Shown: positions 1 through 64,000 of the stretch, one piece after another | Position numbering within the stretch: position 1 is the first letter of the stretch | Layout of the letters: every line of letters begins with the position of its first letter | Assembly: GCF_014653175.1 (NCBI RefSeq) | Contig: NZ_BNAG01000001.1 | Span: 558,001-622,000 of the forward strand | Length of the DNA: 64,000 nt | Direction: 5' to 3' | Origin: Roseivirga thermotolerans | GTDB taxonomy: Bacteria > Bacteroidota > Bacteroidia > Cytophagales > Cyclobacteriaceae | Notes under the pieces: model-generated | What the model was told of the DNA's origin: nothing | What the model saw: the letters and a program-made list of their open reading frames with translations, nothing else | The model's database searches: none | Translations under genes and position numbers: made by a program

Positions 1-140
1 TTATCAGTGCTTTTGGCAGCATCGATTGTATAAGAAATCAGAGGCTTACCGTTAAGATCTTTAATATTCTTACCAGGCACTCCCTTTGATCCTCCTCTCG
101 CAGGAATCAGCCCAAGTAATTTCGGCTTGTCACTCACCAC
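1..140 (-). CDS. neuA: CMP-nonulosonate (acylneuraminate) cytidylyltransferase, N-terminal part only
   Basis: The minus strand encodes the first ~46 residues of a protein that continues past the left edge. It contains IPARGGSKGVPGKNI, the CTP-binding signature of NeuA/LegF enzymes, which join CMP to sialic, legionaminic or related nonulosonic acids. Two GTG codons (140-138 and 137-135) directly follow an in-frame TGA, so the start must be one of these; neither has an obvious Shine-Dalgarno sequence. It overlaps the end of the nucleotidyltransferase gene before it by 8-11 bp, which fits one operon. The pathway context (NeuB- and NeuC-like genes just upstream) supports the call. Which acid it activates cannot be told from this fragment. 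Confidence 0.88.
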   Translation of the reverse strand, partial: MVSDKPKLLGLIPARGGSKGVPGKNIKDLNGKPLISYTIDAAKSTD

Positions 141-1188
141 TCAATATTTTTAATGTCTTATTATATTCTTCCCACTGCCCGGTGTCAAACCATGAGTTTT
201 CACTAATAGGATAGACACCTACTTTACCTCCCTTGGTCTTAACACTTTCCATCAAGTGGGTAATATGAAAAAACTCGCCATCCGGAATCAGGTCTAAAAC
301 GGACTTATTCAACACATACATTCCTGTAGAAATCAGGAAGTTGTATTCAGGCTTCTCACGTATCTCCAGCAGCTCACCACCCTTGTCGATTTCACAAATA
401 CCATACGGAATTTTGTAATGCATCATTGAAGAAACCAGGGTAACCTGATTATTACTTTCTTCATGTAACCTTACCAACTCGGCATAATCGGCATTGATAA
501 TGATGTCACAATTGCTAACGATAAACCGATCTGGTAAGTAATCCTGTAAAAGTTTCAGGCTACCGGCAGTACCTAGAGGTTTTGGTTCGTCAACAAACTG
601 AATATTGTAGTCTTTCTCAATATCGTTGAAGTATGACCTGATAATCTTAGACTTGTGATTCAGTGTCATAAAATAATCCTTGATATCATGCGCCCTGAAT
701 TTGTCGATGATCTTCTCAACTATTGACTTATTGCCTATAGGAATAAGCGGCTTTGGCAGGATGGTGGTAAAAGGTTTGAGTCTCGTGCCGAATCCACCGG
801 CCATAATGACCACCGGTAAGTCCAGCTTATCTTTTTTAATTGACTCTACTTCAGCCCCAAAAATGTCGGTCCAGAACAGTAGCTTTACTGGTTGTTTTGC
901 ATCATTGACAACCGGAATACAGGTAATCTTATGCTCAATCATTAAGGACTTAACATACTGAATATCATATCCCTCTTTGACCAGATGTGGTACCTTGTTA
1001 CAAACCTCTGTCACTTCGGTATCCAAGCTTTTTCCTGCAAGTATCCACCTCCTGATATCGCCATCCGTTAGAGATCCGATCAGCTTTCCTTTCTGCGAAG
1101 TCACAAAAACAGATTTTTCTGAAGTTGCATTCAGTTTCTTCATTGCCTCCAGGGCACTCAAATTTGCTGCAACTATGAAATCCTCCAT
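130..1188 (-). CDS. ptmE: CBS-domain nucleotidyltransferase, PtmE-like (GDP-glucosamine synthesis for legionaminic acid)
   Basis: The N-terminal ~120 residues form a tandem CBS pair; the rest is a sugar-phosphate nucleotidyltransferase with the motif MAGGFGTRLKPF and the PKPLIPIG loop. This architecture matches PtmE of Campylobacter, which makes GDP-glucosamine (glucosamine-1-phosphate guanylyltransferase) to feed the legionaminic acid pathway. The neighbours (LegB-, NeuB-, NeuC- and NeuA-like genes) fit that role. The ATG at 1188 is preferred; a GTG at 1203, two bases after the stop of the preceding gene, would add five residues. Substrate choice (GDP-GlcN rather than another NDP-hexose) is inferred from the architecture and context. 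Confidence 0.8.
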   Translation of the reverse strand: MEDFIVAANLSALEAMKKLNATSEKSVFVTSQKGKLIGSLTDGDIRRWILAGKSLDTEVTEVCNKVPHLVKEGYDIQYVKSLMIEHKITCIPVVNDAKQPVKLLFWTDIFGAEVESIKKDKLDLPVVIMAGGFGTRLKPFTTILPKPLIPIGNKSIVEKIIDKFRAHDIKDYFMTLNHKSKIIRSYFNDIEKDYNIQFVDEPKPLGTAGSLKLLQDYLPDRFIVSNCDIIINADYAELVRLHEESNNQVTLVSSMMHYKIPYGICEIDKGGELLEIREKPEYNFLISTGMYVLNKSVLDLIPDGEFFHITHLMESVKTKGGKVGVYPISENSWFDTGQWEEYNKTLKILSGE

Positions 1189-1205
1189 ATTTCTTTTAGA
1201 CACAG

Positions 1206-2060
1206 TTATTTCAATTGTGATTTTAAATAGTCTTCCAGATTTTCTTTAAATGAAAATTGATAATGTTGCTCTTCTGTTCGATCAAAACCTGCGATGTTTT
1301 CCCATGGCTTATCCTGGGTGAATATAGCGGGCAAGTGTTTTCCTGAGATTTTCTCACAAAGGCTGATCAATTGCTTGATTGTGTATTGATCATTGCTAAA
1401 GAGATTGAAAGTACCAGGTGTAAAATCATCTATGATCTGGTGAAAAACACTTGCAGCATCTTCAATATTCAGATAGTTTCTAATCATACTTCCATCGTTA
1501 TTGAATGTCAGAGATTCGTCATTAAGAAACGACTTAACCAGATAATTTATGATGCCTTTAGGCTGAGAGCCACCGTAGAGGTTTGGAAATCTTAAAATAA
1601 TCAGCCTGTTTTTATCCACTCTTTCATTGAGTTGCCATTCGGCAAACGCTTTACAGGCCCCGTAAACTGATTCAGGGTTCTGACGTTCGTTTACTTTTAT
1701 GTTATGAGAGTAGCTTCCATAAACTGCTACACTGGATATGTGTATAAGTCTGGTTTCGTTACCCTCAATGGCTTCTGCCAAATATTTGATCCCTATGCTA
1801 TTCAAATCAAAACACAATCCGGAAGGTCTAGAAACCTGGCCAGTGCAGTTAATTATGAAATCCAGTCTCCCTTCCCTGATTAAAGTTGATGATCGAGGAT
1901 CAAGGAGATCATAATGTATAAACTCGATATCAGGATCAGCTGGTGGTTGAATATCGCCACAAATCAGTTTCAGGTCAGTATTGGCCTTCAGGTCTTCAAT
2001 AATAAACCTTCCTAAAAAGCCGCTTCCACCTAAAACAAGAATGCGCGATTTACCCTTCAT
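1206..2060 (-). CDS. NAD-dependent epimerase/dehydratase (extended SDR) in the nonulosonate cluster
   Basis: This is a Rossmann-fold extended short-chain dehydrogenase: an N-terminal VLGGSGFLGRF nucleotide-binding motif and a catalytic YxxxK in SVYGACKAFAEW. The first in-frame codons upstream reach 2096, but the ATG at 2060 places the glycine-rich motif at the usual distance from the N-terminus and overlaps the preceding NeuC-like gene by only 11 bp. It sits between the 2-epimerase and the PtmE-like genes, so it probably acts on a nonulosonate precursor or a co-assembled sugar. It is not one of the six standard legionaminic enzymes (LegB, C, H, G, I, F), so its exact reaction is open. Confidence 0.75.
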   Translation of the reverse strand: MKGKSRILVLGGSGFLGRFIIEDLKANTDLKLICGDIQPPADPDIEFIHYDLLDPRSSTLIREGRLDFIINCTGQVSRPSGLCFDLNSIGIKYLAEAIEGNETRLIHISSVAVYGSYSHNIKVNERQNPESVYGACKAFAEWQLNERVDKNRLIILRFPNLYGGSQPKGIINYLVKSFLNDESLTFNNDGSMIRNYLNIEDAASVFHQIIDDFTPGTFNLFSNDQYTIKQLISLCEKISGKHLPAIFTQDKPWENIAGFDRTEEQHYQFSFKENLEDYLKSQLK

Positions 2061-3189
2061 AGAATACTTTTTGAATCTTCCCTTCAAATGATACATTCTT
2101 CAGAATATCTACTATTCTTTTGGCCGAATCTCCTGTCCCATAAGGGTTTTCAATGCCGCTGACAAATTCTCTGAATTCTGTATCATAGAGTGCCTTTCTG
2201 ATACCTGCCTCAATGGCTTCAGAGTTATTAGGAACGTCTATCACGTTTTCGGCTCTTTCTCTACCCATCTGTCTATTACCTATGTTGACGGCAGGAATTT
2301 TGAGGCTTGGAGTTTCGTGAATTCCTGAACTAGAATTTCCAACCAATGCCCAGGCGTTTCTGTACAGGTTTACAAATTTGACAGTTGGTAGGCTGGGATA
2401 CCACTTTATACCCGAGGCTTTAACCTCTTCAATGATCTTGGAATACCCGGCATCATTGTTTGGCAGAAGGGCCACACATTGAATATCGAGGTTTTTAACC
2501 GCCTTAATCGTTTCTCTGATTTGCTGATGTGAAGAAAGACTCTCTGTAGTTACCGGATGTTGAATCATAAGCACAAAAGGCTTAGAAAAATCCAGGTCAA
2601 ACTCCTCCTCCAATTCTTCTTTAGGCAAATGAGGTGTGCTCATGAGTACATCAATAGAAGGACAGCCTACAACATATATATCTTCAGGGTTCTCACCTAG
2701 TTTCACTAATCTGTCTCTGGCATCCTGAGTAGCAGGGAAGTGAATATGAGAAAACTTACTCATGGCATGTCTGATACTCTCATCGATACTACCAGTAACT
2801 TCACCACCCTGTATATGCGCCACAGGGATGTTCATATGTGCAGCAGCCACGGTAACAGCAAAGTTGCCACCTATGTCAAAGCCAGACAGCACTACATCGG
2901 GTTGTGCTTTCTCCAATTCATCTACTACAGCCGTCAATACCCTAGCCATTGCTTTCACCATTTCTCCACCAGAATCTTTGCCCTGAGGGTCAAACATATC
3001 AATGGTCGCATCGATCTTGAACCCATCATCTTCGATATAATTCAAGTCTTTTCCGTGAATGTCCAGTAGGCAAATTCCAGTTACTACCAGGTAAATTTCA
3101 AAGTAAGGATCAGCTTTCAGCTTTTCCAATATAGGCTTGTAGCGGCTATAATCCGCTCTCCGTTCAATGAGTACAAATACTTTTCTCAT
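2050..3189 (-). CDS. neuC: UDP/GDP-sugar 2-epimerase (hydrolysing), NeuC/LegG family
   Basis: The 379-residue protein has the length and motifs of hydrolysing UDP-GlcNAc 2-epimerases: [19 protein letters not shown] in the middle and [11 protein letters not shown] plus [18 protein letters not shown] toward the C-terminus. These enzymes release the nucleotide and invert C2, giving ManNAc (NeuC) or 2,4-diacetamido-2,4,6-trideoxymannose (LegG). A LegB-type dehydratase two genes upstream makes the LegG-type reaction the likelier one. It starts inside the stop codon of the NeuB-like gene (ATGA overlap), so the two are probably translated together. Confidence 0.88.
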
Positions 3190-4229
3190 TTTATTTGGCT
3201 TTTTTTCAATAATGTATCGTTGGGAATGTCTTCGGTTGCTTCCTTTCCCAGAATATCCTCATAGTCTTCTGCAAGTATCTCACCAGTTCCAGGTCTCTTT
3301 ACCCATAGGTTGTCTTTGGTAAATTTTTCACCTTTCCTTACATCCTTTATGGTTACTACACTTGCGTATGCAAAATCAATTGTGGCTTTTTCTTCATCTA
3401 CCGGGCCTTTCTTGCCCCCCCTCATGCTTTTCATAATCCTAGATTGCTCAATCAGTTCATTACAGGCTTCAGGATCCATTGAACATACAATATCTGGTCC
3501 TATACGGTCCATACTGTCAGTAAAGTGCCGCTCCAGTATTGAGGCTCCTAAGGCAACTGCTCCCAGACAGGCCAAGTTACTAGTAGTATGATCTGATAGT
3601 CCATAAACAATTCCGGGAAAAGATTCGGCCAGTTCCTGCAAGGCTCCCAGCCGTACTATTTCAGGTGGTGTAGGATATACATTCGTGGTATGCAATACTG
3701 CGAATTGTACTCCTGCCTCACTAATAACATTTAGTGCCTTGGCCACGCTTTCGATTGTATTCATTCCAGTGCTGAGAATCATAGGCTTGCCAAATGATGC
3801 AATATGCTTAAGCAATGGGTAGTTATTGCATTCACCTGAACCGATCTTATAAGCGGGCACGTTCATACTGTTCAATCGATCTGCCGCAGCACGCGAAAAG
3901 GGAGTACTGATAAAAATCATTCCTTTTTCGATAGTATATCGTTGTAATTCACGCTCTTCTTCTTCATTCAGAGAGCAAGAATCCATAATCTCATAGATTG
4001 ACTCCTTGGTATGTCCGGGAATCACATTCTTGGCAATGCTACTCATTTCGTCTGCCACAATGTGCGTCTGGTGCTTAACCATTTCAACTCCTGCGGAAGC
4101 TGCTGCATCCACCATTTCTTTGGCTACACTAAGAGATCCACCATGGTTAATACCAATCTCTGCTATCACAAGAGGGTCATAGTCATACCCAATTTTTCTT
4201 CCAGCAATTTCTATATAAGGGCTGCTCAT
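3186..4229 (-). CDS. neuB: N-acetylneuraminate/legionaminate synthase (NeuB/LegI family)
   Basis: The 347-residue protein has the NeuB TIM barrel ([11 protein letters not shown] near the N-terminus, [11 protein letters not shown] and YGLSDHT later) followed by a C-terminal SAF domain from about residue 285. NeuB enzymes condense phosphoenolpyruvate with a 6-carbon sugar to form a 9-carbon nonulosonic acid. With a LegB-type 4,6-dehydratase and PtmE in the cluster the expected product is a legionaminic-type acid rather than plain Neu5Ac; this is inferred. It lies 12 bp after the dehydratase gene and overlaps the 2-epimerase gene by 4 bp. Confidence 0.9.
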
Positions 4230-4241
4230 GTCAGAATTGAT

Positions 4242-5222
4242 TTAGATGTTATAAATATGAGCTTTGTACTTCTTGAGATTATCAGTTTTCGAGAACCATT
4301 CACAAGTCTGTTCTAATCCCATGCGAATAGAGAATTTAGGTTCAAAATCAGTCAGACTCTTAATCAGCGTATTGTCTCCCCATAGGCGAAAAACTTCAGA
4401 TTTCCTGGGTCTCACCCTTTCTGAGTCCGTAATAAACTCAATGTCAGATCCCATTATATCCTTGATCATGGAAAGCGTGTCGATCATTGAAATCTCAGAG
4501 TTAGTAGAAATATTAACCTCTTTACCAATAGACTCATCAGATTGGGACAGGGCTAGGAAGCCCTGACAGGTATCTTTCACATAATTAAAATCTCGCGTAG
4601 GACTTAAATCACCCAGCTTCACTTGCTTTACACCATTTGCAATCTGTGTTATAATAGTTGGAATGATTGCTCTAGCCGATTGTCTAGGACCATAGGTGTT
4701 GAATGGTCTTGCAATGGTCACCGGAAGTTCAAATGAATTGAAAAAACTCATCGCCATACTATCGGCTCCGATCTTGGATGCAGAGTATGGCGATTGAGGT
4801 TGCTTAGGATGCTTCTCATCAATTGGTACATACTGTGCTGTTCCGTAAACCTCAGAGGTAGAGGTTACAATTACTCTTTTATTGCCCTGCTCTCTCGCAG
4901 CTTGACAAATATTCATTGTGCCCCTGACATTTGTATCGACATAACTGTCAGGGGAATGATAAGAATATGGTATTGCTATGAGCGCGGCCAAATGAAAAAT
5001 TTCATCTACATCCTTACAAATCTCTTTGCAAAAATGTGGGTCTCTTATATCTCCAGATACAATCTCTAGGTTATCATTCGAATCTATATCTTCCAGCCAA
5101 CCCCAATAGTTAAAAGAGTTATAATAGGCCAAGGCCTTTACTTTGTAGTTATTAGCTAAAAGTGTCTCAACCAAGTGCGAACCAATAAAACCATCGGCAC
5201 CTGTCACTAATACTTTTTTCAT
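4242..5222 (-). CDS. legB: NDP-sugar 4,6-dehydratase, LegB-like
   Basis: This is an extended SDR of 326 residues: VTGADGFIGSHLVE at the N-terminus, the YNSFNYWGWL segment typical of LegB dehydratases, active-site TSEVYG and YSASKIGAD (YxxxK), and GPRQSARAIIPTII. LegB removes water from a GDP- or UDP-GlcNAc substrate to give the 4-keto-6-deoxy sugar, the first committed step to legionaminic acid. It is the first gene of the nonulosonate block, 131 bp after the Wzz-like gene. The usual next partner, the LegC aminotransferase, is not beside it. Confidence 0.85.
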   Translation of the reverse strand: MKKVLVTGADGFIGSHLVETLLANNYKVKALAYYNSFNYWGWLEDIDSNDNLEIVSGDIRDPHFCKEICKDVDEIFHLAALIAIPYSYHSPDSYVDTNVRGTMNICQAAREQGNKRVIVTSTSEVYGTAQYVPIDEKHPKQPQSPYSASKIGADSMAMSFFNSFELPVTIARPFNTYGPRQSARAIIPTIITQIANGVKQVKLGDLSPTRDFNYVKDTCQGFLALSQSDESIGKEVNISTNSEISMIDTLSMIKDIMGSDIEFITDSERVRPRKSEVFRLWGDNTLIKSLTDFEPKFSIRMGLEQTCEWFSKTDNLKKYKAHIYNI

Positions 5223-5353
5223 ATACTTAATATCAAATTATAGGCAAGAAAGTTAACGATATGATTTAAGGTCTAAATAAGTTGTTGATAATTGAGACTG
5301 CATTAGGTCGCTTTATAATCAAGTATGAAATGAGACTAAATATTGATTCATTT

Positions 5354-6448
5354 TCATTTCTCATACTCGATAATCCTATTTTTAGTCATAATAAATGGCT
5401 TTCGAAGAAGGACGATTCCTACAGCAAATACAAATCCTACAAAAGTACAACTTACAAGCAAAAGTGTTCTATTAGGGCCATATTTCTCATTTGGTACTCT
5501 TACAGGGTCAATTATTGAGAATACAGGCGTGTCTTTCTCAAGTTGCAACGCAACCTGCTCTTTTTGGCTAGATAATTCTATGTAAACTGAATTAAGAACA
5601 TCGTAACGAGTTTCTAATCTCATTAGAATATTTTGAACAAATTTGGACTTTAAATTTTGATTTGACTCGTTAAATAAGGCGAGACTATCTTGAAGTTCAT
5701 GTAATTCTTTTTGTCTTTTCTTCCATTGTTCTACTGTAAAATCATAAAGATTTTTTGACATTTCCGTCTTAAACAAAGTAATTCTTTTTTGCAATGCATT
5801 AACAGAGGCCAAAGCAAGCTGAGCTGCAACCATAGGGTTTCTTTCAGTTACCACTAACCTTACATAACCATCCTTTTTATTGTATTCTAAAGTTATTATA
5901 TCCTCTAGCTTTTTAACCAATTCATTTTGCCGATTATCCAATAATAAAAAACTGTCAGAATAATTTAGTTTTTGATAGTCGGAATTTTCTGTTTCGGATT
6001 TGAAGGAGTCAATTATCAAACCAGGAAGGCCTAAAGAATAACTAATCACTTTTTCTACAACACTCTCTTTTCGTCTACTTAAATAATCACCATACAGAAT
6101 GGTGTCTTCATGAACTGAGATATTACTATTCAATACTTCCAATCTATATGGCAAGGATGAAACGATTCTTGGATATAAGTCAGTAGGAATTTCATTTGCA
6201 CCTGTTGCCGAGTTTAAATTGATCCCTGCCAAAGCGGCTAGTCCACCTATAGATCCTGAAGTTTCACTTTTTGTCTGTGGAACAAATGTTGAGCTTGACT
6301 GATACTCATTAGCAGAAAAAAGGGCTAAGAATAAGCCAAAGACCGAGGAAATTAGCGTAAACTTTAGAATGAATTTTCTTCTTTGCCAAAGAAGAGCCAA
6401 CAAATTAATTATATCAATTTCTTGATTGGTTGAATTCAGTTCTTTCAT
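5354..6448 (-). CDS. Wzz/GumC-type polysaccharide chain-length determinant (no kinase domain)
   Basis: The 364-residue inner-membrane protein has a Wzz N-terminal domain (DIINLLALLWQRR, then a membrane segment at about residues 30-47), a long periplasmic coiled-coil-rich region (about 150-300), and a second membrane segment near residues 330-350. Such proteins set polymer length and bridge to the outer-membrane export pore. It ends after the second membrane helix, so the cytoplasmic tyrosine-kinase domain found in many Bacteroidota Wzc proteins is absent. Its start overlaps the stop of the SLBB export gene as TAATG, implying translational coupling. Confidence 0.85.
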   Translation of the reverse strand: MKELNSTNQEIDIINLLALLWQRRKFILKFTLISSVFGLFLALFSANEYQSSSTFVPQTKSETSGSIGGLAALAGINLNSATGANEIPTDLYPRIVSSLPYRLEVLNSNISVHEDTILYGDYLSRRKESVVEKVISYSLGLPGLIIDSFKSETENSDYQKLNYSDSFLLLDNRQNELVKKLEDIITLEYNKKDGYVRLVVTERNPMVAAQLALASVNALQKRITLFKTEMSKNLYDFTVEQWKKRQKELHELQDSLALFNESNQNLKSKFVQNILMRLETRYDVLNSVYIELSSQKEQVALQLEKDTPVFSIIDPVRVPNEKYGPNRTLLLVSCTFVGFVFAVGIVLLRKPFIMTKNRIIEYEK

Positions 6449-9057
6449 TAATTAGATCTTATTTGTTGAACCAAGAAAACAATTGTTGCCAAACTTGAAG
6501 TTATCGCTAAAACCTCTTGCAGAGAGGTGGATCTTTTTTCAGCCTTTCTAGCCACAAATATCGTAGTCCCAGGCTCGATCTTGGGATAAAATTTAAAAAT
6601 CAAGAACCTCTTTACACCTTTTCTTTCTCCATTGGGATATTGTACATAACTTCTTCCTCTTTTGGCAGAGACCTGAAAACCTCCCGATTGGTAAATGTAG
6701 TCTTTAAATGAATAGGAATCATCGTACCTTAAATTTAATGGCGATGTTACTTCACCTGCTACTCTTACCGTTTCGAGCCTTCCTGGGATGGAAATAACGT
6801 CACCAGGGCGCACTATGAAATCATATTTAGAACCCTTGTTGGCCAATATTTGATCTAGATCTAGGGCTACTGGTTCTTCATTCTTGATAGTTATATCTTT
6901 TACCAAAGAATCCTGCTTAGAAACGTCTTCGATGAGGTCTTTCTTTATTCTAGAACCTACAGCATCTGTTTCGGATGATATATTAGATCGATTTTCGATC
7001 TTATTTAATCTTTCTATCAATCTTTGTTGACTTATATTTTTCAACTCCGAGTCGCCACTTAATAATTTTGATCTAAGTTGCTGAAGGTATTCCTGTGAAA
7101 TCTGATCGCTTGATTTGGAAGATGAAAATTCAGTTTTTCTCACCAAAATTGCTCCTTTTGGGTAAGCATATTGAGTCAACCCATGAGCTCTTTCAATAAT
7201 ATCTGAAATGCGTTCATCTTTTCTTGCAATTGAGTATATGCCAGGCGCCACAACTTCTCCCTCTATCGTTACTTGCTGTTGCACATTATAACCTGGGCTT
7301 TTTCTAATATATACTTGATCGAATGGTTGTAAGACTAAAGTACGATCTTCTTGATTTAAGGCTAATGACTTATCGATCTGTACATTAATGATCTCAGCCT
7401 GTGTATTGAGATTAGCATCTTTGTTTCTTCTAGATATCTCAATTATTGAGCCTGACGCTCCTTCTGTCAATCCACCAGCTAAAACGATCAAATCTTGAAT
7501 CGTCATGGTATTGAAGTACTGATAAACACCTCCCTCGGCAACTTCACCTGAAATCTGTACATAATATTCTTCTTTGAGGTCGTAGATTGAACTAATGCGT
7601 ACAAGGTCTTCTCTTTGCAAGTCAATATCAGGAATCTCTCCTGACATTAAAGCACCAAGATCAAAAGGAAACGCGTCTTGTGAAAAGTCTTCATTGGTTC
7701 TGTAGATAGTCGCTCTATTCAAGAAAGCGTCTCCTCTCAGTCCATCTGCCTTTTCAATCAGTTGCATTAAAGTTAAACCTTCAGTTAATTCATATTCCCC
7801 TTCTCTATAAACTGCTCCCTCGATCTGAACTCTATTTTTATAACGGTCTAGAATAGGAGTTACTTGAAAGACGTCTCCATCTTTTGGTTCAAAAGTAGAG
7901 AACTCGCTTTGATTAATATCAACCACTTCTCTTTCCTTTTCCCCATTTCTTCTGGCGGTGATTAGACTAGTATAAGCAGTATTTTTGAAGCCACCGGCAT
8001 ATTCCAGCACGTTCTCAAACGTCTCATTTGCCTTCAATTCAAAAAGTCCAGGTCTTTTGACTTCACCTTCCAACTCGACTCTTTTTTGATAAGGCTTGAC
8101 AATAATTACATCTCCATTTCTCAACCTTTGATTGCCTTTTTGAATACCTGTATTTAAGAATTCATATACATCAATAGTAGATAATAATTGCCCGTTTCTA
8201 ATGAGCTGGATATTTCTAAACGTACCTTGTTCAGTTGGTCCACCAACAGCATGCAAAGCAGTGTAAACAGTGGAAAGGGAGTTTAGTACATAGTTGCCCG
8301 GTGTTCTTACCTCACCCACAATGGTCACGTTAATGGTTCGTACATTTCCGACACTGATCTGTGAGAATATCTTACCCGGATCGTCAGGAGGTAAGACTAG
8401 TCCTCTATAAATCTGAGAAAGTCTTTCTGTAATTCTTTTTCTAGCATCAATAACAGTCAATCCATTGATATAGATAGGCCCTAAGTTTTCGGGTCTGATA
8501 AAGCCTTCAGGTGTGACATTCAAGGTCAAGTAAAGTTGGCTAGCTCCCCAAAGATCTATGATAATCTCATCTCCTGGTCCTATCACATAATCTTCTGGTG
8601 TTGGAATATTGAGGTTGGGAGCAAAAGTTAAATTATCGGTTTGAAATAGGTCGAACCCAAAGATCTTTCTTTGGGTTTCGGTCAATGTTTTTGAATTTTC
8701 AGAATTGGGCAGCTTTCCAAATACTTCAGTTTCATCAACAATGATTCCTTGTCTACCTCCAATTCGAGAATCTCCTTTAGTAGTAGATTGAAGTCCACCT
8801 GACCTTAAGCTTTCTACTCTTCTTCTGAGTTTAGCGATCTCTGATTCAGGCATTCCCCTTTGACGAGCCAATGCCTCCAATTGTTGTTCTGTGTATCCAG
8901 AACTCTGAGCTTGTTTGATATAGGCCTGGATCTGTGAATCAGATAGATCATCAACATTGATGGTTGTTAGATCTGTTCCAGCTAGGCCCTGTGCTTGAAC
9001 ATCAGGTTGAGCACCTAAAATGAGAACAAGTAATACTGTTAATAAAATATATCTCAT
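6448..9057 (-). CDS. Outer-membrane polysaccharide export protein with six SLBB domains (Wza-like)
   Basis: An 869-residue exported protein: a signal peptide (MRYILLTVLLVLILG, cut near AQA), a coiled-coil-prone stretch, then a polysaccharide-export domain (YVIGPGDEIIIDLWG at about residue 155) and about six SLBB repeats, each opening with a G-V/E-V-x-x-P/G-G motif (for example GEVRTPGNYVL, GEVKRPGLFEL, GEVVAPGIYSI), and a hydrophobic C-terminal segment. Wza proteins with this plan form the pore through which capsule or exopolysaccharide leaves. It is larger than E. coli Wza (379 residues), as is common in Bacteroidota. It starts two bases after the UpxY-like gene ends. Confidence 0.9.
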   Translation of the reverse strand: MRYILLTVLLVLILGAQPDVQAQGLAGTDLTTINVDDLSDSQIQAYIKQAQSSGYTEQQLEALARQRGMPESEIAKLRRRVESLRSGGLQSTTKGDSRIGGRQGIIVDETEVFGKLPNSENSKTLTETQRKIFGFDLFQTDNLTFAPNLNIPTPEDYVIGPGDEIIIDLWGASQLYLTLNVTPEGFIRPENLGPIYINGLTVIDARKRITERLSQIYRGLVLPPDDPGKIFSQISVGNVRTINVTIVGEVRTPGNYVLNSLSTVYTALHAVGGPTEQGTFRNIQLIRNGQLLSTIDVYEFLNTGIQKGNQRLRNGDVIIVKPYQKRVELEGEVKRPGLFELKANETFENVLEYAGGFKNTAYTSLITARRNGEKEREVVDINQSEFSTFEPKDGDVFQVTPILDRYKNRVQIEGAVYREGEYELTEGLTLMQLIEKADGLRGDAFLNRATIYRTNEDFSQDAFPFDLGALMSGEIPDIDLQREDLVRISSIYDLKEEYYVQISGEVAEGGVYQYFNTMTIQDLIVLAGGLTEGASGSIIEISRRNKDANLNTQAEIINVQIDKSLALNQEDRTLVLQPFDQVYIRKSPGYNVQQQVTIEGEVVAPGIYSIARKDERISDIIERAHGLTQYAYPKGAILVRKTEFSSSKSSDQISQEYLQQLRSKLLSGDSELKNISQQRLIERLNKIENRSNISSETDAVGSRIKKDLIEDVSKQDSLVKDITIKNEEPVALDLDQILANKGSKYDFIVRPGDVISIPGRLETVRVAGEVTSPLNLRYDDSYSFKDYIYQSGGFQVSAKRGRSYVQYPNGERKGVKRFLIFKFYPKIEPGTTIFVARKAEKRSTSLQEVLAITSSLATIVFLVQQIRSN

Positions 9058-9058
9058 A

Positions 9059-9565
9059 TCAACTTGCTAATTTAACTTTTGATCTGGCCACTTCTGCCAC
9101 CAAAGAAAAGCCTATGGATTCAATGGAAAGGATCAATTTATTTCCTTTGATCTTTAATAGCTCTCCTGCCTCTCCTTTTAGAGGCCCTTCGGTAATTTCA
9201 ATTTTATCCCCCTCCTCAACCAAGGTATTCAAACCTTCAGAATCTGGAAATTCGTTTAAAAAATTAATGATCCCTTGAATTTCCTTATCTCTTATCACAA
9301 CGGGTTTCCCTAACCAAAAAACAGAGTTGACTATTCCTTGATCCTGTAGAATTTCTTGACGCTCGATTTCTGTCACCTGAGCAAAAACGTATGATGTAAA
9401 GAGAGGTTCTTTCACCTTCTTCTTTCGGTCAGACCATTGTTTTAAAACCGTACGTGTGGGGCAATACATTTCAAAACCTCGATCTGACAAACGCTCTGCC
9501 ACTTTCTTCTCATTCCGAGGCTTGGTGTAAAAAGCTGTCCAATATTTAATTGAATCGTTACTCAT
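9059..9565 (-). CDS. UpxY-family transcription antiterminator (NusG-like)
   Basis: About 168 residues: an N-terminal NusG (NGN) domain (YWTAFYTKPRNEKKVAERL, then FTSYVFAQV) and a C-terminal KOW-like domain (VEEGDKIEITEGPLKGEAG). UpxY proteins are specialised NusG paralogues that load on RNA polymerase near the start of a capsule operon and stop premature termination. The reading frame also runs back to a TTG at 9595, but the ATG at 9565 puts the NGN domain at the usual place and overlaps the regulator gene by only 8 bp. It sits directly before the export and nonulosonate genes it presumably serves. Confidence 0.87.
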   Translation of the reverse strand: MSNDSIKYWTAFYTKPRNEKKVAERLSDRGFEMYCPTRTVLKQWSDRKKKVKEPLFTSYVFAQVTEIERQEILQDQGIVNSVFWLGKPVVIRDKEIQGIINFLNEFPDSEGLNTLVEEGDKIEITEGPLKGEAGELLKIKGNKLILSIESIGFSLVAEVARSKVKLAS

Positions 9566-10082
9566 TCCAAAGGAGTAAATACTTTTCTTTTTCAAAGTCT
9601 AAAGATTGTGCTTCTTCTTCAGAATAGCACAAATATTGAATTTTCTTTTCGACCAACCTCTCAGCTTTGGCTGTTAATTCAGAGAGAAAAGCCCTATCTG
9701 GATTACCGATCAGCACCAAACTCACTACCTTTGATTGTTTCCCTCTTGCCAGTTCTCCTGTCAAATAAACTTTCTTAAGATTTCCCAATTCATGAATCAC
9801 ATGATCCAACACCTCATTGAGCCCAGTCTGCTTGAGAAGAATACTTCTTACCTCATCATACAAACTAAACTTTTGATTGGCCTTGTAATATTTTTTATTC
9901 CCAATCACTTCAGAATCTAACATCCCTGCTTCTTCAAACCTATTCAACTCGATTCGAACGGCATTGGTACTTTCATTAAACTCCTCGGCCAAACCTCTTA
10001 AATAGGATTTACTCTCCGGATTCAAAAAAAGCCTTAAAAGTAGTTTAATGCGAGTTTTGGATGAAATTAGGGCTTCTAACAT
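9558..10082 (-). CDS. Winged-helix regulator with a degenerate nucleotidyltransferase-like C-terminal domain
   Basis: The N-terminal ~85 residues form a winged helix (MLEALISSKTRIKLLLRLF; SYLRGLAEEFNESTNAVRIE as the recognition part; NRFEEAGML). The C-terminal ~80 residues resemble the small MNT/pol-beta nucleotidyltransferase fold, but the GS...DxD active site is replaced (TGELARGKQSKVVSLVLIG), so catalysis is unlikely. The family is recurrent at the head of Bacteroidota polysaccharide loci, beside UpxY. A GTG at 10115 is possible, but the ATG at 10082 gives the N-terminus expected of the family. A promoter and a perfect palindrome precede it, suggesting self-control. Confidence 0.75.
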   Translation of the reverse strand: MLEALISSKTRIKLLLRLFLNPESKSYLRGLAEEFNESTNAVRIELNRFEEAGMLDSEVIGNKKYYKANQKFSLYDEVRSILLKQTGLNEVLDHVIHELGNLKKVYLTGELARGKQSKVVSLVLIGNPDRAFLSELTAKAERLVEKKIQYLCYSEEEAQSLDFEKEKYLLLWNE

Positions 10083-10129
10083 TGTGGCTGGATACAGCTT
10101 CGCCCGGTCAGTCACAGGCGCAACCTAGC

Positions 10130-10152
10130 ATTGAGTAGTAAAACTACTCAAT
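10130..10152. promoter_or_regulatory. Perfect 10-3-10 palindrome, candidate operator
   Basis: ATTGAGTAGT, then AAA, then its exact reverse complement. It lies 48 bp before the ATG of the winged-helix regulator and just downstream of the start point expected from the promoter at 10165-10195. Neither strand has a T-run after it, so an operator or a leader hairpin is likelier than a terminator for the aminotransferase gene. The bound protein is not known; autoregulation is inferred. Confidence 0.6.
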
Positions 10153-10164
10153 ATTAGATTTTCA

Positions 10165-10195
10165 CAAAAATAAAGTAGAATATTTTTGATATCAA
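10165..10195 (-). promoter_or_regulatory. Bacteroidota-type promoter for the regulator-upxY-polysaccharide operon
   Basis: On the minus strand TATTTTTG (10172-10165) matches the TAnnTTTG -7 box. A GTTG (TTG at 10195-10193) lies 20 nt upstream, in the range expected for the -33 box. Transcription would begin near 10158 and run into the palindrome. Confidence 0.6.
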
Positions 10196-10217
10196 CCATT
10201 AATCAGGCTCTCAATCC

Positions 10218-11345
10218 TTACCGAAAGCTTAAGACTTGCTCGATAATAGTATTTTGCTGTTCCTCAGACATTTCTGTATGAATGGGTAATGAAATTACCC
10301 GCGAGCAAAGATCCTCAGTGTTAGGCATATCTCCAGCCTTGTAACCGAAATATGAGTAGGCTCTCTGCAAATGGTTAGGAACAGGATAATAAATCATTGA
10401 TGGGACTTCCTTTTCGGCTAAGTGCTCCACCAAACCATTCCTATCAACTCCATCGGCTAATTTTAAAGTATATTGATGGTAAACATGTGTGCTAAAATCG
10501 GACTCCACGGGAGTGGTTATCCAACCGACCTTGGAAAAAGCCTGAGAATACTTCTGAGCAACTCTATAACGAGCCTCGTTATAGCCATCCAAATATTTAA
10601 GCTTTACCTTAAGAATAGCTGCCTGAATACTATCTAAACGCGAGTTTACCCCTATCGAATCGTGATAATATCTTTTGCTCTGTCCATGATTAACTATCAT
10701 TCGGAGCTTTGCGGCTAAATCATCGTCATTGGTCATTATAGCACCACCATCACCATAGGCTCCAAGATTTTTGGAAGGAAAGAATGACGTTGCACCAGCA
10801 TCTCCCATTGTACCGGCCTTAGCTATTCGCCCATCCGAGAACGTAAATTGAGCACCAATTGCCTGAGCAGTATCTTCAAATACTTTTAAGTCATGGTTCT
10901 TAGCAACCTTTAAAATTCTCTCCATGTCTGCACACTGTCCATACAGATGTACAGGAACGACAGCTACCGACTTATCTGATATCTTCGCCTCCAGATCTTC
11001 AATGTCGATATTAAAGGTATCCGGATACACCTCTACAAATACTGGCTTAAGCCCCAGAAGTGCAATTACTTCCACCGTAGCTACATAAGTATAAGAAGGC
11101 ACCAGAACTTCTGCCCCTTTTGGAAAGTCGTATGCCATCATGATCACCTGAAGGGCATCCGTACCATTGGCACAAGGAACAACGTTTTTTACGTGTAGAT
11201 ACTTCTCAAGATTACTTTGAAAGTCATGAACCGCAGGCCCATTTATGAATGCTGAGGAATCCAATACCTCCTCAACTTCTTTCTTTACCTCTTCCTTTAT
11301 TTTCTCGTATTGCCCAACGAGATCTACCATTCTTATAGGCTGCAT
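10218..11345 (-). CDS. DegT/DnrJ/EryC1/StrS sugar aminotransferase (WbpE/WlbC-like)
   Basis: A 375-residue PLP-dependent sugar aminotransferase. The Schiff-base lysine lies in FFPSKNLGAYGDGGA (about residue 190), with VPVHLYGQCADM and FEDTAQAIGA (PLP-contacting residues) before it. The N-terminus (MVDLVGQYEKIKEEV) is of the WbpE/WlbC type that transfers an amino group from glutamate to C3 of a UDP-keto-uronate. With the UDP-sugar dehydrogenase and the epimerase upstream, an amino-uronic acid unit is plausible, though a different keto-sugar cannot be excluded. The start overlaps the epimerase stop as TAATG. Confidence 0.82.
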   Translation of the reverse strand: MQPIRMVDLVGQYEKIKEEVKKEVEEVLDSSAFINGPAVHDFQSNLEKYLHVKNVVPCANGTDALQVIMMAYDFPKGAEVLVPSYTYVATVEVIALLGLKPVFVEVYPDTFNIDIEDLEAKISDKSVAVVPVHLYGQCADMERILKVAKNHDLKVFEDTAQAIGAQFTFSDGRIAKAGTMGDAGATSFFPSKNLGAYGDGGAIMTNDDDLAAKLRMIVNHGQSKRYYHDSIGVNSRLDSIQAAILKVKLKYLDGYNEARYRVAQKYSQAFSKVGWITTPVESDFSTHVYHQYTLKLADGVDRNGLVEHLAEKEVPSMIYYPVPNHLQRAYSYFGYKAGDMPNTEDLCSRVISLPIHTEMSEEQQNTIIEQVLSFR

Positions 11346-12400
11346 TAGACTTTATAAAATTCTCGATACCATTTAACAAACTGACTTACACCATACTCTA
11401 ATGGTGTTTGAGGCTTATAACCAAGGTTATTGACTAAGTCTTGCACATCGGCATAGGTTGCCGAAACATCACCTGCCTGCATGGGCATAAAATTTTTCTT
11501 CGCTTCCATGTCTAGAGTCTCCTCAATAATCCTTACAAAATCCATTAGCTTTACTGGTGAGTTATTACCAATGTTATATACGGTGTAAGGAGCCTTTGCA
11601 GTCCCAGGGTCAGGGTCTGCCCCACTCCAGTTCGGGTTCCCTTTTGGAGGATTGTCATTAACCCTAATTACACCTTCTACAATATCATCTATGTAAGTAA
11701 AATCTCTCGACATTTCCCCATTATTGAAGATGTTAATGGGTTTTCCCTCAAGAATGGCCTTAGTAAATAAGAAAAGTGCCATATCGGGCCTTCCCCACGG
11801 ACCATATACCGTAAAGAATCTTAAACCCGTAGTCGGTAAGCCAAAAAGATGGCTATATGTATGGGCCATGAGTTCATTGCTTTTCTTACTGGCCGCGTAA
11901 AGGCTTATTGGATGATCTACATTGTGATGTATTGAAAACGGCATGGTCTCGTTCAACCCATAGACCGAAGAACTACTCGCATATGACAGGTGCTTAACTT
12001 CATTGTGACGACAAGCTTCCAGAATATTCACAAAGCCTACAATATTGCTATCAATATAAGCTCTTGGGTTTTCAAGGCTATACCGCACGCCTGCCTGAGC
12101 AGCAAGGTTAATTACTGTATCAAATTTTTCAGTTGCAAAAAGTCCATTAAGATTTTGGTCATCTTCTAACTGAAGTTGGATAAAGCGGTAGTTGTCATGC
12201 TTAGCACTTTGTATAAGCTTTCCATACTCTATTTCATCAGCGTCAATACCTGTAATATTCAGACGCCCGTGTTTGACCCTTATGTCGTAATAATCATTTA
12301 CAGAATCGAGCCCTACAACCTGATCACCTCTTTCTAATAACTTTTGAGCGAGGTGAAAACCAATAAATCCTGCCGTTCCTGTTATTAATACTTTAGCCAT
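11345..12400 (-). CDS. NAD-dependent UDP-uronate 4-epimerase-like SDR
   Basis: A 351-residue extended [21 protein letters not shown] at the N-terminus, [22 protein letters not shown] with the YAASKKSNE catalytic YxxxK, and [17 protein letters not shown]. These motifs match UDP-glucuronate 4-epimerases (Cap1J/LpsL type), which turn UDP-GlcA into UDP-GalA; a UDP-N-acetyl-hexosaminuronate substrate (TviC-like) is also possible given the dehydrogenase upstream. It overlaps the stop codon of that dehydrogenase (TAATG) and that of the aminotransferase gene in the same way. Confidence 0.82.
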
Positions 12401-13680
12401 TATAATCGAGCGGTAACTTTTTCTTTGGGTAAACAGGACTTAACGTCATAGGTAAGAGGACTACCCTCTAGCCTTTCAATTAACTCTAATGAGAACTGCT
12501 TATGAGCTACGGCCAGAACTACTCCTTCGTAATGCTCAGTAGTAAGAGTCTTTTCGTCAATTAACTCTATGCCATATTCCTCTTGAACCTCTTCTTTGTT
12601 TGCCCATGGATCATAAACATCTACTGCGATGTCATAATCTTTTAATTCCTTAATAACATCTATTACCCTGGAATTACGAATATCAGGACAGTTCTCTTTA
12701 AAAGTAATTCCTAAAACCAGTACTTTAGACTTATTCACTACTCGACCAGCCTTCATAAGTAGTTTGACCATTTCGCTGGCCACGTAGGGGCCAATAGAAT
12801 TGTTTAGCCTTCTACCTGCCAATAATATTTGAGGATAATAGCCTGCCTTTTTTGCTTTTTGAGCCAAATAATACGGATCTACACCAATACAATGTCCTCC
12901 TACTAAACCCGGCCGAAAAGGAAGAAAATTCCATTTTGTGCCGGCCGCTTCCAAGACATCTACAGTGTCTATGCCCAGCTTGTTAAAAATCATGGCCAGC
13001 TCATTTACAAAAGCAATATTGATATCTCTCTGAGAGTTCTCAATCACTTTAGCGGCCTCGGCTACTTTAATAGATGCAGCTTTGTAGGTTCCCGCTGTTA
13101 TCACAGACTTGTATAGCTGGTCTACTCTTTCAGCAATTTCAGGAGTAGATCCCGAAGTTACTTTCAAAATCTTGGTAACGGTGTGTTCTTTATCACCCGG
13201 GTTGATTCTCTCGGGGGAATAACCACAGAAGAAATCTTTATTAAAGGTCAGGCCCGATACCTCCTCTAAAACTGGCACACAGTCTTCTTCTGTTGCACCA
13301 GGGTATACCGTTGATTCGTAGATAACTATGTCTCCTTTCTTAAGAACTTTACCTACGGTTTGAGATGCCTTTAAGAGTGGTGTCAAATCAGGGTTGTGAT
13401 CGTCATCAATGGGAGTTGGAACCGTAACAATGTAGACGTTACAGCCCGCAATATCTTCCAATTCGCAAGTGTTGAAAAGCCCTTTGGCAGCCCCATAGCT
13501 GGACAGAACCGACTTAAGGTGATCACTTTCAACTTCTAACGTATGATCTTTACCCGAATTGAGTTCGTTTACCCTTTCTAAACTGATATCAAAACCAACA
13601 ACCTTGTGCTTTTCTGCAAATGCAACTGCCAGGGGAAGACCAACATACCCGAGGCCAATTATTGCGATTTTGTCGTTCAT
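12400..13680 (-). CDS. tviB: UDP-N-acetylhexosamine 6-dehydrogenase (TviB/WbpO family)
   Basis: A 426-residue nucleotide-sugar dehydrogenase: N-terminal [49 protein letters not shown], the catalytic cysteine in [15 protein letters not shown] (about residue 266), and the C-terminal domain [14 protein letters not shown]. It oxidises the C6 hydroxyl of a UDP-sugar twice to give the uronic acid. The best motif match is the Vi-antigen TviB/WbpO group acting on UDP-GlcNAc or UDP-GalNAc, rather than UDP-glucose. First gene of a three-gene block with TAATG couplings; a TAnnTTTG box lies 72 bp before it. Confidence 0.88.
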
Positions 13681-13751
13681 GCGGAGTTTAAATCTTATTA
13701 CAAATTAGAAACGTACACAACAGGTTGTTACTGTTCAATCTACGTTGCATG

Positions 13752-13759
13752 CAAATCTA
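13752..13759 (-). promoter_or_regulatory. -7 promoter box before the dehydrogenase gene
   Basis: TAGATTTG on the minus strand fits TAnnTTTG. It lies 72 bp before the tviB-like ATG in the 177-bp gap after cysN. No clear -33 TTTG is seen at the right distance, so confidence is moderate. Confidence 0.4.
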
Positions 13760-13857
13760 GAAGAAAAATCCGGTCTCTTTAAGGAAGGAATCATAAATCA
13801 TGATAGCAGTATTAAATCTGCTAACAGCTGTCTTACTTTGCTGAATAATTGTAAGGC

Positions 13858-15114
13858 TTAACAAATCATTCCAGCAGCCACTGTTTCGTTGGTATTTTCA
13901 TCGACCAATATTAGAGCTCCCGTAGTTCGGTTTTCAGCGTACTTATCTGTTATCAAAGGTTTGTTTGTCCTGAGAGTAACGTTAATTATATCATTGACTG
14001 ATACGGTATCGACACCTTCTCTCGTAAGTGAATTCACATCATACTTAAAGTTCAGGTTTTTAACCATAGCCTTAACCTCGTTGTTAGAGTGCATCAGGGT
14101 GTACCTAGACCGCGGCTGAGGGCCTTTTCTGGAAAACCAGCAAAGTGTGGCTTCAATATCCTGCTGAAGTTTGGGAGACCCGGTTATTCCTGTAATCATA
14201 TCTCCACGGCTCACGTCAATATCATCGGCCAAGGAAACAACTACGCTCATTCCTGTAGTGGCTACAGAAAGCTCTTCATCCATTAAATGAATCTGTTTAA
14301 CTGTCGAAGTTTCACCCGAAGGAAGGACTACAACACTATCCCCTACTGCAAGTTGACCACCTGCCACCCGTCCGGCATAGCCTCTATAGTCATGGTAAGT
14401 ATCATTTTTAGGCCTAATGACAGTTTGAACAGGGAAACGAACCGCAGCAGAAGTGGTTTTAGAAACATCTATTTGTTCCAAAGTAGAAAGAAGGGTTTTC
14501 TCTTCATACCAAGGCATATTTTCAGAAGGGTTCACAACGTTATCCCCATGCAGTGCACTTATGGGTATGAACGAAATCCCTTTTACATTCAGTTTGCTGG
14601 CAAAACGCGCATACTCTAATTGTATGGATCGGAAAATCTCCTCGTCATAATTCACCAAATCCATCTTGTTGATACAGACTACCAAATGGGGAATTTGTAA
14701 AAGGCTAGCAATGTAGCTGTGCCTAAAAGTCTGCTCCACAAGTCCCTTTCGTGCATCGATTAAAATGAGAGCTACATTGGCAGTCGAAGCACCTGTAACC
14801 ATGTTTCTGGTATACTGAATATGTCCGGGTGTGTCGGCAATGATAAACTTCCTTTTGGGAGTTGCAAAATATCTGTACGCCACGTCTATTGTAATACCTT
14901 GCTCCCTTTCATCTTTCAGGCCGTCTGTTAACAGCGCCAAATCTGTATGATCCAGACCACGCCTTTTACTGGAGTTTGCCACATGCTCTAACTGATCTTC
15001 AAAGATGGATTTACTATCATAAAGCAATCGGCCAATTAATGTGCTCTTACCATCATCTACACTACCTGCGGTTGTAAAGCGCAGTAACTCCATGTCCAAA
15101 TACGAATTCTCCAT
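13858..15114 (-). CDS. cysN: Sulfate adenylyltransferase large subunit, GTPase
   Basis: A 418-residue translation-factor-like GTPase: GSVDDGKSTLIGRLLYD (P-loop), DTPGHIQYTRNM (G3), NKMDLV (G4) and two beta-barrel domains. With CysD it activates sulfate with ATP to adenosine 5'-phosphosulfate, driven by GTP hydrolysis. It ends after the beta-barrels, so there is no fused APS-kinase (CysC) domain. Its start overlaps the cysD stop (TAATG). The pair stands beside the polysaccharide genes, so the product could supply sulfation as well as assimilation. Confidence 0.95.
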   Translation of the reverse strand: MENSYLDMELLRFTTAGSVDDGKSTLIGRLLYDSKSIFEDQLEHVANSSKRRGLDHTDLALLTDGLKDEREQGITIDVAYRYFATPKRKFIIADTPGHIQYTRNMVTGASTANVALILIDARKGLVEQTFRHSYIASLLQIPHLVVCINKMDLVNYDEEIFRSIQLEYARFASKLNVKGISFIPISALHGDNVVNPSENMPWYEEKTLLSTLEQIDVSKTTSAAVRFPVQTVIRPKNDTYHDYRGYAGRVAGGQLAVGDSVVVLPSGETSTVKQIHLMDEELSVATTGMSVVVSLADDIDVSRGDMITGITGSPKLQQDIEATLCWFSRKGPQPRSRYTLMHSNNEVKAMVKNLNFKYDVNSLTREGVDTVSVNDIINVTLRTNKPLITDKYAENRTTGALILVDENTNETVAAGMIC

Positions 15115-16061
15115 TAGAAATATCCCTCCTTTTTTCTGTCTTCCATCGATGTTTCCGAGCGCTTATCGTCCGCTCTGTTCCCTCTCTCTGTTTGTCGTGC
15201 AGCAGCTACTTCCATAATCACTTTCTCCAGCGTATCTGCATCAGATTCAATGCCCCCTGTTATTGTTATGTCTCCTAAGGTCCTAAACCTCACTTTTTTG
15301 TTGTGTATGGTTTCTTCTTCTCCAACATGTAGATGCTCTGAAACAGGGAGCCAAGTATTGTTACGACAAATTACATCGCGATAATGGGCCAGGTATAGCG
15401 ATGGTATTGCAATATTTTCCGCTAGTATGTATTGCCACACATCCATCTCTGTCCAGTTAGATATGGGAAAAACCCTGAAGTGTTCCCCCTTGTGTTTTTT
15501 CCCATTGAAAATATTCCAGAGTTCAGGCCTTTGATTTTTAGGATCCCATTGTCCAAAGTCATCTCTATGCGAAAAGAAGCGCTCTTTGGCTCGTGCCTTT
15601 TCTTCATCGCGCCTGGCTCCACCCATTAGCGCATCGAACTGATGTTCCTCAATGGTATCTAATAGAGTCGTTATCTGAAGCCAGTTCCTTGAAGCATCTT
15701 TGCCGGTTTCTTCTTTAACCCTGCCTTGATTAATGGATTGCTGGACAGAACCTATAATAAGGTCTACACCCAATTGCTCAACCAACTCATCTCTAAATTT
15801 TATGGTCTCAGGAAAGTTATGTCCGGTGTCGATGTGCACAAGTGGAAAGGGTATTTTAGCCGGCCAAAAAGCTTTTTTAGCCAAATGAGTAACTACAATT
15901 GAGTCTTTTCCTCCTGAAAAAAGTATGCCTGACTTTTCGAACTGAGAGAAAACCTCACGTATAACATAAATGGCCTCTGCCTCAAGCTCTTTCAAGTGAT
16001 TGAAGTGCGAGGTACTCTCCTTAAGGCTTATTCTTTCTATTTGTTCTATATCTCCTACCAT
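15114..16061 (-). CDS. cysD: Sulfate adenylyltransferase small subunit
   Basis: A 315-residue PP-loop ATP pyrophosphatase: FSGGKDSIVVTHLA (SGGKDS loop, about residue 49), VHIDTGHNFPETI, GGARRDEEKARAKER and FPISNWTEMDVW are all CysD hallmarks. It carries the adenylyltransferase active site; CysN supplies the GTPase. The length is normal. It is the first gene of a two-gene operon and is divergent from ccmB, 56 bp apart. Confidence 0.96.
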   Translation of the reverse strand: MVGDIEQIERISLKESTSHFNHLKELEAEAIYVIREVFSQFEKSGILFSGGKDSIVVTHLAKKAFWPAKIPFPLVHIDTGHNFPETIKFRDELVEQLGVDLIIGSVQQSINQGRVKEETGKDASRNWLQITTLLDTIEEHQFDALMGGARRDEEKARAKERFFSHRDDFGQWDPKNQRPELWNIFNGKKHKGEHFRVFPISNWTEMDVWQYILAENIAIPSLYLAHYRDVICRNNTWLPVSEHLHVGEEETIHNKKVRFRTLGDITITGGIESDADTLEKVIMEVAAARQTERGNRADDKRSETSMEDRKKEGYF

Positions 16062-16094
16062 TTTTGTAGACTATTAGAGTCTGCAAACATAGTA

Positions 16095-16102
16095 TATATT
16101 TG
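16095..16102 (+). promoter_or_regulatory. -7 promoter box before ccmB
   Basis: TATATTTG is an exact TAnnTTTG match, 15 bp before the ccmB ATG. A TTTTTG at 16061-16066 is too far (28 nt) for a standard -33 box, so the promoter call rests on the -7 box only. Confidence 0.45.
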
Positions 16103-16117
16103 CAATCAATTGACAGT

Positions 16118-16780
16118 ATGAGAGAAATTTTAACACTTGTATCTAAAGAATTTCGTTCTGAATGGCGGCAGAAGTATGCTCTGAACGGAATGATACTCTA
16201 CCTGGCATCAACCATTTTTGTCTGTTACATGAGTTTTAGTCTAAAAACAGGCACTATTCATGCACTAAGCTGGAATGCTCTTTTCTGGATAATTATTCTC
16301 TTTACAGCGGTAAACTCTGTAGCAAAAAGCTTCATTCAGGAAGCCGATGGCCGAATGCTGTATTATTATTCTTTAGTAAAACCTGAGTCCATTATCCTAT
16401 CTAAGATCATATACTACTCGCTATTAATGATGGGCCTCTCCTTAATTGGTTTATTCTTCTATTCGATGGTTATGGGCAACCCGGTAAATGACCTTGCTAT
16501 GTTTTTGTTGACCATAGTGTTGGCCTCTTTTGGTTTAGCAACTGCCCTTACCATGCTTTCCGGAATAGCTTCTAAGGCCAGCAACAGCAGCACACTTATA
16601 GCGGTACTCAGCTTTCCGGTGATCATTCCCATGTTGCTGCTCATTATCCGATGCTCTAAAAATGCACTTGATGGAATTGAACGCTCTGTCTACACCGATC
16701 AGTTGCTTACTCTGATTGCCATAAATGCCATTGTTGTTGCGGTTTCCTACCTGTTATTCCCCTATCTTTGGCGATCATAA
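16118..16780 (+). CDS. ccmB: Heme exporter membrane subunit CcmB
   Basis: About 220 residues with six hydrophobic segments and the CcmB opening MREILTLVSKEFRSEWRQKY; the FIQEADGRMLYYY segment after the second pair of helices is typical. CcmB is the permease partner of the CcmA ATPase in cytochrome c maturation. The ATG at 16118 is chosen; the frame also opens at a TTG at 16100, inside the promoter box. Followed 17 bp later by ccmC. No ccmA lies in the window. Confidence 0.92.
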   Translation: MREILTLVSKEFRSEWRQKYALNGMILYLASTIFVCYMSFSLKTGTIHALSWNALFWIIILFTAVNSVAKSFIQEADGRMLYYYSLVKPESIILSKIIYYSLLMMGLSLIGLFFYSMVMGNPVNDLAMFLLTIVLASFGLATALTMLSGIASKASNSSTLIAVLSFPVIIPMLLLIIRCSKNALDGIERSVYTDQLLTLIAINAIVVAVSYLLFPYLWRS

Positions 16781-16797
16781 GCAAACGGTAGTTGACC

Positions 16798-17460
16798 ATG
16801 AAAAAGAAGTGGTGGAAAGTACTCTGTATAGTTCTCCTTATCTACTCTATACTAGGCGCTCTTTTATTCGATGCCCCGCGACTGGCCATTCTAAATGAAA
16901 CTATACGAAACCTACATTTTCATGTCACTATGTGGTTTGCCATGATTATTCTGTTGGTTACCTCGACCATTTATGCCATTAAGTATCTGCGCTCCAATCG
17001 GATTGACCACGACACTCTTTCGGCAGAGTTTGCCAATGCCGGAGTATTGTTTGGCATTCTAGGCATAGTAACTGGTGCTATTTGGGCCAATTTTACCTGG
17101 GGCGAACCTTGGAGTGGTGATGCCAAGCAAAACAGTAGTGCCATAGCATTACTCATCTACCTGGCTTATTTGGTACTTCGTAACTCCCTTGAAGATCAGC
17201 AGCAAAAGGCTCGGGTAAGTGCTATATATAATGTCTTTGCTTTTGCCGCCCTTATACCACTACTGTTTATTCTACCCCGTATGACAGACAGCTCCCTACA
17301 TCCGGGCAATGGTGGCAATCCGGGCTTCAACGCTTATGATTTAGACAGCCGGCTCCGCATGGTTTTTTATCCGGCTATTCTGGGCTGGACCCTTCTGGGT
17401 GTTTGGCTTGTATCTCTCAGAGTGCGTATTAAAAGAATTAAAATGGCTTTAGAAGACTAA
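16798..17460 (+). CDS. ccmC: Heme exporter protein CcmC (CcsA-type)
   Basis: A ~220-residue protein with six membrane helices and the tryptophan-rich periplasmic heme-binding loop (ANFTWGEPWSGDAKQNSS, about residue 100) of the heme-handling family. CcmC loads heme onto CcmE. The ATG at 16798 (MKKKWWKVLC) is preferred over a TTG at 16792. The gene sits in the order ccmB-ccmC-ccmD-ccmE seen in Bacteroidota. Confidence 0.9.
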   Translation: MKKKWWKVLCIVLLIYSILGALLFDAPRLAILNETIRNLHFHVTMWFAMIILLVTSTIYAIKYLRSNRIDHDTLSAEFANAGVLFGILGIVTGAIWANFTWGEPWSGDAKQNSSAIALLIYLAYLVLRNSLEDQQQKARVSAIYNVFAFAALIPLLFILPRMTDSSLHPGNGGNPGFNAYDLDSRLRMVFYPAILGWTLLGVWLVSLRVRIKRIKMALED

Positions 17461-17464
17461 AATC

Positions 17465-17719
17465 ATGAAAAAACACCTTGTAACCCTCTTCCTACTTATC
17501 TCTTTAAGTTCATTTGCTCAGAATGGAGCCTACAGTATTAACCCTGAAGACTACAACAATACCTCTGTAGAAATGGCAGATGTAATGCGGTCTAATGGAA
17601 AGATCTATGTAGTGGTGGCTGTAGTAATGACGGTCTTTCTGGGCCTTATTATTTACACCATCTCGGTAGACCGTAAAATCTCCCGTCTCGAAAAGGAGGT
17701 TTTCAGTGAAAAAGGTTAA
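17465..17719 (+). CDS. ccmD: CcmD family protein
   Basis: An 84-residue protein with a signal-like N-terminus (MKKHLVTLFLLISLSSFAQ) and one membrane helix (about 48-66: IYVVVAVVMTVFLGLIIYTI) followed by a short charged tail (SVDRKISRLEKEV). Small single-helix proteins in this slot stabilise the CcmC-CcmE heme complex. Sequence alone is too short for firm homology; position between ccmC and ccmE carries the call. Confidence 0.8.
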   Translation: MKKHLVTLFLLISLSSFAQNGAYSINPEDYNNTSVEMADVMRSNGKIYVVVAVVMTVFLGLIIYTISVDRKISRLEKEVFSEKG

Positions 17720-17738
17720 TTCTTAGGCGTTTGTGTTG

Positions 17739-17746
17739 TACTTTTG
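17739..17746 (+). promoter_or_regulatory. -7-like box before ccmE
   Basis: TACTTTTG matches TAnnTTTG in the 53-bp gap between ccmD and ccmE. No -33 box is evident; it may be an internal promoter or chance. Confidence 0.3.
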
Positions 17747-17772
17747 CGCCAGTTTAAGCAACCGAGGAGGAG

Positions 17773-18171
17773 ATGAAAAAATCTAGTATAATTGGCCTGG
17801 TGGTTATTGCCATTGCTGTGGCTATAATTATTTCGACAGCAGGTGATGCCAGCTCTTACGTTACGTTCGATGAGGCCTATGCCATGGCCGCCAACGGAAA
17901 AGCCGAATCAATCCATGTAGTGGGGGAGCTCAAAAAAGCCCCTAACGGCCAGGTGGTTGGCGTTCAGCCAAGTGAAGACATGCTATCGGTAGAGTTTATT
18001 TTGGTTGATGATAACCAAAAAGAACAAACCGTTTACCTCAATCAGCCCATGCCTTCAGATCTGCTCAAGTCGGACAAAGTAGTGGTTATTGGAGGCTATA
18101 AGAACGATATGTTCATAGCCGATAAGGTATTGCTCAAGTGTCCTTCTAAGTACGAAGAGACTTCGCTCTAA
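17773..18171 (+). CDS. ccmE: Cytochrome c maturation heme chaperone CcmE, cysteine-type heme site
   Basis: A 132-residue protein: an N-terminal membrane anchor (about residues 5-23) and a small OB-fold domain (VVGELKKAPNGQVVG; SVEFILVDDNQKE; VVVIGGYKNDMFIADKVLLK). The usual heme-binding HxxxY is replaced by CPSKY near the C-terminus, the CxxxY variant described in some deltaproteobacterial and archaeal CcmE proteins. It carries heme from CcmC to the lyase. The AGGAGG before the ATG leaves only 2 bases of spacing. Followed by 133 bp without a gene (18172-18304), in which I see nothing. Confidence 0.88.
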   Translation: MKKSSIIGLVVIAIAVAIIISTAGDASSYVTFDEAYAMAANGKAESIHVVGELKKAPNGQVVGVQPSEDMLSVEFILVDDNQKEQTVYLNQPMPSDLLKSDKVVVIGGYKNDMFIADKVLLKCPSKYEETSL

Positions 18172-18304
18172 GAACTGCCGAACACTGTAACCCATAGGCT
18201 ATAATTTTCGTGGTCTATGCCGTCACTATCCCTCTTAAAAGGACATTGGTTCACAGAGAGGTGTTAAACCATAACTCCCAACAGATAACCCTAAACTTTA
18301 GCTC

Positions 18305-20854
18305 TTGATTTCAGCAACTGTTCATACCACTATCGGCAACATTGGTCACCTGTTGGTAATCGTCTCTTTTGTTGCCTCAATTATTGCGGCTTTTGCCTAC
18401 GGAAAAGCCTCCCTAAACAATGAGATAGGCAATACTGACTGGATTAAATTTGGAAGAGCCTCTTTCTGGACTCACGGCTTGGCCGTTTTAGGAACAGCTG
18501 TTACTCTTTTTCTCATAATCTACAATAACTACTTTGAGTATCATTACGCCTGGTCTCACGCCTCTAAAGATCTCCCTGTTCATTATATGATTGCCTGTTT
18601 TTGGGAAGGACAGGAAGGAAGTTTTCTAATTTGGTCTGTATGGAATGCGCTTCTTGGCTTCATTCTCATAAAGACTAACAAAAAATGGGAAGCTCCAGTA
18701 ATGACGGTGTTCGCCCTCGTTCAGGCATTCTTGGCTTCAATGATTTTAGGCGTGGTTATTGGCGACCTTAAAATCGGCTCATCACCTTTCTTGCTCCTTC
18801 GCGATGTAATGAATGAACCCGTATTTCTGGTTAACCCAAACTATGTTCCTGAAGACGGTACCGGCCTTAACCCATTGCTTCAAAACTACTGGATGGTAAT
18901 ACATCCACCAATGACTTTCCTCGGATTTGCCTGTACACTTATCCCTTTCTCTTTCTGTATTGCCGGGCTATGGAGAAAAGACTTTAAAGACTGGATAAGA
19001 CCCGCTCTGCCCTGGACTATTTTCGGTGGAGTAATACTGGGTACGGCTATCGTTATGGGCGCCTACTGGGCTTATGAAACGCTCAATTTTGGAGGATATT
19101 GGAACTGGGACCCCGTAGAAAACGCAGTGTACGTACCCTGGCTAGTGTTGATAGCCAGCATGCACACTATGATTATCTTTAAAAAGAACCACACGGCTCT
19201 AAAAACTTCCATTGTCTTAGTGATTGCCACTTTTATACTTATTCTCTACGCCACCTTTTTGGTGAGAAGCGGTATACTTGGCAATACATCGGTACACTCT
19301 TTTACCGACCTGGGTCTTTCCGGCCAATTGCTCATATACCTGCTATTCTTTTTGGTGGCGTCTATTGCCATTGCTGCAAGAGTTTGGAGCCAGCTCCCAA
19401 CCTCAGACAAAGAAGCCTCTGCTTACTCGCGAGAATTCTGGATCTTTATTGGGGCCCTGGTGCTTTGCCTGATGGCTTTCCAGGTTTTGGTACCTACCTC
19501 TTTTCCTGTATTCAACGCAATTGTAGAGTTCTTTGGCGGAGTATCTTCACTGGCCCCTCCTGCCAATCAGGTAGAGTTTTACTCCCAATGGCAGGTTTGG
19601 TTTGGGATAGGAATAGCCTTGCTTTCAGGTACCGGTCAATTCTTCTTCTGGAAGAAAATGGATAAGGAAAAGCTAAAATCAGCTATGACTTTCCCCGTGC
19701 TTATTTCCCTTGTTATTTCGGCACTCATTTTTGTTTTAGAAGACATTTACAACCCAGTATATATTGTTGTGCTTGTGGCCGGAGTATACTCCGTTGTTTC
19801 TAACCTTAAAATTATGCTCGATCTCGTGCGCTCCGGAAGTTATAAGCTCACAGGAGGATCAATAGCTCATATTGGTATTGCCATGATGTTGGTAGGCATC
19901 ATGTTTTCCGAGGGCTACTCTCGTATAATTTCTAAAAACACCACCATTATCAGCCGTAATTTTACTGAAGAGCAAAACACCAACAACGTGGTGCTGTTCT
20001 TGAATGACCCCAAGCCCATGGGGGGATACTCTTTGCTCTACAAAAGTGAAGGACTCAAGGCCGAAGGCATTCCGGGTTATGTAAAAAAATCTTGGCTCGA
20101 CAATACTGAAAATTCTCATTACAAGATTACCCGGGCTGACATTGTAGTAGATGGTACTACTTATGCCCAAAAAGGCGATACTTTATACTTCCGTACTCCG
20201 GAAAACACCTACCACGAGATTGAATACACCTCTCTGAATTCTGGCAAGAAATTCACGCTCTTTCCCAGAACGCAGGTAAACGATGAAATGGGACAAACCA
20301 TTGTTTCTCCCGACATTAAAAAGCAGTGGAACAGAGACTTGTATACCTATGTAGCACTTCAGTCAGACTTTGACGATGAAAACACAGTGTGGAGTGAAAA
20401 AGACATACATACCATTCGCCCCGGAGAAAGGTTTTTCATAAATGACTATGTAGCCGTTTTTCAAGGGCTTGAACGACTGCCCCGAGTAAACTACTTAACT
20501 ATGGGGCCTAATGATGCAGCAGTTAAAGCCAATATTGAGGTGTTTGTTGAAGAAGGAGAAAAACTCTATCTGGAGCCTAAGTTCATTATTAAAGATAAGA
20601 ACGTGGGCCGGCCACCCGAAGTAAATCAAGAAATAGCCTCAAGGGTAACCTTGGAAAACATTAACCCGGAAGATGGTTCCATAGAACTGGGCATAGAAAC
20701 TACTCAAAAGGACTGGATCATCCTTCAGGCTATTGAAAAGCCTCAGATTAACATTCTTTGGATAGGTACCATTGTGATGATTATTGGTTTTATTGTGGCT
20801 ACCAGAAGAAGGTACATTGAGTTTGCCAAGATGCGCGATAAGGGTATGGCCTAA
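18305..20854 (+). CDS. ccmF: Cytochrome c heme lyase, CcmF/CcsA type
   Basis: An 849-residue polytopic membrane protein with the heme-binding tryptophan-rich motif FGGYWNWDPVENAVYVPWL at about residue 260, VIHPPMTFLGFA, and many helices, followed by a periplasmic domain and a C-terminal helix. It attaches heme to the CxxCH of apocytochromes. The start is a TTG at 18305: an in-frame TAG lies two codons upstream and no ATG occurs before the conserved helices. It is the last gene of the ccm run; a weak terminator follows at 20895. Confidence 0.9.
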   Translation: MISATVHTTIGNIGHLLVIVSFVASIIAAFAYGKASLNNEIGNTDWIKFGRASFWTHGLAVLGTAVTLFLIIYNNYFEYHYAWSHASKDLPVHYMIACFWEGQEGSFLIWSVWNALLGFILIKTNKKWEAPVMTVFALVQAFLASMILGVVIGDLKIGSSPFLLLRDVMNEPVFLVNPNYVPEDGTGLNPLLQNYWMVIHPPMTFLGFACTLIPFSFCIAGLWRKDFKDWIRPALPWTIFGGVILGTAIVMGAYWAYETLNFGGYWNWDPVENAVYVPWLVLIASMHTMIIFKKNHTALKTSIVLVIATFILILYATFLVRSGILGNTSVHSFTDLGLSGQLLIYLLFFLVASIAIAARVWSQLPTSDKEASAYSREFWIFIGALVLCLMAFQVLVPTSFPVFNAIVEFFGGVSSLAPPANQVEFYSQWQVWFGIGIALLSGTGQFFFWKKMDKEKLKSAMTFPVLISLVISALIFVLEDIYNPVYIVVLVAGVYSVVSNLKIMLDLVRSGSYKLTGGSIAHIGIAMMLVGIMFSEGYSRIISKNTTIISRNFTEEQNTNNVVLFLNDPKPMGGYSLLYKSEGLKAEGIPGYVKKSWLDNTENSHYKITRADIVVDGTTYAQKGDTLYFRTPENTYHEIEYTSLNSGKKFTLFPRTQVNDEMGQTIVSPDIKKQWNRDLYTYVALQSDFDDENTVWSEKDIHTIRPGERFFINDYVAVFQGLERLPRVNYLTMGPNDAAVKANIEVFVEEGEKLYLEPKFIIKDKNVGRPPEVNQEIASRVTLENINPEDGSIELGIETTQKDWIILQAIEKPQINILWIGTIVMIIGFIVATRRRYIEFAKMRDKGMA

Positions 20855-20894
20855 TTTACCCAACCTTTTCTCGGTGTCAACAGGCTCTAGTCTT

Positions 20895-20917
20895 ACCCGG
20901 TAATACGGGTGTTTTTT
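20895..20917 (+). terminator. Rho-independent terminator after the heme lyase gene
   Basis: ACCCG, a 6-nt loop GTAATA and CGGGT form a 5-bp GC-rich stem, followed by G and six T residues. It lies 41 bp past the lyase stop and before the next gene. Confidence 0.6.
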
Positions 20918-21019
20918 CTCATTCTTAAACTCAGAGACACTTAAAGCACTTGCTGTTTAAATAATGTCATTTCCGGTTGCTTCCATTTTTCTCTATTTTA
21001 AAAGAGCTAAATAGGGTTT

Positions 21020-22309
21020 ATGAGCAACAGAAGATCATTTTTTCGAAAGACATTCCTTACGGCCGGAAGCCTGTCTCTGACTACATTTTTTCAGAAGTCA
21101 TTGGCCGAAGACGTATCAGACGCATTAATAAGTCTCAATAACCTTTTGCCTGAAAGGGCTGCACAAGACGAAGAGCTCTGGAAACGTATTCAGCAAGCCT
21201 ATACAACCTCAAGCAGCATTATTAATTTAAATAACGGAGGAGTGAGCCCGCAGCCTAAAGTTGTTCAAGAGGCTGCCAATAGATTTTACGCCTATTGCAA
21301 TGAAGCCCCCTCGTATTATATGTGGCGCATACTCGACCAGGGAAGAGAACCCCTTCGAGCTAAACTTGCACACCTGGCCGGAACTGATGCCGATGAACTG
21401 GCCATCAACAGAAACACAACCGAAGCAATTAATACCGTCATTTTTGGACTTAATTTAAAACCGGGCGATGAAGTAATTCTCACTAAATATGATTACCCAA
21501 ACATGATGAACGCCTGGAAACAGCGCGAAAAGCGAGACGGTATAGTGTTAAAATGGCTAGACTTTGATATTCCTATTGAAAGTGATGAAGAGGTTATTAA
21601 AAAGTATAGAGAAGCCATTACTCCAAAAACCAAAGTTCTACACATTACGCACATCATTAACTGGACAGGTCATATTATGCCCGCCAGGAAACTCTGCGAT
21701 TTAGCCAGAGAAAACAACCTCTATTCTATAGTTGATGGTGCTCACTCTTTTGCTCATCTCGATTTCAAGATTGGCGACTTGGGTTGCGACTTCTTTGGTA
21801 CAAGCCTGCACAAATGGCTATGCGCCCCCTTTGGTACCGGCCTCTTATACATCAACAAAAACAAGATCAAAGACGTATGGCCACTGCTCGGAGCACCAGA
21901 AGGGCAAGAAGATAACATCCGTAAGTTTGAAAACATTGGTACGCGCTCTTTCGCCATAGAGCAAGCTATTGGTTCAGCTCTAGACTTTCACCAGGCCATT
22001 GGTTCGGCCAGAAAGGAGGCCCGTCTTAAATATCTCAAACAGTATTGGGTAGATCAGGTTAAAGATGTAGACAAGGTAAGGTTCTACACCTCCGCCAAAC
22101 CGCAGTTCAGTGGTGCCCTTTTCAACTTTGGTATTGATGGAAAAGATGCCGGGCCAGTGCATAATTCTCTATTCAATACGCATAAGGTGCATACCAGCCC
22201 GGTGAAGTATGAGAAAGTGAACGGACCAAGAATCACACCTCACATTTACACAACCAAATATGATCTGGATAGGCTGGTTGAGGCAATAAATGCGGCTACC
22301 ATGTCGTAA
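21020..22309 (+). CDS. Tat-exported class V PLP enzyme (isopenicillin N epimerase-like)
   Basis: A 429-residue protein that begins with a twin-arginine signal (NRRSFFRKTFLTAGS, hydrophobic core to about residue 28). The mature part is an aminotransferase class V fold: NRNTTEAINTVIFGL, VDGAHSFAHLDF (PLP aspartate), and the lysine in TSLHKWLCAPFGTGLL (about residue 275). Relatives include cysteine desulfurase-like and isopenicillin N epimerase-like enzymes; the true substrate is unknown. Tat export suggests that it folds with PLP in the cytoplasm and works in the periplasm. It is likely monocistronic. Confidence 0.8.
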   Translation: MSNRRSFFRKTFLTAGSLSLTTFFQKSLAEDVSDALISLNNLLPERAAQDEELWKRIQQAYTTSSSIINLNNGGVSPQPKVVQEAANRFYAYCNEAPSYYMWRILDQGREPLRAKLAHLAGTDADELAINRNTTEAINTVIFGLNLKPGDEVILTKYDYPNMMNAWKQREKRDGIVLKWLDFDIPIESDEEVIKKYREAITPKTKVLHITHIINWTGHIMPARKLCDLARENNLYSIVDGAHSFAHLDFKIGDLGCDFFGTSLHKWLCAPFGTGLLYINKNKIKDVWPLLGAPEGQEDNIRKFENIGTRSFAIEQAIGSALDFHQAIGSARKEARLKYLKQYWVDQVKDVDKVRFYTSAKPQFSGALFNFGIDGKDAGPVHNSLFNTHKVHTSPVKYEKVNGPRITPHIYTTKYDLDRLVEAINAATMS

Positions 22310-22372
22310 AGAGCTAGTAATATTTTCGTTCTTATTTCGGAAATTAGTCTAGAAATACCCAACACACATTCA

Positions 22373-23599
22373 ATGAATCAATTCAAACTCACGCTATTGG
22401 GGCTCTTTTTGAGCACTACACTCTGCCTTAAGGCGCAACAAGAGTTCATAATCCCTCTGAACAAAAGCATTAGTTCAGACAATGCCGCTGATGGAATAGA
22501 TGTAGACATCTGCTATGAACTTTTAAACCGACATATAATTTTTCGAGAAGGAAAAGAATATCCAATTGTACCTCCGAACACCAATGCTCCCTTAGCTTAT
22601 GGTCTCTCTGATTTTCGATATGCTGTTCAGGGAATTAAAAATCAATGGGTTTACTTAATCGAAAACTACGAATCAGATAATCCACTATTCTATTTTGACA
22701 GCAATAATAATCTGGATTTCACGGATGACGGTGAACCCAAGATGTTCGTCAAAGACAGTCTTCTCGTCCTAAAAGATGGTCGCCTCAAAGCAAGATTTGT
22801 CCCCTTTGAAATTCAAGGACAAAACCGACTGTTATTAAAATTACTCATTCAACAAAAAGAAGACATGTCAAAGAGTGTGATACTTGCTGAAAATGAAAAA
22901 GCCATCCACTCCAATTACTGGTATTACGAACTGGTTTCTGATTTGGCTAAAGGCAATTTTAACTATAAAGGGATCAGCTATTCGATTGAAGTGCATGATT
23001 TTGACGGAGATAATAAATTCGGAACAAAACAGGATCTGATATTGACCAAAGCCTCTTCAGGAACGGTAAAAGATTATTGGCATTACAACAAAGGAGAGTT
23101 CAGATTGGGAGAAACATCGTTTAAAATTAAATCCATTTCTCCAGATGCAAATTCCTTAGTGATTGTAGAAAATATAGAGAACTCGGCTCCTCAGAAGTAC
23201 AATCTGGGAGATAAAATCGATAGACTCGAAGTTGAGACCTTAACTGGAAGAACGGAGTTGAAAAGTCTTTTTCAAGACTACCAATATACCCTCCTCGATT
23301 TTTGGGCAACATGGTGCAAACCTTGCATAGCCGCTATGCCAGAACTGGAAAAATTGAAAGAAGAGTTTCCCGATTTTGGTGTAATTGGATTTGCAGCAGA
23401 TAAAAAGAAACTAGTAGCGCGGTTTGAAGAAAGGAATCCACACTCTTGGGTAAATATTATTGTACCAAGTGAGTTAGAGTTCCGGTTCAATATTAGAGGA
23501 TTACCAACCTACTATATAATCAATAGTGAGGGTGAGATTGTACATTTCGCTAAGCATATTAATCAAATCAGAAGTTTTTTGAAAAACAACCTCAATTAG
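22373..23599 (+). CDS. TlpA/ResA-type thioredoxin-domain protein, exported
   Basis: A 408-residue protein: a signal peptide (to about residue 22, LCLKAQQ), a ~260-residue N-terminal region with no family I recognise (it contains an acidic DSNNNLDFTDDGEPK segment, possibly Ca-binding), and a C-terminal thioredoxin fold with redox WATWCKPCIAAMPELEK (about residues 311-327) and the cis-proline in RGLPTYYI. It would reduce or isomerise disulfides outside the cytoplasm. Lying 1.5 kb after the heme lyase it might feed reduced cysteines to cytochrome c maturation, but it is in a separate transcript, so this is a guess. Confidence 0.82.
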   Translation: MNQFKLTLLGLFLSTTLCLKAQQEFIIPLNKSISSDNAADGIDVDICYELLNRHIIFREGKEYPIVPPNTNAPLAYGLSDFRYAVQGIKNQWVYLIENYESDNPLFYFDSNNNLDFTDDGEPKMFVKDSLLVLKDGRLKARFVPFEIQGQNRLLLKLLIQQKEDMSKSVILAENEKAIHSNYWYYELVSDLAKGNFNYKGISYSIEVHDFDGDNKFGTKQDLILTKASSGTVKDYWHYNKGEFRLGETSFKIKSISPDANSLVIVENIENSAPQKYNLGDKIDRLEVETLTGRTELKSLFQDYQYTLLDFWATWCKPCIAAMPELEKLKEEFPDFGVIGFAADKKKLVARFEERNPHSWVNIIVPSELEFRFNIRGLPTYYIINSEGEIVHFAKHINQIRSFLKNNLN

Positions 23600-23686
23600 C
23601 CTACGGTTTAAACCATGGGCTAAATGGGGGATTCACATTTCCCAAAACCATTTCAATGGTTTTACTACAATGATTACCTTCGTCTT

Positions 23687-24469
23687 GTGGCATACAGAAT
23701 TGCAATTCTAGGAACGGGCAATGTGGCGTGGCATTTAGCCAGAGCACTTGAAAACGCAGGTCACATTATTACGCACATTTATAACCGCGATGCAGAGAAA
23801 GCCAAGAAATTCGGTTTAGACTATTTCAGCGCATCTACCGGCAACTCTTTGAGTCTATCTAGCATCAATGCAGACATTTTCATTCTTGCAATTTCCGATG
23901 ACTCAATAGAAGAAGTTGCCTCGAACGTTAGTCTGCCCGAAAACGCCATACTTTGTCACACTTCAGGTTCTAAACCTTTAAAGGTACTTGGCTATGCCCC
24001 TACTGAAAACATCGGAGTGTTCTACCCTCTTCAGACTTTCAGCAAAGGGAAGAAGGTAGATTTTAACAATATTCCGATTTGTCTAGAAGCTGAAAACCGG
24101 TTTACACTAGAAGCGCTGAGAGCCCTTGGTAATTCAATTAGTTCCAAAACTCAAGAAATCTCCAGCCAGCAGAGACAGGCAATTCATTTGGCTGCCGTGT
24201 TTGCCTGCAATTTTACCAACCACATGTTCACCGTAGCGCAAAGCATTTTGGAAAATCAGGAAATGAGTTTTGAAATCCTTAAGCCCCTGATTGTGGAAAC
24301 CCTCAACAAATCTTTTGAAATTGGTCCGGAACGGGCTCAGACGGGCCCTGCTATCCGCCAAGACCTCAAAACTCTGGATCTTCAGTACGACTCTCTGAAA
24401 GCCGATCCTGAATTGGCCGAAATTTATCGGCTTATCTCCCAACATATTATCGATTACTACGCCAACTGA
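23687..24469 (+). CDS. Rossmann-fold and DUF2520 domain protein
   Basis: About 260 residues: an NAD(P)-binding N-terminus (YRIAILGTGNVAWHLARAL) and a helical DUF2520 C-terminal domain (QAIHLAAVFACNFTNHM). The family resembles 6-phosphogluconate or F420-dependent reductase folds, but the substrate is unknown. The frame opens at an ATG at 23624, adding 21 residues not expected for the family; the GTG at 23687 places the glycine motif normally and is preferred. It is followed 27 bp later by the UbiA gene. Confidence 0.75.
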   Translation: MAYRIAILGTGNVAWHLARALENAGHIITHIYNRDAEKAKKFGLDYFSASTGNSLSLSSINADIFILAISDDSIEEVASNVSLPENAILCHTSGSKPLKVLGYAPTENIGVFYPLQTFSKGKKVDFNNIPICLEAENRFTLEALRALGNSISSKTQEISSQQRQAIHLAAVFACNFTNHMFTVAQSILENQEMSFEILKPLIVETLNKSFEIGPERAQTGPAIRQDLKTLDLQYDSLKADPELAEIYRLISQHIIDYYAN

Positions 24470-24496
24470 AATATCTTTGCTGCGTAAACAAGCGCA

Positions 24497-25357
24497 ATGC
24501 AAGTCGCTAAGCTTTTCCGACCATCGTTTATCTACAACTACCTTAAACTCATTAGAGGAATTAACCTTCTCATTGTTGCGCTTACCCAATACCTTACGGC
24601 ACTTTTTCTTTTGAGCAACAAGGGGCACTGGTGGGAAATACTAACGGATGCTAATTTTTTCCTGATGGTATCGGCCACCGTAATGATTACAAGTGCCGGA
24701 TACCTCATAAACGATTATTACGACATAAAAATAGACTTTGTAAATAAGCCCGACAGGGTAGTAGTAGGGCGTGCGCTGAGAAGGCGTTGGGTAATTTTAG
24801 GTCATAGTGCCCTAAACATTTCGGCCATTGCCATTGGTTTTTACATATCCATTCCCATTGGCCTCATTATGTTCGGAGCAGCTTTTCTTCTCTGGCTATA
24901 CTCCAACCAACTCAAAAGACTTCCTTTTGTAGGTAATTTTGTGGTGGCCATTCTTACCGGAACCACTCTGATTCTAGTTGCTGAATACTTCCACGAGAGA
25001 GCCTACATCATTGCCTGCTATGCCATTTTCTCAGCCTATATAACCTTGGTCCGGGAAATAATAAAAGACACTGAAGACATGAAAGGCGATGCCCGATTTG
25101 GTTGTAAAACCATCCCCATTGTACTTGGAGTGGCCAAAACCAAATGGATTATTTATGCCATAATGGTCGCCTTCGAAATCACAGTCATCATTCTACTTTG
25201 GAACTTGTCAGTGATTCTTCCGATCATTCTCGCAATTACTTTGCTACTTTTGGGGCTCGGTGTTCAGCGAGCCGATACCGTGAAACAATTTCATAACCTC
25301 AGCACTTACTGCAAAATCATTATGTTGCTTGGAGTGCTCAGCATGATCTGGATATGA
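24497..25357 (+). CDS. UbiA-family prenyltransferase
   Basis: A 286-residue polytopic membrane protein with the two UbiA aspartate motifs: NDYYDIKIDFVNKPDRVVVGR (first 20 residues carry NDxxDxxxD) at about residue 73 and DTEDMKGDARFG near residue 193. It joins a polyprenyl diphosphate to an acceptor; relatives in Bacteroidota are annotated as geranylgeranylglycerol-phosphate transferases or menaquinone-type enzymes, and the acceptor cannot be read from the sequence. It overlaps purN by 4 bp (ATGA). Confidence 0.85.
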   Translation: MQVAKLFRPSFIYNYLKLIRGINLLIVALTQYLTALFLLSNKGHWWEILTDANFFLMVSATVMITSAGYLINDYYDIKIDFVNKPDRVVVGRALRRRWVILGHSALNISAIAIGFYISIPIGLIMFGAAFLLWLYSNQLKRLPFVGNFVVAILTGTTLILVAEYFHERAYIIACYAIFSAYITLVREIIKDTEDMKGDARFGCKTIPIVLGVAKTKWIIYAIMVAFEITVIILLWNLSVILPIILAITLLLLGLGVQRADTVKQFHNLSTYCKIIMLLGVLSMIWI

Positions 25358-25932
25358 CAAAAAAAAGACTTTCAATTTTTGCCTCAGGCAGTGGTTCCAA
25401 TGCCGAAAAATTCTTTGAGTACTTTCAAAATCATCCGCAGATCGAGATCGCTTCGGTTTTCACCAACAACAAGTCTGCAGGGGTTATAGAACGGGCTCAG
25501 CGGTTCAATATAAAGCACCATGTTTATAATCGCTCCTTTTGGCAAACCGGTGAAACTATTGTGGAGGTACTGGAAAGTGAAAAAATAGACTTCATAGTGC
25601 TTGCAGGCTTTATGCTACTTATCCCCAAGGCACTGGTTGCCAGATTCCCCAACCGCATATTCAACATACACCCGGCTCTACTTCCTAAGTTCGGGGGCCA
25701 GGGAATGTATGGTATGAATGTGCACAAGGCCGTGAAAGCCGCAGGCGAAACAGAAACCGGACTCACTATACATTATGTGAATGAGTACTATGACGAGGGA
25801 GCCATTATTTTTCAGGAAAGCTGCACCATAAACCCTACCGATTCGGCAGAAGAGATAGCCGCCAAAGTATTACGTTTAGAGCACAAAAATTATCCGAAAG
25901 TGGTAGAGCAAGAAGTTCTCAAATCGATATAA
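25354..25932 (+). CDS. purN: Phosphoribosylglycinamide formyltransferase
   Basis: A 192-residue protein with the GAR transformylase fold: FASGSGSNAEKF (phosphate loop), FMLLIPKALVARFPNRIFN, the catalytic NIHPALLPKFGG (Asn-His) and HYVNEYYDEGAIIFQ (Asp). It adds a formyl group from 10-formyl-THF in purine step 3. purH (steps 9-10) follows, 39 bp away. Confidence 0.95.
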   Translation: MTKKRLSIFASGSGSNAEKFFEYFQNHPQIEIASVFTNNKSAGVIERAQRFNIKHHVYNRSFWQTGETIVEVLESEKIDFIVLAGFMLLIPKALVARFPNRIFNIHPALLPKFGGQGMYGMNVHKAVKAAGETETGLTIHYVNEYYDEGAIIFQESCTINPTDSAEEIAAKVLRLEHKNYPKVVEQEVLKSI

Positions 25933-25938
25933 AATCCC

Positions 25939-25946
25939 TAGTTTTG
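25939..25946 (+). promoter_or_regulatory. -7 promoter box before purH
   Basis: TAGTTTTG fits TAnnTTTG, 26 bp before the purH ATG. The -33 region is not clear. Confidence 0.4.
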
Positions 25947-25971
25947 CGACTTACTAAATCCCCCTTCGAAA

Positions 25972-27501
25972 ATGTCGCAGGTAAAAATCCAATCCGCATT
26001 AATCTCAGTTTTTTACAAAGATAATCTGGCTCCTATTATAGAGCTTTTAAAAGCCAACGGTGTAACGATTTACTCCACCGGAGGAACTCAAAAATTTATT
26101 GAAGACCAGGGAGCAAAAGTCATCCCTGTTGAGGATTTAACCAGCTACCCATCCATTTTCGGAGGAAGAGTAAAGACCCTTCACCCAAAGGTTTTTGGAG
26201 GTATTTTACACCGAAGAGACAATGACGGAGACCTTGCTCAGGCTAAGGAATTCGAGATTCCTTCTATAGACTTGGTGATTGTAGACCTTTACCCCTTTGA
26301 GGAAACCGTAGCTTCAGGAGCAGCCGAACAGGACATAATCGAAAAGATTGATATCGGTGGGATTTCCCTGATTAGAGCAGCTGCTAAAAATTTCAAAGAT
26401 GTATTAATCGTTTCCAGCAGAGAACAATACCCGGCTGTAGAGGCTCTCCTCAAAGAAAAGGAGTGTGCAACCGATTTGGCTGATCGAAGAAAATTTGCTG
26501 CTGAAGCCTTCGATATTTCTTCTCATTACGACTCGGCTATTTTCAACTACTTTAACCAGCAGGAAGGCCTTGCTAAGTTTAAGGTAAGCCAAAGAGAAGG
26601 AAGACAACTGCGCTATGGGGAAAACCCTCATCAGGAAGGGCACTTCTATGGTCCGCTCAACGAGCTTTTCGATCAGCTCAACGGTAAAGAGCTTTCTTAT
26701 AACAATCTGGTAGATATTGACGCTGCCGTTTGCCTCATCGAAGAATTTGATAGTTCAGAAAATGCCTTCGCCATATTAAAGCACACAAATGCCTGTGGGG
26801 TGGCCATTGGCTCAGATGTAAAAGATGCTTATCTCAAGGCCTTTGCGGCCGATACTGTGAGTGCTTTTGGAGGCGTTTTGGTTTCTAATCAAACCATAGA
26901 CCTTGCTGCTGCCGAAGAATTGAACAAACTTTTCTTCGAAGTACTAATTGCCCCGGGTTTCGAGCCGGAAGCTTTGGATTTATTGAAGGGCAAGAAGAAC
27001 AGAATATTACTTGTTAAAAAGCAAAACCTAACAGCTAAAAAGCAATATAAGAGTTTGCTCAACGGTGTTATTGTGCAAGATAGAGACTTGGTAACTGATC
27101 AAGCGGTCGATTTTAAAACCGTAACTAAAAAGCAGGTAACCGAGGCGCAAAAAAGAGCTTTGGTATTTGCCTCCAAGGTTTGCAAGCACACCAAATCGAA
27201 CACCATAATTCTGGCCACAGAGAATCAAATGTTGGCAAGTGGTGTTGGCCAAACATCCAGGGTTGATGCGCTCAAGCAGGCCATAGAGAAGGCCAAATCT
27301 TTTGGTTTTGAGCTTCAGGGAGCCGTAATGGCCTCAGATGCCTTCTTCCCTTTTCCCGACTGCGTGGAAATTGCCCATGGCGAAGGGATAGAAGCCGTAA
27401 TTCAGCCCGGAGGCTCCATCAAAGACGAATTGTCGATAAATTTCTGCGATGAGCACAACATGGCCATGGTGTTTACAGGCACAAGACACTTTAAACACTA
27501 A
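25972..27501 (+). CDS. purH: Bifunctional AICAR transformylase/IMP cyclohydrolase
   Basis: The 509-residue protein has an N-terminal MGS-like IMP cyclohydrolase domain (KANGVTIYSTGGTQKFIED; FGGRVKTLHPKVFGGIL) and a C-terminal AICAR formyltransferase domain (RYGENPHQEGHFYG; AILKHTNACGVAIG, with Lys-His; VGQTSRVDALKQAIEKA). It catalyses the last two steps of IMP synthesis. Length is normal. Confidence 0.97.
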   Translation: MSQVKIQSALISVFYKDNLAPIIELLKANGVTIYSTGGTQKFIEDQGAKVIPVEDLTSYPSIFGGRVKTLHPKVFGGILHRRDNDGDLAQAKEFEIPSIDLVIVDLYPFEETVASGAAEQDIIEKIDIGGISLIRAAAKNFKDVLIVSSREQYPAVEALLKEKECATDLADRRKFAAEAFDISSHYDSAIFNYFNQQEGLAKFKVSQREGRQLRYGENPHQEGHFYGPLNELFDQLNGKELSYNNLVDIDAAVCLIEEFDSSENAFAILKHTNACGVAIGSDVKDAYLKAFAADTVSAFGGVLVSNQTIDLAAAEELNKLFFEVLIAPGFEPEALDLLKGKKNRILLVKKQNLTAKKQYKSLLNGVIVQDRDLVTDQAVDFKTVTKKQVTEAQKRALVFASKVCKHTKSNTIILATENQMLASGVGQTSRVDALKQAIEKAKSFGFELQGAVMASDAFFPFPDCVEIAHGEGIEAVIQPGGSIKDELSINFCDEHNMAMVFTGTRHFKH

Positions 27502-27573
27502 TTTTGATTAGGCTAGCTTTTAACGAATCATTACATTAGTCCAATTATTTAAACAAGAAGGAGACCAACTCAA

Positions 27574-28602
27574 ATGGGTTTTTTCGATTTTCTAACCAGC
27601 GATATTGCCATAGACCTTGGAACAGCCAATACGCTTATTATTCACAGGGACAAGATAGTGGTAGACGAACCGTCTATCATTGCCATAGATAAGAACACCA
27701 ATAAAGTTTTGGCCATTGGCAAAGAGGCCATGAACATGCACGAAAAGACGCATGAAAACATCAAGACCATCAGGCCTCTGAAAGACGGTGTGATTGCGGA
27801 TTTCGAGGCAGCCGAAATGATGATCAAAGGGATGATCAAAATGATCGACCTGAAGAAAAGAAGCTTTATGCCTTCTTCTCACCGAATGGTCATTTGTATT
27901 CCTTCAGGCATTACCGAAGTAGAAAAACGTGCGGTTAGAGACTCTGCCGAACACGCCAACGCCAAAGAGGTATACATGATTTATGAACCTATTGCTGCGG
28001 CCATTGGTACAGGTATTAAAATAGATGAGCCGGTAGGCTCTATGATTGTTGATATCGGGGGAGGTACTACAGAGATTGCCGTTATCGCATTGAGCGGTAT
28101 AGTGTGCGACCAGTCTATCCGTGTAGCGGGCGATACTTTTACCAAAGACATTTTGGACTACATGAGAAGGCAACACAACCTTCTTATTGGTGAGCGCAGT
28201 GCCGAAAAAGTAAAAATAGCTATAGGCTCTGCCCTAACCGAACTGGAAGATGCCCCAGAAGATTACGAGATCAGAGGTCGTGACTTGATGACGGGAATTC
28301 CGAAGGTAATTAAGATTTCCTACTCAGAAATTGCTTTCGCTCTGGATAAGTCCGTTTCAAAAATTGAAGAAGCAGTGCTCAAAGCTTTGGAGATTTCACC
28401 ACCAGAACTCTCTGCCGACATTTACGACAGAGGTATCTATCTGACAGGTGGTGGTGCCATGCTGAAAGGGCTTGACAAGCGTTTAGCTTTGAAAACCAAG
28501 CTACCAATACACATTGCAGACGATCCGCTTAGAGCTGTAGTTCGTGGAACAGGCGAAGCCCTGAAAAACATCAATTCATACAGAGCAGTGTTAATGACAT
28601 AA
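27574..28602 (+). CDS. mreB: Rod-shape actin homologue MreB
   Basis: 342 residues with the actin-like ATPase phosphate loops (IAIDLGTANTLIIHRD; VDIGGGTTEIAVIALSG) and the adenosine loop ILTGGGAMLKGLD-type segment (YLTGGGAMLKGL). It polymerises under the inner membrane and steers lateral wall synthesis. First of mreB-mreC-mreD-mrdA-rodA, and has a good AAGGAG 11 bp before its ATG. Confidence 0.97.
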   Translation: MGFFDFLTSDIAIDLGTANTLIIHRDKIVVDEPSIIAIDKNTNKVLAIGKEAMNMHEKTHENIKTIRPLKDGVIADFEAAEMMIKGMIKMIDLKKRSFMPSSHRMVICIPSGITEVEKRAVRDSAEHANAKEVYMIYEPIAAAIGTGIKIDEPVGSMIVDIGGGTTEIAVIALSGIVCDQSIRVAGDTFTKDILDYMRRQHNLLIGERSAEKVKIAIGSALTELEDAPEDYEIRGRDLMTGIPKVIKISYSEIAFALDKSVSKIEEAVLKALEISPPELSADIYDRGIYLTGGGAMLKGLDKRLALKTKLPIHIADDPLRAVVRGTGEALKNINSYRAVLMT

Positions 28603-28611
28603 TCTGAATGA

Positions 28612-29466
28612 ATGGGTCAGCTACTTTCATTCCTATATCGGTTTAGGGCATTCTTTACATTTTTGCTCCTTGAGTTAATATGTATATGGCTAATTGTTCG
28701 GCATAACGATTACCAGCGAAGTAGCTTCAACAGCCTGATGTCGGCCACAGTAGGCACCATCAATGAGTCTACCGGCAACATTTCCGAATACTTTAGTCTA
28801 AAAAAAACAAACCAGCAGTTGGCTGAAGAAAACGCCCGACTGAGGTCCTTGCTGCTCTCTTTAGAGCCGCTGCCCACAGATTCGTTGGCGGGTAATCTCA
28901 TACCGGTCGATTCAGCCGATACTACCGCTCTTTCTTTTGAGTTGATTACTGCCGAAATTATTCGAAACGATATTCGCAGTACTAAAAACTTCTTTATGAT
29001 TAATAAAGGAGCCAAAGATGGCATTGAAGAGGGTATGGGAGTAATCAACTCACTGGGAGTAGTGGGTAAAATACGAGGAGTGAGCAAGGAGTTTTCAGAG
29101 GGTATTTCGTTACTCAACATTAAAAACCCAACCTCAGTAAAACACCAACCTTCAGGAAGAATGGGCACCGTGCTTTGGGAAGGGGTAAACCCTAAAACTG
29201 CCCGACTGCTCTACCTAACCCCCGATGTACCCGTAGAACCGGGCGACACCATTGTAACCTCCGGCTACAATGCCATTTTCCCAAAAGAAATTATGGTAGG
29301 TACGGTTAGAAGCAGTGAGCCTGATAAGAATAATACGTACCTGAATATTGAAATAGACCTAAGTGTAGACTTTGGTAGCCTTTCGTTTGTTTACATTATT
29401 AAAAACCATAAAAAGCCCGAACAGGATTCGCTCATAAACTTAAATCCCGAAATCATCAATGAGTAA
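28612..29466 (+). CDS. mreC: Rod-shape determining protein MreC
   Basis: 284 residues: a cytoplasmic tip, one membrane helix (about residues 13-31), a coiled coil (KKTNQQLAEENARLRSLL) and the periplasmic MreC beta-barrel domain (INKGAKDGIEEGMGVIN; VGVVGKIRGVSKEF). It links MreB to the periplasmic synthases. It starts 9 bp after mreB and overlaps mreD by 8 bp. Confidence 0.95.
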   Translation: MGQLLSFLYRFRAFFTFLLLELICIWLIVRHNDYQRSSFNSLMSATVGTINESTGNISEYFSLKKTNQQLAEENARLRSLLLSLEPLPTDSLAGNLIPVDSADTTALSFELITAEIIRNDIRSTKNFFMINKGAKDGIEEGMGVINSLGVVGKIRGVSKEFSEGISLLNIKNPTSVKHQPSGRMGTVLWEGVNPKTARLLYLTPDVPVEPGDTIVTSGYNAIFPKEIMVGTVRSSEPDKNNTYLNIEIDLSVDFGSLSFVYIIKNHKKPEQDSLINLNPEIINE

Positions 29467-29971
29467 GCACATTGTTCTACTTACGGTATCGTTTATACTG
29501 CTTATGCTGGTGCAAATACTGGTGTTCCGAAACTTTGTGCTCTTTCAGATTGGGTTTGCTTTTGTCTATCTCCTTTTCCTGCTTAGCTTACCCATGGAGG
29601 TGGGTTTTACGGCCGGTATGATATTGGGGCTCATTAGTGCCCTCATTCTTGACTTGTTCTACCAGTCGTTGGGTATTCATGCTTCGGCAGCAGTATTTAT
29701 CATGTTTGTGCGTCCTACATGGCTAAAGGCCGTACTCCCTCGTGGAGGGTATGAACCAAACGACATGACCACCATTGGCACTTACGGATTACAGTGGTTT
29801 TTGGGCTATGCCACACCCTTAGTGCTGGTTTATTGCCTGGTAGTGTTTTTTGTAGAAGCCGGTACCGCACAATTGTTTTGGCATACCGTAACAAAAGCTC
29901 TGGTTTCTACGGTTATAACATTGGTATTTGTGGTATTTGCGCAGTATCTTTTTTATCCAAAAACCAATTAA
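29459..29971 (+). CDS. mreD: Rod-shape determining protein MreD
   Basis: 170 residues, almost entirely five to six membrane helices, with DLFYQSLGIHASAAV typical of MreD. It overlaps mreC by 8 bp and ends 3 bp before mrdA. Confidence 0.92.
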   Translation: MSKHIVLLTVSFILLMLVQILVFRNFVLFQIGFAFVYLLFLLSLPMEVGFTAGMILGLISALILDLFYQSLGIHASAAVFIMFVRPTWLKAVLPRGGYEPNDMTTIGTYGLQWFLGYATPLVLVYCLVVFFVEAGTAQLFWHTVTKALVSTVITLVFVVFAQYLFYPKTN

Positions 29972-29974
29972 CCC

Positions 29975-31813
29975 ATGCTCGAAAATAGAAGACTGGTTAT
30001 TCAGGGTCTGTTTATTTTTGTAGGCTTGATTTTCCTCATCAAGCTCTTTGCTCTTCAGGTGGTAGATAAAACATACCAACTCAAAGCCGATCGCAATATT
30101 ATTCATACCATAACCGAATACCCCTTCCGGGGGCTCATGTATGATCGTGAAAAAAGACTCATTGTTTATAATGAGCCTATTTATGATTTAATGGTGGTTC
30201 CGCGCGACCTTTACATTGGAGACACCGCAGAGTTTTGCCAACTCTTTGACATTACCGAAGAACAATTTCGTACTAACCTGCAGAAGGCCAAAGAATACTC
30301 CGGAGTTAAACCCTCTGCCCTACTCAAAAAAATACCGCACGAAAAATATGCCCAGATACAGGACCATATGTACAAGTACTCGGGGCTATATGTAAACCCC
30401 AGAACTGTAAGAAGATATACCAAGCCTATTTTGGCCACACAAGTAGGTTACATTGGAGAAGTGAGTCAGCGAGACCTGGACAGAGACACCACCAACTATT
30501 ACAAGTCTGGCGACTACAAAGGGCTTACCGGCCTGGAACAGTACTATGAAAAGGCCTTACGAGGAGAAAGAGGAGAAAGCCGTAAGCTGGTGAATGTAAA
30601 CGGTATAGAAAAAGGAAGCTACAAAAACGGTGAGCTGGACATCCCTTCCGTACCGGGCAAAAACCTCATCACCACCATCCATCTGGAACTTCAGAGCTAT
30701 GCCGAAAAGCTAATGGCAGGTAAGCGTGGTAGTTTAGTAGCTATTGAACCCTCTACAGGAGAAATTCTTGCTATGGTTTCGGTGCCATCGTACGACCCCA
30801 ATCAGCTGTCTGGCAAGAATTTTGGCAAGTACTTCGAGCAAATTAAAAATGACACAACAGGCCCTCTGCTCAACAGGGCTATTCAGGCCAAATACCCTCC
30901 GGGCTCCATATTTAAAACTGTGCAAGCACTGATTGCTCTCGATGAGGGAGTGATTAAACCTAATGAACCCATAATTGTTGACAGACTGCGACTGGGAGAC
31001 CATGCACCGCTAGGCCCATACGATGTGGCTCGCGGTATAGAGTTCTCTTCTAACAACTACTTTTGGGAAGTAATGAGGCGAACTGTGAACCAGAACGTAT
31101 CGAGCAGTAAGTTTACAGATACACACATAGGGCTGGACAAGTGGGCAGAAGCAGTAAGACGATTTGGCTTTGGCAGCCCTTTGGGGCTAGATATTCCTGG
31201 TGAAATTGGTGGTACAGTACCTGATGCTGAATTTTATCACAAAAAGTACCCTCGCGAAAAGGGAAGCTGGGCCTATAGCACCATCTACTCTCTTTCAATT
31301 GGGCAGGGAGAGCTGGAGGTAACTCCTCTTCAGGTGGCCAATCTGGCTGCCATAATTGCCAACCGTGGATATTATGTTACGCCCCATTTGGTGAAAGCTT
31401 ATGAAGAAAATGGAGAAATCACAGAACTGGAATATGAGAAACACTATACCGGGCGTGGCGATGAGTACTACCCCGCCATTGTTGAGGGCATGGTTCGGGC
31501 TGTAAAGAAAACAGCCGGGCGGGCTGTAATCCCCGATATACCAATTGCCGGAAAGACTGGAACAGCCGAAAATGGGGTGAAGAATGAATCGCTTGATCAC
31601 TCTGTATTTATGGCTTTTGCCCCTGCTGATAACCCCAAAATTGCCATTGCAGTATACACAGAAAATGCCGGATGGGGTGGAGGCGCCTCGGCAGTAACCG
31701 CCAGCCTGGTTATTGAAAAATACCTGCGAGGTTACATTAAAGAAACCTGGGCCAAGAGAGAAGATTATATCCTTAACAAAAAATACCTCATAGGCTTACA
31801 ACAAGAGAATTGA
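29975..31813 (+). CDS. mrdA: Penicillin-binding protein 2 (elongation transpeptidase)
   Basis: 612 residues: an N-terminal membrane helix (about 10-28), a PBP dimerisation domain, and the transpeptidase domain with the SxxK serine in KYPPGSIFKTVQAL (about residue 312), the SxN motif SSNNYF and the KTG motif IAGKTGTAENG. It crosslinks lateral peptidoglycan with the RodA glycosyltransferase encoded next. It overlaps rodA by 4 bp. Confidence 0.96.
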   Translation: MLENRRLVIQGLFIFVGLIFLIKLFALQVVDKTYQLKADRNIIHTITEYPFRGLMYDREKRLIVYNEPIYDLMVVPRDLYIGDTAEFCQLFDITEEQFRTNLQKAKEYSGVKPSALLKKIPHEKYAQIQDHMYKYSGLYVNPRTVRRYTKPILATQVGYIGEVSQRDLDRDTTNYYKSGDYKGLTGLEQYYEKALRGERGESRKLVNVNGIEKGSYKNGELDIPSVPGKNLITTIHLELQSYAEKLMAGKRGSLVAIEPSTGEILAMVSVPSYDPNQLSGKNFGKYFEQIKNDTTGPLLNRAIQAKYPPGSIFKTVQALIALDEGVIKPNEPIIVDRLRLGDHAPLGPYDVARGIEFSSNNYFWEVMRRTVNQNVSSSKFTDTHIGLDKWAEAVRRFGFGSPLGLDIPGEIGGTVPDAEFYHKKYPREKGSWAYSTIYSLSIGQGELEVTPLQVANLAAIIANRGYYVTPHLVKAYEENGEITELEYEKHYTGRGDEYYPAIVEGMVRAVKKTAGRAVIPDIPIAGKTGTAENGVKNESLDHSVFMAFAPADNPKIAIAVYTENAGWGGGASAVTASLVIEKYLRGYIKETWAKREDYILNKKYLIGLQQEN

Positions 31814-33084
31814 GAAGAGAAGGCGGACTTTTTGGCGATTTAGACTGGCTGGTGGTCTTTCTTTACTTCACCCTGGTTGCACTGGGCTGGACAAACATAT
31901 ATGCCTCTGTATATGACCCGGTACAAGACCAGAACATTTTCGATCTGAGTCTGGAATCGGGCAAGCAGCTCCTTTGGATAGGTACATCAGTAATACTGAT
32001 TGTTGTCATCTTGCTTCTCGATTTCCGTATTTATGAGTCGTTTGCTCCTATTCTTTACGTGTTCATGATCTTGCTCCTGGCCGGGGTTTTGGTTTTTGGT
32101 CGCGAGGTAAATGGAGCAAAGGCATGGTTCGAGATAGGTTCGTTTCGGTTGCAGCCTGCAGAGTTTACTAAACTGGCCACGGCTCTTTTTATGGGCCGAT
32201 ACATTGCCACAACCAATGTAAAACTCACCGACTTTAGTACCCAGGTGAAGGCTCTCCTTATGATTCTCATTCCCATAGGCCTCATACAGCTTCAGCCTGA
32301 CACCGGTTCGGCTATGGTGTTCGCTGCACTGCTCATTCCACTATACAGAGAAGGTTTTCCTGCCATATATCTTATTCTGGGCATCTCTGCAGCCGTACTC
32401 TTTATTTTAACCCTTTTGGTTCCTCAGCCATATATTTTCATTGGTATAGGTTCGCTCACTCTCTTACTCATCCTTTTTCAGGAAAAAAGCCGTAAGAGAA
32501 TACTGTCGACCATTGCCCTAATGCTGGTCATCAGCTCATTTGTTTTTGGAATAGACTATTTTCTCAATAACCTAATTAAGCCCTATCAGAGGAGCAGAAT
32601 AGAAGCCATTTTTCGGCCCGAACTGGTGAACCCAAAGGCTGAAGGCTGGAACCTGGAGCAATCTAAAATTGCTATTGGTTCAGGCGGCTTTTCCGGTAAG
32701 GGTTTTTTAGAAGGCACCCAAACAAAATTTGGCTATGTACCCGAACAAAGCACCGACTTTATTTTTAGTACCCTGGCCGAAGAACATGGCTGGTTGGGCT
32801 GCGCTGTACTTATTTTCTTGTTCATAGCCTTGGTTATGCGCTTGGTTTTTATAGCCGAACGACAAAAGTCTAAATTTGCCCGGTTCTATGGCTATGCCGT
32901 TGCTGGTATTATATTCTTTCACTTTACCATCAACATTGCCATGACCATTGGTCTGTTTCCCGTTGTTGGAATCCCTCTGCCATTTATAAGTTATGGTGGG
33001 TCATCCCTATGGTCGTTTACCATTATGCTCTTTGTGCTGCTCAAAATAGATATGCACAGAGCACAGGTGCTTTCAAGACATTAG
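31810..33084 (+). CDS. rodA: Peptidoglycan glycosyltransferase RodA
   Basis: 424 residues with about ten membrane helices. Motifs: GREVNGAKAWFEIG, the catalytic-loop region ...PAEFTKLATALFMGRYIA, PDTGSAMVF and FPVVGIPLPFISYGGSSL. It polymerises lipid II. The start is a TTG embedded in the mrdA stop (TTGA), with no better ATG, so translation is probably coupled to mrdA. Confidence 0.95.
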   Translation: MRREGGLFGDLDWLVVFLYFTLVALGWTNIYASVYDPVQDQNIFDLSLESGKQLLWIGTSVILIVVILLLDFRIYESFAPILYVFMILLLAGVLVFGREVNGAKAWFEIGSFRLQPAEFTKLATALFMGRYIATTNVKLTDFSTQVKALLMILIPIGLIQLQPDTGSAMVFAALLIPLYREGFPAIYLILGISAAVLFILTLLVPQPYIFIGIGSLTLLLILFQEKSRKRILSTIALMLVISSFVFGIDYFLNNLIKPYQRSRIEAIFRPELVNPKAEGWNLEQSKIAIGSGGFSGKGFLEGTQTKFGYVPEQSTDFIFSTLAEEHGWLGCAVLIFLFIALVMRLVFIAERQKSKFARFYGYAVAGIIFFHFTINIAMTIGLFPVVGIPLPFISYGGSSLWSFTIMLFVLLKIDMHRAQVLSRH

Positions 33085-33088
33085 GGGA

Positions 33089-33616
33089 ATGACAACATCC
33101 AAAGGACAAAAGTTATCTGAATTTGAAATTGAAAAGATTTTAGGGAAACCTATAAAGCCCGACATCAAGTCCAGAAAAGCATTGGGTAGCACATCTTTCT
33201 TTTTGAAGAAATTCGAGAGCCACACCAAAAAGAGTTCTCTTAAAGAAAACCATAAGTGTGCCTTCCAAAAATATGAGCAGGGCCTATTGGCACGTGTATT
33301 TCACTCTGGCAATGTAGAAAACCTCATCTTCAGATTTGATAGCGTTTCACAAGTACTATTAATCAAAGGAAAGGAGATCATTGATCCCAAATGGTATTCA
33401 CCAATGGCTTGGCTTCTGAAACTAGGTGTTCCTTTAAGACTAGCACGCTACTTTACTGTAAATTCAACAGATTACTCTATTAATGAGATGACACTGATCA
33501 TTAAATCTGAAGATCACCTATTGGAGATGACAACCAACGGGTGGTTTTATGAAGGTCAAAGAAGATTTTTTGAACCTCTCTTTTCCAAGGAGGTCTTTAA
33601 AGAGATTCATCTCTAG
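33089..33616 (+). CDS. Unknown protein, 175 residues
   Basis: I do not recognise a family. The protein is basic and soluble with no signal peptide; one moderately hydrophobic stretch (WYSPMAWLLKLGVPLRL) lies in the middle, and the C-terminus looks beta-rich (SVSQVLLIKGKEII; MTLIIKSEDHLLEM). It sits 4 bp after rodA on the same strand, so it may ride on the mre operon. Its end overlaps the truncated C39 peptidase fragment on the other strand by 20 bp. The frame is intact and its codon use is like its neighbours, so it is probably a true gene. Confidence 0.6.
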   Translation: MTTSKGQKLSEFEIEKILGKPIKPDIKSRKALGSTSFFLKKFESHTKKSSLKENHKCAFQKYEQGLLARVFHSGNVENLIFRFDSVSQVLLIKGKEIIDPKWYSPMAWLLKLGVPLRLARYFTVNSTDYSINEMTLIIKSEDHLLEMTTNGWFYEGQRRFFEPLFSKEVFKEIHL

Positions 33617-33860
33617 CTTGTAAGCTTCCCCAAAGTTTGTCTGGTTGAAAATAGAGTTTTACCCCAATTGTCCTAAAGCCAATGGCTTCTGCGGCATCAC
33701 TTAGGCCCATCATGCTACTGCCCTCTCTTGTGGTTTCACACAGGTCACGGAGCCTTTGAATTGGGATTGTTTTTTTGTGGTGCTTGGCTACTATTTTAAG
33801 ACATGTAGGGCCACAGTCCTTTTGATCTTTTTGTTTATAAATAGGAAAGTTCAAATTCAA
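33597..33860 (-). pseudogene. Truncated C39 peptidase domain of a peptide-exporting ABC transporter
   Basis: The 87 codons encode the N-terminal half of a bacteriocin-processing C39 peptidase: QKDCGPTCLKIVAKHHKK with the catalytic cysteine, then LRDLCETTREGSSMMGLSDAAEAIGFR and GVKLYF. In intact relatives the catalytic His-Asp block, membrane helices and ATPase follow over ~700 residues; here the frame leaves the family after KLYF and ends. The start is a TTG overlapping the previous stop (TTGA). Its 3' end overlaps the convergent gene at 33616 by 20 bp, so a deletion probably joined the two. Non-functional as an exporter. Confidence 0.8.
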
Positions 33861-35374
33861 TTCTTAAGGTAACTATTAATCGTTTTATCCAATAAGTCTC
33901 CCTCCGGTCCGGGTGCATTCGGTTCAATTACTTTGCCTTGACTATCAAGAATGATATACCTAGGAATAAAGTCTATCCCTAAGTCCTTTATCAATTGTTG
34001 CTCCTCCGGGTTAATCAATAAATAGCTATGCTTGTATGTTTCCAAGCCATGACTTAAAGAAGCTGTCCTCCATTTTTGCTGGTCTCTATCCATCGATAGG
34101 TAAATGAACTGAACACCTTTGTCTTCGAAAAGAGCTCGTTTTTCTTCAGAGTATGGCATGGCTTTTCTACATGGGGCACACCAGCTTGCCCAAAAGTCTA
34201 AATAGAAGAGTGTTGAATCTCTAGCTTCTTGAATCAAATCAGATAAGCTAAACGTGGTACCTGCATTGGACATTAACACCAAATCAACAGTGGCATTCAT
34301 CTGTTTATCGTAAGCCAATAGGAATCTGCTCTCGAAAGATTCTACAAATGCAGAGTCCTTATGTTCTTTCAAAAATTTTGAGAGGTAGCCCCTTACATTC
34401 AAATTCCCTTCTTCGTAAGAAACCATTTGTTCAAGGCAAATTTCACGGGCATATTTTAACAATTCACCCTCCAAGTAATTTGGCATTAGATCATAAGCCT
34501 TTTTGTAATTGACATAAGATTTATTTCCCGATCTAAGCTGTTCACCTTTTAGGACAAATTGATTTATTAAGAAGCTCAAATAATCGCGGGCAAATGGACT
34601 TTCTTTAAATAGACCTGTTTGGTAAAGATTTGAATCGAACATTTTGTCATAAATCTCAGGTCTATTAAACTGACTGGCAAGATACCTCAGTCTTAATTGT
34701 GCCTCATGTCTGTTAATTTCATACTTCAAACTTTGGATAGCTTCTAATTCGGGATCATGTATTTCTTCCAAAGTTGTAGGTGTGGCCTCCAATTCATAAA
34801 TCAGGTTTTGAACTAATTTGTCATAAATTTCAGGATAACTCTCCAGAAGTGGTTTATTTACAGATACTCCAAATCTTTTGACAACGCTTAAGCCATGATC
34901 GACACCCTTAAAGGCTAAACTAGAGTCTACAGATATAAATAAGTTAAACAGTGAATCAGTCTCCAATAAACCCTGGCTTCTTTCTTCAATAATCTTTTGT
35001 GCATTCAATCTGTCCGTAGATTTGACTTTCAACTCAGAAGAATCCAAATCTATCCTTAGTGTGTCTCCATTCGAAATGAACTTAGTTTGTCGATAGTCAA
35101 CTAATGAGTGAACAATGGCTCTTGTAGGTTGATTCAGTTTTAAAGAAATAGTATCGATACTTTCATAAGTTACGATCCAATTATCCGATTGATGCGCTAC
35201 AGAATCTAACAGCTCAATCGAAATAGGAGACTCCGTTGAATTATTGACAATAACTATGGCTTGATTTGGTGACTCTACCAAATCAATTTCCGGAAGGTTC
35301 TTGTTCGGCTTTTTGTCACATCCTGTAAAAAATATCAGGAGAAGTAGGGGCAGAAGAAAAGCTTTCTTATTCAT
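33857..35374 (-). CDS. Thioredoxin-like (TlpA-family) lipoprotein
   Basis: 505 residues: a lipoprotein signal (MNKKAFLLPLLLLIFFTGC, lipobox cysteine at residue 19), a ~330-residue helical N-terminal region (LRLRYLASQFNRPEIYDKMF; FARDYLSFLINQF) and a C-terminal thioredoxin domain with WASWCAPCRKAMPYSEE (about residues 393-409) and the cis-proline in FIPRYIIL. The fold suggests a periplasmic redox protein anchored in a membrane. In Bacteroidota such proteins often sit next to C39-type ABC exporters, as here (the truncated fragment follows with a 4-bp overlap). A short palindrome (35376-35390) overlaps the region before the ATG. Confidence 0.82.
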   Translation of the reverse strand: MNKKAFLLPLLLLIFFTGCDKKPNKNLPEIDLVESPNQAIVIVNNSTESPISIELLDSVAHQSDNWIVTYESIDTISLKLNQPTRAIVHSLVDYRQTKFISNGDTLRIDLDSSELKVKSTDRLNAQKIIEERSQGLLETDSLFNLFISVDSSLAFKGVDHGLSVVKRFGVSVNKPLLESYPEIYDKLVQNLIYELEATPTTLEEIHDPELEAIQSLKYEINRHEAQLRLRYLASQFNRPEIYDKMFDSNLYQTGLFKESPFARDYLSFLINQFVLKGEQLRSGNKSYVNYKKAYDLMPNYLEGELLKYAREICLEQMVSYEEGNLNVRGYLSKFLKEHKDSAFVESFESRFLLAYDKQMNATVDLVLMSNAGTTFSLSDLIQEARDSTLFYLDFWASWCAPCRKAMPYSEEKRALFEDKGVQFIYLSMDRDQQKWRTASLSHGLETYKHSYLLINPEEQQLIKDLGIDFIPRYIILDSQGKVIEPNAPGPEGDLLDKTINSYLKN

Positions 35375-35795
35375 GTGTGTCTATGACACATCATTATAAC
35401 TATTTTTTTAGTAGAAAGCTAAGCTAGTCCTCCAAAAGCAGAACATTGATCTGTATGCACCGCAACTTCCTCGGTGGATTCAGATGAACCACTTTCTTCA
35501 GTGGCCCTTTTAAGGAGACACTGAGGGAGATAGAATGTGTAGAAACCCTCCAAAAGTTGATATCCACCATTACTCGAAGGTCCATAGGCTCATTTTAACC
35601 TTTGTAAGTAAACTTTTGGAGGGGTGTTACACCGCGAAAGTCCCTATTCGATTTCTTTGCGTTTTATTTGATTAATCGAACCGAAGTTTATACTAAGGAG
35701 TAAGATGAATTCCGTTCAAACAATCCATGTCCTCTTCAGAAGACCCTGAGGATGGTTTACACCATTAACTGATTTCTAGTCAACTGATAACTGTC
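35375..35795. other. 421-bp gene-poor stretch with inverted repeats and a start-less open frame
   Basis: No complete gene with a good start is seen. On the minus strand 35589-35419 is open for 56 codons, without an ATG, and would encode a C-terminus rich in Ser and Glu and ending ...HTDQCSAFGGLA; a second short frame (35764-35693, 23 codons) ends ...EEDMDCLNGIHLTP. An inverted repeat (CCCTCCAAAAGTT at 35546-35558, complement at 35611-35623) lies across it, and a related TCCTCCAAAAG sits at 35429. It precedes the worn-down peptide-export genes, so decayed precursor-peptide genes are possible, but this is weak. Confidence 0.35.
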
Positions 35796-36803
35796 TTACG
35801 CAAACCTTCGCTCCAGCACGCCCATAAAAGCCTCCACTTCTTCGCTGTCCATATCCCAGCCATCATTAAAAGTATTGGCTATATTTAGCGCTTCCTGAAG
35901 GCTTTCTGCTTCATCGATAGCTGCAAAGGCCTGTTTCATTCGACTATTATCCCCATGAAAGAGGTTGTTCTGAAACATAAATTTCTCATTCAAAGTAAGG
36001 CTGGCCTCAATTGATTTATTCACCTTTCTCTGCAGCTTTTCCGCAAGAGTCTGGCTTTTATTACCTTTTTCAAATCTGTCGTTGAGCGTTGTCGCTGCTT
36101 TTTCTTCCTTCTTTTCAACGGCAAGCTCTTCCGCCACAACTTTGGAGGCTACATTAGCGGGAACTTCCGGCTCAGTAGGTTTTTCTGGCTTGGGTTCTTC
36201 TTTTTCATCAAACAGATTGTGTAGCAAATGACCAGCATTGAGCTTTTCCAGAAAAGCAGGTGCATTTACCTCTTCCTTATTCGATTGATTGAGCCCATCG
36301 TAGATCTGCAAAACACTGGCTTTTGTATCAAAATCACCCATCTGATCCACCAGCTTTTTAAAGAGTTCCCGGTTGTTCTTTATGTATTTAAACTGTCGTT
36401 TAAAATCCTGAGGTTTAGCCAATCGCTCCAGCACCGTTTCTAAAAACACCCTGGGTTCAAACACTATGAGCACGGTATCGGCAATTGCCTGATTAAGTAT
36501 GGGTTCTAAATGCTTTCTATCAATACTGATGTGATTGGAAAGCACATTCATAAAATCCTTTAAGGCCGCCTGTACTTTCTCGTGCTTAAAATCGAAATAC
36601 GGGCTTTCCAAGCGCTCTACCTCTTTGCGCCACTGATTAAAAAGCGATCGGATGATGAAAGAGTTGACTTGTCTTGAATTGGTGAGAGAAATCAACTGCT
36701 CTCCATCTATTTTTGTATAATTTTGAAAAGTTTTATCGCAGATAGATTCGCCAATTTTCTGGCTCACTGTTAGTACTTCTGACTGTTTTAGTTGATAAAG
36801 CAT
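35796..36803 (-). CDS. Conserved unknown protein, 335 residues
   Basis: I recognise no defined domain. Residues 1-160 look mostly helical (NSFIIRSLFNQWRKEVERL; FEPRVFLETVLERLAK). A charged linker at about 190-255 is rich in Lys, Glu and Pro (EEPKPEKPTEPEVP), and the C-terminal 90 residues (LTLNEKFMFQNNLFHGDNS; EALNIANTFND) form a second conserved-looking block. No signal peptide or membrane helix, so it is probably cytoplasmic. It is divergent from the ferredoxin gene and has a good promoter. The last block resembles short conserved segments seen in unnamed Bacteroidota proteins. Confidence 0.7.
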   Translation of the reverse strand: MLYQLKQSEVLTVSQKIGESICDKTFQNYTKIDGEQLISLTNSRQVNSFIIRSLFNQWRKEVERLESPYFDFKHEKVQAALKDFMNVLSNHISIDRKHLEPILNQAIADTVLIVFEPRVFLETVLERLAKPQDFKRQFKYIKNNRELFKKLVDQMGDFDTKASVLQIYDGLNQSNKEEVNAPAFLEKLNAGHLLHNLFDEKEEPKPEKPTEPEVPANVASKVVAEELAVEKKEEKAATTLNDRFEKGNKSQTLAEKLQRKVNKSIEASLTLNEKFMFQNNLFHGDNSRMKQAFAAIDEAESLQEALNIANTFNDGWDMDSEEVEAFMGVLERRFA

Positions 36804-36817
36804 GTACGGCAGTTTTT

Positions 36818-36846
36818 CAAAGTTAAATTAAATCATAATGCCCAAA
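36818..36846 (-). promoter_or_regulatory. Bacteroidota promoter for the 335-residue protein gene
   Basis: On the minus strand TAACTTTG (36825-36818) fits TAnnTTTG and TTTG (36846-36843) lies 17 nt upstream. The -7 box is 14 bp before the ATG. The -33 box falls inside the divergent ferredoxin coding start. Confidence 0.5.
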
Positions 36847-37161
36847 ATCCTGATCCGAAATCTGAATAATAAACTGATTGATGTTCCCACTAGTAACGAT
36901 TCAATCCTCAAAATTATTCATGACCATCAGATTGATTGGATGTTTGCTTGTGGTGCCAAAGGGAGGTGCACATCTTGCCGTATGGTCATTCATTCAGGCC
37001 AGGAGCACTTTTCTGCTCCTAATGAGGCCGAGCAAAAGTTGATAGATTTGGGTAGATTAAAAGAAAACGAGCGCTTGGCCTGTCAAAACACCCTAAATGG
37101 CGATATTGAGGTGAGTGTAGCTGAACAGAATAAGTTTCCACATTTAACCTATACGGACTGA
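36838..37161 (+). CDS. 2Fe-2S ferredoxin
   Basis: 107 residues, a beta-grasp ferredoxin with the cluster cysteines in FACGAKGRCTSCRM (CxxxxxCxxC, about residues 40-48) and RLACQN (about residue 80). It carries single electrons in the cytoplasm; its partner cannot be read from context. It is 1 bp ahead of the thymidine kinase gene, so the two may share a transcript. Confidence 0.88.
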   Translation: MPKILIRNLNNKLIDVPTSNDSILKIIHDHQIDWMFACGAKGRCTSCRMVIHSGQEHFSAPNEAEQKLIDLGRLKENERLACQNTLNGDIEVSVAEQNKFPHLTYTD

Positions 37162-37162
37162 T

Positions 37163-37765
37163 ATGTTTCTTGAGCCACAGACCAATATTTCCGGAGAGCA
37201 TACCACGGGAAGCATAGAGGTAATATGCGGCTGTATGTTTTCAGGCAAAACGGAAGAACTAATCCGCAGGCTTAGAAGAGCCACCATTGCCCGCCAGAAA
37301 GTGGAAATTTTCAAACCGGCACTGGATACTCGTTACGATGAGCAAGATGTGGTTTCGCACAACAAAACAGCCATTCGCTCTACCCCCGTACAGTTTGCTT
37401 CAGACATTTTGCTGCTGGCTGGCGACAGCGATGTAATTGGTATTGACGAAGCTCAATTTTTTGACAAAGACATTGTAGATGTCTGCCGTAAACTAGCCAA
37501 TGGAGGCAAAAGAGTAATTGTTGCAGGCCTTGACATGGACGCCAACGGGCAGCCTTTTGGACCTATGCCCTATCTCTTGGCTATTGCCGAGTTTGTAACT
37601 AAACTGCACGCCATTTGTGCTGTGAGCGGGTCTTTGGCTTCTTTCTCCTTTAAGCTTACCGATAGCGACAAAACTGTTGAACTGGGAGAAAAAGATATTT
37701 ATCAGGCCCGAAACCGTAAATACTTCTACCAGGGACAAAAAGAAAAGCAGCACAAGAAAAAGTGA
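37163..37765 (+). CDS. tdk: Thymidine kinase, most zinc-finger cysteines replaced
   Basis: 200 residues of the type II thymidine kinase family: P-loop CGCMFSGKTEELIRRLRR, IGIDEAQFF (catalytic Glu) and the lasso AICAVSGSLASFSFKL, then GEKDIYQARNRKY. Three of the four zinc ligands usual at the two CxxC sites are gone (CxxS in the first, NRKY for CRxC in the second). The kinase core is intact, so it is probably active; Zn binding is likely lost. This may be lineage-wide. Overlaps porZ by 4 bp. Confidence 0.9.
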   Translation: MFLEPQTNISGEHTTGSIEVICGCMFSGKTEELIRRLRRATIARQKVEIFKPALDTRYDEQDVVSHNKTAIRSTPVQFASDILLLAGDSDVIGIDEAQFFDKDIVDVCRKLANGGKRVIVAGLDMDANGQPFGPMPYLLAIAEFVTKLHAICAVSGSLASFSFKLTDSDKTVELGEKDIYQARNRKYFYQGQKEKQHKKK

Positions 37766-39999
37766 AAAGACTGGCTTTACTTATGGGTGCCTTTTGGCTG
37801 ATAAGTCAGGTAATTTCTCTGGCTCAGAGTGCTATTCCTGTACTCGGTTGGCAAACACACTTTAGCTATACGCATGTAAAGCAAGTAGTGGTGGGATCAG
37901 AGGCCATTTTTGTGGCTACTGAACAGGCTATTTTTAGTATTGACAGGGAAGAGTTGAGCCTGACCAAGCTTAACAAACTAACCGGCTTATCCGATGTAGG
38001 CATAGGTGCCATTGGCCTGCTCTCCGATGAAAAAACATTGGTGATTGGCTATAAGAACGGCAACATCGATCTGGTAGGCCCGTCCTCTGTCCGTAATATT
38101 AATACGGTAAAAAACTTCCAGACCACCCTTTCTAAAAAATACCATTCCATAAAAGCCCACAATGGCAATATTTACCTGGCCGGAGATTTGGGTATTATAG
38201 TGTACAACCTAAGCCGGAATGAAATTAGCGAAGCCTATCAGAACCTGGGGCAAAACGGAAGCCCTCTGGCCATCTACGATCTGCATTTCGATAATGATAG
38301 TATATATGCCGCTACGGCCGATGGTCTGCTTTCGGCCAGCCTTGACAACGGTACCAACCGGCAAGACTTTAACAACTGGAAGAGGGCGCTCACAGGAATA
38401 GGTTTCGAAACCATTGCCGAGACCAATGATGGGCTTTTTGCCGGTAGTGAAACCGATTTGTTTCAGAAAACATCGGCTGGTTGGCAGTTTACAGAAAATT
38501 TCCCCTCCACCATTGTGCGCCTGGAAGGCACGAATGAAGAATTATGGATTACCACTCATGATCGAGTATATCAGCTCAATGGATCACAGCTTACCCAATC
38601 GGTGGCCGTTTCAGCATCGTCAGGCCGAGTAAATTATTCTGCGCAGAACCCGCCCTTTATCTGGCTGGCTACTTCCCAAAAAGGACTTTTGAGGGCTATT
38701 CCTTCCCAGTCAGATTTTGAACAGTTTATGCCGGCCGGGCCAATGGGCGATACTCTGCACAACGGTCAGTTTAACCAAGGAAAAATCGCTTTCAATAGCA
38801 GCTCTTTCAACAACTGGGTTTCCGGCCAAGGCTTCATAGGTGAGTTCGATGTCGAAACCAACCTTTGGGCCAATTATTCATTCATATGGAACAATGAACC
38901 AATCCAAAACATAGTAGATGTAGAAAGAATTGGCGAAACCTCATACGTGGTTTCGTTTGAACACGGGCTGCTAGAATGGACCGGAGTAAATGATGTTTCG
39001 CAACCGGGAACGAGTGCCCAGGCACCTCAGCCCAATGCCCAAAATGAATACAGAGCAACCGCGGTAACTTCAGACAACAACGGACTTTTATGGCTGACAC
39101 TGCATGATCGAAGCCCCTCGCTCTTCTCATTCAACCCTTCTACCAATACCTGGCAAAGCTATACTCCGCCCCACGATTTGGCGCGTTATGCCATTGATGT
39201 TTTTGTGGGACCAACCGGACTCAAATGGCTTACCATAGACCCTGATTTTGGTGGAGGAATCGTAGTATACGATGATGAATCGGGGCGTTCCAGACATTTA
39301 AATCTCAACGGAGGGCAAGGCGGCTTGCCCAGCAATGAGATTACATCGATTCATTCAGATAATGACTTGTTTGTTTGGGTCACCACCAGTCAGGGCATGG
39401 CCTTCTTCACCAATCCGGGTGCTGTGTTAAACAATCAATCGCTTACGGCTTCAATACCGATATATCAAAACCGTCTGTTGCTTCGCAATGAGTACATTAC
39501 CGATATGGTAGTTGACCCGGCCAACAGAAAGTGGTTTGCCACCAGAAGTAATGGTCTCTGGCTATTCTCCGAATCGGGCGATGAGCTGATCTATCATTTC
39601 ACTATCAACAATAGTCCACTGCCTTCCAACCACATTGTTTCTCTGGCATTGGCGCCACAAACGGGCGAGTTGTTTATTGCCACTCCTTTGGGTATGGTTT
39701 CTTTTAGAAGTGACGCCACATTAGGTACCGATAGGCATGAAGATGTAGTGGCATACCCTAATCCTGTTAAGCCCGGGTTTGAAGGTTCAGTAGTAATAGA
39801 AGGTTTGGTGAATAATGCTTTTCTGAAAATTACAGATGTATCAGGAAAGCTGGTAAAAAACTTACAGGCCAATGGCAGTACAGCCATTTGGGATGTACGA
39901 GATGTAAACGGCACCAGGGTAAAAACCGGGGTCTATCTGGTGTTTAGTACCAATGAACTTGGAACAGAAACCTATGTAACTAAAATAGTGGTTATCTAA
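37762..39999 (+). CDS. porZ: Type IX secretion system protein PorZ
   Basis: 745 residues: a signal peptide (MKRLALLMGAFWLISQVISL), two-component-regulator-type beta-propeller blades across about residues 25-650 (the opening WQTHFSYTHVKQVVVG and NKLTGLSDVG, IGYKNGNIDLVG are typical), and a C-terminal sorting-type domain (VVAYPNPVKPGFEGS; VKTGVYLVF). PorZ sits at the cell surface as part of the sortase complex that hands A-LPS to T9SS cargo. Start is a GTG within the tdk stop (GTGA). It ends in a TAATG shared with recO. Confidence 0.85.
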   Translation: MKRLALLMGAFWLISQVISLAQSAIPVLGWQTHFSYTHVKQVVVGSEAIFVATEQAIFSIDREELSLTKLNKLTGLSDVGIGAIGLLSDEKTLVIGYKNGNIDLVGPSSVRNINTVKNFQTTLSKKYHSIKAHNGNIYLAGDLGIIVYNLSRNEISEAYQNLGQNGSPLAIYDLHFDNDSIYAATADGLLSASLDNGTNRQDFNNWKRALTGIGFETIAETNDGLFAGSETDLFQKTSAGWQFTENFPSTIVRLEGTNEELWITTHDRVYQLNGSQLTQSVAVSASSGRVNYSAQNPPFIWLATSQKGLLRAIPSQSDFEQFMPAGPMGDTLHNGQFNQGKIAFNSSSFNNWVSGQGFIGEFDVETNLWANYSFIWNNEPIQNIVDVERIGETSYVVSFEHGLLEWTGVNDVSQPGTSAQAPQPNAQNEYRATAVTSDNNGLLWLTLHDRSPSLFSFNPSTNTWQSYTPPHDLARYAIDVFVGPTGLKWLTIDPDFGGGIVVYDDESGRSRHLNLNGGQGGLPSNEITSIHSDNDLFVWVTTSQGMAFFTNPGAVLNNQSLTASIPIYQNRLLLRNEYITDMVVDPANRKWFATRSNGLWLFSESGDELIYHFTINNSPLPSNHIVSLALAPQTGELFIATPLGMVSFRSDATLGTDRHEDVVAYPNPVKPGFEGSVVIEGLVNNAFLKITDVSGKLVKNLQANGSTAIWDVRDVNGTRVKTGVYLVFSTNELGTETYVTKIVVI

Positions 40000-40691
40000 T
40001 GCTATACCACACCAAAGGGCTTGTGCTGGGCACAATTAAGTACAGCGAAACCTCCATTATCGCGCGTATTTTTACGCAAAACTACGGGATGCAGTCCTAC
40101 ATAGTGAATGGCGTAAGGAGCCAAAAGGCCCGGGGCAAAACGGCCCTCTACCAACCGCTTTCTTTGCTCGACCTGGTGGTGTACCATAAACCCGGCAAAG
40201 ACATTCAGCGCATTTCTGAGGCCCGCTTCTCTCTCAGCTATCAGCAATTGCCTTTCCATCCTACCAAAAGGGCAATAGGCATGTTTCTGACAGAAGTATT
40301 TGGTAAAGTGCTACGAAACGAATCGCCTAATGAAGAACTCTTTCTTTTTTTGGAACAGTCGCTAATACTATTCGACAACCAATCTGAATACCTCAACAAT
40401 TTTCATTTGCAATTACTTCTTAAAGCCAGTGCATTTATGGGCTTTGGCCCCGCCAACGGAGCCGACCTTATTGACCAACTGGCTGAGGCCGGATATCATT
40501 TTAATTTAGTAACAGATGAGCTCGCTCTGCTCGACCAGCTCATGCATGAAAAAATGGGAACCCATATTGGTTTGAGTAATGCCTTGAGGCGCGATTTGCT
40601 CGACCATATTATTAAGTTTTACCAGGTTCATACAGATAGTCTGAAGGAAATAAAGTCGATAGACGTGTTGAAAACGATAATGAGTAGCTGA
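39999..40691 (+). CDS. recO: DNA repair and recombination mediator RecO
   Basis: 230 residues with the RecO N-terminal OB fold (YHTKGLVLGTIKYSETSII; SYIVNGVRSQKARGK) and a helical C-terminal domain. RecO loads RecA on SSB-coated DNA with RecR. No zinc-binding CxxC is present, which is common in this phylum. It overlaps the porZ stop (TAATG). Confidence 0.92.
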   Translation: MLYHTKGLVLGTIKYSETSIIARIFTQNYGMQSYIVNGVRSQKARGKTALYQPLSLLDLVVYHKPGKDIQRISEARFSLSYQQLPFHPTKRAIGMFLTEVFGKVLRNESPNEELFLFLEQSLILFDNQSEYLNNFHLQLLLKASAFMGFGPANGADLIDQLAEAGYHFNLVTDELALLDQLMHEKMGTHIGLSNALRRDLLDHIIKFYQVHTDSLKEIKSIDVLKTIMSS

Positions 40692-40734
40692 AATCGACAC
40701 TTTATGTTTAATTTACAAGTCAAATATTATTCTC

Positions 40735-41709
40735 ATGAGCTCAATTCTATATGATGAAGTGCCATCGCTAGACCTTGCACATTTTACTAATGGAAGCCCG
40801 GAACAAAAAGAGGCTTTCGTTCAAGATCTGGGAGCAGCCTATAACAACATTGGTTTCGTAGCCATTAAAAACCATGGCTTAACCAATGAAATGACCGAAA
40901 AACTCTATGCGGCCATTCAAAAGTTTTTTGCTCTGCCCGATGAAGTGAAGCAGAAATATGAAGTACCGGAACTAGCGGGCCAGAGAGGCTATATTGGCAA
41001 AGGAAAAGAACATGCGAAAGGCCGAAGCACTGGAGACCTGAAGGAGTTCTACCACATTGGTCAGGAGGTAACCGATGGTGACCCTATAAAAAATGAGTAT
41101 CCGGACAATATATGGCCTGAAGAAGTGCCTGAAATGGAAGCCATTGGTAAGGAAGTGTACAAAACTTTGGAAAATGCCGGGGTAAAAATGCTTCAGGCTA
41201 TTGCTCTTTATCTGGGTTTGGACGAACACTATTTTGACCAAAAAGTGCACAACGGAAATAGTATTTTAAGACCTATCCACTACTTCCCAATTGAAAATCC
41301 GGATGCGGTTCCGGCCGATGCAGTTCGTGCCGCTGAGCATGGCGACATTAACCTGATTACATTATTGATGGGAGCAAGTGCTGATGGTCTGCAAGTGCTC
41401 AGGAATGATGGTAAATGGATCCCTATTACTGCCCTACCAGACCAACTGGTAGTAAATGTTGGCGATATGCTTTCCAGACATACCAACAACAAGCTTAAGT
41501 CTACCATTCACAGAGTGGTTAACCCTCCGAAAGACAAAATGGGTACATCGCGGTACTCCATACCTTTCTTTATGCACCCAAGGTCTGAAATGGATCTTAC
41601 TTGCCTGGAGAGCTGTATAGATGATGCACACCCTAAGTTGTATGACGATATTACTGCGGGCGAGTTCCTAGAGCAACGTTTGGCCGAGATTGGCCTTCGA
41701 AAAAAATAA
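40735..41709 (+). CDS. 2-oxoglutarate/Fe(II) oxygenase, isopenicillin N synthase family
   Basis: 324 residues: an N-terminal DIOX_N-like region (NIGFVAIKNHGLTNEM) and the jelly roll with the iron ligands HGDINLI (His-x-Asp) and STIHRVV (His) and the 2-oxoglutarate arginine in SRYSIPFF. The substrate is unknown. Length and motifs are typical. It stands alone, 43 bp after recO, and leaves 6 bp to chrA, so these two may be co-transcribed. Confidence 0.87.
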   Translation: MSSILYDEVPSLDLAHFTNGSPEQKEAFVQDLGAAYNNIGFVAIKNHGLTNEMTEKLYAAIQKFFALPDEVKQKYEVPELAGQRGYIGKGKEHAKGRSTGDLKEFYHIGQEVTDGDPIKNEYPDNIWPEEVPEMEAIGKEVYKTLENAGVKMLQAIALYLGLDEHYFDQKVHNGNSILRPIHYFPIENPDAVPADAVRAAEHGDINLITLLMGASADGLQVLRNDGKWIPITALPDQLVVNVGDMLSRHTNNKLKSTIHRVVNPPKDKMGTSRYSIPFFMHPRSEMDLTCLESCIDDAHPKLYDDITAGEFLEQRLAEIGLRKK

Positions 41710-41715
41710 GAGGAA

Positions 41716-42897
41716 GTGCCAGCGGTAAAACGCATTCGATACTTCATCTTTCTAAAAGATGTATTCATTTTGGCCATTAGCGCATTTGGTGGCCCACAGG
41801 CACATTTAGCCATGCTTCTTAAAATAATGGTTAAGAAGCGTGGCTATGTTTCTGAAGAAGAACTCATGGAGCTATATGCTCTCTGTCAGATATTACCAGG
41901 GCCTACCTCCACACAAACCATAACGGCTATTGGGTTTAGAATTGGTGGTGCCAACCTTGCCTACCTTACCTTGCTGGTTTGGATGTTACCTGCAGTAGCT
42001 ATAATGACTACGGCAGCCATTTTAGTAGACAGGTATCAAACCAAGAACTTTAGCCTGGAATTTACCCGGTTTATACAACCTATGGCCGTTGGTTTCATAA
42101 GTTATGGAGCCTACGTTATTGCCTCAAAAATGGTGACGACCAAAACTGCCGGGGCTCTAATGGCACTCTCCGCTATAGTCACCTACTTTATTTCCAAACC
42201 TGCCGCCCTGCCAATTGTGTTGGTTTTTGCCGGTACGCTCACCGCCTTTAAGTATAAAAAACAAGAAATAGAAGTTAAGGAAAAGGTGAGAATAAAATGG
42301 GGCAACTTTACCCTTTGGGGTTTGGTACTCATTGCTGCCGCTTTGTTGGGTGCGTTCACTCAAGACCGTATAGTCCTACTGTTCGAAAATTTCTATCGAA
42401 ACGGAAGTCTCATTTTTGGAGGTGGGCAGGTACTTATTCCATTTCTTAACAAGGAATTCGTAGAATTTAAAGGCTACCTGAGTTCAGAAGAGTTTCTTTC
42501 CGGGCTGGCCATGGTACAGGCGGTTCCCGGCCCTACTTTTTCGGTGAGTTCGTTTGTGGGGGCTCTCTCCGTTCGCGATCTCGGCATCGGAGGACAAATA
42601 CTAGGTGGCTTTATAGCCGCCTGCGGCATATTTCTACCGGGTACTTTTCTCATTTTCTTTGTCATCCGCTTTTGGGACAGCCTCAAAAAATATAGAGTTG
42701 TGCGAGCATCGTTAGAAGGTATTCATGCTGCTAGTGCGGGCATGGTTGCTGCAGCAGCCTTCTTGCTGTTCGAGCCTATAGATAACTCGGTAATGAACGT
42801 TTCGGTAGTTATTGGAACCTTCCTTCTGCTCACCTATACAAAGGTGCCTCCTCCATTAATCATTCTGGCAGGATTACTGGCCGGTTTTCTAATATAA
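41716..42897 (+). CDS. chrA: Chromate transport protein ChrA-like
   Basis: 393 residues with the two CHR domains of long-chain ChrA: ISAFGGPQAHLAMLL with CQILPGPTSTQT, then FGGGQVLIPFLNKEF with AMVQAVPGPTFSVSS. About ten membrane helices. It moves chromate (or a related oxyanion) out of the cell. The start is a GTG at 41716, preceded by an AGAGGAA. Ends 5 bp before the convergent LD-carboxypeptidase gene. Confidence 0.9.
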   Translation: MPAVKRIRYFIFLKDVFILAISAFGGPQAHLAMLLKIMVKKRGYVSEEELMELYALCQILPGPTSTQTITAIGFRIGGANLAYLTLLVWMLPAVAIMTTAAILVDRYQTKNFSLEFTRFIQPMAVGFISYGAYVIASKMVTTKTAGALMALSAIVTYFISKPAALPIVLVFAGTLTAFKYKKQEIEVKEKVRIKWGNFTLWGLVLIAAALLGAFTQDRIVLLFENFYRNGSLIFGGGQVLIPFLNKEFVEFKGYLSSEEFLSGLAMVQAVPGPTFSVSSFVGALSVRDLGIGGQILGGFIAACGIFLPGTFLIFFVIRFWDSLKKYRVVRASLEGIHAASAGMVAAAAFLLFEPIDNSVMNVSVVIGTFLLLTYTKVPPPLIILAGLLAGFLI

Positions 42898-42902
42898 GCG
42901 TC

Positions 42903-43793
42903 CTATTTATAGTCCAGATATAGAATGCCTGACTCAACCGTCATTTGGACGGGAGCATTCATAAGTAGGGATATGTTTCTGTTTTCGTGTCCTCCGGGAA
43001 AACCAAAGGCCTTGGGTATGTTCAGGTTGTAGAAATATGAAGCGATGAGTGCATAGCAGTCTCTACTGAAATAACCTGCCGGATCGTTAATGTGGCTAAA
43101 GTCTCCTACAATAAGTCCGGCCAGTCGATCTAACTTACCCGTTCGCTTTAGTTTATTGAGCATACGGTCTACGGCATATAAGCTTTCTCCTACTTCTTCC
43201 AAAAATAGAATCTTTCCATCACAAACCATTTCATTGGCGGCCCCTATAGACTCATAAATAAGACTTAGGTTCCCTCCGGTAATGGCTGCCATGCACTTGC
43301 CTTCCGCTGAATGCCTCATAGGGTTCAGCTCAATGGCAAACTGCTGTTCCCCAAAAAGCAGATTTTTAAGGGCTACATCAGAAGCATCGTCTTGCCCAAG
43401 GGTGTAGGCCATGGGGCCGTGAACAGCCGCTATACCCAACGAAGCCATTTGCAACTGAAAACCGGTTAAGTCACTAAAACCAATTGTCCATTTCGGGTTC
43501 TGAGAAAAAGAGCTATAGTCTGCCTGATCTAAGATTCTTGTGGTTCCATACCCCCCTCTGGCAAAGCAAATAGCTTTAACATCAGGATTGTCCATAGCCC
43601 ATTGTAAATCGGCCAGGCGATTGGCATCGCTCGCTGCAAAATACTCATCTGGGTCATTAAGAAACTGCCCTTTGCATACATCAAGGCCCCAGGAGGCTAA
43701 TATTCCAAGCCCCGGTTCAATAGGCCTCTCTAGTCTCTTAGCTGTAGCTACAATGGCTATTTTGTCGCCTGGTTTTAAAGGGGCAGGTTTCAT
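42903..43793 (-). CDS. ldcA: LD-carboxypeptidase (S66 family)
   Basis: 296 residues, N-terminal LKPGDKIAIVATAKR, FARGGYGTTRILDQ and the catalytic serine in IGFSDLTGFQLQM; the Glu-His partners are in the C-terminal half (LFLEEVGE; GGHENRN). It removes D-Ala from tetrapeptides in peptidoglycan recycling. No signal peptide, so it acts in the cytoplasm. It lies alone, downstream of the terminator of the skp genes. Confidence 0.9.
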   Translation of the reverse strand: MKPAPLKPGDKIAIVATAKRLERPIEPGLGILASWGLDVCKGQFLNDPDEYFAASDANRLADLQWAMDNPDVKAICFARGGYGTTRILDQADYSSFSQNPKWTIGFSDLTGFQLQMASLGIAAVHGPMAYTLGQDDASDVALKNLLFGEQQFAIELNPMRHSAEGKCMAAITGGNLSLIYESIGAANEMVCDGKILFLEEVGESLYAVDRMLNKLKRTGKLDRLAGLIVGDFSHINDPAGYFSRDCYALIASYFYNLNIPKAFGFPGGHENRNISLLMNAPVQMTVESGILYLDYK

Positions 43794-43805
43794 AGAATTG
43801 AAGGT

Positions 43806-43839
43806 AAAAAAAAGAGGCTGTCTTCTAAAAAACAGCCTC
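43806..43839 (-). terminator. Rho-independent terminator ending the uppS-bamA-skp operon
   Basis: On the minus strand GAGGCTGT, a 10-nt loop and its complement ACAGCCTC form a perfect 8-bp stem followed by eight T residues. It sits 22 bp after the second skp gene. Textbook shape. Confidence 0.9.
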
Positions 43840-43861
43840 CATTATCATTTAAAATTTTATT

Positions 43862-44437
43862 CTAGTTATTTCCGGTAGGAGCCGCATTGCCACTTGGCTC
43901 TTCTTTTGGCATTGGCACACCTAATTTCTTAAACACCAACTCTGTGATGTTTAGAGACTCGTCAGCAGCCAAAACAATACCTGCCGAATTGGCTGCAACC
44001 CTTGAGTTTAAAATAAGAGCGAACCCGTTTTCTTTTCGAACAGCCTCAATGGCGTCCTGCACTTTTGCATATACAGGGTTCATTTTCTCAGCCTGCTTCA
44101 TAGCAAAAGCCTGATCGGCCTGAGCTCTGAATTTTTGCAGTTGCTCCTGAAGGTTTATGAGTTCATTCTCCCTCTCTTGCAATACTACCTGATTGGCATT
44201 AGGCTGCTGAGCCATTTGCTGTAATTGAGCATATTTGGTTTGAATATCTTTCTGCTTAGCATCAATTTGGGCTCCCAACTGAGCTTCGTAGGTTTCTAAT
44301 TCTGAAGAAATAGTTTCCATCTCAGGCATGTTGAATACTATATATTCAAGGAAGGTATATCCAATCTTAAATTCCTGAGCCTTTGCAACTGCCGCTACTG
44401 ACAGAAAAGCAATCATCACTATTAGTTTACGCATCAT
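43862..44437 (-). CDS. Periplasmic chaperone Skp/OmpH family
   Basis: 191 residues: a signal peptide (MRKLIVMIAFLSVAAVAKA), then the long helical hairpin of OmpH (ELETYEAQLGAQIDAKQKDI; QQMAQQPNANQVVLQEREN) and a C-terminal body (NPVYAKVQDAIEAVRKENG). It escorts unfolded outer-membrane proteins to BamA. It lies 18 bp after a related skp gene. A low-complexity tail (GNAAPTGNN) follows the fold. Confidence 0.9.
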   Translation of the reverse strand: MMRKLIVMIAFLSVAAVAKAQEFKIGYTFLEYIVFNMPEMETISSELETYEAQLGAQIDAKQKDIQTKYAQLQQMAQQPNANQVVLQERENELINLQEQLQKFRAQADQAFAMKQAEKMNPVYAKVQDAIEAVRKENGFALILNSRVAANSAGIVLAADESLNITELVFKKLGVPMPKEEPSGNAAPTGNN

Positions 44438-44455
44438 AATCCTTATTTAATTTCT

Positions 44456-44998
44456 TTAATTTCTCTTTTTCTGTGCTCCCAGTTCTTCCAGTATAAATTC
44501 AGTATAGTCATGAACCGGGTTGCTGTAAATTATACCCACATCGGCTGCCTTATCAAAGATATAGTCCAGTCCGTGTTTTTTTCCAATCACCTCTACGGCC
44601 AGGTTCAGCCGGGTACGCAAAGGTGTTAGCAGTTCGTCTACCTTTTTGTAGTAGAGGCCATCAAATCCAAAAAGCTCTGTATTTTTTTGAAGCGCTTCCT
44701 GGCTTTTAGCTTCTATGGCCTTTTTTCGCTCTTCAATCATAGCCGGAGTGAGCAATACTTCATTGGCTCTTAGCTCGGCTCTCATCTTTTCGAGCTCATC
44801 GTACAAACTTCGTACCTCTTTGTCGTAAGTCTTTGCCAGAGCCTCCAGCTCCTTTTGTTTTTCTGCGTATTCAGGAAGCTGACTAAGAACGTATTCTGAA
44901 TCGAAATGGCCAATTTTCTGCCCAAATCCGTTGCCTTGAGCCAGCGCAAAATTAGAGATTAATGTCAATAATGCTAGGGTGGAGAAAATTTTGTGCAT
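44456..44998 (-). CDS. Periplasmic chaperone Skp/OmpH family, second copy
   Basis: 180 residues with a signal peptide (HKIFSTLALLTLISNFALA), the OmpH coiled coil (YAEKQKELEALAKTYDKEV; AMIEERKKAIEAKSQEAL) and the C-terminal fold (NLAVEVIGKKHGLDYIF). It is 3 bp after bamA and before the other skp gene; the two copies differ through most of their length, an old duplication. The pair behind bamA is common in Bacteroidota. Confidence 0.9.
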   Translation of the reverse strand: MHKIFSTLALLTLISNFALAQGNGFGQKIGHFDSEYVLSQLPEYAEKQKELEALAKTYDKEVRSLYDELEKMRAELRANEVLLTPAMIEERKKAIEAKSQEALQKNTELFGFDGLYYKKVDELLTPLRTRLNLAVEVIGKKHGLDYIFDKAADVGIIYSNPVHDYTEFILEELGAQKKRN

Positions 44999-45001
44999 GG
45001 G

Positions 45002-47662
45002 TTACCTAATTTGTTGTCCGATAGTAAAATGCACCTGCGACCCACCCAAAACGGCTGGCGATAGTGAATTGTCCTGATCGAAGCCATAGGCCCAGTCGAT
45101 ACCCAAAAGTCCGAAGGCCGGCAAGAATACTCTTGCACCAAATCCGGCAGATCGGAACAAGTCTCTTGGCGAGTATTCGCTAAAATCGATCCAGGTATTT
45201 CCGGCTTCTCCAAATGCCAAAAGGTAAATGGTAGAAGTTGGTGCCTTAGATACCGGGTATCTCAGTTCGGCCGTAAACTTGTTGTAGACAATACCTCCCC
45301 TAAAACCGGTTACAGGGTCAACAGGGTCTATTGAGTTATCCTCATACCCTCTTAACGCTATAATGTCCTGTCCAATTATAAAGTTGTTTGCCCCATTTAA
45401 TCCATTACCCCCTAGGAAGAACCTTTCGAATGGTCCGGAGTCTGTTCTTTTGGAGTATGTGCCAATAAAGCCAAGATGAGCTCGGGCATTGATCACAAAC
45501 TTTGGCCCGACAGGTATGAACATAGACCAATCGAACATCCACTTGTGGTATTCTACAAATTTATAGCGTCTACTTTCATCCGCCCCATCTACGTACCGGT
45601 CGGAATCGGGGTTAAGGATGGACCATGGGGGGGTGGCATTAATGGCCAGGGTAAATTGAGATCCATACGATGGGAAGGTGGGCTGGTCTATATTACCTCT
45701 TGAAATAACCGTATTAAAGGTTAAACTGTTGGATTGACCGCTTGAAAACCCGAGTGTATTCCCAAAGTTAGAAACCTCGTAGAACTGATACCTTATGCTA
45801 TTTTGTATTTGAAAATAATCATCGGGCCACCTAAGTCTTCTTCCCAACCCTACCGAGAAACCTGAAGCTTTTAAGAAACCGTCAGTCTCATTGGTTCTAA
45901 AGTTGATGTTTCTATTAACTGTTCGGTTAAAGCTAATGGTGAAGTTGTTGGGTTTTCTTCCTCCCAACCATGGTTCAGAAAATACCAGACTGTAGTTTCT
46001 AAATCTTCGGCCATTGGACTGCAACTGAAGGGATAGTTTCTGCCCGTCTCCACTCGGATACGGCCTCCACTTGCTCCAGTCGTTTATGTTTTTTACTGAG
46101 AAGTTGTTGAGCGATAGCCCTACAGTACCTACAAAGCCAAACGGCCCTCCGAAACCTCCCGAAAGCTGAATTTGATCGGACGACTTCTCTACCAAATTAA
46201 AGACAATATCTACCGTACCATCCTGAATGTTGGGAATGGGTTGGGGATTAATTTGCTCCGGATCGAAATAGCCTAATTGACCCAGCTCTCTAATGGTTCT
46301 GATAAGTTCTCTACGGCTATACTTCTGCCCTGGTAGAGTTCTGATTTCTCTCAACACCACGTGGTCAGAGGTACGGTCGTTGCCTTTTAGTATAATGCGC
46401 TTAATTGTGGCTTGTTCTCCTTCGTACATACGCATCTCAAGGTCGATCGAATCGTTTTCTGCTCTTACCTCAACTACTTCTAACCTAAAGAACAAGTAGC
46501 CATCGTCTTGATAAAGAGAGAGTATATCATCACCACTATCGCTATCAAACTGGGTCCGTTTTTCAATCCGCTCTTTGTTGTAAACGTCTCCCTTCTTGAT
46601 TCCCAATTTTTCAGTAAGAAATTCATCGGTATACTTAAAGTTGCCCACCCAGTCTATGTTCCGGATGTAGTACTTATTTCCTTCGTCTACCTTAATACGG
46701 AGGTCTATGTACTCATCGTTCAGGACAGTTACCTCATCTTCAATTACTTCTGCGTCTCTATAGCCTTTTGAATTGTAGAAGTTGATGAGCGACATTTTAT
46801 CTTCCTTAAAGTCGGCCTCAATGAATTTGGAGCCCTTTAGAAAATTGAGCTTTACGTTTTCATTAATAAACTGCTTAAAGTCTTTGTTAGTCACTGTTTC
46901 GGTGCTGTCAACAAAGTTGCCAATGGTTTTTGGCGAGGTGTTGAACACTTGTTCGAAGAATCGGTTGATGAGCCAAAAACGGGGCTTTTCTTTCGTGTTT
47001 TTTAAAGCTTTTTTAAGGCGAGAGTCCTCAAAATCAGTGTTTCCTTCAAACTCTATTTTATTTATTTTGACTTTGCTTTTTCGGTCTACTACAAAGTTCA
47101 ACTCAATACCATCATTCACTATGGAATCTAGTCTTTGCTCTGTTTTAACGGTGGCGTTGAGGTAGCCTTTTTCAACAAAGTATTTCTTTATAACCAGTTC
47201 TGAATTTTTGATGAGAGGGGCACTGGCTACTTTTCCATTTACATCGAGCTGGTCCTTCAGTTCAGACTTTTGTCCGGCACCAACACCCTCAATACTGAAA
47301 CGCAGAATACGTGGGCGCTCTACAATTCTTACTTCTATGTAGGCCCTGTCTCCTTCTGTTTTGGTGAGCCAAAACTGCACATCGGCAATAATGCCTTGAG
47401 TCCAAAGTTTTTTGATGGCATCTGAAACCTGACGCCCCGGAATGGTAATCCGATCTCCCACTTTAATACCGGCAAACGAAACCAACGCTCTTTCGTCAAG
47501 CACATTGAGTCCGGTAAACTTTATTTCTGCTACTTCAAAAACCTTAGGGTTGGAATAGTCGATTTGTACACCTTCGCCAGCATTGACTCCATACCTTACC
47601 TGAGACAATGCACTGGACATGGCCAGAATCAGGAAGCTGGTAGCCACCAATATTTTTCTCAT
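45002..47662 (-). CDS. bamA: Outer-membrane protein assembly factor BamA
   Basis: About 886 residues: a signal peptide (RKILVATSFLILAMSSALS), POTRA domains (FTGLNVLDERALVSFAGIK; KGYLNATVKT; KGYRDAEVIED; IRTLPGQKYSRRELI) to about residue 430, and a C-terminal barrel with the lid motif region GGFGGPFGFVGTVGLSL and FTAELRYPVS. It inserts beta-barrels into the outer membrane. The ATG at 47662 is preferred; a GTG at 47674 overlapping the uppS stop would add four residues. Confidence 0.95.
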   Translation of the reverse strand: MRKILVATSFLILAMSSALSQVRYGVNAGEGVQIDYSNPKVFEVAEIKFTGLNVLDERALVSFAGIKVGDRITIPGRQVSDAIKKLWTQGIIADVQFWLTKTEGDRAYIEVRIVERPRILRFSIEGVGAGQKSELKDQLDVNGKVASAPLIKNSELVIKKYFVEKGYLNATVKTEQRLDSIVNDGIELNFVVDRKSKVKINKIEFEGNTDFEDSRLKKALKNTKEKPRFWLINRFFEQVFNTSPKTIGNFVDSTETVTNKDFKQFINENVKLNFLKGSKFIEADFKEDKMSLINFYNSKGYRDAEVIEDEVTVLNDEYIDLRIKVDEGNKYYIRNIDWVGNFKYTDEFLTEKLGIKKGDVYNKERIEKRTQFDSDSGDDILSLYQDDGYLFFRLEVVEVRAENDSIDLEMRMYEGEQATIKRIILKGNDRTSDHVVLREIRTLPGQKYSRRELIRTIRELGQLGYFDPEQINPQPIPNIQDGTVDIVFNLVEKSSDQIQLSGGFGGPFGFVGTVGLSLNNFSVKNINDWSKWRPYPSGDGQKLSLQLQSNGRRFRNYSLVFSEPWLGGRKPNNFTISFNRTVNRNINFRTNETDGFLKASGFSVGLGRRLRWPDDYFQIQNSIRYQFYEVSNFGNTLGFSSGQSNSLTFNTVISRGNIDQPTFPSYGSQFTLAINATPPWSILNPDSDRYVDGADESRRYKFVEYHKWMFDWSMFIPVGPKFVINARAHLGFIGTYSKRTDSGPFERFFLGGNGLNGANNFIIGQDIIALRGYEDNSIDPVDPVTGFRGGIVYNKFTAELRYPVSKAPTSTIYLLAFGEAGNTWIDFSEYSPRDLFRSAGFGARVFLPAFGLLGIDWAYGFDQDNSLSPAVLGGSQVHFTIGQQIR

Positions 47663-47670
47663 TCCCAAAC

Positions 47671-48408
47671 TCACTTCTTTATTTGCTCGCTAATCTTTCC
47701 AAACCTTCTTTCTCTTTCTTGATAAGAAACTATGGCCTCATATAAGTCTTTTTTCCTGAAATCGGGCCACAACGTTTCTGTAATGAAAAACTCGGTATAG
47801 GCCATTTGCCAGAGCAAAAAGTTGCTAATACGAAGTTCTCCACTTGTTCTGATCAACAACTCAGGGTCTGGAATTCCCGCAGTTGCCAAATAGTTATTAA
47901 TTATATCCTGATTTATGTTTTCAGCTTTCAGTTTTCCTTCTTCTACTTCGAGGGCTATTTTTTTCATGGCTTGGGCTATATCCCACCGACCGCTATAGCT
48001 CAGGGCCAAAATAAGTGTCATCCGGCTATTTCCACTGGTTTTGTCTATGGCTTCTTGTAGCTCTCTTTGGCATTTGGAGGGCAAGCTTGCCCTGTCTCCA
48101 ATAGACTCAAGCCTGATGTCATTATCCATCAGCGTTTTAATCTCTGAGCTAAGGGTGGAAACCAACAACTCCATAAGGGCCGTAACTTCAAACTTTGGGC
48201 GATTCCAGTTTTCTGTAGAAAAGGCATAGAGCGTAAGGTATTTTACACCGAGCTCTGCGCAACCTTCTGTAACATCTCTTACAGACTTTACTGCACTCTT
48301 ATGCCCAAACACCCGGGCAGCGCCTTGTTTTTTGGCCCAGCGGCCATTGCCGTCCATAATTACTGCAATATGCTCCGGAAGATTGTCTTGCCTGATTTTT
48401 TCTTTCAT
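47671..48408 (-). CDS. uppS: Isoprenyl (undecaprenyl) diphosphate synthase
   Basis: 245 residues with the cis-prenyltransferase signature IAVIMDGNGRWAKKQG (catalytic Asp) at about residue 14, GHKSAVKSVRD, LYAFSTENWNRP and the C-terminal LIRTSGELRISNFLLWQ. It makes the C55 carrier lipid for peptidoglycan and surface glycans. It has a TACCTTCG box (48435-48442) before it, a weak variant of the -7 consensus, and an AGAGGTG just before the ATG. Confidence 0.96.
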   Translation of the reverse strand: MKEKIRQDNLPEHIAVIMDGNGRWAKKQGAARVFGHKSAVKSVRDVTEGCAELGVKYLTLYAFSTENWNRPKFEVTALMELLVSTLSSEIKTLMDNDIRLESIGDRASLPSKCQRELQEAIDKTSGNSRMTLILALSYSGRWDIAQAMKKIALEVEEGKLKAENINQDIINNYLATAGIPDPELLIRTSGELRISNFLLWQMAYTEFFITETLWPDFRKKDLYEAIVSYQERERRFGKISEQIKK

Positions 48409-48491
48409 CTACACACCTCTAAAAAAATCAAGCGCGAAGGTACAAAATTGAAACAGCTTTCTAAAAGCTAATGTACTCTTTGTCAATCAGA

Positions 48492-49208
48492 TTAGAAGAA
48501 TGGCTTCCAACACACAATCTTATAGAAGGTATAACTGAGCGATATGGATGTATTAAACATCCAATCATTGTCGTTGGGGTTTCCTCCCCGGTAGTCTTTA
48601 ATGTTCGGTGTGGCTTCAGATACATTGTCTAGCATATCTGAGCCAGTACTTATGGCCGAAGTGGCAATACCCAATACCCACCGCCTGTCTAATCGTAATT
48701 TTACTCCTACACCTACTGGTATGCGCAAATTAATACCTGTGTCGTAGTTATTGAGAAAATTATCTTGTCCTTCCATTCGGTAAAGGCCTGCCCCAAAAAA
48801 CAAATAGGGAGTCCAGAACTGCTGAAGTTTTTCATTCCTGTAGTTAAGAAAATGATACTCAATGAGCAGGTCGGTTAGAAAGAAACTACCTTCAAACGAA
48901 GCTCTCCTGTTGGCTGAAAACACGTCAAATGCTTCATCATCTGCCCCTTTCAACTGACCAATTCCAGCCGAAATGCGGTAACTCACCCCCTCATTAAGGT
49001 GCTTTCTGATGAAGAACTGCCCACCCAAAGATCCATTGGAGAAATCGTATTTTCTCACCACATCGCCCAGGTAGTTATTTGTGCCCACTTCCAAACCAAT
49101 TTCAGACAACTGAGCCTTGGCTGCGAAAGGGATAATAAAAAAGGCAATGATGAACAGATACCTTACAATGGACAGATTATCCGTACGATATGGCTGCAAG
49201 CTAGACAA
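48492..49208 (-). CDS. DUF6089-type outer-membrane beta-barrel protein
   Basis: 238 residues: a signal peptide (YLFIIAFFIIPFAAKAQL) and a beta-barrel-like mature domain with alternating hydrophobic and polar strands (GGQFFIRKHL; YHFLNYRNEKLQQFW; GVKLRLDRRWVLGIA). It is always seen between nadK and uppS in this phylum; its job is unknown, but its place among envelope genes suggests a membrane role. No ATG is available: the frame begins at a TTG (49208 or 49199). Confidence 0.82.
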   Translation of the reverse strand: MSSLQPYRTDNLSIVRYLFIIAFFIIPFAAKAQLSEIGLEVGTNNYLGDVVRKYDFSNGSLGGQFFIRKHLNEGVSYRISAGIGQLKGADDEAFDVFSANRRASFEGSFFLTDLLIEYHFLNYRNEKLQQFWTPYLFFGAGLYRMEGQDNFLNNYDTGINLRIPVGVGVKLRLDRRWVLGIATSAISTGSDMLDNVSEATPNIKDYRGGNPNDNDWMFNTSISLSYTFYKIVCWKPFF

Positions 49209-49252
49209 CTGATGAAATAGGTTTTAGATGAGTCGAGTTAAATATTGTTAAG

Positions 49253-50128
49253 TTAATTTCTGGCATCGAGGCCCCAATTTAGCTTTTGTCTGAGAGTGTC
49301 AAAATATCTTGTCTCCGGAAAGCGTACCAATTTGGCCTCAAACTCCTCTCTCTTAACGGTTATTTCCACCGAATCGTCTACACTCTGTGATCGGGAATCT
49401 AAAGAAACCATGAACTGACGAGATCTTCCTTCAATTTCAAAAGTTATCCGGCTTCTGTCGGATAGAATAATCGGTCGTACATTCAAATTGTGTGGACTAA
49501 CGGGAGTAAGAATAAAGTTTTTCATGCTGGGGTGTACCAATGGCCCTCCGCAACTCAAAGAATATCCTGTAGATCCGGTGGGTGTGGCGATTATGAGACC
49601 ATCGGCCCAGTAGCTGTTCAGGTAATCTCCGTCCACATATGTGTGCACCACAATCATGGATGAGGTTTCTCTTTTAACAATTGTCAGCTCGTTTAGCCCA
49701 AAGTTAAAGGGTTCAAAAAGCCCTTGATTAGATTCTACATGAATGAGCGACCGTGATTCGATATCGAAGGTGCCGGCTACGAGTTTTTGTAGGGCCTCTT
49801 GTACTTCATCGCGCGGGGTGGTAGATAAAAAGCCCAACCTCCCGAGGTTTATACCTACTATGGGGACTTCCCATCGGTCGGTGTAAGTTACCGTGTCCAA
49901 AATGGTACCGTCTCCCCCCAAACTCAACACAAAGTCGAAACCGGAGAGGTCTTCTCCTCTTCTGAATGATTTGACTGCGGGTAGTCTAAAATCTTTTTCT
50001 GCCAGATCGCTCAGGTACTCGGCAGAAACGCCAACCTCAATACCATCTTTGTTTAAAAAATCGATAATGTCTGAAATACAGCCCTGGGCTTCAGGCCCTG
50101 TGCTTTTTCCGTGAATGGCTATCTTCAT
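49253..50128 (-). CDS. nadK: NAD kinase
   Basis: 291 residues, with the GGDGTILDT motif (LSLGGDGTILDTVTY, about residue 72), GRLGFLST and TPTGSTGYSLSCGGPLV. It phosphorylates NAD to NADP. It lies 8 bp after the CBS gene and 44 bp before the DUF6089 gene. Confidence 0.96.
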   Translation of the reverse strand: MKIAIHGKSTGPEAQGCISDIIDFLNKDGIEVGVSAEYLSDLAEKDFRLPAVKSFRRGEDLSGFDFVLSLGGDGTILDTVTYTDRWEVPIVGINLGRLGFLSTTPRDEVQEALQKLVAGTFDIESRSLIHVESNQGLFEPFNFGLNELTIVKRETSSMIVVHTYVDGDYLNSYWADGLIIATPTGSTGYSLSCGGPLVHPSMKNFILTPVSPHNLNVRPIILSDRSRITFEIEGRSRQFMVSLDSRSQSVDDSVEITVKREEFEAKLVRFPETRYFDTLRQKLNWGLDARN

Positions 50129-50136
50129 AGTGGGTG

Positions 50137-50802
50137 TTAAATGTTGAGATACTTCATGAGAAGGTCGAACCGTTCTTTTTCGTTCGATTTAGATTCTTCT
50201 TCCTGAAATCTGCCTATGATTTTATATCCGAAACGTTCAAGAGAGGCAACAATGTGAGAAACTTCTGTCTGATTTATCTTTAACGTTACCCGAAACATAC
50301 TGCTGTCGGCAATATCTCGGCTCACTGCAACACTCAACACTCTGGCATTTTCACCCTCCACCAGCCTAGAAATTTCCGCCAGAGAATAGTCGCGATAGTT
50401 AACGAGCAACACCAAAATAGCTCCCTGATCTTGCACGGCTGTTGAGCTAGCAATGGCACGAATGGTGTCTTCTATACCCACAACCCCCATAAAACTCCCA
50501 GCAGAAGATAATACCGCTACCATTTGAGAATCGAAATCGGAAGCCATCCGAATTACATCGTAAAAATGCTGATGCTCCAGCACCACGCAACCGGCATCTT
50601 CCAGGTCGTACTCGCTGATTGCCTTTTGAGGATCATTGTCTTCAAGAATAATATCTTCTGAAATGAAGCCTAGAAAACGGCCTTTCTCAATAACAGGCAG
50701 CTGGTTGGTACGTAGCTCTTCCATCCAAACAATGGCCTTGTTGCCATCGTCTGTCGGCTTTAGAGGAGGAATCATATGATTAATAAGATCTGCTGCTACC
50801 AT
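50137..50802 (-). CDS. CBS-domain protein
   Basis: 221 residues. A CBS pair spans about 1-120 (LINHMIPPLKPTDDGNKAI; SQMVAVLSSAGSFMGVVGIE); an ACT-like or ferredoxin-like C-terminal section follows (VLLVNYRDYSLAEISRLVE; RVTLKINQTEVSHIVASLE). It probably senses an adenine nucleotide. It heads the nadK-DUF6089-uppS-bamA run, so it may couple envelope growth to energy state; that is a guess. Confidence 0.82.
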   Translation of the reverse strand: MVAADLINHMIPPLKPTDDGNKAIVWMEELRTNQLPVIEKGRFLGFISEDIILEDNDPQKAISEYDLEDAGCVVLEHQHFYDVIRMASDFDSQMVAVLSSAGSFMGVVGIEDTIRAIASSTAVQDQGAILVLLVNYRDYSLAEISRLVEGENARVLSVAVSRDIADSSMFRVTLKINQTEVSHIVASLERFGYKIIGRFQEEESKSNEKERFDLLMKYLNI

Positions 50803-50863
50803 GAGTTTTGGTTAGTTCAACAAGCCGTTCAGCACTAAAGTTCTGCTGTTAGAACACCGCGGT

Positions 50864-51430
50864 TCAAACAATATTATAAAATCTAACCCAATTTCTAAGC
50901 ATCTGCAAACCGTATTCTGTCAGAATGGCCTCCGGGTGAAATTGAACGCCACAGGCCATTAGATTCAGGTTTTCCATGGCCATTAGCTCTCCTTCACTAG
51001 TGCGAGCAGTGGCTACAAAGCCTTTGGGCACCTCAGCAAGCACCAGCGAATGATAACGGACCACCGCTAGCTTTGAAGGCAACTGTCCGAACAAACCGGT
51101 GCCACTGTGTTGAATGCTGGAAATTTTGCCATGCATGGGCCTTATGGCCTTCACAAGTTGAGCACCATAGTGTATACCCAAAGCCTGATGCCCCAGACAA
51201 ATTCCTAATACAGGACACTTACCTAGGTAATATTTAGTCAAAGCCATTAACTGACCGGCCGTTTGAGGCTTTTCGGGTCCGGGAGAAAGCACCACCCCCT
51301 GATACGTTTCTGATACTATTTCCTCGAACGGTTCATCGTTTCTCTTAACAACCACCTCAAGACCAAGCTGCCGGAAATAGTCTACCAGATTGTAGGTAAA
51401 CGAATCGTAATTATCAATTAGTAAAATCAC
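50864..51430 (-). CDS. Class I glutamine amidotransferase (TrpG/PabA)
   Basis: 188 residues: NYDSFTYNLVDYF, the catalytic cysteine in VLGICLGHQALG (about residue 78) and the His-Glu in GVQFHPEAILTEYG. It supplies ammonia from glutamine for anthranilate or 4-amino-4-deoxychorismate. No synthase (trpE/pabB) is in the window, so which one it serves is open. It starts with GTG overlapping the cvpA stop (GTGA). Confidence 0.92.
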   Translation of the reverse strand: MILLIDNYDSFTYNLVDYFRQLGLEVVVKRNDEPFEEIVSETYQGVVLSPGPEKPQTAGQLMALTKYYLGKCPVLGICLGHQALGIHYGAQLVKAIRPMHGKISSIQHSGTGLFGQLPSKLAVVRYHSLVLAEVPKGFVATARTSEGELMAMENLNLMACGVQFHPEAILTEYGLQMLRNWVRFYNIV

Positions 51431-51951
51431 ACCGGAGAAAGTAGTGCTTTTATTGAATCGAGCATTTCCTGAGCAAATGGCAACACCACATCCAGTGAGG
51501 CTATGAGTTTAGGGCCCAACTCAGTAAGAAACGGGTAAAGCACTAACTCTTCGTTTTGGCCAGGCAATTGAAGACCAAAATTACTGACTAACCACAGGAG
51601 AATGCTCACGCCAATCGCCCATTTTACAAGGCCTAGTATGGCTCCTGCAAACTTATCGAATCCACCCAAAATGGTCATGTCTATCATTTTTTTAAGCAAC
51701 TTACCCAGCATGTTCACCAGAATAATAATGGCCAAAAAAATGACAAGAAAAGAGATGAAGGGCAGCAGCTGATCAAAGTCTTGCAAATACTCCGACAGAT
51801 ACACCATGCCTACTTCCATGAGTTTAAAGCCTCCTATAATAGCCAGCACAAAAGCCAACACACCTATTATTTCGAGCAGAAGCCCCTTCTTGAAGCCAAG
51901 AACAGCTCCAAAAATCAATGGAATGAGCAAGATGATGTCGAGGGTTTTCAA
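51427..51951 (-). CDS. cvpA: CvpA family membrane protein
   Basis: 174 residues with four membrane helices and the CvpA opening LDIILLIPLIFGAVLGFKKG. The family is tied to colicin V export and envelope upkeep, without a firm mechanism. Start is a TTG directly after the yqeY stop (TAG-TTG), with no ATG, so translation likely depends on yqeY. It ends within the amidotransferase start. Confidence 0.85.
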   Translation of the reverse strand: MKTLDIILLIPLIFGAVLGFKKGLLLEIIGVLAFVLAIIGGFKLMEVGMVYLSEYLQDFDQLLPFISFLVIFLAIIILVNMLGKLLKKMIDMTILGGFDKFAGAILGLVKWAIGVSILLWLVSNFGLQLPGQNEELVLYPFLTELGPKLIASLDVVLPFAQEMLDSIKALLSPV

Positions 51952-52404
51952 CTATTGACTAAGCAAAGTTTTAACCATGGTAGAAATTGCCTTGCCTTCT
52001 GCGCGACCGGCCAAAGCCTTGGAGGCTACACCCATTACTTTGCCCATATCCTGTGGACCGGAAGCACCAACCTGAGCAATTATTTGTTCAAGTTCCTGCT
52101 TTAGTTCAGCTTCTGTTAGTTGTTTCGGAAGGTATCTTTCAATTACCTCGGCCTCAGCCATTTCTACAGCATACAAATCTTCTCTGCCCTGCTCTTTATA
52201 AATAGCTGCTGAGTCCTTTCTTTGCTTCACTGCTTTTGCCAATAGCTTCATCTCGGCATCGCCAGAGAGTTCACCGGAGCTACCCTTATCGGTTTCAGCC
52301 AACAAAATCATTGATTTAATGGCACGAAGAGCTTTTAGCTCGTCCTTATTCTTGGCCAACATAGCTTGCTTTATGTCGGCATCAATTTGCTGTTTTAGGC
52401 TCAT
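51952..52404 (-). CDS. GatB/YqeY domain protein
   Basis: 150 residues; SLKQQIDADIKQAMLAKNKDE at the start and AEAEVIERYLPKQL in the middle are typical. It resembles the tRNA-binding tail of GatB but stands alone, and its role is unknown. First gene of the yqeY-cvpA-amidotransferase set; divergent from pdxJ. Confidence 0.9.
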   Translation of the reverse strand: MSLKQQIDADIKQAMLAKNKDELKALRAIKSMILLAETDKGSSGELSGDAEMKLLAKAVKQRKDSAAIYKEQGREDLYAVEMAEAEVIERYLPKQLTEAELKQELEQIIAQVGASGPQDMGKVMGVASKALAGRAEGKAISTMVKTLLSQ

Positions 52405-52446
52405 GGCAAAATATTCTTGAGAGTTTTGAAATCATTAACTTGCGCG

Positions 52447-52454
52447 CAAAGTTA
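52447..52454 (-). promoter_or_regulatory. -7 promoter box before yqeY
   Basis: On the minus strand TAACTTTG matches TAnnTTTG, 42 bp before the ATG. The gap to the divergent pdxJ is 69 bp; no good -33 box is seen. Confidence 0.45.
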
Positions 52455-52473
52455 TGCAATAAAGACAATTTGA

Positions 52474-53190
52474 ATGACTAGACTAAGTGTGAACATCAAT
52501 AAGGTAGCTACCATTCGCAACGCCAGGGGAGGAAACAACCCCAATGTGGTTCAAGTGGCCAAAGATGCAGAACGTTTTGGTGCTCAAGGAATTACAGTTC
52601 ACCCAAGGCCAGACGAACGCCATATTACGACCCAAGATGTTTACGACTTAAAACAGGTAGTAACCACCGAATACAATATTGAAGGGTTTCCTGATGAACG
52701 CTACCTAAAACTCATAGAAGAAGTACGTCCCGAGCAAGCCACACTGGTACCGGATCCTCCTAATGTGCTTACTTCTAATGCTGGTTGGGACACTATTGGC
52801 CGAGCAGAGGAGCTCAAGCCTATCATCGACCACATAAAAGATCTTGGTGTGCGAGTGTCAATCTTTGTAGAACCGGAGATAGATATTATGGAAGGAGCTG
52901 CCAAACTTGGAACAGACCGCATTGAGCTTTACACAGAAATGTACGCTACAGCATACCGAAAGAACCCTGAACAGGCTATTGCAAAATACGCAGCTGCGTC
53001 CAAAAGAGCCCATGAGTTGGGCATTGGTATTAATGCTGGCCATGATCTGGATTTGGAAAATCTTAACTATCTGGTCAAGACTATACCCCATATAGATGAA
53101 GTATCCATTGGCCATGCGCTCATCTGTGATGCCCTGTACTATGGCTTGGAAAATACTATTCAACTTTACTTAAGAGAACTAAATATATGA
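52474..53190 (+). CDS. pdxJ: Pyridoxine 5'-phosphate synthase
   Basis: 238 residues, a TIM barrel: [42 protein letters not shown], and [13 protein letters not shown] near the end. It joins 1-deoxyxylulose-5-phosphate with 3-amino-1-hydroxyacetone phosphate to give PNP. It overlaps the next gene by 4 bp (ATGA). Confidence 0.97.
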
Positions 53191-53948
53191 GCACTCTCAA
53201 CCACAAGATTCTGGGCGAAGGAGAGCCTTTGGTTATTCTTCATGGTCTTTTCGGCTCATTAGACAACTGGATGACTCTCGGAAAAAAATGGGCGGAGTAC
53301 CAAAAGGTCATTCTGGTTGACCAAAGAAATCATGGCAATTCTTTTCACCACAATGAGTTTAACTATGGTGTAATGGCTCAGGATTTAAAGCAGCTTTTAA
53401 ATGAGTTAAACATTACCAAATGTACATTACTGGGCCACTCCATGGGCGGTAAAACAGCTATGGAGTTTGCTGTGGCATTTCCCGAAATGGTTGAGCGTCT
53501 AATTGTAGCCGATATTGGACCAAAATCATACCCTGTTCACCATACAACCATTATAAAAGCGTTTTACTCAGTCCCACTCAAGAATCTGAGTTCCCGAAAT
53601 GAGGCCGATGAGCTGCTTAAGGAGCAAATTCCGGACTTCGGCACTCGCCAATTTTTGCTCAAAAACCTGGCGAGGAGCAAGGAAGGCTTTAGCTGGAAAA
53701 TGAATCTGGATATTATTGCTAAAAACATTGAAGAGGTAGGAAAGGGCCTTAATCAGAATGCTCGCTTCGAAAAACCCACATTGTTTATAAGAGGCTCTAA
53801 ATCCGATTACGTTTTAAATGATGACCTTAATTTAATTCATTCCATTTTTACCAACTCAAAAGTAGAAACCATAGAAGGTGCTGGTCATTGGTTACATGCT
53901 GAAAAGCCTACAGAATTTTTTGAAATTGTAAATGCCTTTTTAGACTAA
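53187..53948 (+). CDS. Alpha/beta-fold hydrolase (esterase type)
   Basis: 253 residues with the catalytic serine in [12 protein letters not shown] (about residue 88), [10 protein letters not shown] for the oxyanion part and the histidine in [11 protein letters not shown] near the end. YbfF-like esterases have this plan; the substrate is not known. Overlaps pdxJ by 4 bp and ends 1 bp before the methyltransferase gene. Confidence 0.88.
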
Positions 53949-53949
53949 C

Positions 53950-54660
53950 ATGGCCACAGGAGTAGTATACTTAATTCCCAATATCATCTCGCAAAACACT
54001 CAAACAGAGGTGATCCCCGCGCAGGTACAAGATGCCATAAAAGCTACTGACATTTTTCTGGTAGAAGACCTAAGAACCGCCAGAAGATACGTGAGCAGCC
54101 TACAACTTGGCCTAACCATAGAGAATCTCGACTTCAGAATTTTAGATAAGAAAACCACCTTTGAACAGTGTTTCGAAATTGCCCAACTTGCCCTTGAGGG
54201 CAAAAATTTAGGCGTTATTTCGGAAAGCGGTTGTCCAGGAGTGGCAGACCCTGGCGCCAGACTGGTTCACATGGCACAGCAATTAGGAGTGGCTTGCAAA
54301 CCATTGGTAGGGCCATCGTCAATTTTGATGGCGCTCATGGCCTCTGGTTTCAACGGCCAGTCTTTTGCCTTTCATGGCTACCTGCCCATAGATAGGAAAG
54401 CTCGCCAGCAAAAAATAAGGGAGTTGGAGAAGGAGTCCAGAGAAAAGGATCAGACACAAATATTTATGGATACCCCATATCGCAACGAGCCTCTCCTAAT
54501 GGATATTCTTAAAGTAGCCCGGCCCGATTCGTTTCTTTGTATAGCTCGAGATATTACGGGCGAAAAGGAGCTTATTAAAACAAAACCCGTTGCCAAATGG
54601 AATGCGCGCGAGATAGAGCTCAAAAAAATTCCTACTATCTTTCTCCTATATGCCAACTAG
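53950..54660 (+). CDS. SAM-dependent methyltransferase, RsmI-like tetrapyrrole-methylase fold
   Basis: 236 residues: GVVYLIPNIISQN opening, LVEDLRTARRY, VISESGCPGVADPGARLV and VGPSSILMALMASGFNG, all in the order of the RsmI family (16S rRNA C1402 2'-O-methylation). It differs from classical RsmI in length (E. coli has 286) and in the opening, where the usual GNxxD is missing, and it lacks the C-terminal domain. A Bacteroidota paralogue with another target is possible. Confidence 0.78.
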   Translation: MATGVVYLIPNIISQNTQTEVIPAQVQDAIKATDIFLVEDLRTARRYVSSLQLGLTIENLDFRILDKKTTFEQCFEIAQLALEGKNLGVISESGCPGVADPGARLVHMAQQLGVACKPLVGPSSILMALMASGFNGQSFAFHGYLPIDRKARQQKIRELEKESREKDQTQIFMDTPYRNEPLLMDILKVARPDSFLCIARDITGEKELIKTKPVAKWNAREIELKKIPTIFLLYAN

Positions 54661-54675
54661 AGAATTGTAAAAAGC

Positions 54676-54706
54676 TTTCACAGTTCTATACATACTCTTA
54701 TTTTTG
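54676..54706 (+). promoter_or_regulatory. Bacteroidota promoter for metK
   Basis: TATTTTTG (54699-54706) fits TAnnTTTG; TTTC (54676-54679) lies 19 nt upstream as an imperfect -33 box. The -7 box is 20 bp before the metK ATG. Confidence 0.6.
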
Positions 54707-54726
54707 CAGCCTTAAAACATTCTAAT

Positions 54727-55980
54727 ATGCCATACCTATTTACCTCAGAATCAGTATCGGAAGGTCACCCAGACAAAGTAGCAGACCAAATCTCCGATGC
54801 GCTGATAGACAATTTTCTGGCTTTCGATCCGGACTCAAAGGTAGCTTGCGAAACATTGGTTACCACCGGTCAGGTAGTTTTGGCCGGAGAGGTAAAGTCC
54901 AACACCTATCTCGATGTGCAGAGAATTGCCAGAGATGTGATCGAAAAAATAGGTTACACTAAGGCAGAGTATCAATTCGACAGCAAATCTTGCGGTGTAC
55001 TATCGGCTATTCATGAACAATCCGAAGACATTAACCGTGGGGTAGATAGAGCTTCAAAAGAACTGCAAGGCGCAGGCGACCAAGGCATGATGTTTGGCTA
55101 CGCAACCAACGAAACGGAAAACTACATGCCTCTTGCTCTGGATTTGTCTCACAAGATACTGCAAGTGCTGGCAGACCTTAGAAGAGAAAACAAAGAAATT
55201 ACTTACCTGAGACCCGATGCTAAATCGCAGGTTACTATAGAGTACAACGATGACAACACCCCTACTCGCATCGATGCTATTGTGGTGTCTACACAGCACG
55301 ATGATTTTGACGAGGAGGAAGCTATGCTGGCCAAAATTAAATCTGACATCATCAACATTCTGATCCCACGAGTTAAAGCTCAATTGCCAGAAAGAATTCA
55401 GAAGCTGTTCAACGATGATATCAAATACCACATCAACCCTACAGGAAAGTTTGTTATTGGAGGGCCACATGGAGATACAGGTCTAACCGGGCGTAAAATT
55501 ATTGTAGACACTTATGGCGGTAAGGGGGCTCATGGTGGCGGTGCATTTTCTGGTAAGGACCCCTCTAAAGTAGACCGGTCTGCGGCTTATGCAACGCGAC
55601 ATATTGCCAAAAACCTTGTGGCAGCCGGAGTAGCCGATGAAGTACTTGTTCAGGTGTCCTATGCCATTGGCGTAGTTGAGCCAATGGGCATTTATGTGAA
55701 CACTTATGGTACTTCTAAAGTCCAAATGAACGATGGCGATATAGCCAGAAAGGTTTCCGAAATTTTCGATATGCGTCCTTACGCCATCGAAACCAGGCTC
55801 AATTTAAGAACACCCATGTATTCAGAAACAGCCGCCTATGGCCACATGGGAAGAAAAAACGAAGTAGTAAAGAAAGTATTCATCAATTCTAACAATCAGC
55901 CTCAGGAGTTTGAAGTAGAACTATTTACCTGGGAAAAATTAGATTATGTAGATAAGGTGAAAAAGGCATTCGGCCTGTAA
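54727..55980 (+). CDS. metK: S-adenosylmethionine synthase
   Basis: 417 residues: [50 protein letters not shown] and the [12 protein letters not shown] loop. It makes AdoMet from methionine and ATP. Own promoter; followed by an inverted-repeat element. Confidence 0.98.
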
Positions 55981-55983
55981 AAT

Positions 55984-56139
55984 AAAGAGGCTGTTTCAAA
56001 AGCTCTAAAACTCCCCATTCTGAATTCAATCAGAATCTATGAGTTCTATAATGAGCACTGTGAAGACCCTGCAACCTGCCTTTACATAAGGCAGGCAAGT
56101 TCAGGGTAACGCTCATTTAGCTTTTGAGACAGCTTCTTT
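55984..56139. repeat. Branched inverted-repeat element between metK and hpf
   Basis: Outer arms of 21 bp (55984-56004 and 56119-56139) match in 19 of 21 positions. Nested inside are ATTCTG/CAGAAT, ATGAGC (56051)/GCTCAT (56111), ACCCTG (56066)/CAGGGT (56102) and CCTGCCT (56075)/AGGCAGG (56089). It would fold into a branched hairpin in either RNA strand. It lies between convergent genes, so it may be a two-way terminator or a small non-coding mobile element (MITE-like); no transposase gene or clear target duplication is visible. Confidence 0.7.
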
Positions 56140-56163
56140 CATTTTCTGTTATAGTTGGGCGAC

Positions 56164-56460
56164 CTAGTGGGCTAGCATTTTTTCCTTATGCCGCTTTATC
56201 TGTCTTCTAAGTGCCTCCGTACAATGATCTGTGGCCGCCTCAAAAGAACCATTGGTTTTTTGGGCAAATAACTGTTCGCCCGGCACATTGAGCTTAATCT
56301 CTACAGTTTTGTTTTGTACACCCTCATTATTCAATCGAAGAATTACCTCGGCATCAATAGTCCTCTCATAAAAGGTATCCAGCTTGTCTAGTTTCTTTTG
56401 GATAAAATTGATCAACTTGATGTCTGCATCGAAGTGGAGTGATTGAACTTGTACTTTCAT
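56164..56460 (-). CDS. hpf: Ribosome hibernation-promoting factor, short form
   Basis: 98 residues: VQVQSLHFDADIKLINFIQKKL, RTIDAEVILRLN and TDHCTEALRRQIKRHKE, the HPF/RaiA fold without the long-form C-terminal tail. It holds 70S ribosomes in an inactive state in slow growth. It is 25 bp behind the Xer gene on the same strand, so they may be co-transcribed. Confidence 0.9.
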   Translation of the reverse strand: MKVQVQSLHFDADIKLINFIQKKLDKLDTFYERTIDAEVILRLNNEGVQNKTVEIKLNVPGEQLFAQKTNGSFEAATDHCTEALRRQIKRHKEKMLAH

Positions 56461-56485
56461 GATGATATAATTTTAAGGGTTAAAC

Positions 56486-57367
56486 TTATGCCTTTGGGTG
56501 GGCCTGATCGAAAACCGACTTCAGCTTGTCCAAAGAATTATGTGTATAAACTTGAGTTGCTGCCAAACTACTGTGCCCCAACAAATCTTTCACCGCATTC
56601 AAATCGGCACCTTTGTTCAACAAATGTGTGGCAAAGGTATGGCGCAACGCATGAGGGCTCTTCTTATCCAATGACTGTACCTGACTAAGATACTTCTTCA
56701 CTATTCGGTAGACCAGCATCGGATATGCCTGCCCTCCATTCTTGTTAACGATCAAAAACGAATCGCTATCGTGAGAAAAGGCATGATTTTTCTCAGTTAT
56801 ATAATTTTTTAACAAACTGTTCAATGAACGGGATATAGGAATTATACGCTCCTTATTTCTTTTACCCAAAACCTTTATGGTAGACTGGCCGGGGTTAAAG
56901 TCTGAAACCCTTAGACCTAAAAGTTCTGAGAGCCGAATGCCAGTTCCGTAGAGAAGCTCTAGCAACAGTTGCTCCATTTGGCCCTCCAGTGAATCGTCAA
57001 AAACTAACCTATTCAGAAAATCGGAAAACTCCTCCTCATTCGCAAAGCCGGGTAGTTCTTTTTTTACTTTTAACGACTTTATCTTGACAGTCGGATCTTG
57101 TGAAATAGTATCTCTCTTGAGCAGATACTTATAAAACGATTTAAGTGAAGCAATCTTTCTGTTTACACTTCGGGGAGAAGTACCGCCATCCATCAAAGAC
57201 AAAACCCAGGCCCTAATCATTAATTGATTGGCTTCGGTTATGTTTTGAACTTTAAACTTACTTTGGCAGAAAAACTCGAATTGCTTTAAGTCGTTTTGGT
57301 AAGACTTAACAGTGTGTTGGCTGTAGCGCTTTTCGTAGGATATGTATCTAAGGAAGGAATCTACCAT
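56486..57367 (-). CDS. Tyrosine recombinase, XerC/XerD type
   Basis: 293 residues: a SAM-like N-terminal domain (YISYEKRYSQHTVKSYQND) and the catalytic domain with Arg in GIRLSELLGLR, HALRHTFATHLL (His-x-x-Arg), and the tyrosine in HSSLAATQVYTHNS. Length fits chromosome dimer resolution enzymes rather than integrases of larger elements. XerC or XerD cannot be told apart here. Confidence 0.88.
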   Translation of the reverse strand: MVDSFLRYISYEKRYSQHTVKSYQNDLKQFEFFCQSKFKVQNITEANQLMIRAWVLSLMDGGTSPRSVNRKIASLKSFYKYLLKRDTISQDPTVKIKSLKVKKELPGFANEEEFSDFLNRLVFDDSLEGQMEQLLLELLYGTGIRLSELLGLRVSDFNPGQSTIKVLGKRNKERIIPISRSLNSLLKNYITEKNHAFSHDSDSFLIVNKNGGQAYPMLVYRIVKKYLSQVQSLDKKSPHALRHTFATHLLNKGADLNAVKDLLGHSSLAATQVYTHNSLDKLKSVFDQAHPKA

Positions 57368-57429
57368 GCCAGTACTGCGTCATTACACACAGTACTAACA
57401 TAGCAATTTATAACTACTAAAGAAATGGA

Positions 57430-57624
57430 TTAGTAGTTTTCTTTGGCGTACATTTTTTGCTTGTAAGCCGCTTTGATTTTCTCGTTTCTGCGGGTGACAG
57501 AAGGCTTCTCGAAATTCGTTCTAGATCTCAATTCTCTTAGAACTCCGGTTCGCTCAAATTTCTTTTTGAAACGCTTGAGCGCCTTATCGATTGATTCGTT
57601 TTCTTTTACGTTGATAATGATCAT
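57430..57624 (-). CDS. rpsU: Small ribosomal subunit protein bS21
   Basis: 64 residues: MIIINVKENESIDKALKRFK then KKFERTGVLRELRSR, the standard bS21 fold. It sits near the 3' end of 16S rRNA. It has a strong Shine-Dalgarno sequence, rare in this phylum, discussed under the leader entry. Confidence 0.97.
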   Translation of the reverse strand: MIIINVKENESIDKALKRFKKKFERTGVLRELRSRTNFEKPSVTRRNEKIKAAYKQKMYAKENY

Positions 57625-57632
57625 AATCTAAA

Positions 57633-57642
57633 CACCTCCTCT
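57633..57642 (-). promoter_or_regulatory. Strong Shine-Dalgarno sequence of rpsU
   Basis: On the minus strand AGAGGAGGTG, ending 8 nt before the ATG at 57624, matches the anti-Shine-Dalgarno core GGAGGTG perfectly. Most genes in this window lack such a site. In Flavobacterium johnsoniae, bS21 helps hide the anti-SD and rpsU mRNA keeps a strong SD, a self-control loop; the same is inferred here. Confidence 0.8.
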
Positions 57643-57653
57643 CAAATGGAGCG

Positions 57654-57661
57654 CAAAGTTA
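57654..57661 (-). promoter_or_regulatory. -7 promoter box before rpsU
   Basis: TAACTTTG on the minus strand, 29 bp before the ATG, fits TAnnTTTG. A TTGG lies 19 nt upstream (57684-57681), a partial -33 box. The start point would fall just before the SD. Confidence 0.5.
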
Positions 57662-57699
57662 AAGAAAGGATTTACAGATTCCAAGGAAGGTAGAATGAT

Positions 57700-58839
57700 T
57701 TACCGAAGTATCTGCCTAGAAATCACCAGTTTTTGAATTTCGGAGGTGCCTTCACCAATTGTACACAATTTGCTGTCTCTATAATACTTCTCTACCGGAT
57801 AGTCCTTTGTATAGCCATATCCACCAAAAATCTGAACAGCCTCATTGGCAAAAGATACCGCACACTCAGAAGCATAGTACTTGGCCATGGCCGACTCTTT
57901 GGTTACCGGCTTGCCATTATTCTTTAAGTGAGCCGCCTGGTAGGTTAGTAGCTTGGCACATTCTAGTTTAGTAGCCATGTCGGCCAATTTGAACGATATG
58001 CCCTGAAAATTAAAGATTGGCTGATTAAACTGATGCCTTTCTTGTGAATAGGCCAAAGCAGCTTCAAAGGCTCCCTCAGCTATCCCCAAACTCAGGGCAG
58101 CAATGGAAATACGACCTCCGTCCAAAACCTTCATAGCCTGAACAAAGCCCTCTCCTTCTTTACCTAACATGTTTGTTTCAGGTATCCGGCAGTCTTCAAA
58201 AATCATCTCAGCCGTTTCAGAGGTTCGCATACCCAGCTTATCCTCCTTCTTACCCGCTTTAAAACCAGGGGTTCCTCTTTCTACCACAAAGGCAGTCATT
58301 CCATGCGAATCGCCAACTTCTCCGGTTCTCACAATGACCACAGCCACATCTCCAGACTTGCCATGTGTAATCCAGTTTTTTGTACCGTTAATTACCCACT
58401 CGTTGCCATCTTTTCTGGCCGTAGTTTTCATGTTGCCGGCATCTGAACCTGTGTTTGGCTCGGTCAACCCCCAGGCACCAATCCACTCAGCTGTAGCCAG
58501 CTTTGGTAGCCAACGTTGCTTTTGCTCTTCATTGCCAAACTGTAAAATGTGTCCGGTACACAAAGAGTTATGCGCAGCCACAGAAAGACCAATTCCCGGG
58601 TCGAGCTTAGCCACCTCAGAAACCACTGTAATGTATTCATCATAGGTAAAACCAGAACCACCATAGGCCTGGGGTACCAACACTCCCATTAGGCCCAACT
58701 CTCCAAACTTCTTGAAAATATGAACCGGAAACTCTTGCTTATCGTCCCACTCATTGCGAAAAGGGGCTATTTCTCTCTCTCCAAAGTCTTTGATCATATC
58801 AGCAATCAGTCGCTGATTCTCGTTCAATTCAAAATCCAT
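57700..58839 (-). CDS. Acyl-CoA dehydrogenase
   Basis: 379 residues: GAWGLTEPNTGSDAGNMKTTA (first part; GLTEPxxGSD signature at about residue 130), WVINGTKNWITHG, the Glu-bearing QIFGGYGYTKDYPVEKYYRD and GTSEIQKLVISR at the end. It oxidises acyl-CoA at the alpha-beta bond with FAD. Short-chain type substrate is likely, but not proven. Divergent from rfbB, with a palindrome in the gap. Confidence 0.92.
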   Translation of the reverse strand: MDFELNENQRLIADMIKDFGEREIAPFRNEWDDKQEFPVHIFKKFGELGLMGVLVPQAYGGSGFTYDEYITVVSEVAKLDPGIGLSVAAHNSLCTGHILQFGNEEQKQRWLPKLATAEWIGAWGLTEPNTGSDAGNMKTTARKDGNEWVINGTKNWITHGKSGDVAVVIVRTGEVGDSHGMTAFVVERGTPGFKAGKKEDKLGMRTSETAEMIFEDCRIPETNMLGKEGEGFVQAMKVLDGGRISIAALSLGIAEGAFEAALAYSQERHQFNQPIFNFQGISFKLADMATKLECAKLLTYQAAHLKNNGKPVTKESAMAKYYASECAVSFANEAVQIFGGYGYTKDYPVEKYYRDSKLCTIGEGTSEIQKLVISRQILR

Positions 58840-58885
58840 TTCCCTTATAGTTTGTCGAAAATTACCAAATTTGAGTTACCAAACA

Positions 58886-58895
58886 AACGATCGTT
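58886..58895. promoter_or_regulatory. AACGATCGTT palindrome before the acyl-CoA dehydrogenase gene
   Basis: A perfect 10-bp palindrome 47 bp before the dehydrogenase ATG, in the divergent gap with rfbB. The shape (AACGnnCGTT) is like sites of TetR-family repressors of fatty-acid genes. No such regulator gene is nearby. Confidence 0.4.
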
Positions 58896-58929
58896 AGGTA
58901 GAATAGTTTAACGATAATTTGGAGAGCTT

Positions 58930-58937
58930 TAACTTTG
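58930..58937 (+). promoter_or_regulatory. -7 promoter box before rfbB
   Basis: TAACTTTG fits TAnnTTTG, 71 bp before the rfbB ATG. TTTA (58907-58910) lies 19 nt upstream as a partial -33 box. Confidence 0.45.
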
Positions 58938-59008
58938 AAAATCAGACATTCAACTAAATTGCACCTGTAATTAAAACATACTCAATTAGCTTCGTGAAAA
59001 ATCCTATC

Positions 59009-60058
59009 ATGAAAAAAATATTGATCACGGGAGGGGCTGGGTTTATTGGCAGCCATGTAGTTCGGCTCTTCGTGAACAACTATCAAGACTATTATATCTT
59101 CAATCTGGATGCGCTCACCTATGCGGGTAATCTGGAAAACCTCAAGGATGTACAAGGGGCGTCTAATTATACCTTCTTAAAAGGTGATATTACAGACGCT
59201 GAATTTCTGGACGACTTGTTTGCTACCCATCGTTTCGATGGGGTCATACATCTGGCGGCAGAATCGCATGTAGACCGGTCTATTGCCGACCCCCTGGCTT
59301 TCGTTAAAACCAACATTATAGGTACGGTCAACTTGTTGAACGCTGCCAAAAAACACTGGGCAGACAACTTGGAGGGCAAAAGGTTTTATCACATTTCTAC
59401 TGATGAGGTCTATGGATCGCTGGGTGAAACAGGATTCTTCTTAGAAAGTACTCCTTACGATCCTCAATCGCCCTACTCTGCCTCAAAAGCAGGGTCTGAT
59501 CATTTTGTAAGGGCTTATGCAAATACCTACAAATTGCCCGTGGTTATTTCCAATTGTTCCAATAACTATGGCCCTAATCAGTTTCCGGAAAAATTGCTAC
59601 CGCTTTGCATACACAATATCAAAAATAACAAGCCTCTACCCATTTATGGCAAAGGGGATAACATACGAGACTGGCTGTATGTGGTAGACCATGCCAGAGC
59701 CATCGATGTGATCTTTCACAGGGGTAGGCTGGGCGAAACTTATAACATTGGTGGGTTTAATGAGTGGAAGAACCTGGACATTGTAGAACTTCTCTGTGAC
59801 GTAATGGACCGCAAGTTGGGCCGTACCTTGGGGCAGTCCAGAAAGCTTATCACTTTTGTGAAAGACCGGGCCGGCCACGACAAGCGTTATGCCATAGATG
59901 CTTCGAAAATTAAAGATGAACTGGGATGGCAGCCCTCGCTGCAGTTTGAAGAGGGTTTGGAGAAAACCGTAGATTGGTACCTGGCCAATGAAGAATGGTT
60001 GGATCATGTAACTTCGGGTGCGTACCAAAACTATTACCAAAAACAATATCAGATATGA
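59009..60058 (+). CDS. rfbB: dTDP-glucose 4,6-dehydratase
   Basis: About 349 residues: [46 protein letters not shown] and the catalytic [10 protein letters not shown]. It makes dTDP-4-keto-6-deoxyglucose for dTDP-rhamnose and related sugars. The ATG at 59009 is preferred; a GTG at 58994 would add five residues. It overlaps rfbA by 4 bp (ATGA). No rfbC or rfbD is present in the window. Confidence 0.95.
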
Positions 60059-60918
60059 AGGGAATCATTTTGGCCGGAGGTTCCGGCACCAGACTATATC
60101 CGCTTACATATACTGTAAGTAAGCAGCTAATGCCGGTTTATGATAAACCCATGATCTATTACCCTTTGTCTATACTCATGCTGGCGGGTATCAGAGAAAT
60201 ACTGATTATTTCAACCCCTCACGACTTGCCTAACTTCATTAAATTGTTAGGCGATGGTAGCCGCATTGGTTGCTCGTTTAGCTATGCGGAACAGCCCAAA
60301 CCGGAAGGTTTGGCACAGGCTTTTACCATTGGAGAGGAATTCATTGGCAACGACAAAGTAGCCCTTATTCTGGGAGATAATATTTTCTATGGATCGGGTT
60401 TGCCAAAATTGCTGAAGGAAAATGCCGATCCGGAGGGAGGCATTGTTTATGCTTACCGCGTAAACGATCCGGAACGTTACGGAGTGGTGGAGTTTGATAA
60501 AGACATGAACGCCATTTCCATAGAAGAAAAACCACAAAACCCAAAGTCCAACTGGGCGGTACCGGGCTTGTACTTCTACGACAATCAGGTGGTTGACATT
60601 GCCAAAAACCTAAAACCCAGTGCCAGAGGTGAGCTGGAAATTACCGATGTAAACAAAACCTACCTGAATATGGGGCAGCTCAAGGTGAGCACTATGGACC
60701 GTGGAACGGCCTGGCTGGATACCGGAACGATTGATTCGCTGATGCAGGCGGGGCAGTTTGTTCAAATCCTGGAAAAAAGGCAGGGTATCAAAATCTCATG
60801 TATCGAAGAAATTGCCTACCGAATGGGTTATATCTCTTCAGAAAAACTAGCAGAAATTGCCCGGCCTCTTGAAAAGTCGGGATATGGCGAGTACCTACTC
60901 GGTTTACTAAAGCAGTAA
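60055..60918 (+). CDS. rfbA: Glucose-1-phosphate thymidylyltransferase
   Basis: 287 residues from the ATG at 60055: [33 protein letters not shown] and [11 protein letters not shown] are RfbA/RmlA signatures. The frame stays open back to 59995, but that stretch lies within rfbB and is not conserved. It makes dTDP-glucose for RfbB. Ends 1 bp before the convergent M28 gene. Confidence 0.96.
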
Positions 60919-60919
60919 A

Positions 60920-61924
60920 CTACTCGTTGTAGAGTACAGTGAGTACCACATGTGCCACAGCACCCAATACGTCTTTTGAAATTACCGAAAGATTGTCTTC
61001 CTGTGTGTGGTGATATGGCCCAAAGTCATTGACATTTTTCCGATAATCAATAATGTCAATCATCGGTATGCGCGCATGTTCATTCACAAACTTATGATCG
61101 TCAATAATCAGTCCCATGCCCATCTCTTTGACAAACAGGTTGGAGTAACCCAGTTCATGGGCAATATCCCATGTTCGGGATAACACTCGGCCGGCATTCT
61201 GCTGCGAAACACCATCGTAGTAAAACGTAGATCCCTGAGCCCCTACCATATCCAGAAGAATACCGTAGTATGCCGTATAGTTTGGATTATGCTTGTTTTT
61301 GCTCCAATACTGAGACCCCAAACAATACCAAGACTCTTTACCATAGTCTCTGGGATTGGCCACATCGCTCATGTTTTCGTGTTGCCCCCAATCTTCCCCA
61401 TCAAATAAAATCATATCAACTCCAACAGCAGGAGGGTTATCGCCACTCATTATTCGAGCTATTTCCAGTAACACGGCCACACCACTTCCGCCATCATTGG
61501 CACCATCTATCTTTATCATATCATTGTTTGGGTCCTTATCGCCAAACGGCCTGGTATCCCAGTGAGCTGCCAACAAGATTCTCTTTTTTGCACTAGGGTT
61601 AAACGAGGCGATAATATTCTTAAGCTGAACCTCCGTTCCGTCATAAACCCTGTCTTTGAATGCCTGCACAGTCACTTTACCACCATATCCTTCAAACTTA
61701 TTTACAAACCAATTGGCTGCATGCTCATGAGCCTCGGTATTTGGCACTCTGGGGCCAAACTCCACCTGCTGCTCCACAAAAGCATACAGTGAATCCTTGT
61801 TGGGTCTGGGAGCCTCTTTTAAGTTCAGGCTTGCTTTTGCTACAGAAGTTTTGCTTCCCGTAGAGTCGCAAGAAAAAGTAATAGCGGCCAAAAATGCCAA
61901 CAGCAGTAAACAGGCTTTTTTCAT
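60920..61924 (-). CDS. M28-family zinc lipoprotein, glutaminyl cyclase-like
   Basis: 334 residues: a lipoprotein signal (MKKACLLLLAFLAAITFSC, Cys at residue 19) and an M28 fold with the metal ligands in LLAAHWDTRPFGDKD, GANDGGSGVAVLLE, LFDGEDWGQ, LLDMVG and GPYHHTQEDN. The sequence around the zinc and the FGDKDPN loop is like type II glutaminyl cyclases, which turn N-terminal Gln to pyroglutamate on exported proteins; an aminopeptidase cannot be excluded. Anchored in a membrane of the cell envelope. Confidence 0.8.
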   Translation of the reverse strand: MKKACLLLLAFLAAITFSCDSTGSKTSVAKASLNLKEAPRPNKDSLYAFVEQQVEFGPRVPNTEAHEHAANWFVNKFEGYGGKVTVQAFKDRVYDGTEVQLKNIIASFNPSAKKRILLAAHWDTRPFGDKDPNNDMIKIDGANDGGSGVAVLLEIARIMSGDNPPAVGVDMILFDGEDWGQHENMSDVANPRDYGKESWYCLGSQYWSKNKHNPNYTAYYGILLDMVGAQGSTFYYDGVSQQNAGRVLSRTWDIAHELGYSNLFVKEMGMGLIIDDHKFVNEHARIPMIDIIDYRKNVNDFGPYHHTQEDNLSVISKDVLGAVAHVVLTVLYNE

Positions 61925-61985
61925 AACATCTTATTCTTGAGGTAAAAATAAAGGCATTTCTGGTTCTGAACGAATGAAAGAGCTA

Positions 61986-62016
61986 TTTGATATGAAATAA
62001 AAAACCTCTATTTTTG
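61986..62016 (+). promoter_or_regulatory. Bacteroidota promoter for rimP-nusA-infB
   Basis: TTTG (61986-61989), 19 nt, then TATTTTTG (62009-62016): a full match to the TTTG / TAnnTTTG consensus. The start point is expected near 62023, 50 nt before the rimP ATG. Confidence 0.75.
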
Positions 62017-62038
62017 CAACACTTAATGGTTACTTTCC

Positions 62039-62061
62039 AGAGGGGACAGCAAGTCCCCTCT
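62039..62061 (+). promoter_or_regulatory. GC-rich leader hairpin before rimP
   Basis: AGAGGGGAC, loop AGCAA, then GTCCCCTCT: a perfect 9-bp stem followed by TTCATTATT, a short weak T-rich run. It ends 13 nt before the rimP ATG. It may act as an attenuator or mask the ribosome site; no second pairing partner was found by eye. Confidence 0.65.
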
Positions 62062-62074
62062 TTCATTATTGACT

Positions 62075-62545
62075 ATGAAAGAACTAACAGACCAAATAAA
62101 AACGCTTGCAGAAAGCCATTTGAAAGACGACAGCTACTTCATTGTAGATGTGATTTCCAAAGGTGTTTCGGGCAAAACAAAGATTTTGGTGCTGTTAGAT
62201 GGAGACCAGGGAGTAACCATAGATGATTGTGCCGAATTGAGCAGAAATTTGGCTGAAGATATTGAACTGGAAGATCTTATAGATGTGGCCTATGTACTGG
62301 AAGTTTCTTCACCGGGTCTTGACCACCCGCTTGCATCGCTAAGACAGTTCAGGAAAAATGTAGGTCGCAAACTGAGGGTCAGACTGAAGTCAGGAAGCCA
62401 GATAGAAGGCAACCTTCAGGTAGTAAACGAAGCCGCCATAGTGTTGGCTGCAGAAAGTAAAGAGAAAAAAAAGAAAGTGGTAGAAGAGAAAGAGATTTCC
62501 TTCGCGGATATTGAAAAAGCCAATGTGTTAGTGTCATTTAAGTAA
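62075..62545 (+). CDS. rimP: Ribosome maturation factor RimP
   Basis: 156 residues: DSYFIVDVISKGVSGKTKIL, DGDQGVTIDDCAELSRNL, YVLEVSSPGLDHPLAS and the C-terminal SH3-like half. It helps assemble the 30S subunit. The ATG at 62075 is chosen over a TTG at 62069. First gene of the operon with nusA (5 bp later). Confidence 0.95.
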   Translation: MKELTDQIKTLAESHLKDDSYFIVDVISKGVSGKTKILVLLDGDQGVTIDDCAELSRNLAEDIELEDLIDVAYVLEVSSPGLDHPLASLRQFRKNVGRKLRVRLKSGSQIEGNLQVVNEAAIVLAAESKEKKKKVVEEKEISFADIEKANVLVSFK

Positions 62546-62550
62546 AGAAA

Positions 62551-63795
62551 ATGGACAGTGGAATTTTAATTGAGTCTTTTGCAGATTTTGCAAAGCAGAA
62601 AAATGTCGATAGACCTACCATGATCAGAATTCTGGAAGATGTTTTCAGAACAATGATCCGCAAGAAATTCGAAGTAGACGATAATTTCGACATCATCATT
62701 AACGCAGACAAAGGAGACCTTGAAATATGGAGGTTTAGAGAAATCGTTGATGACGACTCTGAAGATATTTGGGACTATGATAAGATTAGTCTCACCGAGG
62801 CCAGAAAAATTGAGCCTGACTTTGAAATTGGCGAAGAAGTAGCTGAAGAAATCAAGCTGGAAGACTTTGGCCGAAGAGCTGTAATGACCGCTCGTCAGAC
62901 ACTAATTCAACGAATCAAAGACCTGGAGAAGGACATTCTGTACCAGAAATACAAAGACTTGGTTGGCGAAATTATTTCGGCCGAAGTTTATCAAATTCTG
63001 GGTAGAGAAGTATTGCTGGTAGATGGTGAAGGTAATGAGCTTTCACTGCCTAAGAACGAGCAAATTTCTAAAGACAGATTCCGTAAAGGAGACAACGTAA
63101 GAGCCATTGTAGATCGTGTTGAAATGATCAATGGCAACCCGAAAATTATCCTTTCCAGAACATCTGGTGAGTTCCTCGAAAGACTATTCGAAAGCGAAGT
63201 TCCGGAAGTATACGATGGCCTCATTACCATTAAGAAGGTGGTTCGTGAGCCCGGTGAAAGAGCAAAAGTAGCTGTTGAATCTTACGATGACAGAATAGAC
63301 CCTGTAGGAGCTTGCGTGGGTATGAAAGGCTCCAGAATTCACTCCATTGTAAGAGAGTTGCAAAACGAGAATATTGATGTGATCAACTTTACCGACAACA
63401 TGGAGCTCTACATTGCCAGAGCTTTGAGTCCGGCAAAGATATCGAGCATGAAAATACTGGGCGATGAGGGACGTGTATCTGTGTATCTCAAACCAGACCA
63501 GGTGTCTTTGGCCATCGGAAAAGGAGGCCAAAACATTAAACTCGCTTCTAAGCTGGTTGGCTTAGAAATAGATGTATTCAGAGAATTGAGCGACTACGAA
63601 GAAGAAGATGTTGATCTGGACGAATTTGCCGATGAGATTGACAGCTGGATTATCGATGAGCTCAAAAGAATTGGCCTTGATACTGCCAAAAGTGTTTTAG
63701 CCCTTGCTCAAGACGATATTGTAAGAAGAACTGAGCTGGAAGAAGAAACCGTAAAGTATCTATTCGAAATCCTTAATAAGGAGTTCGAGCAATAG
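62551..63795 (+). CDS. nusA: Transcription elongation/termination factor NusA
   Basis: 414 residues: N-terminal domain (ILIESFADFAKQKNVDRPTM), S1 domain (YKDLVGEIISAEVYQILGRE), two KH domains (ACVGMKGSRIHSIVRELQNE; LAIGKGGQNIKLASKLVG). It tunes pausing, termination and antitermination by RNA polymerase. The two C-terminal acidic repeats of E. coli NusA are short or absent, as is usual outside proteobacteria. infB follows after 39 bp. Confidence 0.96.
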   Translation: MDSGILIESFADFAKQKNVDRPTMIRILEDVFRTMIRKKFEVDDNFDIIINADKGDLEIWRFREIVDDDSEDIWDYDKISLTEARKIEPDFEIGEEVAEEIKLEDFGRRAVMTARQTLIQRIKDLEKDILYQKYKDLVGEIISAEVYQILGREVLLVDGEGNELSLPKNEQISKDRFRKGDNVRAIVDRVEMINGNPKIILSRTSGEFLERLFESEVPEVYDGLITIKKVVREPGERAKVAVESYDDRIDPVGACVGMKGSRIHSIVRELQNENIDVINFTDNMELYIARALSPAKISSMKILGDEGRVSVYLKPDQVSLAIGKGGQNIKLASKLVGLEIDVFRELSDYEEEDVDLDEFADEIDSWIIDELKRIGLDTAKSVLALAQDDIVRRTELEEETVKYLFEILNKEFEQ

Positions 63796-63834
63796 TAGAA
63801 TTTTATAAAACCTTAAAAAGAGGGATATTTGAGT

Positions 63835-64000
63835 ATGTCAGAAGATAAAATGATGAGGCTAAGCCAGGTGGCAAGAAAACTAAACGTGGGTAGAAACACC
63901 ATCGTAGATTTTCTTTCTGCTAAGGGCTTCGCGGTAGATAGCAGCCCTAACGCCAAGATATCTGGAGAGCAATATGATATGCTGGCCAAGGAGTTTGCTG
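63835..64000 (+). CDS. infB: Translation initiation factor IF-2, N-terminal part only
   Basis: The window ends 55 codons into the gene. The start MSEDKMMRLSQVARKLNVGR followed by TIVDFLSAKGF and NAKISGEQYD is the IF2-N domain of Bacteroidota IF-2. The GTPase domain lies beyond the right edge. The gene order rimP-nusA-infB supports the call. Confidence 0.93.
   Translation, partial: MSEDKMMRLSQVARKLNVGRNTIVDFLSAKGFAVDSSPNAKISGEQYDMLAKEFA

Follow-up and report, generated by a model that had tools for sequence, protein, structure and literature searches.

Among described systems, the locus reported here is closest to the PCAT transporters (C39 family), which occur with HlyD and double-glycine precursors. 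It lies in a 64,000-nucleotide stretch of the Roseivirga thermotolerans genome (contig NZ_BNAG01000001.1, positions 558,001 to 622,000; hereafter the window) and carries the front end of such a transporter gene. Its intact relatives contain a C39-TMD-ABC transporter, HlyD and double-glycine precursors; unlike PCAT systems, the window keeps no complete peptidase, transport part, adaptor or precursor. In the pneumococcal blp locus, frameshifts or stop codons disrupt the transporter gene blpA, whose role another transporter, ComAB, can assume (PMC12150690). As in blp, a C39-type bacteriocin transporter gene has been lost repeatedly while its neighbours stay, whereas the window has an apparent large deletion and only a distant C39 transporter is present elsewhere in the genome. 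Polymorphic toxin systems contain standalone toxin-immunity cassettes that recombine (PMC3482391). The relatives of the locus, but not the window itself, resemble these: a variable pair recurs module after module, the sequences on either side of it are conserved, and these flanking sequences show signs of recombination. They differ in that a peptide leader and the 5′ end of a transporter gene make up the flanks and that what varies is a short exported peptide; toxicity and immunity are only putative here. Of the double-glycine precursor families, TIGR04149 (Bacteroidota) showed a similar leader to the one array precursor tested, with a weak score (E 0.00096; 19.0 bits against a cut-off of 25), and gave no match to two window-type precursors.

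Our preferred reading, to which we assign a probability of roughly 0.8, is that the locus is the residue of a double-glycine peptide cluster, of which a single TlpA gene and codons 1-72 of the transporter gene remain, and that such C39 stubs form a recurrent class at a recombining C39 5′ end. The window alone is a case of ordinary gene loss. The recurrent pattern, in which front-end stubs of a transporter gene mark precursor-lipoprotein modules and recombination occurs inside that gene, is apparently undescribed; no account of stub-closed precursor-lipoprotein arrays was found in the open-licence literature searched. It would offer a sequence handle on peptide families in Bacteroidota and on their putative partners in immunity or maturation, and makes the pairing of lipoprotein and peptide testable module by module.

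The C39 stub and the adjoining TlpA-like gene

The stub is an 87-codon open reading frame at 33597-33860 on the reverse strand. It matches Peptidase_C39 (Pfam PF03412) with an E-value of 4.4e-17 (62.6 bits; cut-off 22) over positions 2-67 of the 133 in the profile. Its start codon is TTG, since an in-frame stop two codons upstream leaves no usable ATG, and the 5′ end overlaps the TGA stop codon of the tlpA gene (33857-33859) by 4 bp. The DCGPTC motif is kept, with the catalytic Cys encoded at 33813-33815, and the half of the C39 domain holding the His and Asp is missing, as are the membrane part, the ATPase and the HlyD partner that characterize PCAT systems. Over residues 3-72 the stub is 83% identical to an intact 731-aa transporter from a congener, G007 (E 1e-37), and over residues 1-72 it is 86% identical to the 730-aa C39 transporter of L083, a contig of a metagenome-assembled genome. 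The similarity to the G007 transporter across these 72 codons is far beyond chance. With neither the catalytic His nor any of the transport parts, the stub should be unable to process or export anything.

The initial annotation had described, from the sequence, the 4-bp overlap, the intact catalytic Cys, the lack of His, membrane and ATPase parts and a fragment end inside the tail of a convergent gene, and the Pfam search and alignments bore it out. Its count of 87 C39 codons needs correction. In the alignments to G007 and L083 the homology ends at codon 71-72 (~33645), so that only codons 1-72 (33645-33860) are C39; the final 15 codons with the stop codon (33597-33644) are read-through, and the stop falls within the 3′ end of a convergent 175-aa open reading frame (33089-33616). 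The deletion junction is placed at about 33617-33645.

The tlpA gene (33857-35374, reverse strand) encodes a 505-aa protein with matches to Thioredoxin_8 and Redoxin. A C-terminal thioredoxin domain (Thioredoxin_8, E 1.2e-14 against Pfam), a WCAPC motif encoded at 34169-34183 and a lipoprotein-type start, in which a Cys follows a hydrophobic stretch, together give it the features of a TlpA/ResA-like thiol-disulphide oxidoreductase (thioredoxin-like domain, WCxxC and lipoprotein start). Relatives were found in L083 (73% identity), G018 (71%) and G007 (59%). A chimeric origin was considered and rejected, because the C-terminal part is G018-like throughout and unlike the C39-adjacent TlpA of G007. 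In the gap at 35375-35795 (reverse strand), where intact relatives hold a double-glycine precursor, no precursor was recognized. A local search of the locus for leftovers of precursor, VKOR and HlyD genes gave only noise, with none credible among the matches listed.

Neither the stub nor the TlpA gene shows loosened constraint by these comparisons. Across 62 stub codons, the non-synonymous changes per branch, derived from pairwise counts, come to about 5 for the window, 4.5 for G007 and 4 for L083, while in TlpA 15 changes are unique to the window lineage and 25 to the complete system of L083. As the stub has no excess of amino-acid change, either its truncation would be young relative to these splits or its 5′ end would have been renewed by recombination, two histories that 72 codons are too few to tell apart. 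The suggestion that the fragment may be recent or kept for another use needs amending in this sense.

Flanking genes and intact relatives

A RodA-like gene (31810-33084, forward strand) serves as the syntenic anchor, its relatives lying beside the locus in G007, G018 and G013. The convergent 175-aa open reading frame (33089-33616, forward strand) is intact and lies on the far side of the junction; no Pfam family was found for it, and a 56% identical relative occupies the same place in G013. It is present in 5 of the 19 genomes of the genus. The anchor on the other side is a 335-aa gene (35796-36803, reverse strand), whose relatives adjoin TlpA in G018 (59.6%) and the 175-aa open reading frame in G013 (73%). 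At this place G018 has the TlpA relative (71%) and no C39 gene. G013 has neither, and its 175-aa and 335-aa genes end about 30 bp apart. The RodA-side spot of the chromosome is repeatedly occupied by TlpA genes, including those of G015 and G006, which adjoin RodA without C39 (L072:8472-9974; L073:7838-12032).

In G007, an intact 731-aa C39 ABC transporter gene followed by HlyD adjoins the same RodA gene (of a RodA-MreC-MreB block), with a double-glycine precursor and a TlpA gene upstream of the transporter. A second G007 contig ends inside the 59% relative of the window TlpA and carries two more double-glycine precursors, another TlpA gene and a VKOR-thioredoxin gene. The two contigs likely join; the break hides the junction, and the TlpA beside C39 is not the closest relative of the window TlpA. 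L083 holds the whole set in one piece, with a VKOR-type gene (45% to that of G007), three precursor-TlpA pairs, the 730-aa C39 transporter and HlyD, and its first TlpA is the 73% relative of the window TlpA. Its HlyD gene, in an otherwise complete cluster, is broken into one frame of 174 aa and one of 240 aa (L083:10194-11485). The gene order of the intact relatives is VKOR-thioredoxin, pairs of precursor and TlpA lipoprotein, C39-ABC transporter and HlyD. Four of the six window-type precursors that were read have a CC-x-SC motif near their end (L083:2367-6373; L069:5830-7084; L070:155-412) and lie beside TlpA and VKOR-thioredoxin genes. These precursors probably give disulphide-bonded peptides, and the motif would fit disulphide chemistry by TlpA and VKOR.

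A search of the whole R. thermotolerans genome found no further pieces of this transporter type, its HlyD, precursor or VKOR gene, and the L083 precursor as query gave no match there; the sole other C39 transporter of the genome is of a distant type. The initial annotation had taken the locus for a remnant of peptide export from which a deletion removed the transporter. That it is a remnant with a truncated transporter gene is supported by three findings: G007 keeps an undamaged transporter with HlyD at this place, L083 has the whole operon, and the missing pieces are absent from the genome. More is missing than the transporter, as the locus also lacks the HlyD, precursor and VKOR-thioredoxin genes that intact relatives carry.

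Short C39 front ends and signs of recombination in the family

C39 matches were found in 197 of the 391 genomes of the family, most of them in frames of 720-850 aa and many in short ones (70-340 aa). Short forms were examined closely in 13 stretches from 12 genomes. Stubs occur in 10 of these 12 (the window genome not counted), with up to six per locus; the short frame found in G230 by the family search was absent from the open reading frames called in its stretch. Most of the 13 stretches repeat one layout, in which a double-glycine precursor, a lipoprotein and a C39 stub follow one another. The arrays often include one unit of precursor, lipoprotein, complete transporter, HlyD and DUF6734, with C39/VKOR-type genes in between. 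The array lipoproteins tested belong to DUF4221 or the 6-bladed beta-propeller family (DUF5128) or are unassigned, and window-type systems have TlpA. Stub end points vary from codon ~55 to 285, some being common to several copies and genomes. As expected from deletion, a stub in L169 continues into a piece resembling the C-terminal end of the DUF6734 gene downstream of it (weak match, E 0.001). Since the cut points differ and the short forms close modules, a single conserved stand-alone gene is a poor description of them; they resemble scars or the ends of modules. L159 and L169 (G195 and G296) hold whole precursor-lipoprotein-stub arrays, and a cognate complete C39 transporter was not found in these genomes. 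Two candidates (G260:C6:42544 and G109:C18:85854) were rejected as stubs because they look like frameshifts of near-complete genes, and the short frames in G027 and G444 because they are at contig ends.

Three comparisons bear on how these modules change. In G195, a block of ~480 bp is repeated, which runs from the stub through a shared tail and intergenic DNA into the leader that follows. Among four copies the mean identity is 75-85% over most of the stub, ~97% at the cut and ~92% behind it, while the leader is at ~85% and drops to 32-47% past the double glycine. Between copies, 37-47% of the third codon positions of the stub differ, compared with 3-11% of the non-coding part (p 2e-5 to 2e-11); the stub fronts therefore predate the shared tail. 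Joint replacement of the core peptide, the lipoprotein and the stub front would account for this most simply. Between G164 and G083, which belong to different genera, stubs are cut at the same codon behind unrelated lipoproteins, and of the third positions 44/116 differ up to codon 116 and 16/137 after it. G153 and G093 have in common C39 codons 1-125, where 0/125 third positions differ (40/150 thereafter), and the larger part of a lipoprotein gene. In G153 this cassette precedes a long C39 frame (485 codons in the stretch examined; 738 aa in the family search) and in G093 a stub. The divergence jumps inside C39 in the two cross-genome pairs have p-values of 1e-6 and 3e-12, which are optimistic in that the split points were picked after viewing the profiles. 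In addition, a 1.48-kb precursor-lipoprotein pair precedes one stub in G083 and another in G164, again in two genera. The jumps at the stub in all three comparisons, together with the relocated pair, point to recombination and to the C39 5′ end behaving as a crossover zone for cassettes. A second crossover site probably lies in the precursor gene, close to the end that encodes the leader, and the precursor-lipoprotein pairs look as if they were exchanged like cassettes.

Origin of the locus

If the window locus is such a residue, its ancestral cluster would have made, matured and exported double-glycine peptides. At least one deletion, ending just behind the convergent 175-aa gene, would then have left one intact TlpA gene and the first 72 transporter codons as a small transporter-less end state. 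In the relatives, C39 5′ stubs close precursor-lipoprotein-stub modules, and cassettes of core peptide and lipoprotein would be swapped at the C39 5′ end. Alternatively, the TlpA-stub pair may have been imported, already truncated, as one module of an array whose remainder was lost or never arrived; in that case the pair never stood within a complete operon in this lineage. The modules of G195 and G296, which exist without a cognate complete transporter, and the movement of cassettes between genera lend something to this idea. We regard it as unlikely, since G007 has a complete operon at this very place on the chromosome and neither a precursor nor a leader block of array type was found at the window locus. 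An error of assembly, with the transporter present in the strain and collapsed or misjoined, is extremely improbable: such transporters are repeated in some relatives and the G007 assembly itself breaks here, but the window lies on a 1.38-Mb contig of a genome that is 99.99% complete in 12 contigs, and a second copy of this transporter type, onto which the first could collapse, is absent. Within the preferred reading, one counterpoint concerns the TlpA gene. Because G015 and G006 hold RodA-side TlpA genes without C39, that of the window may be an older resident and not an operon survivor.

By analogy with polymorphic toxin systems, we infer that the precursor-lipoprotein pairs are effectors with their immunity (or maturation) partners. 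On this analogy, and on that with blpA-defective pneumococci, the lipoproteins may confer immunity, and the TlpA kept in the window may be an orphaned immunity protein; for TlpA, a role in maturation is just as conceivable. Only tentatively do we extend this to a function for the stubs, which is rather doubtful. C39 stubs might be kept as homology anchors, the transporter 5′ end and the double-glycine leader forming a docking site that swaps peptide-lipoprotein cassettes in and out of the export position. Lipoproteins outliving their transporter, such as the window TlpA, would then give orphan immunity, which in the case of TlpA might work through reduction of the disulphide bonds of sibling peptides.

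The idea that the short form is a genuine protein in its own right, for example a half domain that binds precursor leaders and is translated with the lipoprotein, would suit the recurrence of short forms across many genomes, the 4-bp overlap with tlpA (as in coupled genes) and a window stub free of excess amino-acid change. It is nevertheless very unlikely, as the end points range so widely, both the catalytic His and half of the fold are missing from the half domain, and some stubs contain stops or have lost the second half of the Cys motif (L159:3827-4093). The dN/dS of about 0.05 among the G195 stubs that share one truncation might also speak for a functional protein, but is accounted for by recombination. 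Purifying selection as its main cause was rejected, the stub fronts being far older than the DNA that follows the stubs. The initial annotation had held that many unrelated genomes carrying the same 87-residue form would make it a stand-alone gene. Short C39 ends did prove common in the family and sparse elsewhere in the class, but they have different cut points and close precursor-lipoprotein-stub modules instead of repeating one form. The Flavobacterium loci examined showed no stubs, and short or broken C39 open reading frames occur in a few genomes of other families in the class. In two of these families' loci (L190:9245-9950 and L193:7313-8442) the C39 transporter genes are in pieces, and one of the two lies near a gene resembling a radical-SAM enzyme by its CxxxCxxC motif.
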